Assembly: GCF_900496995.4 (NCBI RefSeq)
Contig: NC_044012.1
Coordinates: 22,792,759-22,856,758, forward strand
Origin: Aquila chrysaetos chrysaetos
Lineage: Eukaryota; Chordata; Aves; Accipitriformes; Accipitridae
Direction: 5' to 3'
DNA: 64,000 nt
Part shown: piece after piece, positions 1 to 64,000 of the stretch
How positions within the stretch are numbered: the first letter of the stretch is position 1
How the letters are laid out: each line of letters opens with the position of its first letter
Notes under the pieces: generated by a model
What the model saw: the letters and a program-made list of their open reading frames with translations, nothing else
Database searches by the model: none
What the model was told of the DNA's origin: nothing
Made by a program: the position numbers and the translations under genes

Positions 1-1072
1 TGCTTCTCTGTCCCCAAGCAAGCCCCTCTGGCACCCCCAGGTCCAGCAACATGCCCATGGCCTGGGAAGTGTCACTTGGCCCAGAGGCTGGACAGGATCC
101 AGGGACAAGAGCCAAGCAGGGCTGGAGGTCTGCTCCCAGACATGGGGAGGCTCTACCTGCGCTTGTGCCCACCCAGTGAAGGTGCCCATAGCCTGGCAAG
201 GCAGCTTGGCACTGCTTTCCCCAGCCCTTTGGCTAAGACATGTCTCTCCCCAGGCACCGGTGGGAGCACTGGGAGGTAAGGAGGCTGACTGGGTGCTAGG
301 AAAAGGGATTAAAAGTATTAAAATGCCATAGTCCCACAGCCCAAACCCATGGCATGCCCATGTCCCGAGAACCACCTGTGAGAGGGTAGCCAGGAGCTAG
401 GGGTGGTGCGGAGGAGGCTGGCAGGGATGAGCAGCACGTGGGGTAGTTCTCACCGATGTGAGGTTCAGCAGAGAGGAGGAGGAAGGGTATGATGGGACCA
501 TAACATCGCCAGCGGCTGGAGAGGATGAGTAGGGAACGGCTGCTCCTCGCAACGCAGCTGACGGGCAGCCAATAAAACCTTTCAGCAACACGTTTGAAAT
601 GACCCGGAGGAAACCCTGATTCACGCCAGCACTCAAATCCCAAAACCGGCCGCCGCAGGATGTCAAGGCCGTCGAGACACAATGCTTCAAAGCCACCCCA
701 GCTCCTTCACCACACCCATTAAACATGAGATGGTCACAGGGAAGCTCTTAAGAGCTGGTTGAGGAACGAGGGTAACTACACCTGCCTCATCCATGCTCTG
801 GTGGTAGCAGCCACAGGGCTGCAGGGTCCTCACCCAGGCTGGGACCCGGCACAGTGGAGGGTTGGGGTGGTGGGCTCTGTCTCCCATCTGGCCTTGATGC
901 TCCATGCAGCCCCCCGTACAACATCCCCTGGGTACCACAAAGATCCCTGAGGGAGATGCCAGGCAGCGGGTCAGGAAGGTGCCTCAGGATGCGCAGCAGG
1001 TCCCACCACCGTGCCCAAGCCTGTCCCCATCCCCATCCCTCACGGCATGCAGCATGAGCACCCATCTCCTAC
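1..1072 (-). other. RIPOR1: RIPOR1 intron after the start-codon exon (incomplete)
   Basis: This is the intron 3' of the RIPOR1 start-codon exon, read on the minus strand; its donor is the GTAGGA just below 1073. I looked for the next expected RIPOR1 coding segment, which in mammals is a proline-rich stretch leading to an MFSVAHP-like motif, and did not find it. The intron therefore runs off the left edge. Open frames here are short and unlike any family I know. Confidence 0.6.
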
Positions 1073-1199
1073 CTGAAGGGCCGGTCGGCCGTCGAGTTCA
1101 CTCCTGCAAAGGACTGGCTCCTATTGATCTTGGTGACGAGGACTCGGCGCTGCGGGCGCACAGACAGTGACATCGTTGAGTGTGACCTGGAGGGCCTCC
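1073..1199 (-). CDS. RIPOR1: RIPOR1 (FAM65A) exon carrying the N-terminal start codon, partial gene
   Basis: RIPOR1 is a Rho-binding protein that restrains RHOA and, in mammals, tethers the MST3/MST4 kinases at the Golgi during cell polarisation. Read on the minus strand, the exon opens after a CCCCGCAG acceptor at 1200-1202, has ATG at 1171-1173, and encodes a 33-residue start that begins MSLSVRPQRRVLVTKINRSQ and goes on SFAGV. Mammalian RIPOR1 begins M-MSLSVRPQRRLLSARV-RSQSFAGV, so the match covers nearly the whole segment. The exon ends at a CAG|GTAGGA donor (1073), and reading through that donor meets a stop at once, which supports splicing there. Coding length is 101 nt, ending in phase 2. 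The rest of the protein (the HR1-like Rho-binding region and the C-terminal helical repeats) must lie left of the window. Identification rests on my recollection of the mammalian N-terminus. Confidence 0.85.
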
Positions 1200-2939
1200 C
1201 TGCGGGGCACGAGAGAGCGGGGTCACCAGCAGCAGGGTGGGGAAACACATGCAGGCAGGGCTGCCACTGAGACCAGGACAGGAACGGCACCCATGGACCA
1301 GGGTGGCTACGGCACCCATGGGCTGGGGCAGACGTAGCACTCATGGGCTGGGAGCCTTCCCTCCCTCTCAGCCCAGGGATGCTCCCGGTGGCACTGGGGA
1401 CACAGGTCCCATGCTGTCCCCAGTAATGCTGTTGGTGCCCTGCCCTGGGTGAAGCAGGGCTCTGGATACCATGAGCACTTGGTGGGGACAGATGGACAGA
1501 TACATCCCAGCTTGGCCCCATGGGAGCCACAAGAAAGGGCTGATGCCCAATGCCTACCATGGCCCTTCCTGGACACAACCATGGCAAACCCTCCGCTGTG
1601 CCCCAGCCCGGCCACCTCCTCCTGAACCCCACCTTGTCCCATGTCCCGCTGTCATCCGTGCCACCCCACTGCAGGGGCAGGAAGGGCGCGGGGCCAGACC
1701 TGGCCGCCCAACCCTTCGCTGTCTCCACACTTGCTTCCGCTTGCTCCAGCGACCAGGAGGGAAACCCACAGGCAACAAAGTGCTTTGGAAAGTCCCCAGC
1801 TTTGCCAGGAGCTCTGCGTCGGGGAAGGAAAGGCCGAGCCATTCCCTGTCAGACCCTGGAAAGTCCGTGCAGGCAGCACGTGTCCAGCCCCACAGCTGTC
1901 GCAGCCCTGCCCTCTGCTTCTGGCAGTGCCAGAGGGTGCCAGGAGCCCTGAAACTACTGCCTGTACCTGCCTGTCCCCACAGCGGCCAGTGCAGTCGATG
2001 CCAGCCAGGACGGAGCAGATTTCTGAGTCTCGGGGCCCAGACCCAGCTGCCACCCCATATTGCAGGGAGCATCACTGCAGCCCTGGCTGGGGTTGGGGAG
2101 GGGAGCCCAAAGCACAAGTCAAGAGCAGGGGACTTCAGGGCTCCTCCTGGCCCTGCCACCCCCATCAGTGCCAGCTGGGCACAGGGAAAAGCCCAGCCCA
2201 CAGGGCAGCCACCGGAGCAGGGCAGAGGCTTCTGGATGCTCCACTTCATCCCGGCCACTGCTGACACCAACTCGGTCCCTCTGTCGCTGCCAGCCCCCAG
2301 AGCTGAGCTGTGGAATGGGGAGACAGGAGCTGCCAGGGACGAGCCCACACGGTGCCCAGCAGTCACACACCCTGCCAGGGAAGGCCAGGCAGGGCCCTAG
2401 GAATGCATAGCTTCCCCAGCTGGCAGTTGGGGCCAGAGCCACCGCCCCACGCTTTAAGGGGCTTACTCTGCCTTTCCTCCTGCCCCCAGCATGGCGGGCA
2501 GCGAGCCCCCAGCCCCAGCAGCACCAGGGACGGCACAGGGACGCAGGTGCTGCCGGGGCTCCCGCCGCCATCCCTACTCCTTCCCCCAGCACAACGGAGC
2601 CTGGGAGCCCAGCTCGAACCAGCCCCGTGCGGCACAAGTCTGCTCGGCCACTGGCGAGCATTCCCCCAGCGCTGTGCTCCCCGCCGCCCCGCAGCCATGC
2701 TGTCACCTCCCACATGCCAGGCTGGGGCCAGGCATTCACAGCTCCTGGGATAAGCCAGGGCCGTTTGGAGTCAAAGGCAGCCACCACCAATAACCTCCAT
2801 CCCATCGGAGCCAGGATGCAGCAGGTCCATCTGGTCCCTTCTTGGCACTCAGGTTCCAGCCCAGGACCACGAGCCGCTCTGTGGGTCCCACCGCCTCAGC
2901 GTTATCTCGGTGCCAGTCCCTCCAGTTTCCAGGACAACG

Positions 2940-3025
2940 CTGTCCCAATTAAGCTCATTAGGAGAAGCTGTAATCCCTGGCTGGGCCTGGGCAGATTACC
3001 CTCTGCAGGGCTCTTTAATCTGCTC
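2940..3025. promoter_or_regulatory. Candidate homeodomain-site cluster in RIPOR1 intron
   Basis: In GC-rich intron, an AT-rich block has ATTA cores near 2947 and 2956 followed by three TAATC-type cores: TAATCC at 2971-2976, its reverse complement GATTA at 2994-2998, and TAATC at 3016-3020. TAATCC-like cores are the preferred sites of OTX/PITX/CRX homeodomain proteins. The spacing and clustering are seen directly; enhancer activity is only inferred. Confidence 0.25.
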
Positions 3026-3268
3026 CCCACTGAGCGAGCAAGGCCCGTGGCACTGGTGCTTGCTGCCCCAGCTGGGTGTTACAGCAGCTCATCTATAGGA
3101 AGAGCACCCACCACCCCTAAGACAGGGCTCTCCACATGCGGGCCAGGTCACAGCTCCTACAGGGTGAGCACAACCCTGCCAGCCCATCCTTTTCCAGCCC
3201 ACATTGCCATCTGGGGGCACAGGGGGGCTCTAAAGAGGGTCACCCAGGCAGGAGCCCACACTAGGGAA

Positions 3269-3345
3269 AAGGATGCCAAGTGTGTTGGAGGGGAGAAGGA
3301 TGCTGGGTGTGTCGGAGGGGAGAAGGATGCTGGGGGTGCTGTGGG
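3269..3345. repeat. Minisatellite-like repeat, 27-bp unit, about 2.8 copies
   Basis: Two full copies of a 27-bp unit that begins AAGGATGC and ends GGAGGGGAG lie at 3269-3295 and 3296-3322, followed by a partial third copy. Copies differ at a few positions. It is intronic to RIPOR1. Confidence 0.75.
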
Positions 3346-6300
3346 GGACCAATGCCCCAGTACAACTCTCCAGAAGAGTCAGAGCGATCCCCAGCCACTC
3401 ACCCAGACCCCTGAGAGGCTCCAGCAGCCACGTGCATGGTGCTGTGTCGTGCTCCAAGGCATTTGAAGCTCCTGTACTGGCACAGGGAGCAGTGCCATGA
3501 GCAGTGGCTGCTGACAGGACCACATCCCTGCCCTCCAGCCCAGGGATCCGACTGTCCCCCAAACACCCTCCACGATGCACTGCACCATGAGGCCAGATAG
3601 CCGGCAGGATGGGTGCAGACCTGTGTCAACAGCAAGGGACGGTGCAGCCCCAACACTTGCTGCTAGCCAGCCCAGCACCCGGCCCCGGGCACTGCCAGGT
3701 CCTGCCGGCACCAGCCTTTCTGCCATGACACCCTGTGTCCCCAGGCCTGGCACCCTGCAGCCCAGCTCCCGTGCCAGGACCCCAAACTCCCTTTGAGGAG
3801 GGGAACACCATGCCCCACTCTGCAGGAGTGGAGCCCCAGGGATGCTCAAGCTTGGCACATGCAGGCAGCCAGCTGGGTGCCAAAGGGCAGCGCTGCCTGC
3901 ATGAGGCAGGGCAGGCAGCGTGTGGGGTCTCCGCTCCTGGCACGCTTGGCTCACGGCAGAGGAAAAAACACCAGCGTGGTGCATTCCTGACATTACCGAG
4001 ATAAGAGGTACCTGGTACCATGGCGGCACGGCCAGCCCCGGCAGGGAGCAGAGCCCAGGGCACACTTGGAAGGGGCCACTGGCTGCCACATCTTGCCCAG
4101 GCTAGTGAGCCCCGTGCCAGGCTTACTGGGAGGCTGGCACCGGGCAAAGCACTGGCACACTCATGTCCCTGCCACGCGCTGAGCCCCAAGCACATCCCTC
4201 CCTCTCCTGAGAAGGAGCTGCAGAGGTCCTGCCCCAAAGGTCCTGCCCCAAAGGTCCAGTCCCTGCCAGCCCCACCGCCCCCTGCTCTCAGTTAGGGCTT
4301 CAGTGCTAACGAAGTTGCCTCCCGACCAAGCTTTTCACCTTGCTGTGCCTGCGCAGCAGACCGCCTGCAGCTCTCCCGGCGTAGGAAACACAATCCTGGG
4401 AGTCGGTCCTTCTGTCCGTCCTCGGCCAGTGCTGCCCTCGGGCAACGGCTGAGGGTGCAGAGCAGCCAGGTGTGAGCAGCTGGGTGGGTGGCGTGGCAGG
4501 GGGGGGGTGCTGGAGCCCACCCCGGGGCTCTCCAGCCCGGCCGCCAGCTCCTTTCTCAATGCCTGGTGCTCTGGAGATGATTGGGATCCCAAGAATGCTG
4601 GTCTGAGCGGCGGAGGGGGCAGTCCGACCGGCTGGGTTGGTCCCAGCTGGTTTCTGTTTCCGACACTCAGACGCACCAGCCTCAGGTCGCTCCGGCGGGT
4701 TTATCAACACTGCCCTGGTCGGAGACGCCCCAAACTGGCTCCCCCCGAATCCCCAGCCCCACAGCCCTGGGAGCTGGGGGTGCTCTGACCAGCATCTCCA
4801 GTAATGTCACTCACTGGAGGCCAGGAACACCTGAGGTGGCCGACACAGCACCCTCCCGCACCCCTGACCCTGGGGAGCAGCACCCACGACCAGCCAGCAG
4901 CACCCGCGGCCACCCAAGGGGCTCCCCCAGGAGGGGCTGGCAGGGCTGGGCTGTGGTCCCCACACTGATGGCACTGCAGCCACCTCCCTGGGCACGGCAG
5001 TGTCCCCCAATGAGGGCACGGCACGGCAGCCATGGGATGGTCCATCCTGCCCGCAGCTTGGTCACCCAAGGCGTCTGTGGCAAGTGGGTGGTCCTGCCAC
5101 CCCACGCCAGTGGCACGACCCCCCCCACCCCAGCACCCTTGGGTAAGCGTCCCTTGGGCGCACGGCGGGGACGACCTTGGGAGCCTGTGAACTCAGGCCC
5201 TTGGCACGGCTCCCTCCAGCCCAGCCGCTGCATCCTTGTTTGCACAGCTGCGTCCCCGCTGCCCTAACCCAGGCACGTACCCCGGCCCCCCGCCAGCCCC
5301 TTCCGGCCCCAGGACAGCCCTTGGCCAGCTCCCGGCGTGGGCTGGAGCAGCTCTTCCCTCCCATCACCCCTCGTCCCTCCCCGGCATAGAGGACAGGAGC
5401 ATCCGGGGACCGACGCCATGCCGCCTTGGTCACAGGGAGCCTGGGAGCCGCCTCTTCCCTGACGTCCTCTACGCTCTGCCTCTCCTCCAGGCAGGCAGGA
5501 CCCCCGCTGCCTGCCCCCCGTGCGGGGCGAGGAGGGGGATTGGGGTTTTTTGGGAGTCGGATGAGTCAGTGAATGGCATCCCGGCTCCCTATGACTCACC
5601 CGGGAGAGAAACTCCCAGCCATAAGGTGGCAGCCCCCACCAGAACAGGGGATGGCGGTTTGGGTGCTGCGGGCAGGGGGCTGGATGGGTGCTGGGTGCTC
5701 CCATGCTGGGGGCACAGCAGCGGTATCCGCCCTCGCGGCCGCAGGAGGCCAGCTGGCTCCTTGGGCCAAGTGGGAGGGCGGCAGGAAAGGGAAGGAGCTG
5801 CAAATGGGAAGAATTGGAGGAAGCGCTTATTTACCCCGTGGAGTATCCCCGAGGAAGGGCAGGGCACGGCGCAGGCAGACACTCACGGCCAGCTCCCCAG
5901 GGGCTGGGGGCTCACAGCCTCCCACCCCACCACCTATACCACAGGTTCCCAGTTCGCAGCCAGAGGGGGATGCAAGCCTCAAACTGGGACCCAGGGGGTT
6001 CCCCAGTGCCTGGCTGAGCTCAAGCCCATCCTGTTTTCTAGGACGGCTCCTGAGAACCAGCCCAGGACCGCTACGGTCCTAGTGAAGTGGGTCGCCCACC
6101 ACCAAAGGCACAGACCGAGCACCCAGCCAGGATCCCCATGGCTTTGGAGGCCTAAGGGATCACCTTCATGCCCTGCTAGATGGGACTGCAGCCTGGCCAG
6201 GGGCACCAGATCTTGCTCCTGAGTGGGCTGTGACCCCTCTTAGAGGTGCTGAGCAGAAGACAGGGCTCTGGCATGATCTTGCTGGGGTTGACATAACCTT

Positions 6301-8708
6301 GCGAAGGTCCCACATGCCACCTTCACCCCCACCTGCTCATCTCCAGGATGCTCTGTTGGGTACCAGAAGCTTCCCCCCCCAAAATCCTGCCCAGACAATA
6401 TGGTCCCTGTGCATGAGAGTAGCCCCAGGACCCCCTGTTCTGCCCAGATCCTCTGGGGCTGTGGTGCCAGGCATTCTCGACACGAAGCCAGGCTCTGTTT
6501 GTCCTCATTAGCATGACCGCAGACAAGATGTGGGGGGCACAAGGGGGAGATAAACAATTTGCCGAGGAAAGCCCTGCTGCTGTGGCACTGGGGGTTCATC
6601 GCCCGGCAGCGGGGGGCAGCCGTGGCCCCTCTCCTGCCTTGAGATGCAGAGCCTGGGTCTCAGTGTGGGCAATGGCAAGGCTGGGCAGCTGGCGGGTCCT
6701 ATCCTGCTATGGGCACCCCATCCCGACACCCCATCGCTGCATGCCACGGTGACTACCATGTCCCTTGCAGGTGGTGGATACTGATCCCTGGGGAAGAAGA
6801 GTCCTCCTCCCTGGGGAAGTCGCTCACCTAAAAACCCCCCCATAAGCCTGGCCACATCGCCCTGGGAGCCTCAGACAGCTGGGGGTCCCCAGATTAATGG
6901 CGTTTGCCAGGGGGCCCCGGTGCCGCCAGTGCTCAGTACCTTTCGGTTTGCCGTTCATGGCGGCCTGCGGCAGCACGTCCCCCTCGGGCTGGGATCAGTG
7001 TCCCGGGCAGCTGTTGCTCTCTCATGCCGTCTGTCCTTCCCGCCGTCTGTCCGCCCATGTGTGGGGGCCGGGGCCGGGAGGGCTCCCCCCGGGCAGCAGT
7101 CTCCTCCCACGCTTCCCCTGCCCGAGGGCTGACATCACTGCCCAGCACTGCGGCCCCGGCCATGACTCAAGGGCTGGGGACAAGAGGACAGAGGAGGGGA
7201 GGACAGAAGGACCCCCATCCCCCTTAGAAGGAGGGAACCCCACCAGCACCAGCTGCTCTGGGAACAGGGACAGCACGGTTCGGTCCCCATCGTTCCCTCC
7301 CCACCGCCCCCCTGGGGAAACTGAGGCACAGGCGCAGGGGAGGGGACAACACCGCAGGCCAATGCGGTTCAAACTCCCCGCCAGCCCCTCTCTGGGTTGC
7401 TTTAAAGCAGGGGGAAGAGCAGGGCTGCAGCCTGCGCCAGGCACCGCAGTGTCCCCCGCCACCCACCCGTGCCACCCCGGCCTCATGCCAGCCAGCCCCC
7501 CATGACGCTTCTCCTCTCAGAGACCCCCTTCCCTCCGTCACCCAGGGCAGACCATGAGCCAGGGTGCAAACACCGCCCTGCTGAATGCACCGCTGGCCCT
7601 GGGCTGCTGCCGGTCCCTGCTCCGGAGGGGATGCTCCGGGCACAGCCCCTCACCCCCATCCCTGCCGGCTCTGCTGCAAGCAGGCACAAAGCTGTGGGCA
7701 GAGCGGGCAGCCGATGCTCACACCGCTATGGGGAGCAGTCCCGGCAGCCCTGCTGCTCGCTTCTGCATTGCTTTTTTTTAAAATATATGTATATGCATAT
7801 ATATAAAACAGCCGTGGCTTTGCTGTGGGCTTCCCACGGCATGCATCCCCACAGCATGCCCGTGGGCACCCTGCAACACCCAGGAGCTGCTGGGAAAAGG
7901 CCTCAAATGTCCCCAGTTTGTGTCATCCGGGTCTCCAAAGCCTCAGAGGGGCTGGTTTCAGCCAGGGCTTCCTCGCAGGGCTCTTCAAAGATGCTGGGTG
8001 CCATTCCCATGCAGGAACCAAGGTTGTCCCGCTTCCCACGGGGGTCCAGCTCCCACAGGGCAGCGTGGCAGACCCACCTGCCCTCCGTGCCAAGGCCAGC
8101 GGCACCTCCCGGCCCCCCAACTCCCTGGCAGAAAGCACAGGGATGCTCTAAACAACCAGGGGACTCTGTGGCACAGACACCACCCCCCTCCAGCACCGTA
8201 AGTCCCTGCAGGGGTCCTGGTCCTGGGGCACCCAGGCCTGGCACCCCCCTCCAGCTCCAATCGAGGAGGCTGAAGCAGCCAGCTCCATCCAAGGCTGGGA
8301 CCAGCTGACGTCACCGGGGCAGGAAGAGACACCTCCCTCCCAGGCTCCTTTCCTGTTTGCTGCTGCTTTTAGAGCGAGGTCAGGCCAGGTTTGGGAGGAA
8401 AAGCATTGGGGCAGAGTCTTGGGGGTGTGCTCGCAGAGATGGGGTGCTCTTGGACACAGTTAACCCCCTCCCTAGAGGGTGAGCTGCTTCCCCAGCTGGT
8501 CCCCTCCCTGCTGGTCCCTGTGCAGAATGGGACCAGCACATGGCAGGGGAGGAGAAGTGTCTGAGGCTCCCTTGTAGGGTGGCACGGTTCCCCGACTGTC
8601 GGCACCTATGCATGTGGCTCCGGAGCCAGCCATAGCCAGGCTTGGTGAGCTGGGGCTTGCAGCGGTGCCACCAAAGAGCACTGCATCCCAGGGCACGCTC
8701 TCGTCCTG

Positions 8709-8763
8709 GTGCCTGGGTGGGTTCCTGGGTGGGTGCCTGGGTGGGTGCCCAGGTGGGTGCCCA
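8709..8763. repeat. 12-bp tandem repeat
   Basis: A unit close to GTGCCTGGGTGG is repeated about four and a half times with small differences. It lies in the RIPOR1 intron and creates meaningless repetitive open frames on both strands. Confidence 0.8.
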
Positions 8764-11035
8764 GTGCCAGCCCCATTGGGAGAGCAGCTGGAGGAAGAGC
8801 TGGTGAGTCTGGGCTGGCTGCGAGCAGCATCCGAGGAGAAACCATCCCAGGCCTGGCAAACGGAGGCATCTTGTTGCCCACCTGCCTGCAACCCCCATGG
8901 GCATGGAGGGCAACCAGCAGCCCAGCACACCCAAAGCATGGTGTCGGGGGACCCACCTCCACCCTGCATGAAGACCAGCTCTCCTACCTCGCCTGGTCGG
9001 GATGCATCCCCCCGGCTCTCCCCACCGACGGGCAGAGTTCTGACTCGGTGGCTGCCATGGGCAGGGGGCCACTGCCTGGCTTTTCACCCCTTGCCGCTTC
9101 TCCCCGGGGGAAAGCATCGCTCCCAGCACCACCCCAGGACCGACCAGCCTTCTGCAAAGCTTCCGCCGCACTGGCAGCCATGCGGAGCCAGTGCCCGGCA
9201 CACGGCCAGGCAATGCGCCCGCAGCGATGGCCCATGCCAGCTCGTTTGTTCTCATTAAAGGTTAACAAGAAAGCCACGCTAAAGCTGCCGGGAGCTGCGG
9301 GAGAGGCGTTCCTCAGTGCCACACAGAGTGAAAGGACATCCAGGCTTTCCTACCAGAGGGGTGGCAGCCAGGCTGTGCCACTTGCAGGGACTCTGCCTCT
9401 CCGTAGCCCTGCCTGCAGCCTTGTAAAGGGCTGTGGGGCCACTGATATGTGGGCAGTGCAGGCGAGCTCCATGGCACAGCACCATCCTGGGCATCACGCA
9501 CGGGGAGACACCAGGAGCAGGCAGGAGCTGGGGTCATGCACTCAAAAGGTGGCAGAGGATGCCGGAGGAGGACATGGGCACATGGCATCAGACATCTCCT
9601 CTGAGCGCCTCGTGGCACCCTGCACGGCACTCCAGCAGGGCTTGCCAGCTCAGGGACACCTTGCCAAGGGAGGACAGAGGAAGGGCACGAGCCATGCCAA
9701 CACCGCCAGGGCCTGGGCGGTAATTGAGTTAAATTAATCTCTGTCCCTGGCCTGGCCGGGGACAGGGAGTGGGCGCAGGGAAGGGGACAGCCCCATGGCC
9801 CTGCAGGGTGCTGATCACCTCCCCCAGCTCAGGGGACTTCCCTGGACGCTCTTCACCAGTCACCAGCCAGGGCAGCTGCCTCCATCCCTCGTACGTGGCA
9901 GGGATGTGGGTGTAATGCCCCAAGCACACCCTTTTTGGGGGTGTCCCTGTCATGGCCTCCTCTCACCAGGCCTGGGAAGCTGCCCCGAGCATGCCCAAGC
10001 CAACCACAACAGCTAAACGTGCAAACAAAACCCTTCGTGGGCAGCCACGCTTGGACGTGCATGTACAGCCATGGCCAGGCTGTGGACAGGCAGAAGAAAA
10101 ATCCAGACACCCCAGGACGACATTCCTACTTCCCTGCCCTGGGTGGGATACAGGACTGGCTTCCCAGAGACCCCCACATCCTGCTAGCACTGAGTCCTGG
10201 TGAGGTTTCCCGGCTGCTCCCTGTTGGCCTTGGGACCACCAGCACTGAAGCTGTGCCCACCCAGCATCACCCAGCCCCCGGAGAAGCCACCAGCCCCAGG
10301 AGCATGCTGCCCTGGTGGCACCAGCACCAAAGACCAAGGTGATGAAGAACCTGTTTCAGGCTGTTCCTGGACAAGCGCTCCCTGGACATGGACACCCTTC
10401 CATGGCTGGGAACGTCAGCGCAGCTGGAAATGTGGCACGAAAAGGCACAGGCCAACCTCAGTGGGTGCACAGCGGGCAGAAGTCACTGCTGGCCAAAAGA
10501 GGCTGGGAAGATGAGTGCCAGCACGTAGGCACCAGCCTGTTGAGGGGCCAAAGAGCTCCTGGCCATGGGGGAGAGTTAGGAGCGGGCAGGAGGTGGCAAT
10601 TCTGGCAAGAAGACCCACCGTCATGGCTTGAAGGAGAACCACAGTGAGTGACCAAGTGACTTGTGGCCAGGCAAGAGCCAGTCCTGGTCTGGGAAAGCCC
10701 GGTCCTAGAGCTGCAGATGGTGACCCCCACCACGGTGCTAAAGCCGACCTCTCTGACTTTATTTTTTTGCAGAAACCAGCAAAGCGAGCTCCAAAAAATC
10801 CTGGCAGCCCAACGCCACAGATCGTATGTGGAGTTTTTTCTGCAGGGTTGATGCCCCGAGGGCTACCGCAGCCAGACTGGCACCTACGCTGCCGCTGCCG
10901 GCAGCATCCCTTGCCAGAGGGGCCGGGCACCCCGCATCCGGGCACCAGGGCCGCGGCAGACTCAAGCCCTCCCCCCTTGCTTCCTTGCATCGTCCCCACA
11001 CGGCAGCAGAAATAGAAGCGATAAAAATGGCAGCC

Positions 11036-11045
11036 CTATAAATAA
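11036..11045. promoter_or_regulatory. MEF2-like / TATA-like element
   Basis: CTATAAATAA fits the MEF2 consensus YTAWWWWTAR and also contains a TATA-like core. It stands out in an otherwise GC-rich intron, next to an AT-rich run at 11010-11030. It could be an enhancer element or an alternative promoter; the sequence alone does not decide. Confidence 0.2.
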
Positions 11046-12304
11046 CCCCAAAGCACGAGGCGGGGAGCTCGTCCCAGCCCAGCAATGGCCTCAACCCATG
11101 CAAAGCCAGGGCTTGGTCTGCCTTCGCCGTCCCCTGGGGACCCCAAATGCCAGCTCCCCGCCTACGATGGGTCTCCCAGGTCCCGTCCTTTAAGTCAGAG
11201 CCACGGCAGGAGCTCCGACGTGCCCGCCAAGCCTCAGCCACTGGTGCAGGCTGGAGCCCAGCACAATGGCATCTCTGGGGGATGTCCCCACGCCCCTGCC
11301 CAGCTCCTCTCGAAGTAGCAGCAGGCAATGGACGATGCCCATCCCAGGCACCCCGCAGCAACCCAGGCCACAGATTCCTGGGCAAAGCGGAGCGCTGGCC
11401 AGGAGCCTCAGGTAGGGTTTGGGAAGAGATGCCCCAGTACACACCACTGTCCCCGCTGCAGATCAACAGTTAACCCCTGGTTGCACCCTGACACCCACCT
11501 CATCAGCTGCCCATCCCAGCATCTCCCATCCCTGCCCTGCCCATCGCCGCCCACATTCCCAGGCTCAACCCCATCATGTCATGTCCTCCACAGAGGCTCG
11601 TCCACCACCATGCCAGCTCCCACCACGGCTCCTCTCCACCCGGGAGACCGCAGCGATGCATTGGGGACCTCCACCAGCCGAAAGCAGGCAACGCCGGTAG
11701 CGGCGAGCCCCGCGTTGCCTGATTTTGCGCGATGTCATAGCCTCACACCCCAGCCCTGCCCAGGGGGACGCAGCAAGGCTGCTCCTTAGCCACCAGCCTG
11801 GAGACAGGTCCTCAGCCAACACGGGGTTTATAGGAAGGCCAGGACTTCCCGGTGGCCTCGGTAGTCTCCTCTGGGAATCTGGCAAGGGTAAAACCCGCTG
11901 AGGCTGTTTGCAAGCCCTGGGACAGCCAGAGGTGCGGCAGGGAAAGAGTTAATGGTGTGAGGCCTTCCCGAGCACTTCTTGGCAGGCTGGGGAGGGCTGG
12001 GAGATAGGAGGATCGGGCCAGCAACAAAGCGAGATCTGTCTCATTAATTCCTCCGAGCATTCCTCCCTCCTTCACCCAGGAGGAGGAGGCAGCACCCAGC
12101 TGACCGGTGCACCCAGGTCCCTCAGGAGCCCCCCCCCAGGGTCCTGCAAGGGGTGTGATGGGGCGGGGGGGGGAAGATGGGTGCAGCCTCTCCTCCGGGA
12201 CCGATGGGCTCTGGCGTCCCACAGCCGCTCGGGCAGGGCCCTATATGGACACCGGCAGCTTGTCCTTTGCCCGCCGTCCCGCTGCCCGGCCGGCCCCGGG
12301 AGAG

Positions 12305-12344
12305 ACGGGGCAGAGCACGGGGCAGAGCACGGGGCAGAGCACGG
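12305..12344. repeat. 12-bp tandem repeat, three perfect copies
   Basis: ACGGGGCAGAGC is repeated three times without change at 12305-12316, 12317-12328 and 12329-12340, followed by the start of a fourth copy. It lies in the RIPOR1 CpG island. Perfect copies suggest recent slippage. Confidence 0.85.
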
Positions 12345-12828
12345 CTCCTCCGCAGAGTACAACGAGCGGCACCGTCCCAAAGCCGGGAGCGAAGCGGGGG
12401 CCGGAGGAGGCCAACGCATCCCGGCCAGGGTGACATTGCGGGGTTGCCGGCCCCAATATCCCACGGTCAGGCGGTTGGTTCCTTCTCCGGCGCCTCCGGC
12501 CGCGGTCCCGGCCCTGTCGCGGGGTGCGGAGCAGCCCTCGAACCGCAGGGCCGTGGGGCGGAGGAGCCGAGTCCCCCGTCACCCTCCCCGCCGTGACGGA
12601 GCAGCCCCCCGCACGCCTCGGTTGCCCACCCCGGGGCTGGGCGGCGGGTGGCGGACGCGGTGGCTGCAGGCGGTGGCACTGGAGCGACATGGGCCGCCGC
12701 CCCCCCAGGGTGTAGCCCTGCTAAAGCCGCCGACCCCGCTCCCCACTTATCCCCCCCGCTCCGTGACCGGCGTCTCCCCCCGGGGCAGGCGGCGCTGCCC
12801 GGGGTGGGGAGGTGCCGGTGACACTCAC

Positions 12829-13060
12829 ATGTCCCAGGAGAGGCGAGGGACGACGCGCGGGGCGAGAGCGGGCCTGGCTCGGTGCATCCCCTTTGTTCCA
12901 CTCCCATGGACGGGGAGCAAGCGGGGAGTTCGTGCAGGCTCTTGGCAGCGCCCACCCCGGCTCTCTCCATGGAAACGCGGGAGCCATGTGATTTCGGCAG
13001 GAAACCACGGCAGAGCCAGCTCCAATGGCGGCTGCACGGCCGGGAGCACCTCCCTCCCTC
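12829..13060 (-). CDS. RIPOR1: Probable RIPOR1 first exon, possibly coding an extended N-terminus
   Basis: On the minus strand, CpG-island sequence ends in a GGGACAT|GTGAGTGTC donor at 12829/12828, a good consensus. The upstream limit is not visible and 13060 is only a guess. A minus-strand ATG at 12968-12970 opens 47 codons plus 1 nt (MERAGVGAAKSLHEL...) to this donor. Joined to the exon at 1199, the frame continues through nine codons without a stop into the known MSLSV start. This could be a longer isoform or plain 5' UTR with a chance open frame. I know of no family support for the extension itself. Confidence 0.45.
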
Positions 13061-13067
13061 CCCGAGG

Positions 13068-13113
13068 AGACGGCCGCCGCCGCCGCCGCCGCCATCGCCA
13101 CCGCCGCCACCGC
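13068..13113. repeat. GCC/ACC trinucleotide-rich tract
   Basis: A run of GCC triplets, in part interrupted to ATC and ACC, sits at the upstream edge of the RIPOR1 CpG island. On the minus strand it would lie just upstream of, or within, the 5' leader. Such tracts are common at promoters of CpG-island genes. Confidence 0.75.
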
Positions 13114-14881
13114 CACGGCCTCGCAGGGGTCATCGGCCCAGCCTGCCGGGGCATGGCCGTTCCCTGGGGGTCTGCCAACCCCACCGAGAGCTGGAGCGGG
13201 ATGCCTGAGCCCCGTTCCCAGCCCTGCCCTGAGGCTTGCTCAGACCCTGGCTGCTGCGCCCACAGCCAGTCCCTGCCAGGAAAGCGGTGGCCGGAGTCCC
13301 CCCCGGTCCCCCCAACAAGGGCCACCACAGCCTCCCAGGCTACAGCTCGCCCCGAAAGACCCCGAGCATGTTGCACAGCCTGCTGACAGCGGGGATGGTA
13401 TCTCCGGGCGGTGAAGTGACATGACCAAGGCTGTGCAGTCAGTCGGTGGCAGAGGCAGAACCAGCGCCCAAGCACCCTTGCTCCCAGCTGTACCCAGCGC
13501 CCCACGCTGCCTTTCCTCCCACCGCCGGACCCCGACTGCAGAAAGCAGGAGCTGTGCTCAGAACTCTGCTGAACAGCAAGTCTACCCTGGGAGAGCAAAG
13601 CATAGGCACTGCCCCACATTCCCATCCCCAGCAGCCTCCAACCTCCACAGGGAAGGAGGAGAGCAGTGCTCCCAGTGTCCCCAGCTGCAGGACAGGCAGC
13701 CCTGGTGTGAATGCAGGCTGCCACCCCGACAGATGCCACAGTTACATGGTGCTGGCTTCCTCATGGAGCATCATGGCTGCCCTGGATTGGACCCTGCCCT
13801 GCCAGTGCAGGTCCTAAACCCTGACACCTCTGAGCATCTCTGGAGCTCTGAGTGGAGGGAAGGGAGGAAGCCATGCTTCCCCAGCACCATGCCTACTGGA
13901 GGGATGCACCCTGCTCCTCTCCTTTCTCCCAAGCCCATTGTTCTCCTATCTGTCCTAGATCATATTGAATCGACCCAGTTTTAAATGGGACTGATGCCTT
14001 TGCAGCCCCGGTGAGACATCCTCCATGCAAGGATGAGACAACACAGCGCTCCAGCCAGCCTGGAATGCAAAAGCACTAATTAGACCATCACCAGGTCTCG
14101 GAGCTCAGTGGAGTAGGGCAATATCAGTGACAAGGAAATCATTGCACCACTGTCGCTCTCCTGGGACCACAGTGAGGAGAGGAGCACTGCTGCCAAGGAC
14201 GCTCAGCAAGAACCAGGGCATCCCAGCTCCCAGCCCATCCCTCCAGACTGGCCTGGTTACAGGGAAGGAGAAGCGATGCAAAGATGGGAGAGAGGACAGC
14301 AGGTCCTGCGGCCACCAGCGAAAAGCCAAACCAAAGGGCCAACATGGACAGGCAGACAGGGTGTGTGGATCCATCAAGCCAGCTGGCTGATCAATCAACC
14401 CAGGTCGCAGCGCCACGCAGTCCCTCTCCCACCAGGATGGCCTGCCACGTGCCTGGCGTGGTCAGCAGCACCGTGCCATGCTGTCATCGCTTGATCCAGC
14501 ATCCCCTGTGGATCAAGTAGGGGGCTGGGTCTCCCCCACACCCTGTGGATGGTGTCACCACCTTGCTTACCCCCAAAAGCTCTCCAAGGGCAGCCAGATA
14601 TTGCTGCATGGTCAGGGCGGTGAGGTTAGCTGGGGGAAGGCAGGTCTGCAACCGCAACTGGCACAGCATGGCAAAACAGGCACTTGGAAGCACCCACCCA
14701 CCCCTGCTCTGCATGGGTGCATACGATCCTCCTCGTGTCCCCAGCCTGCAGGTGAGTGGCTGGCTTGGTGGGCTGCCTAGTGCCCACCACAGCTTGCCTG
14801 GGCTCACCCACCCCAATTGAAGACCACTGAGCTGGTCCTACGTGATCCCTCGCAGCAAGGTGGGTCTTCAGATAATAAGCA

Positions 14882-15122
14882 TTATAGAATAGAATAGAAT
14901 AGAATAGAATAGAATAGAATAGAATAGAATAGAATATTTCAGCTGGAAGGGACCTACAGTGATCATCTGGTCCAACTGCCTGACCACTTCAGGGCTGACC
15001 AAAAGCTAAAGCATGTTATTAAGGGCATTGGCCAAATGCCTCTTAAACACTGACAGGCTTGGGGCATCGACCACCTCTCCAGGAAGCCTGTTCCAGGGTT
15101 TGACCACCCTCCTGGTAAAGAT
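14882..15122 (-). mobile_element. CR1 LINE 3' fragment with (AATAG)n tail
   Basis: CR1 is the main LINE of birds. The segment contains the typical 3' region seen as its reverse complement (GGAAGGGACCTACAGTGATC, then a TGGTCCAACTGCC-like stretch). It begins on the left with about ten copies of ATAGA, which corresponds to the short repeat at CR1 3' ends. The element is therefore on the minus strand and strongly 5'-truncated, as most CR1 copies are. The right end is approximate. Confidence 0.85.
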
Positions 15123-18100
15123 TTGGGGTGCCTGGAGGCAGAATTACCCACACCACCACGTTTTGCTTACCCATGCACCACCATTGCAAGGTAAAACACT
15201 ACTCCCGGCCACTGCCGGGATGGGGAGCAGCTGTCTCACACTGCAGATATCAGGAGAGGGGACTGCACCGAGGCTGGGGCCAACAGAGCTGCCTGCAGCA
15301 CTCCTCCCCTCGGCCACACGCCTGCCTGCCCTGCCAGACTGGGGATGTTGAGCTAAACACTCCTTCTGCCAAGGCTTGGGCTGGCGCACCGCACGGGCTA
15401 TTCTAGGTCACCGGGAGTTTGCTCGGCACAGACCAGCTTTGCAAACAAAAGCGAGGGCAGGCTCGCTGCCTGAGTCCCTGCAGGACCCCCCTGCCTGCCT
15501 GCTCCCCAAAAAAACCCCTCCTGGTTTTAAGGAGGGATGATGCCCACCGGCAGGCAAGGGTTAACCTTCCCGGCATGGGTATGGATATTCCTGGATCCTG
15601 GCCATTGGAGGAAGCTTCCCAGCAGTCCCTGCCCACGCTGGGAAGCTGGGTGCTGGTGCAGGCAAGAGTCCCTGAGCGCAAAGAGACCCTGTCTGAGCAC
15701 TGGCTGGCATCACCCAGCACCTCCCAGCACAGAATTGCACCTTGCCAGAGCCTGATTAGCTGGGACCACCATAAGCACATTCCCCTCTCCCTGGCAGCTT
15801 CAGCAACCGGCTGTGCCAGCTGCCTGCATCTGCCTGCCACGATGCAGAGTAAGGTCTGAGCCATCGGCGGACCCCCACACCGTGGGTCTCTGCCCAAATT
15901 GCTCTTCTCGCTGCAGGCTGGGCCTGGAGCCACATCTTCCACTCCCCACTCTCCAGAGGGCAGGAGGCCAGCCCTTGGCTCCAGGCCTGCCTCCCTCCAC
16001 AGCCGCATGCTCAGCATTCCTGCTCAGCGTTGGAGCAAGGCAGTAAGCACAGGCCAGAGCTTCAAGCCTTGCGCCGGGACAGCCACGCGTACTGAGCACA
16101 GTCAGAGCCCAGCTGTCATCCCCGAGAGCAGCCGGGGTGCCTCGGCTCGGCAGAGCCTGCCACAAGCTTGGAGCTGAGCATCCGGCATCCCGGCACTGGG
16201 CTCCTCATCCCTCCGGCTGTGCGTTTTTGGGGAACGCAACCTGGGAAAAAGCTAAGGGAGCCAGGGCGGTGCTGGTGCAGCATGAGCAATGCGAGCCGCA
16301 GCTCCAGCTGACTCACCGGGGCCCCGAACTGGCCGGCAGTGGGGAAAGGCTGTGCCAGCAGGTCCTCTGAGCTCTGCTGGAAACCCTTCCCCAGCGTGCT
16401 CCGGGCCAGCTCGCAGGAGCAGCAGTCTGGGCTGCAGCCCTGACCCAGCCCATCCCTTTCTGTGGGGCAGAGCTGCCTGTCCCAGCACTTTGCCTGCCCG
16501 CGGGGCTGGGAGAAGGGAGGCAAGGACATCCCTTGAGCAGCCACAAACCTGCTCGGTGTTGGCCAGCACTGGGTGACAGTCAGCTTGCCCAGCCTCTCTG
16601 GCCAGCAAGCAGCCACCCAAGCCAAGGCTTTGCAGCAAAGCCAGAACATCCAGATCGTGACTGCATCAGATTCAACCCTAGCATGGGCCAAGGAGGGCAA
16701 GGAGCTGCCGAAGGGCACCATGGGCTAGTCCAGACTCTCCAGCCACCAGCCAGCTGTCCTTTCTCCTAACTCCCTTCTCGATCCCGGGAATGTGACAGGC
16801 AGCATCTCCAGCCCCTACCCCAGCTCAGCTTGGGGGGTCTGAATATCCCCTGGGGCCACATCACCTTCTGCAACCAGGCAGCCATCCCCACCTCGGCACA
16901 GTAGAAACCAGCTCACACACACCCTGGAGGAATCACTCCAAAACTATTCATGATTCACAAGATTCCTGCAGCCCCTCAGGGACTGTCCAACACCGAGCAG
17001 GAAAGCTGAGGTCATGGACGAGCCCAGCAACCAGCCCAGCTCAGCACACACAGCCGGCAGCAGGGAGGCTGGCACAGCCGGACCGCGGTGCGGCATCAGC
17101 AGCCTCGGGATTCGGCATCGCACCGGGTAAAGCTCAGTCCGGCAGGAATGCCTTGCCCCAAAGCTGGCCCAGGCCAGGCACGCCGGTGCCATAGGGGATG
17201 CAAAAGGAAAAGGCAACTGGGATCACGAGCTCCTTTGGCAGGGGTGAATTTGCAAGTTTGGCAGGGCTGTTTGCAAATGCATGCAAATATGGTCCTCCCC
17301 GAGCGGCACAGGGGACCCATGCATACCCTGATCCGCTCCACGGTGGTCCTGGGCACCGCTGAGAGGTGGGGTCCCTGTCCCCTCGTGAGCAGCACCCACT
17401 GCACCCAAAAGCAGAGAGCAGCTTCATGTAGGGGCAGCCAGCAGGCACCCGCATTGGTCTCCCAGAGTGTGAAAGCGCTCCTTGCAGCAAGCACCAGCCT
17501 TCAGCAAATGATCTGTCCCCTCCAAAGAAAACAACAAAGAAAATGCTGGGATGGGGATTAAGGAAATGAAACCGTCTGTGCAGGGTAAGCAAGGATAGGA
17601 AGTGGCTGTAATCATCTCCTCTCCCCACTGGCCTGCAGCTCTCCCAGCCCAGATCCCGCAGCAAGGCACACAGAAACCCAAGGGGAAATCACGTGCTGGA
17701 GAGCACGTCGGACAACAGGGAGGTTTCCAAGTGATCCCTGGTCCCAGAAAGGGAACAAGCACCCGGTGACCCTCTGTGCACCCAAGCATGGCACTTCCAT
17801 GCTCACTCCATTCTTGTGGAAGAGAAGATGCAGGGAGACCTGACACCACAAGCTGCACTCTGTTCCTGAAGCTGGCACCGTGAAATGGCATCTCAGGAGC
17901 TTTGCCCTCATCCTGTCCCTCTTCTGCCTGTCCTGAGCTACTGGTCCAAATTGGTCCCTGCTGGGAAGGATGTCCCTGCAGGAAAGCAGTGGCAGCCAAA
18001 CAGCTGGACCAGGGGTAAAACTGGTTGCTAAAAAGCTACCTGTGGGGCAGGGGTAGCAGAGGGGGGACATGCCGATAGCACAGATCCTGCCGCACCCTCC

Positions 18101-18611
18101 GCACCCAAATGATGCTCCCCTGAGCCTTAGGATGAGGCGGGAGTGGACAGATTCCAGCTCTCCGCAGGCCAAGCTGCCTCTCACATGCCTCTAGCACATG
18201 TGTCAATGCCACCAGCCCCAGGCTGTGGCTCCAGCCGGTCTCTCCCGTATCTGTCACATGCCCTGGTGCACGAGGACCAGCTCTGTTTACATGGACAAGT
18301 CTCAAATTCTCCTGCCAGGGATGAGTCAGGCTTCCCTCCGACACCTCGCCGGGGCAGCAGTGTCAGGGCCCCGGTGCTGCGTCACCGGCTGGCGTTTGCC
18401 TCCTGACCGGCACAAAGCGGGTGGATGCCAGGCTGGGGAATGGCTGGAAAGGGCTCGCACAGCCCTCTGCTTTCCATCCCGCTCGGAGCCATCTGCAGCA
18501 GCACGGAAGGCGCTGGAGGCTGGAGCTCGCTGCCAGGAAGCTCTCCCTGGCTCGGCTCCACCGGGCTGGCTTCCTTCCTCTCCACCCCACAGGCACGTCA
18601 CGGCTCAGCGG

Positions 18612-18664
18612 CGGGGGGGGGGTGGGGGGGGGGTGGGGGGGGGGTGGGGGTGGGTGTGGGGGGG
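18612..18664 (+). repeat. G-rich low-complexity tract with G-quadruplex potential
   Basis: Runs of 5 to about 12 G separated by single T residues extend over more than 50 bases. It easily satisfies the four-run rule for intramolecular G-quadruplexes. It lies outside any gene model. Length may be unreliable in an assembly. Confidence 0.85.
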
Positions 18665-21600
18665 TCAAGCCCTAAGCAAGCCCCCAGCCCCCTCCAGAGG
18701 GGGGGAGGGGGTGGGATCCATGGGTGGGATGGCCAGGGTGCTGCCGAGGACCCCCCATGTCTGCAAAGTCTTGGGGTGCTGGGGTGTCTCCTGGGGTGTC
18801 AGCTCACAGGAGATGGGGGGGTGCCCTGGATTTGGGACCACCAGGGACAGAGGCTGGAGCTCAAAGGAGAAGCCAGCCCTCTTTCTGGCTGCGCATTGGC
18901 TGGAGATGCTGAGCTGGAGCTGGACTCGTGGCGTGGCGAGATGGGTGCCAGCCGCACGCCACCACCCTGCCTGTGCACAGCAGCTTCCCCAGTGGGAACC
19001 AGCGGTCAGTCCCATTGAAAGGGTCTCCAACTGAGCTGCAGTGAGGGCAGCATCCCTGGCCTTTCTCTGGGGGGACAACAGACATCCCCAGCGTACCGTG
19101 GCCACATCCAGCTCCCCCTGCACTTCCACTGCTCCCAGCCCTTGCTTGCTTTCTGCTCCTTCTTCCCCACATATCCCAGAGCCAGAAGAGCTCTCCCTCT
19201 CCGGAGAGAGGCCTTTTCCCTTTGCTTCCAACTTTCCCGGGGTGGGAAAAGAGCCTGGAGGCTCTTTTTTGATCCCCCCCAATCTGTGTCCCCCTCGCTG
19301 TGCGCAGGGCTGGGAGTGGGCTGGCTCTGTGCAAGCACAATAACAAGAAGTGTGTTGGAGCCGTTGGGAAGGAGGGATGTTCCTGGATGGTATGCAGCCC
19401 TGACAGCACTGGCTCTGCTTTAAAGGGTAACTTTATCCTGTAATAACAAAGAAGAGGAGCCAAGTTCCTCCCCAGCGTCACTTCCCTGGCTCCGAGGAGA
19501 GGGACACAGGGGAGAGAGCTCATTGAAATGAGCTTGGATCTTTGTTCTTGCCATCACTGGGTCTCAGTCCACTCCCTAGAGCCAACAAGGGGGGGAAGAT
19601 GCTCCAGAGGAGCAGGGCTGGGACCCAAGTGGGCATCCTGGCCATGTCACTCTGCATGCCTGGCAAAGGCTGGGACACAAGCCATGTGGCCGGAGAGGAT
19701 GGGATGGGTACCTGCTGATCTCCAGGGACATCCCTGAAGTCCCTGTGCCACTCGCTGCATTTGCACAGATGCATTTGGGTGCTGATGTGCTGGGGACCAA
19801 GGGGATGACCCCCCTAGCGAGCCCTGTCCTGCAGGCGAGCAGCAGGAAGGCTGCCCCAGCCCATGGCATACTCTGGGCAGCTTAACCCCATCCGACATCC
19901 CTGCAGCCGCCCCCCATGCATGCTCATGGCACTGGACAGGCACGCTGGCAGCTCAGCACTGTGCCAGCCCCGGGTGCAGCCTCCCGGGAACTTGTTCTGC
20001 AAGAGCTGGAAATTCAGGCCCAGCCAGTGCCGGGGAGGGGGACGGGCAGGGAGAGGCTGACCTGCCCCAAACCCCCAGCAGGACCCTTCAAAGCAGGAGC
20101 CGGGTCCTACGGCCAAGGGCTCGCTCTGACAGTGTCACCCCTTTTGCGGGCACTGCTGGGGGAAAAGGCATGGGCAGAAGCCCAGCTGTGGGAGGAAGGG
20201 CAAGCACCTCAATGCAACCCCCCCCCCATGCACACTCCTGTGCCGAGTTCAGGTGACAGCACGGCTTGCACAGCTCCCAAACAGGTTTTTTTTTTGGAAG
20301 ATCCATGTGTGTGGCTGTGCCAGGGCCCCAGGGCATGGAGCAGGCTGGCCCAGGTGAACTGCTGGTTTATGCTGGGAGTGCACATGGGGCACCAGGGCAT
20401 ACGATGGGCATGTCAACATATGTTGTGCATTTGCAGGAGATGTGGAGCACCTCTGCATCACTCCAGCAGGCTCAGCGGCTGGGTGACCTACCTCTGCTCC
20501 TGCATGGACAGCAATGCTCAGGAAAGGTGTCCCGTGGTGGTCATCACCAGGGAGGACACAGCCCCAGCCTGTGCTGACAGGACACTAAGGTCCCCTCCCT
20601 GCCAGATGAGAAGGGGGGGGGCAATTTGGCAGATCTGGATAAGGTTGCTGAGATGTCTGTCTGATTTCCACTTACCCAAGGAGCGGCAGGTAGCACCTCT
20701 GGAGACCCTGGGGTTCAGTTAAACCCCGGCTCGTCAAACAAAGCTGGTGAAGCGCTGCAATTCTCTTCCCCAGGATGGATTTCCTCCAAATCATTCATTA
20801 GGTATTTGGGTTAAATCTGTGCAAAGCTGGCAAAGCCGCCGCCTCCATGGTGCCTACCCGGGAAACCAGGGGGGCTTCCAGAGGAAGCACCAGGCAGGAT
20901 CCGACCAGCTAAAAGGGGGAAGAAAGAGCAAGGAGGGAATCAGCGGCACCTAAAGCCCTTAGGACCTTCTCTCCACACTGAGAGATGACAATGCCAGCAT
21001 CCACCCTTTGGAAGAGTGGCTGTGGGAGATAACATGGCTCGGGTGAGATGTGCCGGGGGGTGCTGCTGGTCCCCAGGGTGGTGAAGCCTGCAGCAAGCTC
21101 CTGGTACCAAACCATCTTCCCAGGGCAGCCATGGAGCCTTCCCAGCTCTGGCCAACGGGAGCAGAGAGCAGCAGGCCAGGCAGCAGCGGGTTAAAAGCTC
21201 GAGGTGGGCTTACCAGTTAAAAGCTGGTGAGCTGCTTTCTCCCTGCTAACAATAATAAAGCAGAGGGAGAAGGGACGCATGGGGCTCTGCAGGGCCAGAT
21301 AGCGATGGAGCAACCCCAGCCCCGCAGCTGTGGCGATGCCAGAGGAAGCCTCGCCACATTATCTGCTGGCCCCACTTGGCTTCCTTGGCAGCCCTTGGGC
21401 TGCAGGGACCAAGATGTGCTTCCTCCTAAGCGACATTTCTCATGCACCCAGGCTGGCTCCCAGTACTTTGATGACAGCCCTGCGCCCCAGCACCCTCCCA
21501 GTACCGCACCCCCTCTGAGACCTGCGGGTCCCCAGATGATCCAGCCTTCCCAGCACCAGTCTACCCCACTGTTCATGTCTCTGGGAACAGTCACCTGGGG

Positions 21601-24600
21601 CTCTAAGCCACAGGACTGCAGTGCCACCCAGCATGGAGATGTCCCCACCGTGACCATCCTGCTGCCCCGTCCCCCCATGCCATGGACACTGCCCGCACCT
21701 TGGCAGAACAAAGAGCTGTTTTGGCTGGAAGAAGACTCCTGCCGAGGGGATCTCCAGGTCCTGGCTGAGGTCCCTGCAGTTCTGGTTGCCTCTGCTCCCG
21801 GTCCTTCCCTGACCAGCAAAGGTCTGCTGCACCTGGAGCTGCTGCGGCTGGCTGCCCTGGCCACACTGGCTTGTGTCCCAGCGCTTCCTCGTGTGCTGGC
21901 TGTTTGTGACCTGCCTCCTGCCTGCTGCTCCACCTCCGCAGCCACATCTGTGTCATAGGAGCAGCCCTTTTCCGTTCCCAGTCTCCTCTTTTGGCCCTCT
22001 CCTCCTGGAGCGGTCTTTGCCTTTCAAGGGGCTCTGCCTGCTGCTATTTGCCCCACTTGGGCATGGGAGGTTGCCTCTCAAAATGGGTCTTGCCCTGATC
22101 CTGGCAAGTCCTGCCAGGACTCCCCATGTCCTCTCCACTCCTGTCCTGACCCACGGACCTGCCTGACCCCAGCTCCTGGTACAACAAGTCTTTGCCAGTG
22201 ACTATTGGGCTGAAAGAAGGCAGCTGGTGGAAGACCCTCGAAAATACGGGCCTCTCCCTTTCCTTGACTGAAGTCAATCCCCGGAGCATGGCGAGCTGCT
22301 GGGCTCCCCAGAACAGAGCTATGTTTGCCCCCAGATGCTACTATGGCTTCACAGGGGCTGGCGGAGGCAGTCTGAGCTGCTCTGGGTGACAACATCCCCA
22401 CCCATGGTTCCTGGAAGTCCCCAGACATGTTCCCGTGCCCTTGTGCAGCACCTGCATGAAGGGTCCCCAAGGGGTTGTTGAGATTTCTCTACTGCTGGAT
22501 CCAGCAGCCCCCTGTGGCAATGCACTTGTCCAGTTGGCACCTGTTCCCCAGCTTCAAAATAGAGATGGATCAGCTGCAAAAAGCAGATAGATCCCAAATC
22601 ATCCTTGCTCTGTCCCAAGGAGCTGCTGGATGGCCAGGTGGAGCTGGCATTTCAAGTGTCTCCCGGGGCACTGTGCGGCGTGCAGCCCGGTGAAAGGACA
22701 CAGGGCACAGTGCTCAGAGCTGCGTGTTGCCAACATGGTGGGCTGGGGGGACCCTGAGGTCTGACACTGCCCAGAGCCAGGAGATAAGCCTAACACAAAG
22801 GGCAGAGTCGCCAAAAGGGAGTGAGCAAGGCAGGAAACATCAGGCAGGAGAGGAAACGGGGAGATAATCAACTGCATGAGCACAAACGCCCGGAACTTGT
22901 GCAAAGCAAAAGCTGACACCTCTTGGCAAGCATTTGAGCAGGGAGATCTGCCCGTCTGGCCCCTCTACTGAGGCTTCTTGAGGAACACACATCCTGGAGC
23001 ACCTTAAGGTGCTCGGGCATCCCCGGCCTCCGAGATACCATGGCCAGCATGGTCCCTGGCAGCTCAGCTCCAGCATGTGTTCTCTGGGATAAGCCTTGTC
23101 TTGGAGGGTGGAAGGATGGGCTCCTGGGGAGCTGCTGGCCTCGCTTGTGATGGCAAAGCACTCACCAAGGGTGATTCCCAGTTGCAGAGGCCCAAGCTGG
23201 GTCATATTGCCCAGTCTCCCGTTGGCTTGAAAAATGGGATCAACTGACTTGCTGCCACTTGGCTCTGTGTGGCAATTAGCCTGCTGTCCCGGCACCCGAA
23301 GGAAAGACCAGTGCACTGGGCTTCCTACTGGCTGATGCTCATGGTGCTTCAACATCCAGCAGCCCCTCGACATTTGTTCTCATCCCCAGCGGGTGGGCTT
23401 CTAGTAATGCCAGAGCAGACCACACACCTGCAGAGCTCCCCATTCCTCCTCCCACCATCTTTGGGGCACAGGGCTACCCGCGTCCCAGGTGACCTGCCCA
23501 CGCTGTGATGTCCCAGTTCCCAGGGGACCGGAGAGAGATGCTCACAGATTTATCAGCCTCCCAGGCTCAGCCAAAACCCTGCTGCCACAGCAGGTGGGCA
23601 ACCATCCTGTGTCACCAGCACTGCAGGCCATCAGCCAAGCTGATGGAGCTTGTCCCAGTTTTCAGCAGTCCCATTTCTCCCCATGTTCCCAGCGGAGCAG
23701 CTGCATCCATCTCATGGGGCTGGCAATGATCATGGCGGGGGGCTATAAGCTGTCTGCAAGCAGTGGTGGGATCCCTGGCATAGCTTATCTCCCAGGATCC
23801 AGCACATGGCATGGGGCAGAAGGGAGAAACATGGAGAGAGATGAGCATGGAGCCAGCACGCAGTGACTGGCCGGGCTCCATCTGGCTTGTGCGGAGCAAC
23901 TGGGTCAGGAGAACCTCTGCGGAGGGGCAGGAAGGGTGCTTAGTGGAGGCTTGGCCATGTCTCTGAGCCAGCGCTGGGCTGAGCACAGCCATACAGCTGC
24001 AGGATCAGGCCCTTCACCCATGCTCCTGTCCCTCAGCCATTCCTCACCAGGGATTTCTCTCCTCCTTCTGCCATTGCAGTGCTCACAAATACCTGGGGAG
24101 GTGCCCAGGTGGGCACTGACTCCTCTGGCCACAGACAGGAGCTGGGAAAGAAAAGAGCAAAAAGGAGTGAGCATTTGCATGGGAAATAAGGTGGCTGGGA
24201 AGAGCCCAGATGGTTTGGAGCTTCCCCACGGATGAAGCAGCCCTCAGCTGGGGCAGCAGTATTGCTCCCCATCCCCAGCGTGGCTCAGTTTGTTTGGGCA
24301 GATGCTGAGCACAGGAGGAGAAAGCCAAGGCCAGCGCCTCCACGCCGGGGAGCACCCACGCAGCAGTGGGTGCCTCGCATTAGTACAGCTCCCTGCAGCA
24401 GTGCTGGCAGCACCGTCACCCGAGGGCCTTGGAAAGCACAGCATGGGCTTGGAAAAGTGCACGTCAGCCTGGGCATGGGGAAGACAGAGAGCTCCAAACA
24501 GCCCGGGGGGCTTGGCTTCCTTTGGCACAGCCAGGTGGGGGTTGGCATTAGCCCCATGCCAGGGATGGGGCAGCGGAGCCCCAGCTCCAGGAGAGAAGGG

Positions 24601-26081
24601 GGACCCAGCTTCGACCCAGGTGTTCCAGCAATTGCTCCAGAACGGATCTGCCCATCCATTATGGAAAGGGTCTGCGGAGTGAGGGATCCCCTCTCCATCT
24701 GGGGATGCTCCCAGCACCTCTGAACTTCACAGGGGCATCTTGCCTCTCCTATCCCTGGCTGGGCACCTGGGCTGCTCGGGACCCCAAGAAGGGGGGTACG
24801 AGGAGCCAGGAGTCCAAGCTCACAAGCTTTGGCAGCAATGCTACCTCCAGCCACAGGCACCCTGTCCCCAAGCCCAGGCTGGCACCGAGGTTGCAGACGC
24901 TCCCTGCTGTCCCCTTTCCCAGCCTCTCAAAAGTCTCGGCTACCAAAATGCCACTGGCTTGGGAGGAACTGGAGCCAGTGAGGAAGAAAAACTCACTGGA
25001 GCCTGTGACTCACTGGGCTGTGGGTGCCAAGGCTTGTTAGAGCTTGTTGGGGCACAGCTTGCCTCAGTGGGGCAGAGACATGGTCCCAGCCCAGTAGACT
25101 GCCGCCATGTTCTGTCGGCCTCAGGGGGTGAAGCCTGGGTATGGGGACTGCAGCATTTATGCTCCTGGGTGGGAAATGGGAGGACTCCTGTGCAGAGCAG
25201 TGCATGGCCTCAAGATTCCCAGCAAAGCTGGTGCTGCCAGGCAAGCCCCCACTCCAGGGGAGAGGTACGACCCCAGAAAAGCCCAGAACCAGAGGGACAG
25301 AGGTGCTTGAGCTGATCCTCCAGATGAGAAAGAGGAGGTGGTGGCCTCTGAGGGAAGGAACAGTGGGTTTGCCTCTCCTGCAAGCCAGGCTGCTCTGCCC
25401 ACCTGAGACTAGGCAGGGTTTTGAAGGAGCCTTGGCTCCTTTTCCCCATATCCCCCCAAGGAGAAGCTCTTTCCAGAGATGGCAGAACCCTCCTTGGAAA
25501 ACCCAGTACCACCCCAAAGTCGTTTTCTTTGGGAGTGTTACCACCTCCTGGGCAAATTTATGCAGCCCAGGGCTGCCTGACCGATGCAGAAGCCCAGAGG
25601 TTCTCAGCCTCTCCATCCTGCAGAAGTGCCATTCCCATGCGGTGCTCCCCCATGGGACTGGGGTTCCCCCACCCAGGGGTACCATGCCCAGTTGGAGCTC
25701 CACTGGGAAGGGCTGCCCTGGAATTGCAGAACTGGACTGTGGTGCTACCGATCCTCTCATTCCAGCCCCAAGGCTGCTCCCAAAGGCACTGTGTCCAGCA
25801 CAAAGTCCTCCCAAAAATCTGTAGTGAAGACACCATGCTTTGGGTGGAAGCATGGCAGAGAGCAGGCAGACTTGGGCACATTCAGCGGCCAGGGAGAACA
25901 GCAGGGCTTTGGGCTGGTTACGTGTCCCCTGGGACCTTCCTTCAGCTCAGAGCAGCCAAAGGCAAGGCAAGCAGACTGCTATAATGCTGGGTTATTTTTT
26001 GCAGGGGCCAGCTCCAGGCCAGGGCAGAGACAGTCTCAGTGGGGGCATTGCATCTGGGAGAAGGCACAGGTACTAATTGAC

Positions 26082-26091
26082 TTTATTTATT
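26082..26091 (-). terminator. Poly(A) signals of SDR-A
   Basis: On the minus strand two overlapping AATAAA hexamers (AATAAATAAA) occur about 155-165 bp after the SDR-A stop codon. This is a normal distance for a short 3' UTR. Confidence 0.75.
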
Positions 26092-26246
26092 AACAACATG
26101 AAGGTAGGGATCACAGGCTGCCCTGCATGCCCGGTGGAGTCCTAAGTAGGTCCCTTGCAGACCACAGAATGCTGAGCATCCCGGTGCTCCAGGGCACCTG
26201 GAGAGTCCCCTGGCACTGTAGGGTCCCTCGCAGGGACAGAGAGTGG

Positions 26247-29200
26247 TCACCAAGGAATAGCTTTACCTTCCCAGTTGAGCAGAGTCCCGCTGTGTTTCTC
26301 GGAGAGGATCAGCAGTACAGACAGCAGCCCCCGCACACTCGTGTCCACCGTCAGGTCAGCCTGCAACGGGTGTAAATGAGGAGCAGGACTGAGACACCAC
26401 TGTCCTTCTCAGCCATCCACCAGCACCCACGCAGCTCATGCACATTGGCAGCAAGGCTCCTTCCACCCAGCCTGAGTAGAGAGCCACAGGAGGTGGGATA
26501 AGCCTGTTACGTGGGAGGATGGTTGGGTATCTGCATGCTCACTGATGGCTTGGATGGAGGTGGCTTGGGCTGGGAAGCCAGCTACAGGTTTAACTCAATA
26601 GGACACAAAAGAGATCGCCGCTGCAAGCGGGATGCTATGTGCAGCCTTCTCAGAACTCCAGGGTTGCAGCGACCACCCCCACCCCAAAACAAGGATCCTG
26701 CAGGATGAGTAGAGACCTCATGGACCCGCAGCTCTTCAAGGAACGGGGCACAGGATGGGGTGGTGCTGCTGCTCCTCCCCTCCCTGCTCTGTCAAATTCA
26801 GGTTCCCTGCACATCTCCAGGCTGCCCAAAGCCCTTTCCCCCTGGACAGGCCTCCTGCTCACCCCGGATATGTGCTGATACTATTTCCCAGGCAGCACCC
26901 ACGTTCTGGAGTGGCCCAGCACAGACGCAGGCAACTTGTAGCCCAAAAGGCAGCTCATTCTCGCATGGATCCCTCCTCCTGGGAGCCATCTCAGCCACCT
27001 GAGGCACCCCCTGTGCAAATTTGTAGGCTTGGGTCCCACCCATGGGTTCCCCCCTCAACCTGCTCAGCCAGAACTCACCTCCTGGCTGCCCATATCGGTT
27101 TTCACCCAGCCGGGGTGAAGTGCCACGCAGAGGATCCCGGCTTCCCCGTAGGTCAGAGCCTGACACTTGGTGAGCATGTTGAGGGCAGCCTGGGGGAAGA
27201 AGGAAGCATCAGCCATGGGCAGTAGAAGGCTCCATATATCAGGCTCCCCACCCATCACTGCCTCATGGCAAGGGAGAAAAAGCAATGCCAAGTCTTCAAG
27301 AGATAGTGCGTACCTCCTCTAGGTGGGCAACAGCTGGGCATGGAGATGCCCAGGGAACTTGGACAGTGATCAGCATGGATCAGTCCCTCCATTTCGTGAT
27401 CTCAGGTGCTTCCCTGAGATCAGGCCTGGTAAGGGGCAGCTCTGACTCCCACCAAGCTCATGAGCACAGGCAGGTCCCCAGTCTCCATACCTTGCTACAG
27501 CGGTAGGAGATCACAGGCTTGAAGAAGGACTCGGGAGTTTTCTCAATGGACCCCATGATGGTGGAGATGTTGATGATGGCTGCCTTGCTGCAACTCAGTC
27601 CCTTTTCTGTGCTCTCCCGGGCAGCCTTCTTCAACAGGGGCAGGAATGCCTGGGGAGAAGGAACCTTGTGGAATGCCTGTGCCTCGAGCCTGCCCCACTT
27701 ATGGCAACTGCAACCCAGGCTGCCTATGGCAGGGAGGATGAGGAAGAACAGCAGGAAGCCAAGAGAGCCCAGCTGTTTTGCTGCAGCGGCCCTGCCTGCT
27801 CCCAGTTAGCCCAGCACAACACAGGGAGGCTACAGAGGGCTTGGGCTGGGACCGCAGCCCTAGCACTGCCCCCTCCCTCCCACAGCCCCAAGAAACTCTG
27901 AGATCTCCATCGTGACCACGGACAGCCTGGGATAGCCTCCAGCTGGGCCAAATTCCCCCTCCACGGTGAGCTCCATCCCCAGAGCTTCATCCATACCTGG
28001 GCCATCAGCATTGGCCCCACCGCATTGGTCTTGTATGTCCTTATCATCTCTTCAGCATCTACCGTCTCCAGTGATGCTGTCGGGGTGTAGATGCCAGCAT
28101 TGTTTATTAGCAGGTTCAAGCCCGTGCCATTCAGCTTCCCCTCCACGATCTTCACTGCATCAGTAATAGCGGAGGGATTTGCAACATCTGCAATGGAAGA
28201 GAACAGGGTTTGAGAGCCATGGGGTCCAGCTGGGGGACCAGGGGAGGAGGAGGTTAAGATGCTGAGGAACAGCTATGCAACGCGACCTGTGTGGCCTTCC
28301 TTCCATCTGTGGGCACCAGATGGTGCTGTGCAACCAGCTCAGAGCACCCCAGCACCCACCAGTCCCAGCTGATCCCAAAACTGCCTCCTCTGCCATGCAC
28401 AGGGTGCCCCACTACCAGCAGCTGAAGGATCCTGCCCTGGGGCAGCCCACCGGGCAAAGCCACCCTGGGGACAGCCCCATGCTGTGTCAGGCACCAGCAG
28501 CCACAGCCTCCTGTCTGTTGACAAAGTCCCTGCCTGAGCAAGCTCTGGAGAACCCCAGGGGAGGCTTGAGGGGGGGGGGACACGACAGTCCCCACAGGGG
28601 ATGTGCTGGGACCTGCTGTGGGATGGCTCTGCAAGGTCCTACAGCTCCTGCTCAAGCTCTGGGCCGATCACACAGCTTTTCCACAGGCTGTCTTCCTCCT
28701 GGAGCCCTCCTGGTCTCGCCTGGGACTTGGGATCAGCTGCATGGCAGAGCAAGGATGCAGCCACTTGGCTGGGGGAGCTGAGGACCACACAGGATGGATC
28801 TCAGGGACCTCCTGGTTCTGTGGCCACGGGGCAAGGAGGTGCGGGGAATGGGCTACTGGGGCTGATACAGGTCTGGAGAAGCTGGGCTTTTGGCAGCAGG
28901 ACTTGAAGCAGCTCTGAGGAACTGGATCCCCATGTAGACCCTGAAGGGAGGGAAGGAGAAACGGGGTAAGCGCGGCCAGCAGCCACAGATTTACCAGCTC
29001 AGAGGCAGAGCACACCTACCCAGCTTCACAAGAACCAGGTTTGGGTGTTTGGATGCCAGATCTCTCAGCTCCTACAAAAAGAGATAGGGAAACAATCAGC
29101 ACTAGGCAGAGGCGATGCCAAGCATCATCCTGGGGCACTGGCAATGGTCCACCCTGAGGGAAACATTTGCAGATGTTACTCAGTGCTTGTGAATGGCTGC

Positions 29201-31406
29201 ACTGGAGACCTGCCTCGGTTCTCAGGCTTCTTCTGGGCTCCACAAAGCAATGTGCACGTGCTCAGAGCATGACAAGGCCACGACTGCAAGATACTATGGC
29301 CACTCTCCCAAAGGGTCTATGTGTACAACCCAGCCAGAGCCACAGCAAAGGATGAGAGCAAAATATTAAGGACCAGCTCCCCCAACAAATGATGCAAACT
29401 GGCCGAGGATACAGCCAGAAGTGTCTCCCAGAGGCTGCTGGAAGCGAGGTAGAGGAGGAATGGCTGTGAGTGCCAACATCAGACTTGACGTTTGGGGAAG
29501 TCACATCTGGATCCAAATAGACCAATCCCAGGATCCACTCTGCTCTGGACACTAACGTCTCACCTACTCAAGTGAAATGAACCACTTTCCACATTTTTAT
29601 TGATTATTTTCACCAAACACGGAGGATTCAGAAGCCCTTTCCAAAAAGAAAACTTTCAACTTCAAGGTTCCTAGCAGCTCTTTGCTCTGAGCCTTCTTCA
29701 ATATAGCAGGTTTTAGACAACAGAAACCAAAACACCACATTCAATGTGTCCAAAATGATTGCTTTTAGAACTAAAAGCCTCTTACAAACAAGCCCACAGA
29801 GAATGCTACAGGAGAAATGCAAATTGGTGGCTTCTTGTGAGAGGACCCGTCCTACCAACATGGAGCAGGAGAGCTGCTGGCGCTGGTTGTGGTCCACCTT
29901 CAGTTATCTCTGGGCTTCCCCCTGTTCCCACATTCCCCCTGGGCACAGGAAAGGATGGAAAAAATGCATCTAAATGGTTTGCAATAACTAACAGACATTT
30001 CTCCTCCCGTTTCGCCCAGCTGCTGGCCTCAACAGCCTCGCACCATCCTGGTGCGAGTCCAGCCTCACCCAGCCCAGCATCTGATCTGGGCACAAAGGGG
30101 CAGGAGGAGCAATGTGGCTCCTGGGGTGGCACCAGCCCGGCAGAGGATCACTCTGCCCTCAGTCTCCCGTGGTCATGGACTTCAGCAGCAATACCCTGAA
30201 GACACTGCCCTCACACTACCACAGCTGGACAAGGTTTAGAGAAGCATCCCACAGCTGAGAGCGATGTGTGTGGACCATCTTGGGTGGAAACTGGCTCCAG
30301 TCCAGCCCCTCAAAAAGTCCTCTGATCTCATCATTGCCCGAGCCCAGCAAAGTTGTGGGGGGGAAGAACGGGGCAAAAATAAGAGACCTGAGCTAGCTTT
30401 GACTCAGCCAGCTTGGGCACCAGGAGCAGCAGGAGCTGGGCACCCCTGGGCTGGCGGCAGGGTGGATTCTCACTGCACCAGCATCACTCCTGAGCCAGAA
30501 TAACGCTGGCAGCGAGCACACGGAATGCGTCTCAAGGACTTCCTAACATGTCATCCCTGCACACGCCGCGCTGACCCCTGCGCACAATCAAGCTGCGAGA
30601 AGATGCAGCAAGCAAATCTGCCAGAGCCAGGATCTACCAGAGAGCGACTGTCACCTCGCTGGTATTTCCGTGGGTCACAGTAAGCAGAGGAAAACCAAAA
30701 CTGGACCTAAGGAAAACTGGGAGTACGGCAATGCTCTGCTCCTATGATCTCCCGCTGAAGCAACACGTGCCAGTCTCTCCCATTTTAGTGAAGTGGAAAG
30801 CGGGGGCAGGAGGATCCCACCAGCTAACGAACCCCCAGCTTTTGCAGAGACCGGTAACACGTCGCAGAACTGGCCAGAGCAGCATGGCTGCAATTCATAC
30901 CAGCATCAGCCGGCGGCAACCACCGAGTCTAACCCCGCTCAGACCCAACTCCTTGGGAGCCGACGCCATGCCCGCAGCACATGGGTAAAGGTTTGGCAGG
31001 GGAAGGCTGGCTGGGGCACAGCCAATGCGGCCTCAAATAGCCCGGCAGCACGGTTTTAAGGGCGGCACGGCTTTATTCATCGCCCGAAGCGCCGCGGGAC
31101 CTTCAGAAGACTTTCATGCCGGGCAGGGCATGGTGCGAACACGAGATCTGCGACCGCAATGCTATTTTCACATCGGTGAAGCGAACCGAGCGCATAACTC
31201 GTGGCATCTGCCTGCACCCATGGGTGCTCCCGAGCCCCCCCCCCCCCCCCCGGACTGACCTGGGCCCGCGGCCCCTCGGGGTCCCGGCAGGTCGCAAAGA
31301 TCCAGGCGGGAGGTCGCGATGCCCCAAGCAGCTGCTTGACCAGCTCCAGCCCGATGCCGCGGTTGGAGCCGGTCAGCAGCACCGTACGCGCCCGCACCGC
31401 CGCCAT
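26247..31406 (-). CDS. SDR-A: C-factor/Sniffer-type short-chain dehydrogenase/reductase
   Basis: This is a probable cytosolic NADPH-dependent carbonyl reductase of the classical SDR superfamily. Six minus-strand exons: 31260-31406, 29020-29071, 27997-28187, 27491-27649, 27079-27189 and 26247-26360, all with GT/AG boundaries in phase (0,1,0,0,0), giving 257 residues, the usual size for a single-domain SDR. Visible motifs are the cofactor glycine motif TGSNRGIG (residues 12-19), NNAG (95-98), a serine-containing INIST-IMGS stretch (156-164) and the catalytic YRCSK (YxxxK, 179-183). The start MAAVRARTVLL is chosen because it aligns with the paralogue SDR-B; the in-frame upstream ATG would add a basic leader. 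The family includes Drosophila Sniffer and bacterial C-factor. Substrate is unknown. It is divergent from SDR-B 9 kb away. I do not know an agreed gene symbol. Confidence 0.92.
29072..31259 (-). other. SDR-A intron 1
   Basis: The first intron of SDR-A, about 2.2 kb, becomes AT-richer in its middle (29.55-29.8 kb). I recognise no repeat or exon in it. A 17-base C run at 31235-31251 (G17 in the sense strand) lies eight bases after the exon 1 donor. Confidence 0.6.
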
Positions 31407-31510
31407 CGCCGCCCTCCCCGGTGACCGGCGGAGCGGGGCGGGCCCGGGCCGGTCCCGCCTCCCCGGCCCCGGGCTGGCCGGGAGGGGGTTGCGCCAACCA
31501 CCGGAGAGGG
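31200..31510. promoter_or_regulatory. CpG island over SDR-A exon 1
   Basis: CpG is dense around the first exon and the sequence just upstream of the ATG (31.26-31.5 kb). This marks the likely minus-strand promoter of SDR-A; no TATA box is visible. SDR-B, in contrast, has a TATA-like box and no island. Boundaries are by eye. Confidence 0.6.
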
Positions 31511-31945
31511 CGGGGGGTGTACTTTTATTTTTTTTTTTCTTTCCCATCTAATATTCAGTACAAAGACACCAAGGGCATCCCCATGCCGGGGTCCCCGCCT
31601 GCCCCGCGGGGAGGAGGGTCGGCTCCCGGAGCGATGCTTTGGGAGGGAGGGGGAGGGCTAAAGGGGACCCCCATCTCTTCCCAAGGCTGGGATGCAGGGG
31701 AGAAGGCTTACAGCATTTCTGGGGTGGTGTCTTCAGCACAGCAATGCTATTTTTTCCCCTAGATAGGGGCTGGGATGGGGACAGAAGGGGGGACACAACC
31801 CTAAATCCCAGCATTGACCCAATTTATCTGGGAGGTACCAAATCCTTCACAGCTGTTTTTATTGCCTGCCCAGAAATGCACCTGATTTGGCTCTTTCTGT
31901 GACGATCAGATGCAATAAATTGGGTAAGTAGGCTGTGGTGTGGGG

Positions 31946-32086
31946 GGATGGATGGATGGATGGATGGATGGATGGATGGATGGATGGATGGATGGATGGA
32001 TGGATGGATGGATGGATGGATGGATGGATGGATGGATGGATGGATGGATGGATGGATGGGTGGGTGGATGGATGGGTGGGTGGGTG
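31946..32086. repeat. (GGAT)n microsatellite
   Basis: About 28 uninterrupted GGAT units are followed by GGGT-containing variant units. It lies about 0.55 kb upstream of SDR-A exon 1. It yields spurious WMDG and HPSI repeat open frames. Confidence 0.97.
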
Positions 32087-32089
32087 TTT

Positions 32090-32870
32090 CTTGTTGTTGA
32101 TGGGTGTCAGGTACCTGGTTCAAAGCTGGACCAAAGGTGTGGACAGGAGTAAAGCAAGAAAAAGGTTTGGTGGCATCTAGGGATGGGAAAATGGGGCATG
32201 AGGGGAAAGGGAAAACAGAAAATAGACCATCAGTGTCAGCTGGAGGACTGTGTCTGGAGGGGACCTGCAAGTACCAGCTCTGCTGCCAGCCTGGAGGTGG
32301 GTGTCAATGTTTTATTTTCAGCTGTTACATGGAAAACCAGATGTGCAAATGACATTAAAATCCCATTATGGTGAGCACATAACCAGGAGCTCAACAGTGA
32401 AGTAATGACTGAGCAACTCTGATTTATATAAGCATCATTATTTTTGTTGCTTATTTTCATCCTTGTTTGACAAACACTAGACAAAACACCTCTGATACCA
32501 ATAAATACATCAGAAAATAAATAATGATATCAATCTGGTGATAGCATCGGGTGATTTGTGCTACCTTTATCTTGCTGTGCCGTAGCTCAACTACACAGCT
32601 GAGCCTCTGCTCCCTAGTTTGCCTTGGGATATAAAAATGCTTTGAGAACCTTTTGGTGTTGAACAGTGATACAGGAAATGGAATTTACTAGGAATAAATC
32701 TTTGATTATGCCAATAAATGCTAAGAAGCAGAAACCCTCCTTATAGCATATATTTGAATTAAAGGACCCATTCTCCTTTTCCTGCCATGTTCTGTGTTCA
32801 GGCCATCAGTTAGGTGACTTGTCACCAGAAGTACTGCTCCATCTGTTGCAAAGATTGGTGGATACGTACC
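32090..32870. other. Intergenic DNA upstream of SDR-A
   Basis: AT-richer single-copy sequence between the microsatellite and the LTR. I see no gene or known repeat in it. Confidence 0.4.
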
Positions 32871-33373
32871 TGTCCTGGTTTTGGTTGGGATAGAGTTAAT
32901 TTTCTTCCTAGTAACTGGTACAATGTTGTGTTTTGGATTTAGCTTCTCATGCCCAGCCAGCAAGAAGGCTGGAGGGGCACAAGAAGTTGGGAGGGGACAC
33001 AGCCAGGACAGCTGACCCAAACTGGCCAAAGGGGTATTCCATACCATGTGATGTAATGTCCAGTATATAAACCGGGGGGAGTTGGCCTGGGGGGGGTGGA
33101 TCGCTGCTTGGGAACTAACTGGGCATCGGTCGGCAAGTGGTGAGCAATTGCATTGTGCATTACTTGTTTTGTATATTCTAATTATTATTATTATTGTAGT
33201 AGTATCATTATTATTATTTCATTCCTTTCTGTTCTCTTAAACTGTTCTTATCTCAACCCACGAGTTTTACTTTTTTTCCCCAAGTCTCTCCCCCATCCCA
33301 CTGTGGGGGGGAATGAGTGAGTGGTAACAAATGAGGACAGAGGGGTACAAACAAACAGTCGTGGTGAACCACG
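32871..33373 (+). mobile_element. Solo LTR of an endogenous retrovirus (ERVL-like, TguLTR5-type), fossil
   Basis: The segment begins TGTCCTGGTTTTGG and shows the layout of a bird LTR: a U3 part with a C/G-rich block (GGACACAGCCAGGACAGCTG), a TATAAA box near 33065, an ATT-rich stretch, and a late TCTCAACCCACGAGTTTTAC block. This family is, as I recall, annotated in passerines and other birds as ERVL-related. No internal retroviral genes adjoin it, so it appears to be a solo LTR, and it looks broken and incomplete. Divergence from my memory of the consensus suggests an old insertion within bird evolution, not a recent one. The right end is approximate. Confidence 0.8.
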
Positions 33374-36300
33374 CTGAGGAATGGGGGGTTTGGCCACCTA
33401 TTCCACACAGATCCTGCACACTGCAGGCAAACTACATTAACCAACTCTTCCTAGGTGCTCACTTCAAAAAGCCCTGGAAACGGCAATCCCTTGTGATCTG
33501 CTGTGTAGAAACAATTAATGTGCAGCCACAGCTGAGGTCAGTGGGAGCCTATTCTGAATACAAATGTGAACCGTCTAAAAAGACAAGCTCTAAGCATCTG
33601 TAGTTGGATACTTCCCAATACGGACATTGCTTGACCCACTTTTAGACTTCACTTCCCCATGTCCAAAATAGGGGATTATCGATTTTTTGGAAAACCTTGT
33701 TAGTTAAATATTGTGAGGCTTCCAGAAGGTAATAAAGAGAAATGCAACAACAAAAAAAAGCTTACCAAAGTGCTTTAGGTTCTCTAAAACAGGCCTTGGT
33801 AACTTCCTGCTGCCTGGTAAAGTCTGATCCTGATCTTACTGAATTTTGGAGCACTTGAGTGTATAAATATGAGCATGTTCCACCTGCCCTCAGCCCCCAC
33901 CTAACCTTGGTGGGCACTCTCTAAAACCTGTCCATGCAGCAGCATGGTCCACCTGACCCTCCCAACTAACATCCTGTCCTGCTGCATCCCTCAGAAACAG
34001 GACATGAAGCTGAGATGTTCCCTATGGAGGAACAAGTCCCACTGCAGGCTTAAGAATTTTTCGTGTGTCTTATACTGGTGTGTTTCTTAGGGTGTTAGTC
34101 AAATGTCCAGGTTTTACCAGTTGAGAGGCTGGGCCTTCATCACAGAGCAGCTGCTGGGGGCTTGTAGGTAACACAGTTTTAGGAGGAAGGTTGTATATTT
34201 TGGCTTTAACAAAGAAGAGGGGCTGGAAAGAACTTGTTGGGTTTTTTTTTTCCCCAGCACTGTTTCCACCCATCAGGTGATATAGTGCTCTTTTTAGCCC
34301 TGCCTCCTTCTCTCACTCCAACACATGGATGTCAAACCAAGCCACTCACAAGCTGGTCATTTAGCCTGTGCCTTAGTGTTTCTGAGATGGGGCATATCTC
34401 CACGTCATGTATGACAGCCCATTCTCAGACATTGCTGTTAGCAAATATAATAGTGGGAGTGCAAATCTGTGCTGCTTGGTGGTTCTGAGGTCCCTCTTCA
34501 GGGCATCATGCCGAAGAAGGAAGGATAACCCAGCCCACCGCCCCCAGAGGGTTTCAGAAGTGAGGCCAGTGGGGATCTGTGGTGTCCCCATGTGTCCCAA
34601 CAATGTGGCTCTGTCCCTGAGGTCAACTGCTAGTGCTGCCAGCACTGCTGCACACAGGTAGCTGAGCTATCTTGACTGCTCTCAGGAGAGGAATATCCCC
34701 AGAAAAGTGCTTCTGAACCCAGTCCGAGGCCCCTAGCTGACACTGGGTCCAAATACTGTGGCCCAAGTGAGGTTGTGTGGAAAGTCTGAGCATTTTAAAT
34801 CCTCTTCTGGGAGATTTACTTGGAAAAAAATCCCCTTTGCTGAGGTCTCTGCACAGGTTCAAGGCTCTGCAGTTGCAGTGGACTCTCCTGTTATCCTCGA
34901 TACCACTCGTCTCTGGACCTGATGGCAGCTGTGTCCAGGAGACTTCTCAGGCTGCATGGGGGAACTCCTGCAAGGAACATGGTGGTGTGGCCTCTGCAAG
35001 CCTAGGGCAGAGTTGAAAGGACCCAAACCACCTTTGGTTTTGTTTCTCCTTCCTTGCAATGAGAAGTCAGTTCCTGTGAAACCAGTGTGCAGTGACGTAG
35101 CCAGAGCTTGTTGCACACCTCTTAGCATTAGAGAGATGCTAATAGACAGAGACTTTGCAGGGAAGCCCCTCTCTCTGTGCTTTCTCCATGTACCTTTCCT
35201 GACAGTCCTAAAATGGGACCAGTACAGTCCAGTACTTTACAAGAATTCCATGGTCATTGAGTCAGTGCCTGTCTTTGGGCAACTGAATCAAGCTCACGGG
35301 CTCTGAAACTCAATCCAAATCGATTGTGCTCCATCTACACTCGGACTATGAAAAGTACATTGGTCAACATTTTTTAAACTGTCAGGTCAGAAGGGGAAGC
35401 AAAGGGCTTGTTTGTTTCTCCTTCTCTCATCCCACTGCCTGATCAGCAGTGCGGTGGGGCTTGAGCAGGCTTCCACCACCAGCTCAGCTGTGATGGGGAT
35501 GGCTTTTCTGGGCAGGAGGTGGCTGTGCCCCTCCACCCTGCTCGAGTGTGCTCTCTGCCACAAGTAGAGGGTCCCCCCATCCTGCTCTACCCACTTGTGC
35601 CTGGGTCTGGTGCAGGAATGCGGGGAGTGAAGGTGTTTTCTGTACTTTGTGCCTCCTCAGCATTGTGTTTGACTCCCGTCAGCACTTATCATCCAGCCCC
35701 CACCTTCCATCTAAGCCTCTGTGCCTGCTATTTCCAATGAGCTGGTTTGAGCTCTTCAGAAATGCTTTGCTTAGAGGAAACCCCTGACTCAGAGGCTTTG
35801 GTGGGATTCTCTGGAGCTACTGAACCAGAGAACCCACCATGAGCTTGGAAAAGGAACAAAGTCTTTATTCCCTGCCTGAAGTAGCCACAAGTGGCATATG
35901 GTTCCCCACAAATTGATCTGGATCTTAAGAAACCCAGCAGTTCCTGTAGCTGTCCTCTGCACTGGGCAGGGGCTGCTTGGAAACCTGCCTCAGCTTTGGT
36001 TTCTTCTCATGTTAAGACACAGTTTGCTATGCCAGAGTCCCGAGTGCTTTGCATCTTTCCCTGCTGCCAGACGTTTGGGTTCCTGGGCTCAAATCCAGCT
36101 CTGATATAATGCAGGTGTAACGTGGATCGGTCTGCTGGGAAAACAGCAAAGCTATGAAAAAGGGCCATAAGAAGCCTTACTTGGGACTTCCTCACCTCGC
36201 TTGGGAGCTGCATTTAAGCTCAGGCTCTCACCCTCAGTGTCTGCATGATCCCCTTCACAAGGGGGTGTCACTAGTCCTCTTCAGCAAAAAAGAAAATGAG

Positions 36301-39300
36301 TCACAGAGGGTGAACATGACCCGCCCAGCTTCAAACAGTTACAGGGCTTGGTAGGTCTCACCCCACCCCTTGATTAGCAGTTCATTCATTCACTATCTAT
36401 TGATTCTTCAGCAAGTGACTAATATGCGATGACATGGCCCAAAACAGCCCTGAATACATCATGGAGCAAGTAGGCTTGATAAATAGTAACACGTTTATTC
36501 TTACTTACATGGTAGATCAAATGTACTGAAGATAATTGTGCCATGCACCCACTCCCTTGGCTAGCAAAGAAAAGCATGTCTCTCCATACTTCTGTAAGCA
36601 GCACTGTCATTGCTCTTTGTGCAAACATCTAGGTGAGCATGAGCACACCTGAGCTTTTGGCAACTGATAGCAGAGGAGGTATGACCGCCTCTTAGAAAAC
36701 TGGCTCTGAGTCTTCCTAGTGTGGCGAGATAGAAAGCATCCATACATGAAATACAGCTATCTGAGGGGTTATGGGAGAGGAGTGCTCAGCTTAAGGTGTA
36801 GACCATGCAAGAACGTTTCAGAGCAAAGGAATCCCTTCTTAGGAGCTGGTTTGAGGTCCCTTCCAGAGGCTTGGGGACAGCAGCAGCACTTGTGAAGAAG
36901 CTGGGTTGCGAGCCAGGCAAGGCTGGTTGCTTTTTCGTCTGCCTCTTCACACCAGGTTGGACTCTGACTCCTGGAGAAGCAGCACTTGGTTAAACTGTAA
37001 TGATCACCAGTGCAGCATGGGGCCCCAGAGCAAAGTCAACATTATAAAGTTATGACTCCAAAACAGAGGAAGGCTACAAAAATGTGGTGACACAGCAAAA
37101 ATAGGAGATTTAAAAGGTTAATTTTTTTGTTTCTGATGCTCTCTGGTTCTGAGGCACTGTGGAGGTTTCTAACAGACTGTGGGTGACGGCCTCATCCTCC
37201 GCCTAGAAGAAGAAAACCGTGGGAGTCTGGAGGGGCAGAGCTCGCGTGCAAATGGCATATATCGGCAAGTATAGTTGTGGTCTGTGGTCATTAAAAAGTA
37301 AGAAAATAGAAAAGGCTATTGAAATGACCCATTGGAGCCAGAAAGCCAGTCCTGTGATCTGGGAGGTGTGTTGACGTGGGGACAATTGTCAGGGTCCTCA
37401 GTCTGAGACAGACAGCTGGAAGACCCAAAGCTTTGTACAGTTGATAAGTGGTAGGAATTTGCAAGGCAAAAGAAGTCTCTCAACCCAATGTGGAGAATCA
37501 GAGAAGCAGAAGGAGGTCTGACTGGCCTCAGGAAAGAAAATGGAAAGTAAAAAGAAATGGGTAGAGCTTAAGGAGAGGCTGAGACTTGGCAGGGTCCAGG
37601 AAGGGGGAAGATCTGTGATCAGGTCCCAAATACAAGCTGCAAATGCACGGGAGAAAAGGAGCAGATTGCTGCTATTGTGTTCCTGCAGAGGAATATTTCA
37701 CCTAGAAGCTGGACAGCACAGTACTAAATGGCCATCGAAGCAACAGCAGTTCATGGGATGCTGGTGCAGAAAGTACCATGGGACCACAAAAAGGGCCATT
37801 GCCACAAAAGAAAAGCTACAGGCAGTAGAAGGGAGAAGGGTAAAACCCCAGCCTTGGTTGCCATGAGGTTGTCCAAGTGAATGAAATGTGTGAGTGCTTA
37901 ATGTGCTGATATTGTACCTGTATGCAAAGTCTTATGAGGAACAGCAGAGGAACTAAACAAATATGTTAGCAGGGAACATTTTCCACAGGGTCCAGAAGGG
38001 GAAACATTGACTATGGCCTGCCAACTAAGATGATTTTTCATTTGTCATGCCAGAAAGCGCAGTGTGTTTGTGTGCATTTCTGTCACGTGCTCTGGGCTTT
38101 ATCTCAGGATTTACACCGAGCAAACAAAATGGTACATTTTACTCCAAGGATGTGAAAGCAAATGCATATCTGCTTGCTATGGGAGCAGAGGAAGGCTGGG
38201 GCTGTCGCCAGCCTGCATGTTCCAGGGTACAGGGGGAATCACAAAGTCCCTTAGAGCTGGAGAGAGACGTGTGTGCCAGATCCTGCTGGCAGAGCATGAG
38301 TATCGAAGGGATTTAGTATCTCACGCTGAGATGCTGTGATGGGATGTGCAAAATTCAGTTCTCTCTCTGACAGGTACATGGTGATGGTATTTCAACACCA
38401 CCACAGCAGAAACTGCAAATTTCTGTGTTAAGAGCCTAGCAAAAACAAATCAGAGAAGTTTTCCCCTGTGATTTGTGGCCTGTCTCTACTTGCAGAAAAT
38501 GTCCTTAAAAAACTGCTATTTGGTAAATATGCCTTTTGGAAAAGGAACATGCTTTATATACATTCAATGCATTTTTAACATATCTGGGAAAGAACTGATT
38601 GCTATCAATGAGAATATTTCTCAAAGACATGATGTCCAGATCTAGGTGTGGTCTGTGCTGATTTGACAAAAACCACTCACCTGTCCTGTGCGGGATTCAT
38701 ATGTACTGTGGTTGCTGGAGCCATGGCCTGGGGGAGAGCCTGGTGAAGGCAGGTAGGGATGGAAGGCTCGATCCCTCGTGCAGCTGGACCATGCCACGTG
38801 GAGACGCAGAAGAGACAGTGGATGCTGCCACTGTAATAGGGCTTTGTCCCTTCTTTGAGTGGGGCTGGTGGCAGCATCCTCCCCTCCGTTGCAACTAGAG
38901 GCAGCCAGAGCATGGGTCAGGTCCGTGATTGAGCCCTCGAGTCAGCTGCCCAAATATGAGATGGGGAGGTGAGTGAGGCAGGGCAGGACTGCCTGTTTTG
39001 GTGGCACTGTGGTGACCATGCGACTGGCCTGAGGTGCAGATGGATCCCTGGGACCAAACGTTGGCACGTCCATACTTTAAAGTAGGTTTTTTGGAGGGAG
39101 AAGGTGAATGCAGCGGCGATATGAGGGTGAGGGTGCTGCAGTCTCGGAGCAGGACCAAGTCAGAAGCAAGTGTAGGAATGAGGGGATGGCAGAGCTGGAC
39201 CATCAAATGGGCATTCTTACTGCAGCCCCAAGCTGCATCCCCTCGACGGGGATGGGGAGGGTGCCGTGGGCAGGCTCATCCCAGGTCTGTGGGGAGGACC

Positions 39301-40360
39301 TTGCTGCCTCGCGGCATATGCCAGCTGAGCCTCAGAAAACAGACAGGAGCGAAGAGGAGGAAACTAGCTGCTGCTGGAGCACGAGGGCTCATTTGGCACT
39401 GCAGCTGGGAGGAAGCAGCTCTGGTTAACGCTACTGCCAAGGCATCCCGGGGGAGAAGGTGACACGTCAGCAGCGTCAGTGTCTCCATTACTGCCAAGGA
39501 GCCTGTGCAATGGCTCTGGGACTCAGCGCTTGAAAGCGAGGGGTTGGCAAGAGGTTTCTGGGGATGTGTTTTCACTTGCAGTGGAGTGGGAACACATGAT
39601 GTGCACGCACACCAGTCCCAGCCCTGCAAACCTGGAATGCCTCACTTGAGGTACTGAGTAGCACCAGGCTTCAGTGGTGATAGCACAGAACTGTCAGTGC
39701 CCCATGCCTATGGGCAGTGTGGAGAATGGGGCTTTGACCAAAGCATTTCTCTTTGCAGAAGAACATCCTGGGCACCCAAGTCATCCATGGCTCTGGGCAG
39801 AGAGACCACTTAACTTCAGACTGCACCCCAAGGGATGGAGTTCATGACCAACAGAGATGTGATGTGCAAGCTGTGTAGGGTCCAATTCATTCTGCCAGTA
39901 GACCATGCTGGGCTTGCTCCAGTCCACAGGTCTCTCACAGGACAATCAGTGAATGGGCAGTGGCTTGGAAGAGGCAAGAGCAAGGCGGAGAACATCTGCT
40001 CATGGACATCTGAGGCACAATCTGGTACGATGTGGAAAGCCCATCTAGCCCACAGGACGCTTGTGAAGCTGTAAAGCCCACCTAAGCCATGGGGCATCCT
40101 GCATCCCTCCCACATGCTGTTCCCTCCTCACCCACAACAGCCTCTCCTGGCCAGGCTGGCTGGTACCTCCTGGATTATGGGGCCAGATTTCCTAAGGTTA
40201 GCGGAGTTTGCCTGAAAAAGCCAACTGACTTTTGCCCTTTGGTAACAAGGGCTGGCTCCCAGCCAGGACCTATGTCGTAGACTTTGAAGAGATGGAGAGG
40301 TTGTACCTGGAGCCAAGCCTTTGTGCGAGCCCTGAGTGGGTGGGGTGGCTGTGGAACATG
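33374..40360. other. Intergenic DNA between the divergent SDR genes
   Basis: About 7 kb of moderately AT-rich sequence. I searched for a third SDR copy (TGxxxGIG, NNAG and YRCSK codings) and found none. Open frames are short; one of 108 codons at 37540-37866 is lysine/arginine-rich and matches nothing I know. I recognise no further interspersed repeat, although old decayed ones may be present. Confidence 0.4.
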
Positions 40361-40361
40361 C

Positions 40362-40367
40362 TATAAA
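40362..40367 (+). promoter_or_regulatory. Putative TATA box of SDR-B
   Basis: TATAAA (in GCTATAAAGAAG) lies 63 bp before the SDR-B start codon. This would put transcription start near 40392 and give a 5' leader of roughly 30 nt. No CpG island is present here. Confidence 0.5.
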
Positions 40368-40424
40368 GAAGCATTAAGGAGCTGAGCAAACAATGCAAGC
40401 TGAAGCAGAGGAAGGAGAAGCAAT

Positions 40425-42851
40425 ATGGGAGAGCTTCATGTCCGCTCCCTTCTGGTGACTGGGGCCAACCGGGGAATTGGCCTGGAGCTTGTGCGGCAGT
40501 TCCTGGGGATGCCAAGCCCACCCGCATGGGTCTTTGCAGCTTGTCGGGACCCCAAGGGACAGCGAGTGCAGGTGAGGCTGGGCTGGGACGCAGTGGGTTG
40601 TGCTGGGGGACAAAGGGACAGGGCAGCAGGTCGGAGCACAGGGGGCTGCAGCCGGGCACCCCAAGTCCTGCAGGACAGGGCAGCCATGTTGGGACACCCC
40701 TGAGATGAGCTGTTCATGGGATGTGTAGAGGGCACAGGGCTCCTCTGGGACAAAAGTGGCAACTTGCTGCTTCCCATCTACTCAAGGGCTTGAGGCAAAG
40801 GGCTTGTGTCTGCCACGGCAGGGTGGGATGTGAAGCAGTGGCACGTGGTGCATGCAAGAGGCACGGAGCCCCATCCATCGGGAGCAGGGCAGCCGGAGCA
40901 GGGTGCTGGGCATGAGGTGGTGCAGGACAGAGACAAAGTGACACGGGCTTTGCCTGGGAAAGGCTGAGCCTCTGTGCAGCCAGTCCAGCCTCGCCGTGCC
41001 CACACAGTCCCCTCTCTTGCAGGAGTTACAGAATTTGGCCTCCAAGCACCCCAACCTGGTCATCATCCCACTCGGTAGGTGCCCTGAGGTGGGGAGTCCC
41101 TTGCCCTGGTTCGCCTGGAGAGTGCCCGGGCGCTGCGCACACCCAGGGAGCCCTGTGCCATGAGGGAGCTGTGCCGACGGGACACTGGGCACTGCCATCC
41201 CTCCTGCCCATGGCCAGCCCCGAGGCCACGTCCCTGGGGGGACACAAGGGCCTCCAAGTCACCACAGGGGTGTGGGCACTGACCTGCCCTTTGTTGGCTC
41301 TGCAGAAGTCACTGACCCCGCCAGCATCAAGGCAGCTGCAGCCAGAGTTGGGGAGCACCTGGGGGGCTCAGGGCTGAACCTCCTCATCAACAACGCTGGA
41401 ATTGCAAAGGCGAGCTCACTTGATAACGAGACGCTGGAGAACATGACCCAGATTTACACCACCAACACAGTTGGGCCCCTGTTGCTGGGCCAGGTGAGAC
41501 CATCAACCCTGGAACTGCAGCGCAGCTCTGGGGAGCATCTCTTCCCGTGGCCCTGGCTTCCTGAGCTGGGTCGTCCCGGGGGGCACGAAGGGCTGCTGGG
41601 AGAGGGTCCTGGCTCCGCTCCAGTGCTGATGGACTCTCACTCAACAAGAAGCTCATGGAGCTGTGAGCTGGAGCTCAGGACCTGGAGCCTGGGGGGCTGG
41701 GGCAGCGCGAAGAGGAGGGAAGATGCTCCGGTGCTGGCGCCAATGTTGCCTGCTGGGGAAGGAGCTGGCCCTTGTCCCTGTGCCACCTCTGTGCATGGCC
41801 CTATCTCCTCTCTTCTCACAGGCGTTCCTGCCCTTGCTGAAGAAGGCTGCCCAGGGGAGCCCGGGCTCAGCACTGAACTGCAGCAAGGCAGCCATCATCA
41901 ACATGTCCAGCTCTGCAGGCTCCATTGAGGAAGTCTTTTTATGGAATTATGGACAAGTTGTCTCATACCGCTGCAGCAAGGTATTGCCACACTGCACCAG
42001 GTGTAAGCCCAGACACTTTCCTCTCCAAATGATCTCGCATGCCTTCCAACCTCCCCCTCAGTCCCTGCACCTCTCTGCACTGTGACTGTGCTCCCGTCAG
42101 TCACTGGGTCCCTCCCAGGAACATTCCTGTGCCTGGCCCTGGGTCCCACCTCAGAGGGATGTGCTGGGATGGGCCCTCGGCTGGGCTGGGCGTCTGCATG
42201 GGGATAGTGCAGCAGCACTATGTGCCCTGGGGAACTGGCTCCACCCGCCCTTCCCTGCCCCAGCCGCGGGGTCCGGACATGTCCCCTTGCAGCCACCCTT
42301 TCCCTCCCACCACCATCCCTGCCGCATTTCCCCACAGGCTGCTCTGAACATGCTGACCAAGTGCCAGTCCCTGGGGTACCGGGAGCATGGCATCCTCTGC
42401 GCTGCTCTCCACCCTGGCTGGGTGCAAACCAACATGGGGGGCTCAGGATCACAAAAGGTAAGAGAGCTTTTTGGTCTGGAAGAACTTTTTATTTGCGAAT
42501 GCAGAGCTTGCTGTGGATTGAACAGTCCCAGACATGCTGGGCTCTGGGGGAATTCTTTGGCAGATACCCTGAGCTGGAGGTGTATGAGGGAAGGAGAGAC
42601 GGGGAACTCTTCTTGCCCTATGCTGGCCTCTCCTCACTCACTCCAGAGAACCCCAAGCCCTGAGCAATGATCTACTCCAGGGCAGACCTTAGCCAGGTCT
42701 TTGACACGTGGCTGTGTTTCTCCTTGTGCCCCTGCAGCCCCCTGTGAGAGTGGATGAGAGCGTGCGAGGGATGCTGAAGGTGCTCTCCTCCCTCTCCGAG
42801 AAGGAGACTGGGACCTTCCTGGACTGGGAGGGGAAGGTTGTGCCCTGGTGA
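40425..42851 (+). CDS. SDR-B: C-factor/Sniffer-type short-chain dehydrogenase/reductase
   Basis: Paralogue of SDR-A and a probable carbonyl reductase. Six exons: 40425-40571, 41023-41074, 41306-41493, 41822-41980, 42338-42457 and 42738-42851, every junction GT/AG with phases 0,1,0,0,0. The protein has 259 residues beginning MGELHVRSLLVTGANRGIG. Motifs are TGANRGIG (12-19), NNAG (95-98), a serine cluster in NMSSSAGS (156-163), YRCSK (178-182) and the C-terminal WEGKVVPW shared in form with SDR-A (WEGKAIPW). Exon lengths equal those of SDR-A except exon 3 (188 against 191) and exon 5 (120 against 111). All catalytic residues I expect are present, so it looks functional. Substrate unknown; no symbol assigned. 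Confidence 0.93.
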
Positions 42852-42915
42852 GATGTCAGCCCAGGATCCTGACAGCAGGTCCCTTTGCTGCTGCACCAAG
42901 TTGTGCCTGTGTCTT

Positions 42916-42921
42916 AATAAA
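42916..42921 (+). terminator. Poly(A) signal of SDR-B
   Basis: AATAAA lies 65 bp after the SDR-B stop codon, followed by a TG-rich stretch (TTTGTGTGTAAAC), as expected for a cleavage region. Confidence 0.8.
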
Positions 42922-43069
42922 TTTGTGTGTAAACAATAAGTAGCACTGTTTGAGCCTTTCTCTTGGTCTCCCTTTAACTATCACTGTGAGAGTCTTTACT
43001 AGTGCTTTGAGTCAACTTCTTAGAATTATTTCTCAATATAATTGAGCTAAGCTGGTCTGAATGTCTGAT

Positions 43070-43620
43070 GTCCTTTGACTGGGGGTCTGGCCATCATCCT
43101 GGTAGGGCTTTGTCCCTGGGCACAGAGGGACTCATCCCACAGCTCTCCCTTTGAATGGCAGCACAACCTTCTGATGCATCAGTCGCTGCTCCCAGTGAAC
43201 CCTTCCTTGTTTGTAAGAACAAGGGCCAGCAGAGCACAGCTCCTCCTTGGCTCCTCTATCACATGTGTCAGGAAGTTATCACCAATGCCCTCTGGGAACC
43301 TCCTGGGTTGCTTATGTCCTGCTGCGTTGTCCCTCCAGCAGATATCAGGGTGGTTAAAATACCCCATGAAGACCAGGACCTGCAAACATGAGGCTACTTC
43401 TAGCTGTCTGTAGAAGGCCTCATGCACTTGTTCCTCCTGATCAGGCAGCCTACAGCAGACACCCACTACAATGATACCCATCCCAGTCTTTTCCTTAATC
43501 CTGACCCATAAGCTCCCAGTTGGCTCATCACTCATCCCCAGGCAGAGCTACATGCATTCCTGCTGCTCTCTCACATAAAGGGAAAACCCATAAAGACCCC
43601 CACCAGTGTCCCAGGACTGA
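43070..43620 (-). mobile_element. CR1 LINE ORF2 fragment (endonuclease region)
   Basis: On the minus strand, 43179-43535 is open and encodes a peptide with VGVCCRLPDQEEQVHEAFYR, then VFMGYFNHPDICWRDNAAGH and LTHVIEEPRR. These are hallmark stretches of the CR1 endonuclease domain (VGVCYRPPDQEEEV..., GDFNHPDICW, ...LTNKEG). The canonical GDFNHP is GYFNHP here. Neighbouring sequence to about 43600 continues the homology in other frames, so the copy is decayed. The ends are approximate. It separates SDR-B from the CCDC81-like gene. Confidence 0.88.
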
Positions 43621-44109
43621 GGATGCTGCTGTGTGCATCTATCTCTGAGCCTTGTCCTTATCCCAGGAGCCGGAACACCGCTGTGTGCACAGCCCCCACG
43701 CCAGCAACGGTGGCACAGCCTCTCCAGCTGGGACCAATGAGCTGAACAGTTCATCTGGAGTGCACAAGGTGAGCCCCTGTCTGGGACCACCCCCCCATGG
43801 CTCTCAATGCCCCCCCATTCTCCCTGGGGACTGGGCTGTGAGGTGGGGATAGCACTCCACACCACCCACCACACCACCCTTCCCTCTCGTAGGGCAAAAT
43901 CTGGCAGAATCTGCGGGGGTTAACGGGGAGTCAGAGAGGTCTTGCAGCCCCTCTGTGACATGATCTGGGGTCACAGTGTGACATTGCATGCCAGGATGGT
44001 GCTGGAGACCCTTTGGTGAAGCCAAAGAAGGAGGTGGAGATCGTGGAGGAGACGTTTCCTTCTCACCCTCCTGCTACAGGAGTTAACCCAGACGGACGAG
44101 GGGACAAAG

Positions 44110-47100
44110 ATGGAAAACCTGTGGCCGGATGCATTTCCAACACTCAAGAATCTCACCTCCAGTGGTGAGGCTTGCAGAAGTTATTTTCTGAATGTTATAG
44201 ACAGTATTAACTATGAAAGTAGCTGTAGAAACACAGGGGCTTTTGGGGGAAGACTGGACATGGCTGATGGGTACAACAAGAGCCCTGTCTGATCATCCCT
44301 CCCTGGCTTAGGGATCATTTTGGCAGCCAGGATTCCCAGGTCCTCTTCCTGAGGACCTTCCTCTGCCCTTGCCTTGCTGCCCACTCCCCAGGTCAAAGCC
44401 CCTGGCACCAAGGGTTGCTTCCTGCCTTGCAAAGGGGATTGCCCACACGGAGCTCCCAGCCACAGTGGCCATGCAGAGTCGATGAGCACAGAGGGCTGAC
44501 AGTGGTCCCTGCAGGGGAGATACATGGGGTCCCCTGAGCCTCCGAGCCCTCTGTGGACACTACACCATCCTCTCGCTGGTGTGTACATCTATTCTACATC
44601 TCCTGTCTTGTGGAGCACCTTACATGTTTTCAATTGGGGTGGCAATACATTTAATCTCACTCATCATCTCCTTGGGTAAGAGTGTGCTGAAGGGTTGTGA
44701 GCTTGCTAACTTGGAGCATGACACATCTTTCGCTTGCTTTCCAGAGATCCTTATGATTTGGGACAGCGTGTCGGAATGCATTAGACAGCACTTGGCACAG
44801 GATAGGGTGGGTCTTGCATCCTCTTCCTCCCCTTGTGAAACCCTGAGGGCTTGCCTTGTCCGGACAATGCTGTGCCACCAAGTGCCATCACTTCCCCACT
44901 CTGAAAGCAGAAGCAGTCGCCTGGTAGGACACTGCTGTCAACAAACATGGCACAGACCAGCTTCTCTGGCACCTGTGATAAAAATGAAAGTCCAGATGAA
45001 GTAGAAGAAAGTGTTAAGCACTTTCTGGGTCTTCTCTCATCTCCAGTGCCAGAATGGGAAGACCATACCCTGGTGCCTCTTTAAGGGTTTGTTGGAAACC
45101 CTTCCCATTTTATCTAGGGGAGGGATGTCAGCTCTGTTGTCACTTTTCCCAAAAGCTTTCTTCTGCAGAGCAGAGGAGAAAGAGCAAAAAAGACCTGGAG
45201 TACATGCTTTCTCTCCAAAGCTTCCTCAGTGTCCCATCCTGGCCTTTGTAGGCTCAGGGTGGGCAATGCACAAGGCAGCATCCCCATGCTCTGGCAGTCA
45301 TTGGATACTTATGATTGTTCCTTCTTTTTACCTCCACTGTTCTCAGGGTGTCCGACCGTTAGGAATCGGGACATTCTATGTTCTTAAAGACTACATGCAC
45401 ACTGTGAACAGCGAGGTTTCGATTGTTCGGAGACCCATGTTTCATATGTCCAAGGTGGTTGCAGATGAATGTAACCTCAGCTACGCTGAAGAAGATGTTC
45501 CTGGTAAGAAGATGGATTAGAACATTTGCCTGCCCTTGCACCACCCTTGAGGCGTATGCTAACCACTGTTAAGGCGTGACTGAATGCCTAAAGGTGTCCT
45601 GAGAACAGCCTCAGCTTGTTCAAGCTGAACAGGCCACCAAAGAGCAATTTCTTGGAAAGACCCATTGGGTGTCCTTTTTTCATGATATGCCTTCAGCTGG
45701 AGGATGTCTTCTTTAATTGCTTTCACGCTTGGCTCCATATCATTCATGGTTAGGAATGTTAGGACTACTGCTTTCAGACTAATTTATTGGATCTGATATT
45801 TCTGATGAAACTGAGATAAAGCTCATGGTCTGCCTTTATGGTGCTGCCTATCTACTTGTAAGGGAAACGGCCGGAGTTCCTACTGGCTCATGGTCTGCCT
45901 TTATGGTGCTGCCTATCTACTTGTAAGGGAAACGGCCGGAGTTCCTACTGGCTCTTACAGGCTCCTTCTAGAGCAAAGTGGGTACAAGTCACTTGTAGAC
46001 ACACCAGAACCAAAGATGAGGACAAGAGTTTGTGGAAGGACTCATGGATGGCCAGATCTGCCATGGCTTCTGCTCAATGCGGCTGCAGTGTGACATGGAT
46101 GATGCTGTGGGGTAGGAAGAGCTTGGGTCTGTGTTTGGAGGGGCTCTTCTTTTTCACGTGACCCCATCTTCCATGTGATTGAAACATCAGGTGGGTGTCT
46201 GGGTATGAGGGGCAGGGGGACAGAAGTATGCTGCTGTGCAGTCCTTGCATTTTGCTCCTCCATGGCTTCTCCATGAGTCTGGCACAGACTTAGTGGGAGT
46301 GCACTGGGTGTGGGCACACTTGTGGCCGAGCGCCATGGACTTTGTCGTGGGATCTGCACCTGTCTCCCCTGCCCTCCCACACAGTGTTCATCCCCCAGGC
46401 ACTCTTAGGAGCTGCTGGCATGAGATTCAACAGACTGCTCTGTAGCAGTGTCCTGCCTGAAGCTGCTGACACCTTCTTGGAGCCTATGCTGTCCTGCTGC
46501 AGAGATGATTTTGTTCCTCTTTTTCTGTTCTCTAGCTGATGTAACAGTCGTCCCTCTGAGGTGTGAGGAGCTCTCCGTGTGTGCCCAACTACCTTTTACA
46601 ACAGTGCAATGTTGTGTATATGAGACTGTGACATCATTCTTTCGGGCCACCTCTAAAAGACAGGACACAGACTTTGTCTTCAAGTCCATCGGCATTCTTT
46701 CCATAAGAAACAGGGAAGTCACTATGAGATTTTTTGATGACTTTCTCCTCACTGTGGATGGCACTGGAAAGCTGCTGGAAGCCCTTCTCAGTGTGAGTTG
46801 ATCCCTTCCCTGTGCTATACCTCATCCTTCCGGACACCTGTCAAAGGATGACTGACCTGATTTCTGGTGGCCTGTCAGGACCCTCCCAGCCACTGGGGCG
46901 GTCATGGTCTACAGCAGTGCCAACTCTGTAGTGTCCTGCTCTCCTACGCAGTGGTATAGTTGACATAGAGAATCCAGGAAGAGTCACCTAGAGTTAGATC
47001 AAGGCTCTACCTAGCCCAGCATCCCACTTTCTGTCGTAGAAACGATAATGGTGGGGCTTTGATGGGTACAAAAGTAGAAACTGTCTATGGAAAGAGTGCC

Positions 47101-50100
47101 AAGACATGGGGACATGCCCATTACATGTCCCATCCTACTTCAGCCCTCACAGAAAGATAAGGTTTAGTTCCCCTGCATGTTAACAGTCCTGGGGTGACCT
47201 TACTGCTTTTGAATCAACTTCTTGGACCACGTTTGGGATGCTGGCGCAGCAGCTTCAGTTCCCCATATTCCTGTTGTGAACCTGAGAGATGGCAGCTTGC
47301 ATGGGGCAACATGTGGCAGTGTTATTGCTCCTTGCCAACTCTGAGCTGTGCAGCTTCTTCCTGAAAAGCTGAGGGGCTCATATTAGCCAAAGAAAACTTC
47401 GTTATAGTATGTCTGAGTGGCCATGTCTTCTCTGAGAAGAAGACAACTTTATAAGCAAGGTAAAAATGTCCCTTGAATGCTCTCACATATCTGTCTCTGT
47501 TTCAGACCTCAGGGAGGAGACATCTGGTGGTATCAGGCAGAGAAAGTCTTGATTTTCACATGGGTCCTGGCAGTGTCTTCTTGTTGCCACAGTAAGTTTG
47601 CTTCTCATTGGTTGAGGAACTGAGGCAACATTTTCCATAAGGTTTCGCCTGATCCATCTCTTTCTTCTGGGTGCAATTTCAAAATGGAAAGATCCCAGAA
47701 TTTCCTAAACATGGATTGTACAGGAAAAGTGTCCTTGAGTGGGTACCAGATTCATACAAGTCCTGTGTTTGCCACAGAGCCATGCCTTTGGTGAGACTTG
47801 AGGGCCCCAAGTGCCCCTAAATGCCTGGTTCCTGAGTCCCTGGGGGACAGGAGGAGTGATTTCCCCTCCTGTACTTGAGTGGGGTTCTTCAGAGTTCTGA
47901 CCTGAGTCTGGGGCTGCTCGTTAGTGTGCTTAATGGCCATGGGGATGGTGGTTATGCCCTGACATGAGCCTGAGAAGGTCTGCAAGAGAGCTGCAGGGAA
48001 GGGTTAGAATTCAAGCTAACATTGGCCAGTTGGTTAAAGAGAGAGTAGTCTGTTCTCCATGTGCATGAACAGGAAGAGGAGATGAGAGATGGCCTTCAGT
48101 GAGGGAGTCAAGTTTTTCAGTTAGGATTGGGAAGCCCTGAAGCAGACTGATGGGACCTCTCATGTGCTCCCAAGCCACGGACATCTTGATTGTGTGACTG
48201 TTTCCTAACACAGCTCTCTGCTTTGGAAAGCAGCAGCTTGAGAGACCTTCTCAAGTGTCTCCATGACTGCATTGTTGATGGAAGATGCAAAGGGAATGTG
48301 GTAGCCCTTTCTTCAATCCGGCATCTTCTCATTTCGAGGTTTGATTTTACACTTCCCTCTGAGAAAGAAGCCCTGGAATGTCCCTCTGTAGGACCTCTGA
48401 AGGCCACAGAAGACAGGGAGGAGGAGGAAGAGAAGAAGGAGAAGGAGGAAGAAGAGGGTGATAAGCAAATTAAGACTGGTGGTAATGTCACATTTGACTT
48501 GTGAGAGAGCCGTGTGTGTGTGTGTGTGGGCACGAGTGCTTGTATGTGGGTGTTCCTTTAGTCATCAGCAGTAGGTGGTTGAAGCCAAGGCCAAAACGTG
48601 GTGCTCTGGGAGGGAAGACTGCATCTCTTGTGTCTCACTGTACACAAGCTCAAGTTACTCACTATGGAAGAAGACCTCATGGCAACACACTTTCCCCCAG
48701 GGCTCTGTGCCCTGGTATATATTGCGAGTAGCTCCTTCATTTTAGGAAGTTCTGCCTTGAGCTGCCAAGGGTAGAGGGGTCTACCTCTCCCACAGATCCT
48801 GTGCACTTGAATGTGGGGAGAAAAATTGCCTGGAGATGAGTTTTAAGAGGCTGATATGCTGTGCCAAAGTCCTCCTAGAGAGCAAGACCTCTTTGAGATG
48901 ATGATGTCAAGGGAATTGGATTGTTTTATCAGATGCTGGAGCTGATCTGCATGTCATTCTTGTTAAATAGCCCCAAAGATGTGCTCTGAAGAGTCTTCCT
49001 CTTGGATAGTTCCAGAGAGTCCTCCTACTGAACGTCTCCTTTCTCGAGGAAGGCAGTCTTGGTCTCCGTCCACGCTATCTGGCCTGAAGAAGGGAAAGGG
49101 GCAGGAAGGCAAAGGAAGAAGGTCACCTGGCAGGTGAGCCTCATGGACAAATGGAGGAGGGTGACCCTGTGTTCTTTGATTTCTTGAATGAGTTGTTCCC
49201 TTTGTATGCAGTGTTGGTATTGTCTCTGAAGGATTGTTCAGGTTTGTCATGGTGACTGATATTTGTGTGAAGAATTACTCCAGGAACTGAGGAAATGTTT
49301 CTCCTTCCTTTTTGATGTCTATGAACCTCCTCTTATTTCAGCATAAATGATGCCGCTTTTCAAAGAAAAATGAAATTCAGAACATCTTCCCCCAGCAAGA
49401 CAGAGCAGTGTCTGTGTTCACTGTTTTCTACCTTGCATTCAGTCAGCTGGAGGACTCTGATTTAATTCCAAATCTGGTGGTCAGGGCAGGTTGTCTGGCA
49501 CAGGAGGAGTGCCAGAGAGAGCTAATCAACAGCTTTGCTTTTCTCCCTCAAACACTTCCTCCTTCTCCTGCACTGGCTGCCCCCAAAATACAGCCTTTAG
49601 TGTGTGACCACCACAGTGCAGTTCACAGGAGGAGGGTCACGGTCCCTCCAGGCTGTGGTTATTGCAAAAGTCACTGTTGTTCTCATTGTTCCCTCAAGAT
49701 GGGGACCACGTGTGTGTGTTACAGCTCATGTGAGTGCTACAACTCAAGGTTTTCTTCCTCCACTGTTGACACGAAACCAAGTAGCCAAATACACCCAACC
49801 CTCCCTCAGAACTGACATCTGCTGCAGAGGCTGGCACTGAGCTACTCGTGAGCACAAGATGAAGAACAGCCTCATCCCGTACCCATATCAGCTCACCCTC
49901 TTGGCTATTTTCAGCTTTCTGCCAAGAATTCAGGTGGTGGAAAAGGACAGCAAGCACAAGCAAACTCTCAGTGTCAGACCTCAAACCACACTTCCCGTTT
50001 TCAGAAATGAAAAGAGGATGTCTCCATCACACCAGGAAACCAGTCCTCAGGTCAGGGTTTGGATCAGCTCCAGGAGGGGCTAAAATGGGATATGGGTGGA

Positions 50101-51048
50101 GGTCCCATGGGATACTGGACAGGGTCATTGAGGGCTCTTGGTGCCCTCAGGGCCTCCAACTCCTCCAACCAAGCCATCTTCGTGGTTTGTGTGCTCTGAC
50201 CTGCTGAAGGATTTAATCTCACGGTTCCTGCTCTGAAAAACTGCCATTCCCTCCCCTCATTTACCTCATCATGAGTGAGGTCAGCATAAGAGTGTGGGGC
50301 CAGTGGGGAACAGATGTCCCCCCCCAACCCTGAGGGCTGTGCTGGGGTGATTCTCCTGGTTCCTCTGCTACTGCTGCAGGTCCCTGCCCAGGGCGGTTTG
50401 TCCCATAGGGGTTTCTGAGGGTGGAGCAGAACATGCTGGAGGGCTGCACAGACCCTGTAGCCACTGGCATCTCCACTGCTGAATGTTCAGAGCACCTGAG
50501 GGAGGTGAGAAGCCTCCTAAAAATCATCCTCTGGCACCAATGCAGGCTAGGTGGTCTCAGGAAACATTGACAGAGATTTGGCCATGGTCCCCACTGCCAT
50601 CGATTGGGAAAGAGGAGAGGACTGCTCCCTTCCTACACAGAGCCACGGTGAAGAAGAAGCTGGAGAGTCTGCAGGGGCTACACAAACTGAACATGTTCAC
50701 CAACCTCAGCCCAGGAAACTTGAGCAGAAGCACCTGTCCGAGGCGTGAAGGACTCCAACTCCGGAGCTCTGGGGCTGGGTACGGCATCGTCCCCTTTCCC
50801 ATGACCTGGCTTAGACCCTCATGCCAGGCAGCCCCAAGTTGCCTCCAAGTTGAAGGCAGTGGGAAGGCAGGAGGGTCTCAGCCAGAAGGTGAGAGACACT
50901 TTTCTCTTGCTGTTGCAGCCAGCTTTCTGTGCGAGCAAACTACACCCTGCAACTCTTGGAGACTTACCACACGCGTCGGGAAGAGTGGAGCAGGAGAGTA
51001 GAGCTGAATCAGCAGAGGAATTACGAAGAGACTCAGTTATTCTGGTAA
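44110..51048 (+). CDS. CCDC81-like protein with two tandem HU-like domains
   Basis: Ten exons join in one phase-consistent frame of 462 residues: 44110-44164, 44745-44806, 45347-45503, 46536-46792, 47506-47591, 48231-48481, 48971-49133, 49915-50050, 50409-50504 and 50923-51048. Residues about 19-91 form the first HU-like domain (EILMIWDSVSECI, GIGTFYVL, RRPMF), and 92-177 the second (DFVFKSIGILSIRNREVTMRFF), both in the order found in CCDC81. Exon 6 adds an acidic/lysine-rich stretch, exon 7 a Ser/Pro/basic one, exon 8 FLPRIQVVEKDSKHK, which recalls the linker after HU2, and the last exon REEWSRRVELNQQRNYEETQ, which recalls the CCDC81 C-terminus. Human CCDC81 is about 650 residues; the long coiled coil and cysteine-rich end are missing. 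CCDC81 acts at centrosomes and basal bodies; the role of this bird copy is unknown. Exons 1-5 and 10 are firm, 6-9 less so. Confidence 0.75.
45821..45950. repeat. Perfect 65-bp tandem duplication
   Basis: The 65-bp unit starting GCTCATGGTCTGCC at 45821 is repeated without any difference at 45886-45950, and a third copy starts with GCTC only. It lies in intron 3 of the CCDC81-like gene. Identity implies a very recent event or an assembly join. Confidence 0.95.
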
Positions 51049-51540
51049 AACTCTCCAGCTATGGATGGTGTCTCCCCATCCCCTGCAGTGCCCTTCCCTC
51101 CACAACCAGGAGCACACAGAGGAAGGGTGCTGGCACCCTCGTGGAAGGACAACAGGCTTGGGAGGTTGGCACCTGGGCTGAGGCACCCTGCCATCCATGG
51201 GCCAGCTCTTGGACCCTGTAGGATTTCTGGATGAGCAGAAAGTTGTGGGTGGCCAAAGAGTGAAGGATTCCTCTGGTGCTTTCTAACTAGACACCGAGAC
51301 ACCTTGCCCTGTGGGTCAATGCTTACTTGGTCCAAAGTCTTTTCTTTTGCCCGACCCATCCCCAGGCTGACTGCCTGCACATGGGACCTTGTCATTGCCT
51401 CAGGTGCGGGGTCCTGTGTCCCATCATAGAAAGTATGGAAACGCCAGAGGAAGCAGATCCCATAATATCCAGCCTGAACTAAGCCCATAGCATTTCTGTG
51501 CCTTCCTTCCAGTGCAATAAAACCAAACTGTTCCTCCTTA
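51049..51540 (+). terminator. 3' UTR and poly(A) signal of CCDC81-like gene
   Basis: After the TAA at 51046-51048, an AATAAA hexamer occurs at 51516-51521 (GTGCAATAAAACC), giving a 3' UTR of roughly 0.5 kb. A weaker ATTAAA at 51707-51712 follows and could serve a longer transcript. Confidence 0.55.
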
Positions 51541-53526
51541 ATGCCACAGCATTGGGCAGCAGATGACTCTCCGGGATCCAAGGGAAAGGTATCTGGACTT
51601 CTGGCAGAACAGAGGACACGTGAATATGATGGGGAAGTCTGTAAACATGGTCCTGAGCCCTCCCAGGGATGGCAGGCCCCCCCATCTCTGTCTCTTCTAT
51701 ATTCCTATTAAATCCAGTCTCCACCTCTCTTCTGGGTGGCTCTGCTCCCTCTTCCGAGCTGGTGTGCAGAGCCAGGGTGGGGTCTCAGTGCCATGTACGT
51801 TTCCATGGGGCACATGTGGCTCTGGGGGCTCCAGGCTGAGCAGAGATGTCCACAGGGGCTCTGGGACTCAGCAAGGGGCTGATGGAGCAGGGTGAGGGAC
51901 CCGATGGGCACATGGGGGCCCTGGGGTCCATGCAGGGCTTGGGGGCACCAAGCCTCACCCACTGCATATCCTGTGGTGTGTGGAGGGATGGGGAGGAGGA
52001 AGGTGGTGGGGTGGGCCCCAGGGGTCCATAGGCTGCCCAGGACATGGAGCAGGGAGCTCTTGCCCTCACCAAGTCCTTCCCTCTCCACTAGCACTGAGCC
52101 CAGCCTGTGCTGGGGCCAAAACCAGCAAAAGCAGCTCTGGAGTCACCAAAGCCCTTTCTCAAAGGTGTAAAATTGGGAGTGATGTAGAGGTGTTTCTTTC
52201 ATGATTAATGAATACAAAGGCTGTGTTTTAACATAGGGATGAAGAACATGGGACCCTCAACCATGCCTCCCACCTTGGCCGAGTGGGATGTACACAGGAT
52301 AGCTCCAACACAGGGCACATAGGACCATTTTGATGTCCCTGTTTGGGCATCTGGGGTGTTTCGGGCAAGCATCAGCAGGGAGAGAAAATCAGGGATAGGA
52401 TGGCTCTGGGAGAACAAAGTCCTGGCCCTCCCATCCTCACCAGAGGTAAGGCCATTTCTTCTCCAAGGGAGGAGAAAGCCCCAGTGAGGAGCAAAGGAAG
52501 AGGGGATCAGACTGGCATTGGATCCATCTCTCTTGGCCAATTTCAACCCTGGGCCATCTCGTACCACCCAGTCACACCTCTGTGGTGCAGACCCGGTCAT
52601 AAACAGGCTAAAAGGACAGAAAATTAGGTTTCCTTTCCAAACCAGGCAGGAGCAAAAAGCCTAGAGGTGGAAAGGGTAGGCAGCACTGACCAACACAACC
52701 CATCAGCTGGGCTATCGGAGGGCAAAAATAGAATGGGGGGAGGATTAAAAGTGTCACAGAAGCAGTTGGAGGGGCAGTTTGGGGTGAAAACTAAGGGTTC
52801 AGAGGCAGACCTCAGTGTCAGCACAAACGCTGGAGACACGAGCTTGGAGGATGATACCCCAAACCAAGGAGCCCCGCAAGGCTGAGCCCAGCCAGGAGGC
52901 TCAGCCCAACCATGCTGCCTGCCCTGGGCTTCCCTGAGCGATGCTGCCAGGGAACGATTTCTCTGCAGGGACCACAGCCAGGCAGGGAGATGGCAGTGGG
53001 ACCCCAGGGATGTTGGATGAGGTGCCCTGGGGACATCCTGGGTTACCTGGACCTCCTGGCCCAGGTCCTTCCCACAGCATCACTCAGCTTCCCATGGAGC
53101 TCCTCGTGCCATTTGCCATATTTTAAACTGAATTGCCACAAACTTCTTGTATCACGCATTTAAAGTGGCATAAAATTACTTAATTACGCACCTCTTGTAT
53201 AATTCAGACTTAGCTGAAACTACTATAGCTCTAAATTTGCTGTATTATAGCATGATGCCCCCATGGCATGATATCCCCTTGACAGTGCTGTCCTTTACAG
53301 CAGCCTCAGTCCCTGCATGCCATCCCAGCATTGCCAGGGTTTTGCACAGTTTAGGGCCCTGTTCCAGACTGCTGAGGCTTCAAGCAGCAGCATCCAGGTC
53401 CGCTCGTAGCTGCCTGAATAAAATAGTGTGGATTTGTTCGCCAGGCTGTGCTAGGTGCCCCGTGCCAGGGTAGGGGACGGTGCAGGCGCTCTCCTCCCCA
53501 TGGACCTGGCATGTGGCAGGACTTCT
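51541..53526. other. Intergenic DNA before the tRNA cluster
   Basis: About 2 kb with no recognised gene. A plus-strand open frame at 51563-51895 follows a CCACAG acceptor-like site and is listed under findings. An AT-rich stretch lies at 53125-53265. Otherwise I see nothing in it. Confidence 0.4.
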
Positions 53527-53598
53527 GCTGTGATCGTATAGTGGTCAGTACTCTGCGTTGTGGCCGCAGCAACCTCGGTTCGAATCCGAGTCACAGCA
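53527..53598 (+). tRNA. tRNA-His (GTG), copy 1
   Basis: 72-nt tRNA gene. Acceptor stem GCTGTGA pairs with TCACAGC and A is the discriminator. The anticodon arm is CTGCG-TTGTGGC-CGCAG with anticodon GTG, and the T arm is CTCGG-TTCGAAT-CCGAG. A TTTT run for polymerase III termination follows eight bases later. It is identical over 72 nt to copy 2 at 56239. Flanking DNA shares homology with that copy. Confidence 0.95.
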
Positions 53599-54040
53599 AC
53601 ACTTTTGCCAATCGCCTGGTGCACAAAAATGCTGGGTTGAAGATGCAAGGGAGGCATTTGCAAGGAGGTTGGTTTGCAAAGATGTCATGCCCTCAGAGAG
53701 AGCCACAAGCTCTGATGGGGTCTCTGCTCCGAAGGGTGACCAGACTCACGCCTACAATGATTTCCTGACCTGTAGTCACTGCGCGGGGTCTCACCAGTGG
53801 GGCTTCAGTGATGCTTCTGGGAAAGCACTCCAGCTTCTCCATTTTCCACGCAAAGCTTGAGAATTCAGAAGAAATCACCCAGCTTTCCACCTCTCCCTCA
53901 CCCTTCCAGTTTTGGAAAAAGAGGACCAGAAGATGCTGTAGCCATCCTGCAGAGTGAGAGGAGGTGGGAGGGAGCAACTTGCTGCCCCAGGGCACAGCTC
54001 CCCCCTCCCGCCCTCCAGGGTAGGAAGGATCTGCCCCAAC
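53527..54040 (+). repeat. Segmental duplication, copy A (with tRNA-His 1)
   Basis: This block is collinear with 56239-56772. The tRNA is identical; the next about 120 bp align with many differences, mostly CG in copy B against TG or CA here; and the far end (53950-54040) aligns again through GAGTGAGAGGAGGTGGG and GGGTAGGAAGGAT. Spacing between tRNA and far end is 423 bp here and about 450 bp in copy B. Confidence 0.8.
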
Positions 54041-55283
54041 GACCACCTGAAGAAGAAGGAAGATCAACCTGATGAAAGCCCTGCTGCCAGCACTCCCAGC
54101 TCCTGGGGAACAGGATTTTGGCTGCAGCACCTCCGGGAATGCTTTCACAGGAGAGGCAAAACCCATCCAGTGCTGGGGGATGGCCCTGACACACTATGGG
54201 TCTGGGAACCAGAGGTCTCAAGGGCACTGAGAGGCAGGTAGAGATCTCTGGGGTGCACCAGGAGGTGCTTCAGGTTGAGAAAGCCTTTTAAACTCTTGCC
54301 TTTCCTCCTCAGGAGCCTACAGACCATGGAGACAATCTATTTGCTTGGTCTTGGTGCCCTCTCCTGACAGCTGTGCAGAACTCACTCCGGACAGCGGTTT
54401 TCAAAAAAGAAATTACGAGCTGCATAAGGTATTGCACAGGTCGCACTCGGGGCTCAGCTGGTGAAAACGACACTACCCAAGCGGCGGGTCTCAATTTATT
54501 CACCATTGCAGGGGTAACTGAAAGTAGCAGAGGGCTGCCAGCACTCAGGCAGATTGGTTCAGGTGTCCGCAGGGCTTGTGCATGGGAAGGGGAGAGGGAG
54601 GCTTTTTTATTGCACAAAATAAATTATTTTTCTTTCATACCTTATCCATAGGAAGAAATGGAGAGCAAAATTCATTACGCATTTACCTTTAGGAGTTGCA
54701 GTTTATAGGCCACTAGCACAACTTCACACTCCTCCAAACTTCATTTATTCTTTCACTGAAAACACGTATTTCTTTACTCAGAGAAAGCTCAAAAAGCATT
54801 TTCCCTTCTAAAGATAATACAGAAGGAAGAGAAGACAACCATCTAGAGAAGTTGTCCTTTAGCAGCAGCAGTACCGGTCCCACTCCTACACAGCTGAGGA
54901 GCAGAAACAGAAGGAAATACATTTCTCCACCCCCTCCCCCTTTTTTTCCCTCCAGAAAGTCAGTTTTGGGTACAAGGCCATTGAGCTTATCTGAAGAACA
55001 ATGTACTGTGCTTGAATAACTGATGTATGTTCAGGTTGAAAAATGTCAAAATCCCAAAGGGGATGTTTTTCATCCAAAATTACTCAATTTTCTGTTAAAA
55101 GAGTTTCTATTTTGCAAAAATAACCTGAAGAGTATATACACATATTCAGTGCAATTCAGGGCTTGGCTGAAGCAGTGCAGTGGCCCCACAGATCGCTGCA
55201 GCCTTTGCTCTCACATGAACCATCTTCCCTTAAAACGGCACAGGGCTCTGCTTTGGTTGGAGTGGGTTTGGGATGACGGGCAA
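54041..55283. other. Intergenic DNA, AT-rich
   Basis: Between duplication copy A and the CR1 fragment there are about 1.2 kb, AT-rich from 54600 on. I recognise no gene or repeat. Confidence 0.4.
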
Positions 55284-55605
55284 CAGAATCACAGGATGGT
55301 TGAGGTTGGAAGGGACCTCTGAAGGTCATCTGGTCCAACCCCCTGCTCAAGCAGGGCCACCCAGAGCTGGTCCAGTCAGCTTTGAATACCTCCAAGGATA
55401 GAAACTCCACAACTTCCCTGGGCAACCTGTGCAAAGGCTCGGTCACCCACGCAGTGAAAAAGCGTTTCCTGATGTTCAGATGGAGCCTCCTGTGCTCCAG
55501 TTTCTGCCTCTGGTCCTGGCGCTGGGCACCACTGAGAAGAGCCTGGCTTCCCTCCTAAGAGAGATGCTCCAGCCCCTTCATCATCTTCATGTAGAAAAAG
55601 CAGGT
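55284..55605 (-). mobile_element. CR1 LINE 3' fragment
   Basis: Typical CR1 3' region as reverse complement: AGAATCACAGGATGGTTGAG, then GGTTGGAAGGGACCTCTGAA, CATCTGGTCCAACCCCC, GCTCAAGCAGGGCCA and, further in, CGTTTCCTGATGTTCAGATG. The element lies on the minus strand and is 5'-truncated. It is better preserved than the one at 14.9 kb. The inner end is approximate. Confidence 0.92.
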
Positions 55606-55790
55606 GCCAGCAGGAACCCAACCTTTGAGGAAGCTGCTTGGTTTGGGCACCTGAACAGCCTTGAGTGAGGAAGGGAGCAGGGGACACAGGTCTCTTGCTT
55701 CATTCATCCCCATCTCAGCTGTCCCAGGAGGGACTGTCCCATCCCCGCAGCAAGAGGTGCCGCTCGCGGGCTCCTAAAGGATAACGCCTT

Positions 55791-55863
55791 CGCCTGAACA
55801 GGGGCTTGAACCCTGGACCCTCAGATTAAAAGTCTGATGCTCTCCCAGCTGAGCTATCCAGGC
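55791..55863 (-). tRNA. tRNA-Lys (TTT)
   Basis: 73-nt gene on the minus strand beginning GCCTGGATAGCTCAGCTGGG. The acceptor stem GCCTGGA pairs with TTCAGGC (one G-T wobble), with G as discriminator. The anticodon arm is TCAGA-CTTTTAA-TCTGA with anticodon TTT, and the T arm carries GGTTCAAGCC. The polymerase III terminator is weak: only a TTT run about 15 bases downstream. It lies 375 bp from tRNA-His copy 2 and is divergent from it. Confidence 0.95.
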
Positions 55864-56420
55864 TCCTGCCCGCGCCTTCGGGGGATGTCCGGGACGGGCA
55901 CCCGGGACCCCACTCCCCTGCGGCGCCGGCGGGACGACGCGGGGACTCGCTTCGACCTCGTCCACCCCCGCAGCGCCCCGGGGGGGGGCCGCCTGCGCAC
56001 GCCGGGCTCAGCCCCCGGCTTCTGGCCGCGGCCCGGGCCGGCCTCGCACCGGGGCGCCGATCCCGGCGAAGGGGCCGGCGCCGGCGCCGGGGCCGTAGGG
56101 GTGCGCCCGCGGGGAGGGCGAGCAGGGTGCCGCGGGGGCGGCCGCAAGACCTCCGCCGCCTCCCCACCGCTCCCCGAGGGAGGCCGGCGGGATGCGGCCG
56201 CAGGAGAGGAGCAGCGGCGCGGCGCCCCCCGCTCGACGGCTGTGATCGTATAGTGGTCAGTACTCTGCGTTGTGGCCGCAGCAACCTCGGTTCGAATCCG
56301 AGTCACAGCAAGGCTTTTGCCGGCGGCCCGGTGCTCGCGAAGGCCGGGCTGAAGGCGCCGGGGAGGCGGCGGCAGGGGGGTGCTTTGCGAAGACGCCGTG
56401 CCCTCGGAGGGGCTCCTGAA
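55864..56420. promoter_or_regulatory. CpG island between divergent tRNA genes
   Basis: Very dense CpG sequence, with GGCGCC/GGCCGG repeats near 56068-56095, fills the 375 bp between tRNA-Lys (minus) and tRNA-His copy 2 (plus) and continues about 100 bp beyond. It is probably an unmethylated, open region serving both genes. A long minus-strand open frame across it reads through both tRNA regions and is not believable as a gene. Confidence 0.6.
56239..56310 (+). tRNA. tRNA-His (GTG), copy 2
   Basis: Identical in all 72 positions to copy 1 at 53527, with the same stems and GTG anticodon. TTTT follows at 56314-56317. This copy sits at the edge of a CpG island, while copy 1 does not. Confidence 0.95.
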
Positions 56421-56772
56421 GGACACCCTCCCTTTTCTCTTGCCATCCCTCCCGGTTCCGCTCCATGGGGAACCCACCCTGCCAGCCCAGCCCACCCACC
56501 AGTGCCCTCCACTCCCACGCAGAGGCAACCCACCTCGCTCTTCCTCGGGAGGAAGACATCTTCCCTTCAGCGGGAGAGTATGACTTTTCTGAAGCCAACT
56601 CACTTTGCTGGAGTTCTTTCTTCCTGTCCTGGCCAAGCTGGAAGGAAAGCGTCCCTGGACAGGCTGCGTGCCTTTCTCCCTTCCCCACAGAGTGAGAGGA
56701 GGTGGGTGGCAGCAGCTTTATGCCCCAGAGCTCAGCTCCAGAGAAGATGCTGGGTAGGAAGGATTTGCACCC
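56239..56772 (+). repeat. Segmental duplication, copy B (with tRNA-His 2)
   Basis: Direct-repeat partner of 53527-54040, 2.7 kb apart. Immediately after the tRNA this copy keeps many CpG sites where copy A has TpG or CpA. The far homologous block is 56690-56772. Confidence 0.8.
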
Positions 56773-57843
56773 GGAAGATCACAAGGCCACGCTCCAGGTG
56801 AGCTCGAACTCCCCCCCACAGCATCCTCTGCTCAGCACTGCTGTGCACTGGCCCTTTGCCCCATCGGAGCAAACTGGGAAGGCTGGAGCACACTGGGAAG
56901 GCTGGAGCAAGCCCATGAGTGGTTGGGTTCTGCTCCACCGCCGTGGCTCAGCACCATTCACCTCTTCTTCACCCCCCTGCACCCTAGCCCCTTCCATCCC
57001 GTGCCCCTCCATGCGCTGCCAGCCTGGGTCACCCTGCCTTCCCCTGGGTGCCTCCCAGTCCCCAAGGGTTCCCAGTCCCTGGTGCAGGCAGGGCTACCTG
57101 GAGCCCTGCCCATGCAGGATGGGGCCTGAAGGGGCTCCCCCCAAGCTGTGGCTGGTGCCAAGGGGGCACCCACAGGGACCCAGGGTCCCATGGTCAAGCA
57201 CCTGCCCGGGGGATGCTGGGGGGATGCTGCATCCCCTGGGGCCGAGCACCGCAGAGGGGATACTGCGTGGGGCAGCCTGGGCAGGGGGTCACGGGGCAGC
57301 AGCAGTTCCCGGGGTGGCACTGGGGGATGTGCTGCTGCTGTGTGGCACGAGGTGCTGCCCAGATGTGTCCTTGACTGTCCCAGCCTCGATGTATTCTCCC
57401 AGAGGTTTGGGGTCTGCCTGGCCAAGTCAGCAGCACCAGCCCCCCACCAAGGACAGGAGGAATGAGAGGTGCTGTATTCAGCCAGGCAGGGAGTGGGCAG
57501 GGAGCAGGCAGTCCTGGGCAGCCCCGGGCAGCCCCGTGGGGTTACCCCGGGAGCACCATGCAGGGGGAAGTGTGTGGCAGCCACAACCCCAGCACGCAGC
57601 GGAGGGACGCTGAGGCACTGGGAAGCTGCTAAATTTACATGCCCGCTCTGCTGGCACCCCTGGCCAGGGCTCTCGGGGCATGGAGAGCCCCTGGGCACCG
57701 CTGGCCTGCCTTGGCAGGGCATGGCATGTCCGTAAGGCCAGTCCTTTGGCCCTCCCCGTCCCTCCTCCCCATCACGGCCAGCCCCTTGCAGCTCTCCCCT
57801 CCCCTGCAGCCCGGGTGCCTCTTGGCTGGACCTGCGTAAAAAA
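56773..57843. other. Upstream region of LCAT
   Basis: About 1 kb between duplication copy B and the LCAT TATA box, GC-rich, holding a short 20-bp direct repeat near 56873-56912. I see no gene. Proximal LCAT control elements are expected in the last few hundred bases, but I cannot name them. Confidence 0.4.
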
Positions 57844-57850
57844 TATAAAA
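57844..57850 (+). promoter_or_regulatory. LCAT: LCAT TATA box
   Basis: TATAAAA lies 47-53 bp before the LCAT start codon. Transcription would begin near 57873-57876, giving a 5' leader of only about 20-25 nt. As I recall, mammalian LCAT also has a very short leader. Confidence 0.7.
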
Positions 57851-57896
57851 GGCTGTTTTGCTTGGAGACATCCGGAGGATCCCAGCCGAGCTTGCC

Positions 57897-62708
<4,812 letters not shown>

Positions 62709-64000
62709 GTGGGTGACTCCTTGTGTGCAGCCACCTCTTTGCTTTCTTTCCCTCCTGCAGAAATGGAAGGGGGGTGGTGGGCAGGGAAAGGACGTGGTGG
62801 TGGAAGAGGTGGGGGACAGACGGCCGAGGTGTCTGTGGAGGCAGCACTCATACTCTGGTGCTGATGCCTCTGCATCCCGCTGCATCCTGTGGCGCAGAAA
62901 GCACCGTGGAGGTTCCTGCCACAGCCCCGGCAGCAGGAGAGTGGCCCAGGGCATGCTCTGGAGCTTGCTCCGGTTTCCATGATTGGGGTTGCTGGGTTTG
63001 TGTGTATGGAAAACTGCTGTCAGAAGGGTCCACCTGCAGGCTGGCCATCCCCCTTCCTCCGCACCAGCTCTCGGCAGACAGCCTGCAGCACAGCCTGCAC
63101 CATGCACAGCGTCAACTCCTGGGCTAGGGCTGCTCCTGGAAAGCCGAAACACCCATCCACAAATCTTGGGGCCAGAGAAGCCACCCAGGGCATGCTCACC
63201 CCCTTCTCATCGCCTCCCCTGACATCCGCACCGCCTCCATCCATGCAGGACAGTGAGCTTGCCGGACCTTTGCTGCAAACCATACACCTCTTCTGCAGCA
63301 GAGGACATGGAGGCCACCCAAGGGACACTCACGTTCTCCTGCACCACTTGCTTCGATCTCCCCACATCTCAAAGCCCATCCCCCATAAGCTTTGCTGTCT
63401 TCAGGCTTTAATCTCCCTTCACCAAGTTCCTCTTTAGTCTCTTTGCAGCCCAGAAAGCCACAATCACTTGCCTAATGCTGACAGCCCAGAATAACTACAA
63501 GTCACAAGCTGAGCCTCCAAAAATGCATGGAATTAAAAATCATGTGCTTGAAGATTTTAACATCTGGCCCCTTGCATCACCCTTAAGTCACCTCCTCATA
63601 TTTTTCTCTGTTGCCACAAGGGCCAGAGACATTTTTAAGGTAATCTGAGATCATTGCATGGTCTTAGGACTCCAGACATACCAAAAATGCCAAGGCTTGC
63701 AGGAGACATATAGATTGGCCACCCACTATCAGCACCTTCATCGGACTCAGCTCACTCCTGTCCCTGCAGGCAGGTGTGGGGGTGCCGGGGTTGCAGGGAA
63801 AGTCCGGGGCTGGGTTGGTCAGGGCCATCACACGTCCAGGTTTGTCTACACTCAGCCCCGCCTAGCAGCTAGAGATGTGATGCCAGAGAGGGGAGTTTGG
63901 AAGGTTGCTCTGGATATCTGCAGCCAGAGGGGTGAGGAGAGGACGTACGGTCATGGGCAGCACAGGGGTAAGCAGGGGAAGATCTGAGGTGGAACCATAC
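62709..64000 (+). other. LCAT: LCAT intron 5 (incomplete)
   Basis: The sequence after the exon 5 donor contains no coding for the expected next segment (DNQGIPIMSS-like), so the intron continues past the right edge. It is at least 1.29 kb. No repeat was recognised. Confidence 0.6.

Follow-up and report, generated by a model that had tools for sequence, protein, structure and literature searches.

A diverged HU-pair gene of the CCDC81 clade, conserved in sampled Neoaves, in a golden eagle assembly apparently without an intact canonical CCDC81

What does a bird member of the CCDC81 clade do when it has kept the HU pair of its relatives and carries a different tail? The question is raised by a predicted gene of the golden eagle, found in a stretch of 64,000 nucleotides (the window; C9:22792759-22856758, forward strand) of the 1.23-Gb Aquila chrysaetos chrysaetos assembly. 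The gene runs from 44110 to 51048 on the forward strand and, with homologue-supported splice sites, comprises 473 codons and a stop (Table 1). All ten exons are open, with GT donors and AG acceptors, and their phases close. A sequence-only reading of the same DNA had given this start, this stop, ten exons and closing phases, all of which stand in the final model, and 463 codons, a count that was ten short. The boundaries of exons 6, 8 and 9 were set on two grounds: P0008, a protein of Aquila chrysaetos chrysaetos, is identical letter for letter to residues 196-473 of the predicted protein, and the penguin protein P0002 aligns across all 473 residues with 83% identity. The splice sites that P0008 and P0002 support overruled a first model of 436 residues, which had placed the starts of exons 6 and 8 at 48231 and 50005, respectively, and exon 9 at 50641 to 50744.

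Table 1. Positions of the predicted exons, of the upstream neighbour and of the near-complete HU2 copies in the eagle genome (exon and neighbour positions are those of the window).
Feature	Position	Strand	Basis
Exon 1	44110..44164	+	start codon, MENLWPDAF...; phase-consistent, donor GTGAGG; P0001, P0002 and P0003 match from residue 1
Exon 2, first part of HU domain 1	44745..44806	+	splice sites, bird-protein tblastn, Pfam
Exon 3, HU domain 1 (GIGTF, RRPMF)	45347..45503	+	PF14908 residues 7-83, 33.9 bits; splice sites
Exon 4, HU domain 2 (FKSIGILSIRN)	46536..46792	+	PF18289 residues 96-169, 60.8 bits; bird-protein tblastn
Exon 5, end of the HU-linked segment	47506..47591	+	splice sites; aligns with ...VLPRI of urchin CCDC81
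Exon 6, acidic stretch	48339..48481	+	splice site set by P0008 identity
Exon 7, Ser/Arg/Lys-rich segment	48971..49133	+	P0008 identity
Exon 8	49915..50050	+	P0008 identity
Exon 9	50546..50778	+	P0008 identity
Exon 10 with stop, terminal segment	50919..51048	+	80-86% identity to penguin, hummingbird and gull
Upstream neighbour, short-chain dehydrogenase (C-factor-like) exons	41305..42526	+	tblastn pieces of P0007 residues 34-212
Near-complete HU2 copies	C1, C90 (3), C122, C20 (2), C143 (2), C6, C19 (2), C137, C37 (4), C9 (3, including this gene)		

P0008 is catalogued as LOC115345731 ("uncharacterized") and holds the tail without the HU half, which shows this entry of the eagle catalogue to be half of the predicted gene. 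The catalogue models P0001, P0002, P0003 and P0008 disagree on the frame of exon 9 and on the 3' end, and several of them are labelled "uncharacterized". Near exon 6, the alignable intron of the window contains stops and frame shifts relative to P0010, whereas exon 6 itself contains none. Two short-chain dehydrogenase pieces were the sole Pfam matches among ten selected open reading frames of the window (PF00106 at 9.7e-7 on 41164-41925); the same adjacency of dehydrogenase and HU gene would explain the fused crane model P0007. A phage DNA search with the window gave no match.

In the final model of 473 residues both HU-like domains score over the Pfam cut-off, which is 26.1 bits for PF14908 (HU domain 1) as well as for PF18289 (HU domain 2). 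The two domains and the signatures GIGTF, RRPMF and FKSIGILSIRN, as read from the sequence alone, are all present, and the proposed bird CCDC81-clade paralogue is borne out by a protein that keeps both HU domains in a genome with a large CCDC81-HU expansion. The sole significant match to a solved structure was CCDC81 in 8snb, which we take to be a sperm doublet microtubule (the preliminary model reached E 2.3e-25, penguin P0002 E 1.9e-29). A family profile also reached Tetrahymena CCDC81B (8v3l, E 1.1e-8) over the HU part, and CCDC81 of S. purpuratus (P0011) matched residues 9-175 at E 1.7e-29. The order of HU1 and HU2 is that of canonical CCDC81 (8snb_1K, P0011) and the HU1 hairpin of the eagle gene has 19 residues, as in the canonical protein. 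The bacterial DNA-binding profile PF00216 (Bac_DNA_binding, cut-off 22.4 bits) gave no match to the 473-residue eagle protein at E 1, and in bird relatives its scores lie below the cut-off (15.4 bits for P0001 and 14.4 for P0002).

The C-terminal part was compared with canonical CCDC81 in an alignment (A3) of 30 of 130 proteins, 7 from birds and 23 canonical, a few of them partial. The CYLC motif is present in 22 of the 23 canonical rows and the GESN end in 20, and both are present in none of the seven bird rows and absent from the protein of the window. Searched against six canonical CCDC81s, the tail gave nothing significant (best E 0.21) and the coiled-coil half was not alignable; the loss of the canonical C-terminal half suggested by the sequence-only reading is thus upheld. 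A search of the eagle genome with the 473-residue protein, in which 50 candidates were scored, gave 34 matches with E no higher than 1. Ten of these are its own exons and the other 24 all lie within residues 20-179, so that the tail was matched nowhere else at this threshold and among these candidates. The middle segment of 226 residues has a pI of 9.2 and, by reading, is first acidic and then Ser/Arg/Lys-rich. As side observations, the penguin tail has a weak match to CFAP100 (E 0.016), and the preliminary model matched DUF5555 with a score below the cut-off.

With the HU half as query, 5.8 billion proteins were searched and 8 of 936 candidates were returned, from seven other bird species, presumably all of them Neoaves; a search with the preliminary full-length model returned 10 proteins of 7,995 scored, the eagle entry included. 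Among the same 5.8 billion proteins chicken and duck gave no match to the HU half, which is weak evidence because the search requires shared five-residue words. The HU half is 96% identical in Accipiter (P0001), 93% in penguin (P0002), 85% in gull, 79% in godwit and 78% in hummingbird (P0003), and P0005 is 85% identical over the part of the HU half that is present. For penguin, hummingbird and gull, respectively, the middle is 82, 54 and 73% identical and the terminal segment 86, 80 and 83%; the HU half and the terminal segment are conserved better than the middle. P0001-P0003 and P0005 have alignable tails, with models that differ at exon 9 and the 3' end, and they apparently represent the same gene as the eagle locus.

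The conservation among these birds was then set against the distance to canonical CCDC81. The canonical set was drawn from the best 120 of 392 matches, in which the named proteins are all invertebrate, and it is without vertebrate canonical CCDC81. The HU halves of urchin, amphioxus, coral, brachiopod and oyster CCDC81 are 57-72% identical to each other, whereas that of the eagle is 28-31% identical to each of these five. In a midpoint-rooted tree of 21 rows the canonical group (100/100) has a branch of 0.70 and tips of 0.085-0.23, and for the group of the eagle gene, with six rows (100/100), the stem measures 0.91 changes per site and the tips 0.008-0.16. The nearest eagle copy, L018, is weakly placed (85/75); the long branches of the tree meet and the order among eagle copies is unsure. 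The tree was built without Exaiptasia (a blank row), 11 near-identical eagle copies, L021-L030 (partial or weak, including the HIKESHI-side relic L022) and the bird rows P0005, P0006 and P0008-P0010. Across the 23 canonical rows, 69 HU positions are at least 95% conserved, 39 being core-type and 30 polar by residue type alone. The canonical residue is kept in all bird rows at 19 of the 39 core-type positions and 6 of the 30 polar ones (P 0.022, the relatedness of the rows being ignored). One new residue is common to all bird rows at 17 of the 30 polar positions and 5 of the 39 core-type ones (P 0.00018, with relatedness again ignored). Adding the row of the window itself left all of these counts unchanged.

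An expansion of CCDC81 in birds is reportedly already in print, Burroughs et al. being said to have described it in 2017 together with a suggested role in non-self recognition. The expansion, also named in the sequence-only reading, is present in the eagle genome, where PF18289 gave 32 matches at E up to 10, 25 of them over the cut-off; seven of 14 control genomes gave matches at E 10 and none gave one over the cut-off. Twenty HU2 copies are near-complete (at least 73 of 75 positions, without stop; Table 1), and those on C122, C137 and C143 may be repeats of the clusters, these contigs being short (35-62 kb). The corresponding genome search with PF14908 gave 0 matches, presumably because introns split the domain. 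Eleven near-identical copies show 0 to 4 differences in 255-258 bases from the reference HU2 exon of their cluster. Of ten pairs of family HU2 exons, eight gave a computable dN/dS, which lies at 0.31-0.48, with dS above 1 in five of the eight; these values indicate purifying selection, somewhat relaxed, and on so coarse a scale nothing points to an arms race.

The canonical gene was sought with urchin CCDC81 as query. Scoring 46 candidates in the eagle genome gave 35 matches (E up to 10), with at most 42% identity over the HU part. Beyond the HU part the matches are weak: a pair at C19:19.82 Mb (residues 355-408, E about 0.09), one on C3 (615-687, E 0.43, two stops), one on C7 (351-392, E 1.05, one stop) and another three whose E exceeds 2. 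Canonical CCDC81 was not found in the eagle assembly with this query; since the search recovers HU2 copies at 26-42% identity, an assembled canonical gene at 50% or more should show. Vertebrate CCDC81 is presumably about 60% identical to that of the urchin over the HU part, and we take the human gene to have HIKESHI on one side and ME3 (malic enzyme) on the other. HIKESHI has one match in the eagle genome (C19:21.456-21.468 Mb), so the gene of the window, on C9, does not adjoin it. With the human protein as query, all five HIKESHI coding exons fall on the minus strand of C19, from 21467529 to 21456427. About 1.1 kb past them, on the same strand, is an HU1 exon (to 21455371), followed by an HU2 exon at 21454843-21454593 that needs two frames. 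No other CCDC81 exons were found around HIKESHI in 120 kb, bar one chance-level match (E 0.62). The copy that follows HIKESHI immediately downstream, where the ancestral gene would be expected, looks frameshifted, incomplete and broken, with an assembly error possible at its HU2 exon because the frameshift adjoins a short T run. None of six short motifs, most of them from malic enzymes, was found in a 120 kb scan, so that the ancestral site is placed by HIKESHI alone. This evidence is a strong lead towards loss of canonical CCDC81, short of proof, and, as the HIKESHI-side copy looks broken, it may be wrong for the golden eagle to describe this gene as an addition to an ordinary CCDC81. It is possible, although on balance doubtful, that the eagle lineage lost its ciliary CCDC81, which elsewhere evolves slowly, and depends instead on a family that diverged fast, of which this gene would be a Neoaves member with an HU pair re-surfaced for a new partner and then frozen.

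What the HU pair may do was approached through its relatives. Passages of published reports locate Tetrahymena CCDC81b at the axoneme inner junction (PMC11961760), describe a CCDC81b signal that marks the proximal axoneme (PMC12399478), state that IJ34, called a CCDC81 homologue, stabilises CFAP52 at the inner junction (PMC10105768), list CCDC81 in a ram and buck sperm proteome (PMC10218022) and name HOOK1 as a CCDC81 partner (PMC8471410). From these structural relatives, the 19-residue HU1 hairpin and scores that do not reach the DNA-binding HU profile, we infer a protein-docking HU pair. A CCDC81 copy would have diverged fast before the sampled Neoaves split, exchanging many conserved polar residues but retaining the fold of the HU pair, and would then have been frozen, a course that suggests a binding partner either new or altered; the acidic-then-basic tail may replace the coiled coil as a second contact. 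At slightly less than even chances, we propose that the HU pair and the unmatched tail form a protein-docking adaptor on a ciliary or sperm-tail microtubule structure and do not bind DNA. The most likely reading is thus a neofunctionalised HU pair that docks onto proteins by a changed partner surface and would still be ciliary or flagellar. The proposed place in cilia is borrowed from relatives that share about 30% identity with the eagle gene, and the switches at polar positions, which suggest that partners may have changed, speak against this transfer. Passages of three further reports mention transcripts of one or another CCDC81 or CCDC81-like family member in vaccinated chickens, with a 1.7-fold rise in spleen lymphocytes (PMC3620231), in embryonic chicken wing and pectoral tissue (PMC10863267) and in goose hypothalamus (P 0.088; PMC11450866), and these places count against a role confined to cilia.

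If the partner changed completely, the docking adaptor could also lie outside cilia, for instance as a nuclear or cytoplasmic scaffold. The new residues fixed in all bird rows at conserved polar positions, the tail unmatched in canonical CCDC81 or elsewhere in the genome and the basic middle would all suit such a protein, but it carries no sequence signal for such a place and the relatives of known location are ciliary, and we regard this outcome as rather unlikely. That the HU pairs form a bird defence repertoire recognising non-self nucleic acids or proteins is improbable. Copies that are clustered, near-identical within clusters and strongly divergent between them have the layout of many defence families, and part of the chicken vaccination report puts CCDC81 among the raised transcripts (PMC3620231). 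However, the HU half is 93% identical between eagle and penguin, the family dN/dS does not exceed 0.48 (although five of the pairs have dS over 1), HU1 has the canonical hairpin and the bacterial DNA-binding HU model stays below its cut-off; the non-self recognition named in the sequence-only reading found little support, as no second copy of the tail was seen among the 50 candidates scored and the HU half and terminal segment are the best conserved parts. Least probable of all is a decaying duplicate or a gene-prediction artefact whose exons make no working protein, for although the catalogue models clash and the eagle model is without the HU half, the ten exons are open with closing phases, penguin, gull and hummingbird conserve both the HU half and the terminal segment, and exon 6 is free of the stops and frame shifts of its flanking intron.

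Neither this gene nor the loss of CCDC81 from birds appeared in a title among the matches listed in literature searches on CCDC81, its bird form and the HU superfamily. Within the reach of these searches, what is new is the gene in its corrected full length, the finding that the sampled Neoaves conserve it, the polar positions exchanged and then fixed, and an eagle assembly that apparently lacks intact canonical CCDC81. The canonical HU half changes little among the five invertebrates, yet no eagle HU match to urchin exceeds 42%. If this divergence and the apparent breakage at the ancestral site hold in other birds, one lineage would have taken a structural cilium protein apart and built it anew as a family; if so, whether bird sperm or cilia changed alongside CCDC81 becomes directly askable.

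Compared with known systems, the likeness of the eagle protein to bacterial HU/IHF is remote (HU structure 5eka at E 0.73 with the family profile). In the bacterial proteins a long arm grasps DNA; this arm is missing from the eagle protein, in which the HU2 hairpin has, as read from the sequence, about 8 residues. The other eagle HU2 copies (clusters on C1, C6, C9 at 27.4 Mb, C19, C20, C37 and C90) share the HU pair and purifying selection and differ from this gene in an HU2 that is only 22-42% identical; the C19:19.82 Mb pair, unlike this gene, keeps a CYLC-like segment. Relative to canonical CCDC81, the eagle protein is shorter (473 residues versus 696 in S. purpuratus, with 30% identity over the HU half) and is without the CYLC motif, the GESN end and an alignable coiled coil, and it keeps W24, G47, F49, R68, P69, F71, G144, L146, M155 and F157. 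Tetrahymena CCDC81B is much longer, with 1535 residues, and, in the passages describing them, CCDC81b and IJ34 are CCDC81 relatives that serve as structural proteins of the axoneme.

The 3' end of the CCDC81-clade gene varies among species or models, since the penguin (P0002) and hummingbird (P0003) proteins related to it continue into what is 3' flank in the eagle (window 51292-52309). On the other side of the gene, at least two copies of a short-chain dehydrogenase apparently lie nearby, on both strands of the window. Dehydrogenase and CCDC81-like HU exons are combined in the catalogue protein P0007 of the crane Grus japonensis, together with a further end that looks retroviral; P0007 is probably a fused gene prediction. 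The open frame just upstream of the gene resembles a LINE (CR1-like) endonuclease fragment, and a Pfam search with this frame gave zero matches.

Features in the window and on eagle contig C19
Feature	Position	Strand	Remark
Short-chain dehydrogenase (C-factor-like) exons	window 27088-28188	-	
Short-chain dehydrogenase (C-factor-like) exons	window 41305-42526	+	
Open frame	window 43182-43547	-	just upstream of the gene
Exact tandem duplication, 65 bases	window 45822-45951		intron 3 of the gene
CYLC segment QEVCYLCMQRDERNL	L031 4716-4772 (C19:19.8377 Mb)		resembles that of canonical CCDC81
CCDC81-like copy (loci L022/L041)	C19:21454593-21455371	-	frameshifted, incomplete

The CCDC81-like copy of loci L022/L041 lies ~1.1 kb past the last coding exon of HIKESHI on C19, and its location is probably the ancestral CCDC81 site. 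Candidates that could hold the old CCDC81 role are the CYLC-bearing locus L031 and its tandem twin at C19:19.825 Mb, which aligns to the same residues of urchin CCDC81 as L031 does.
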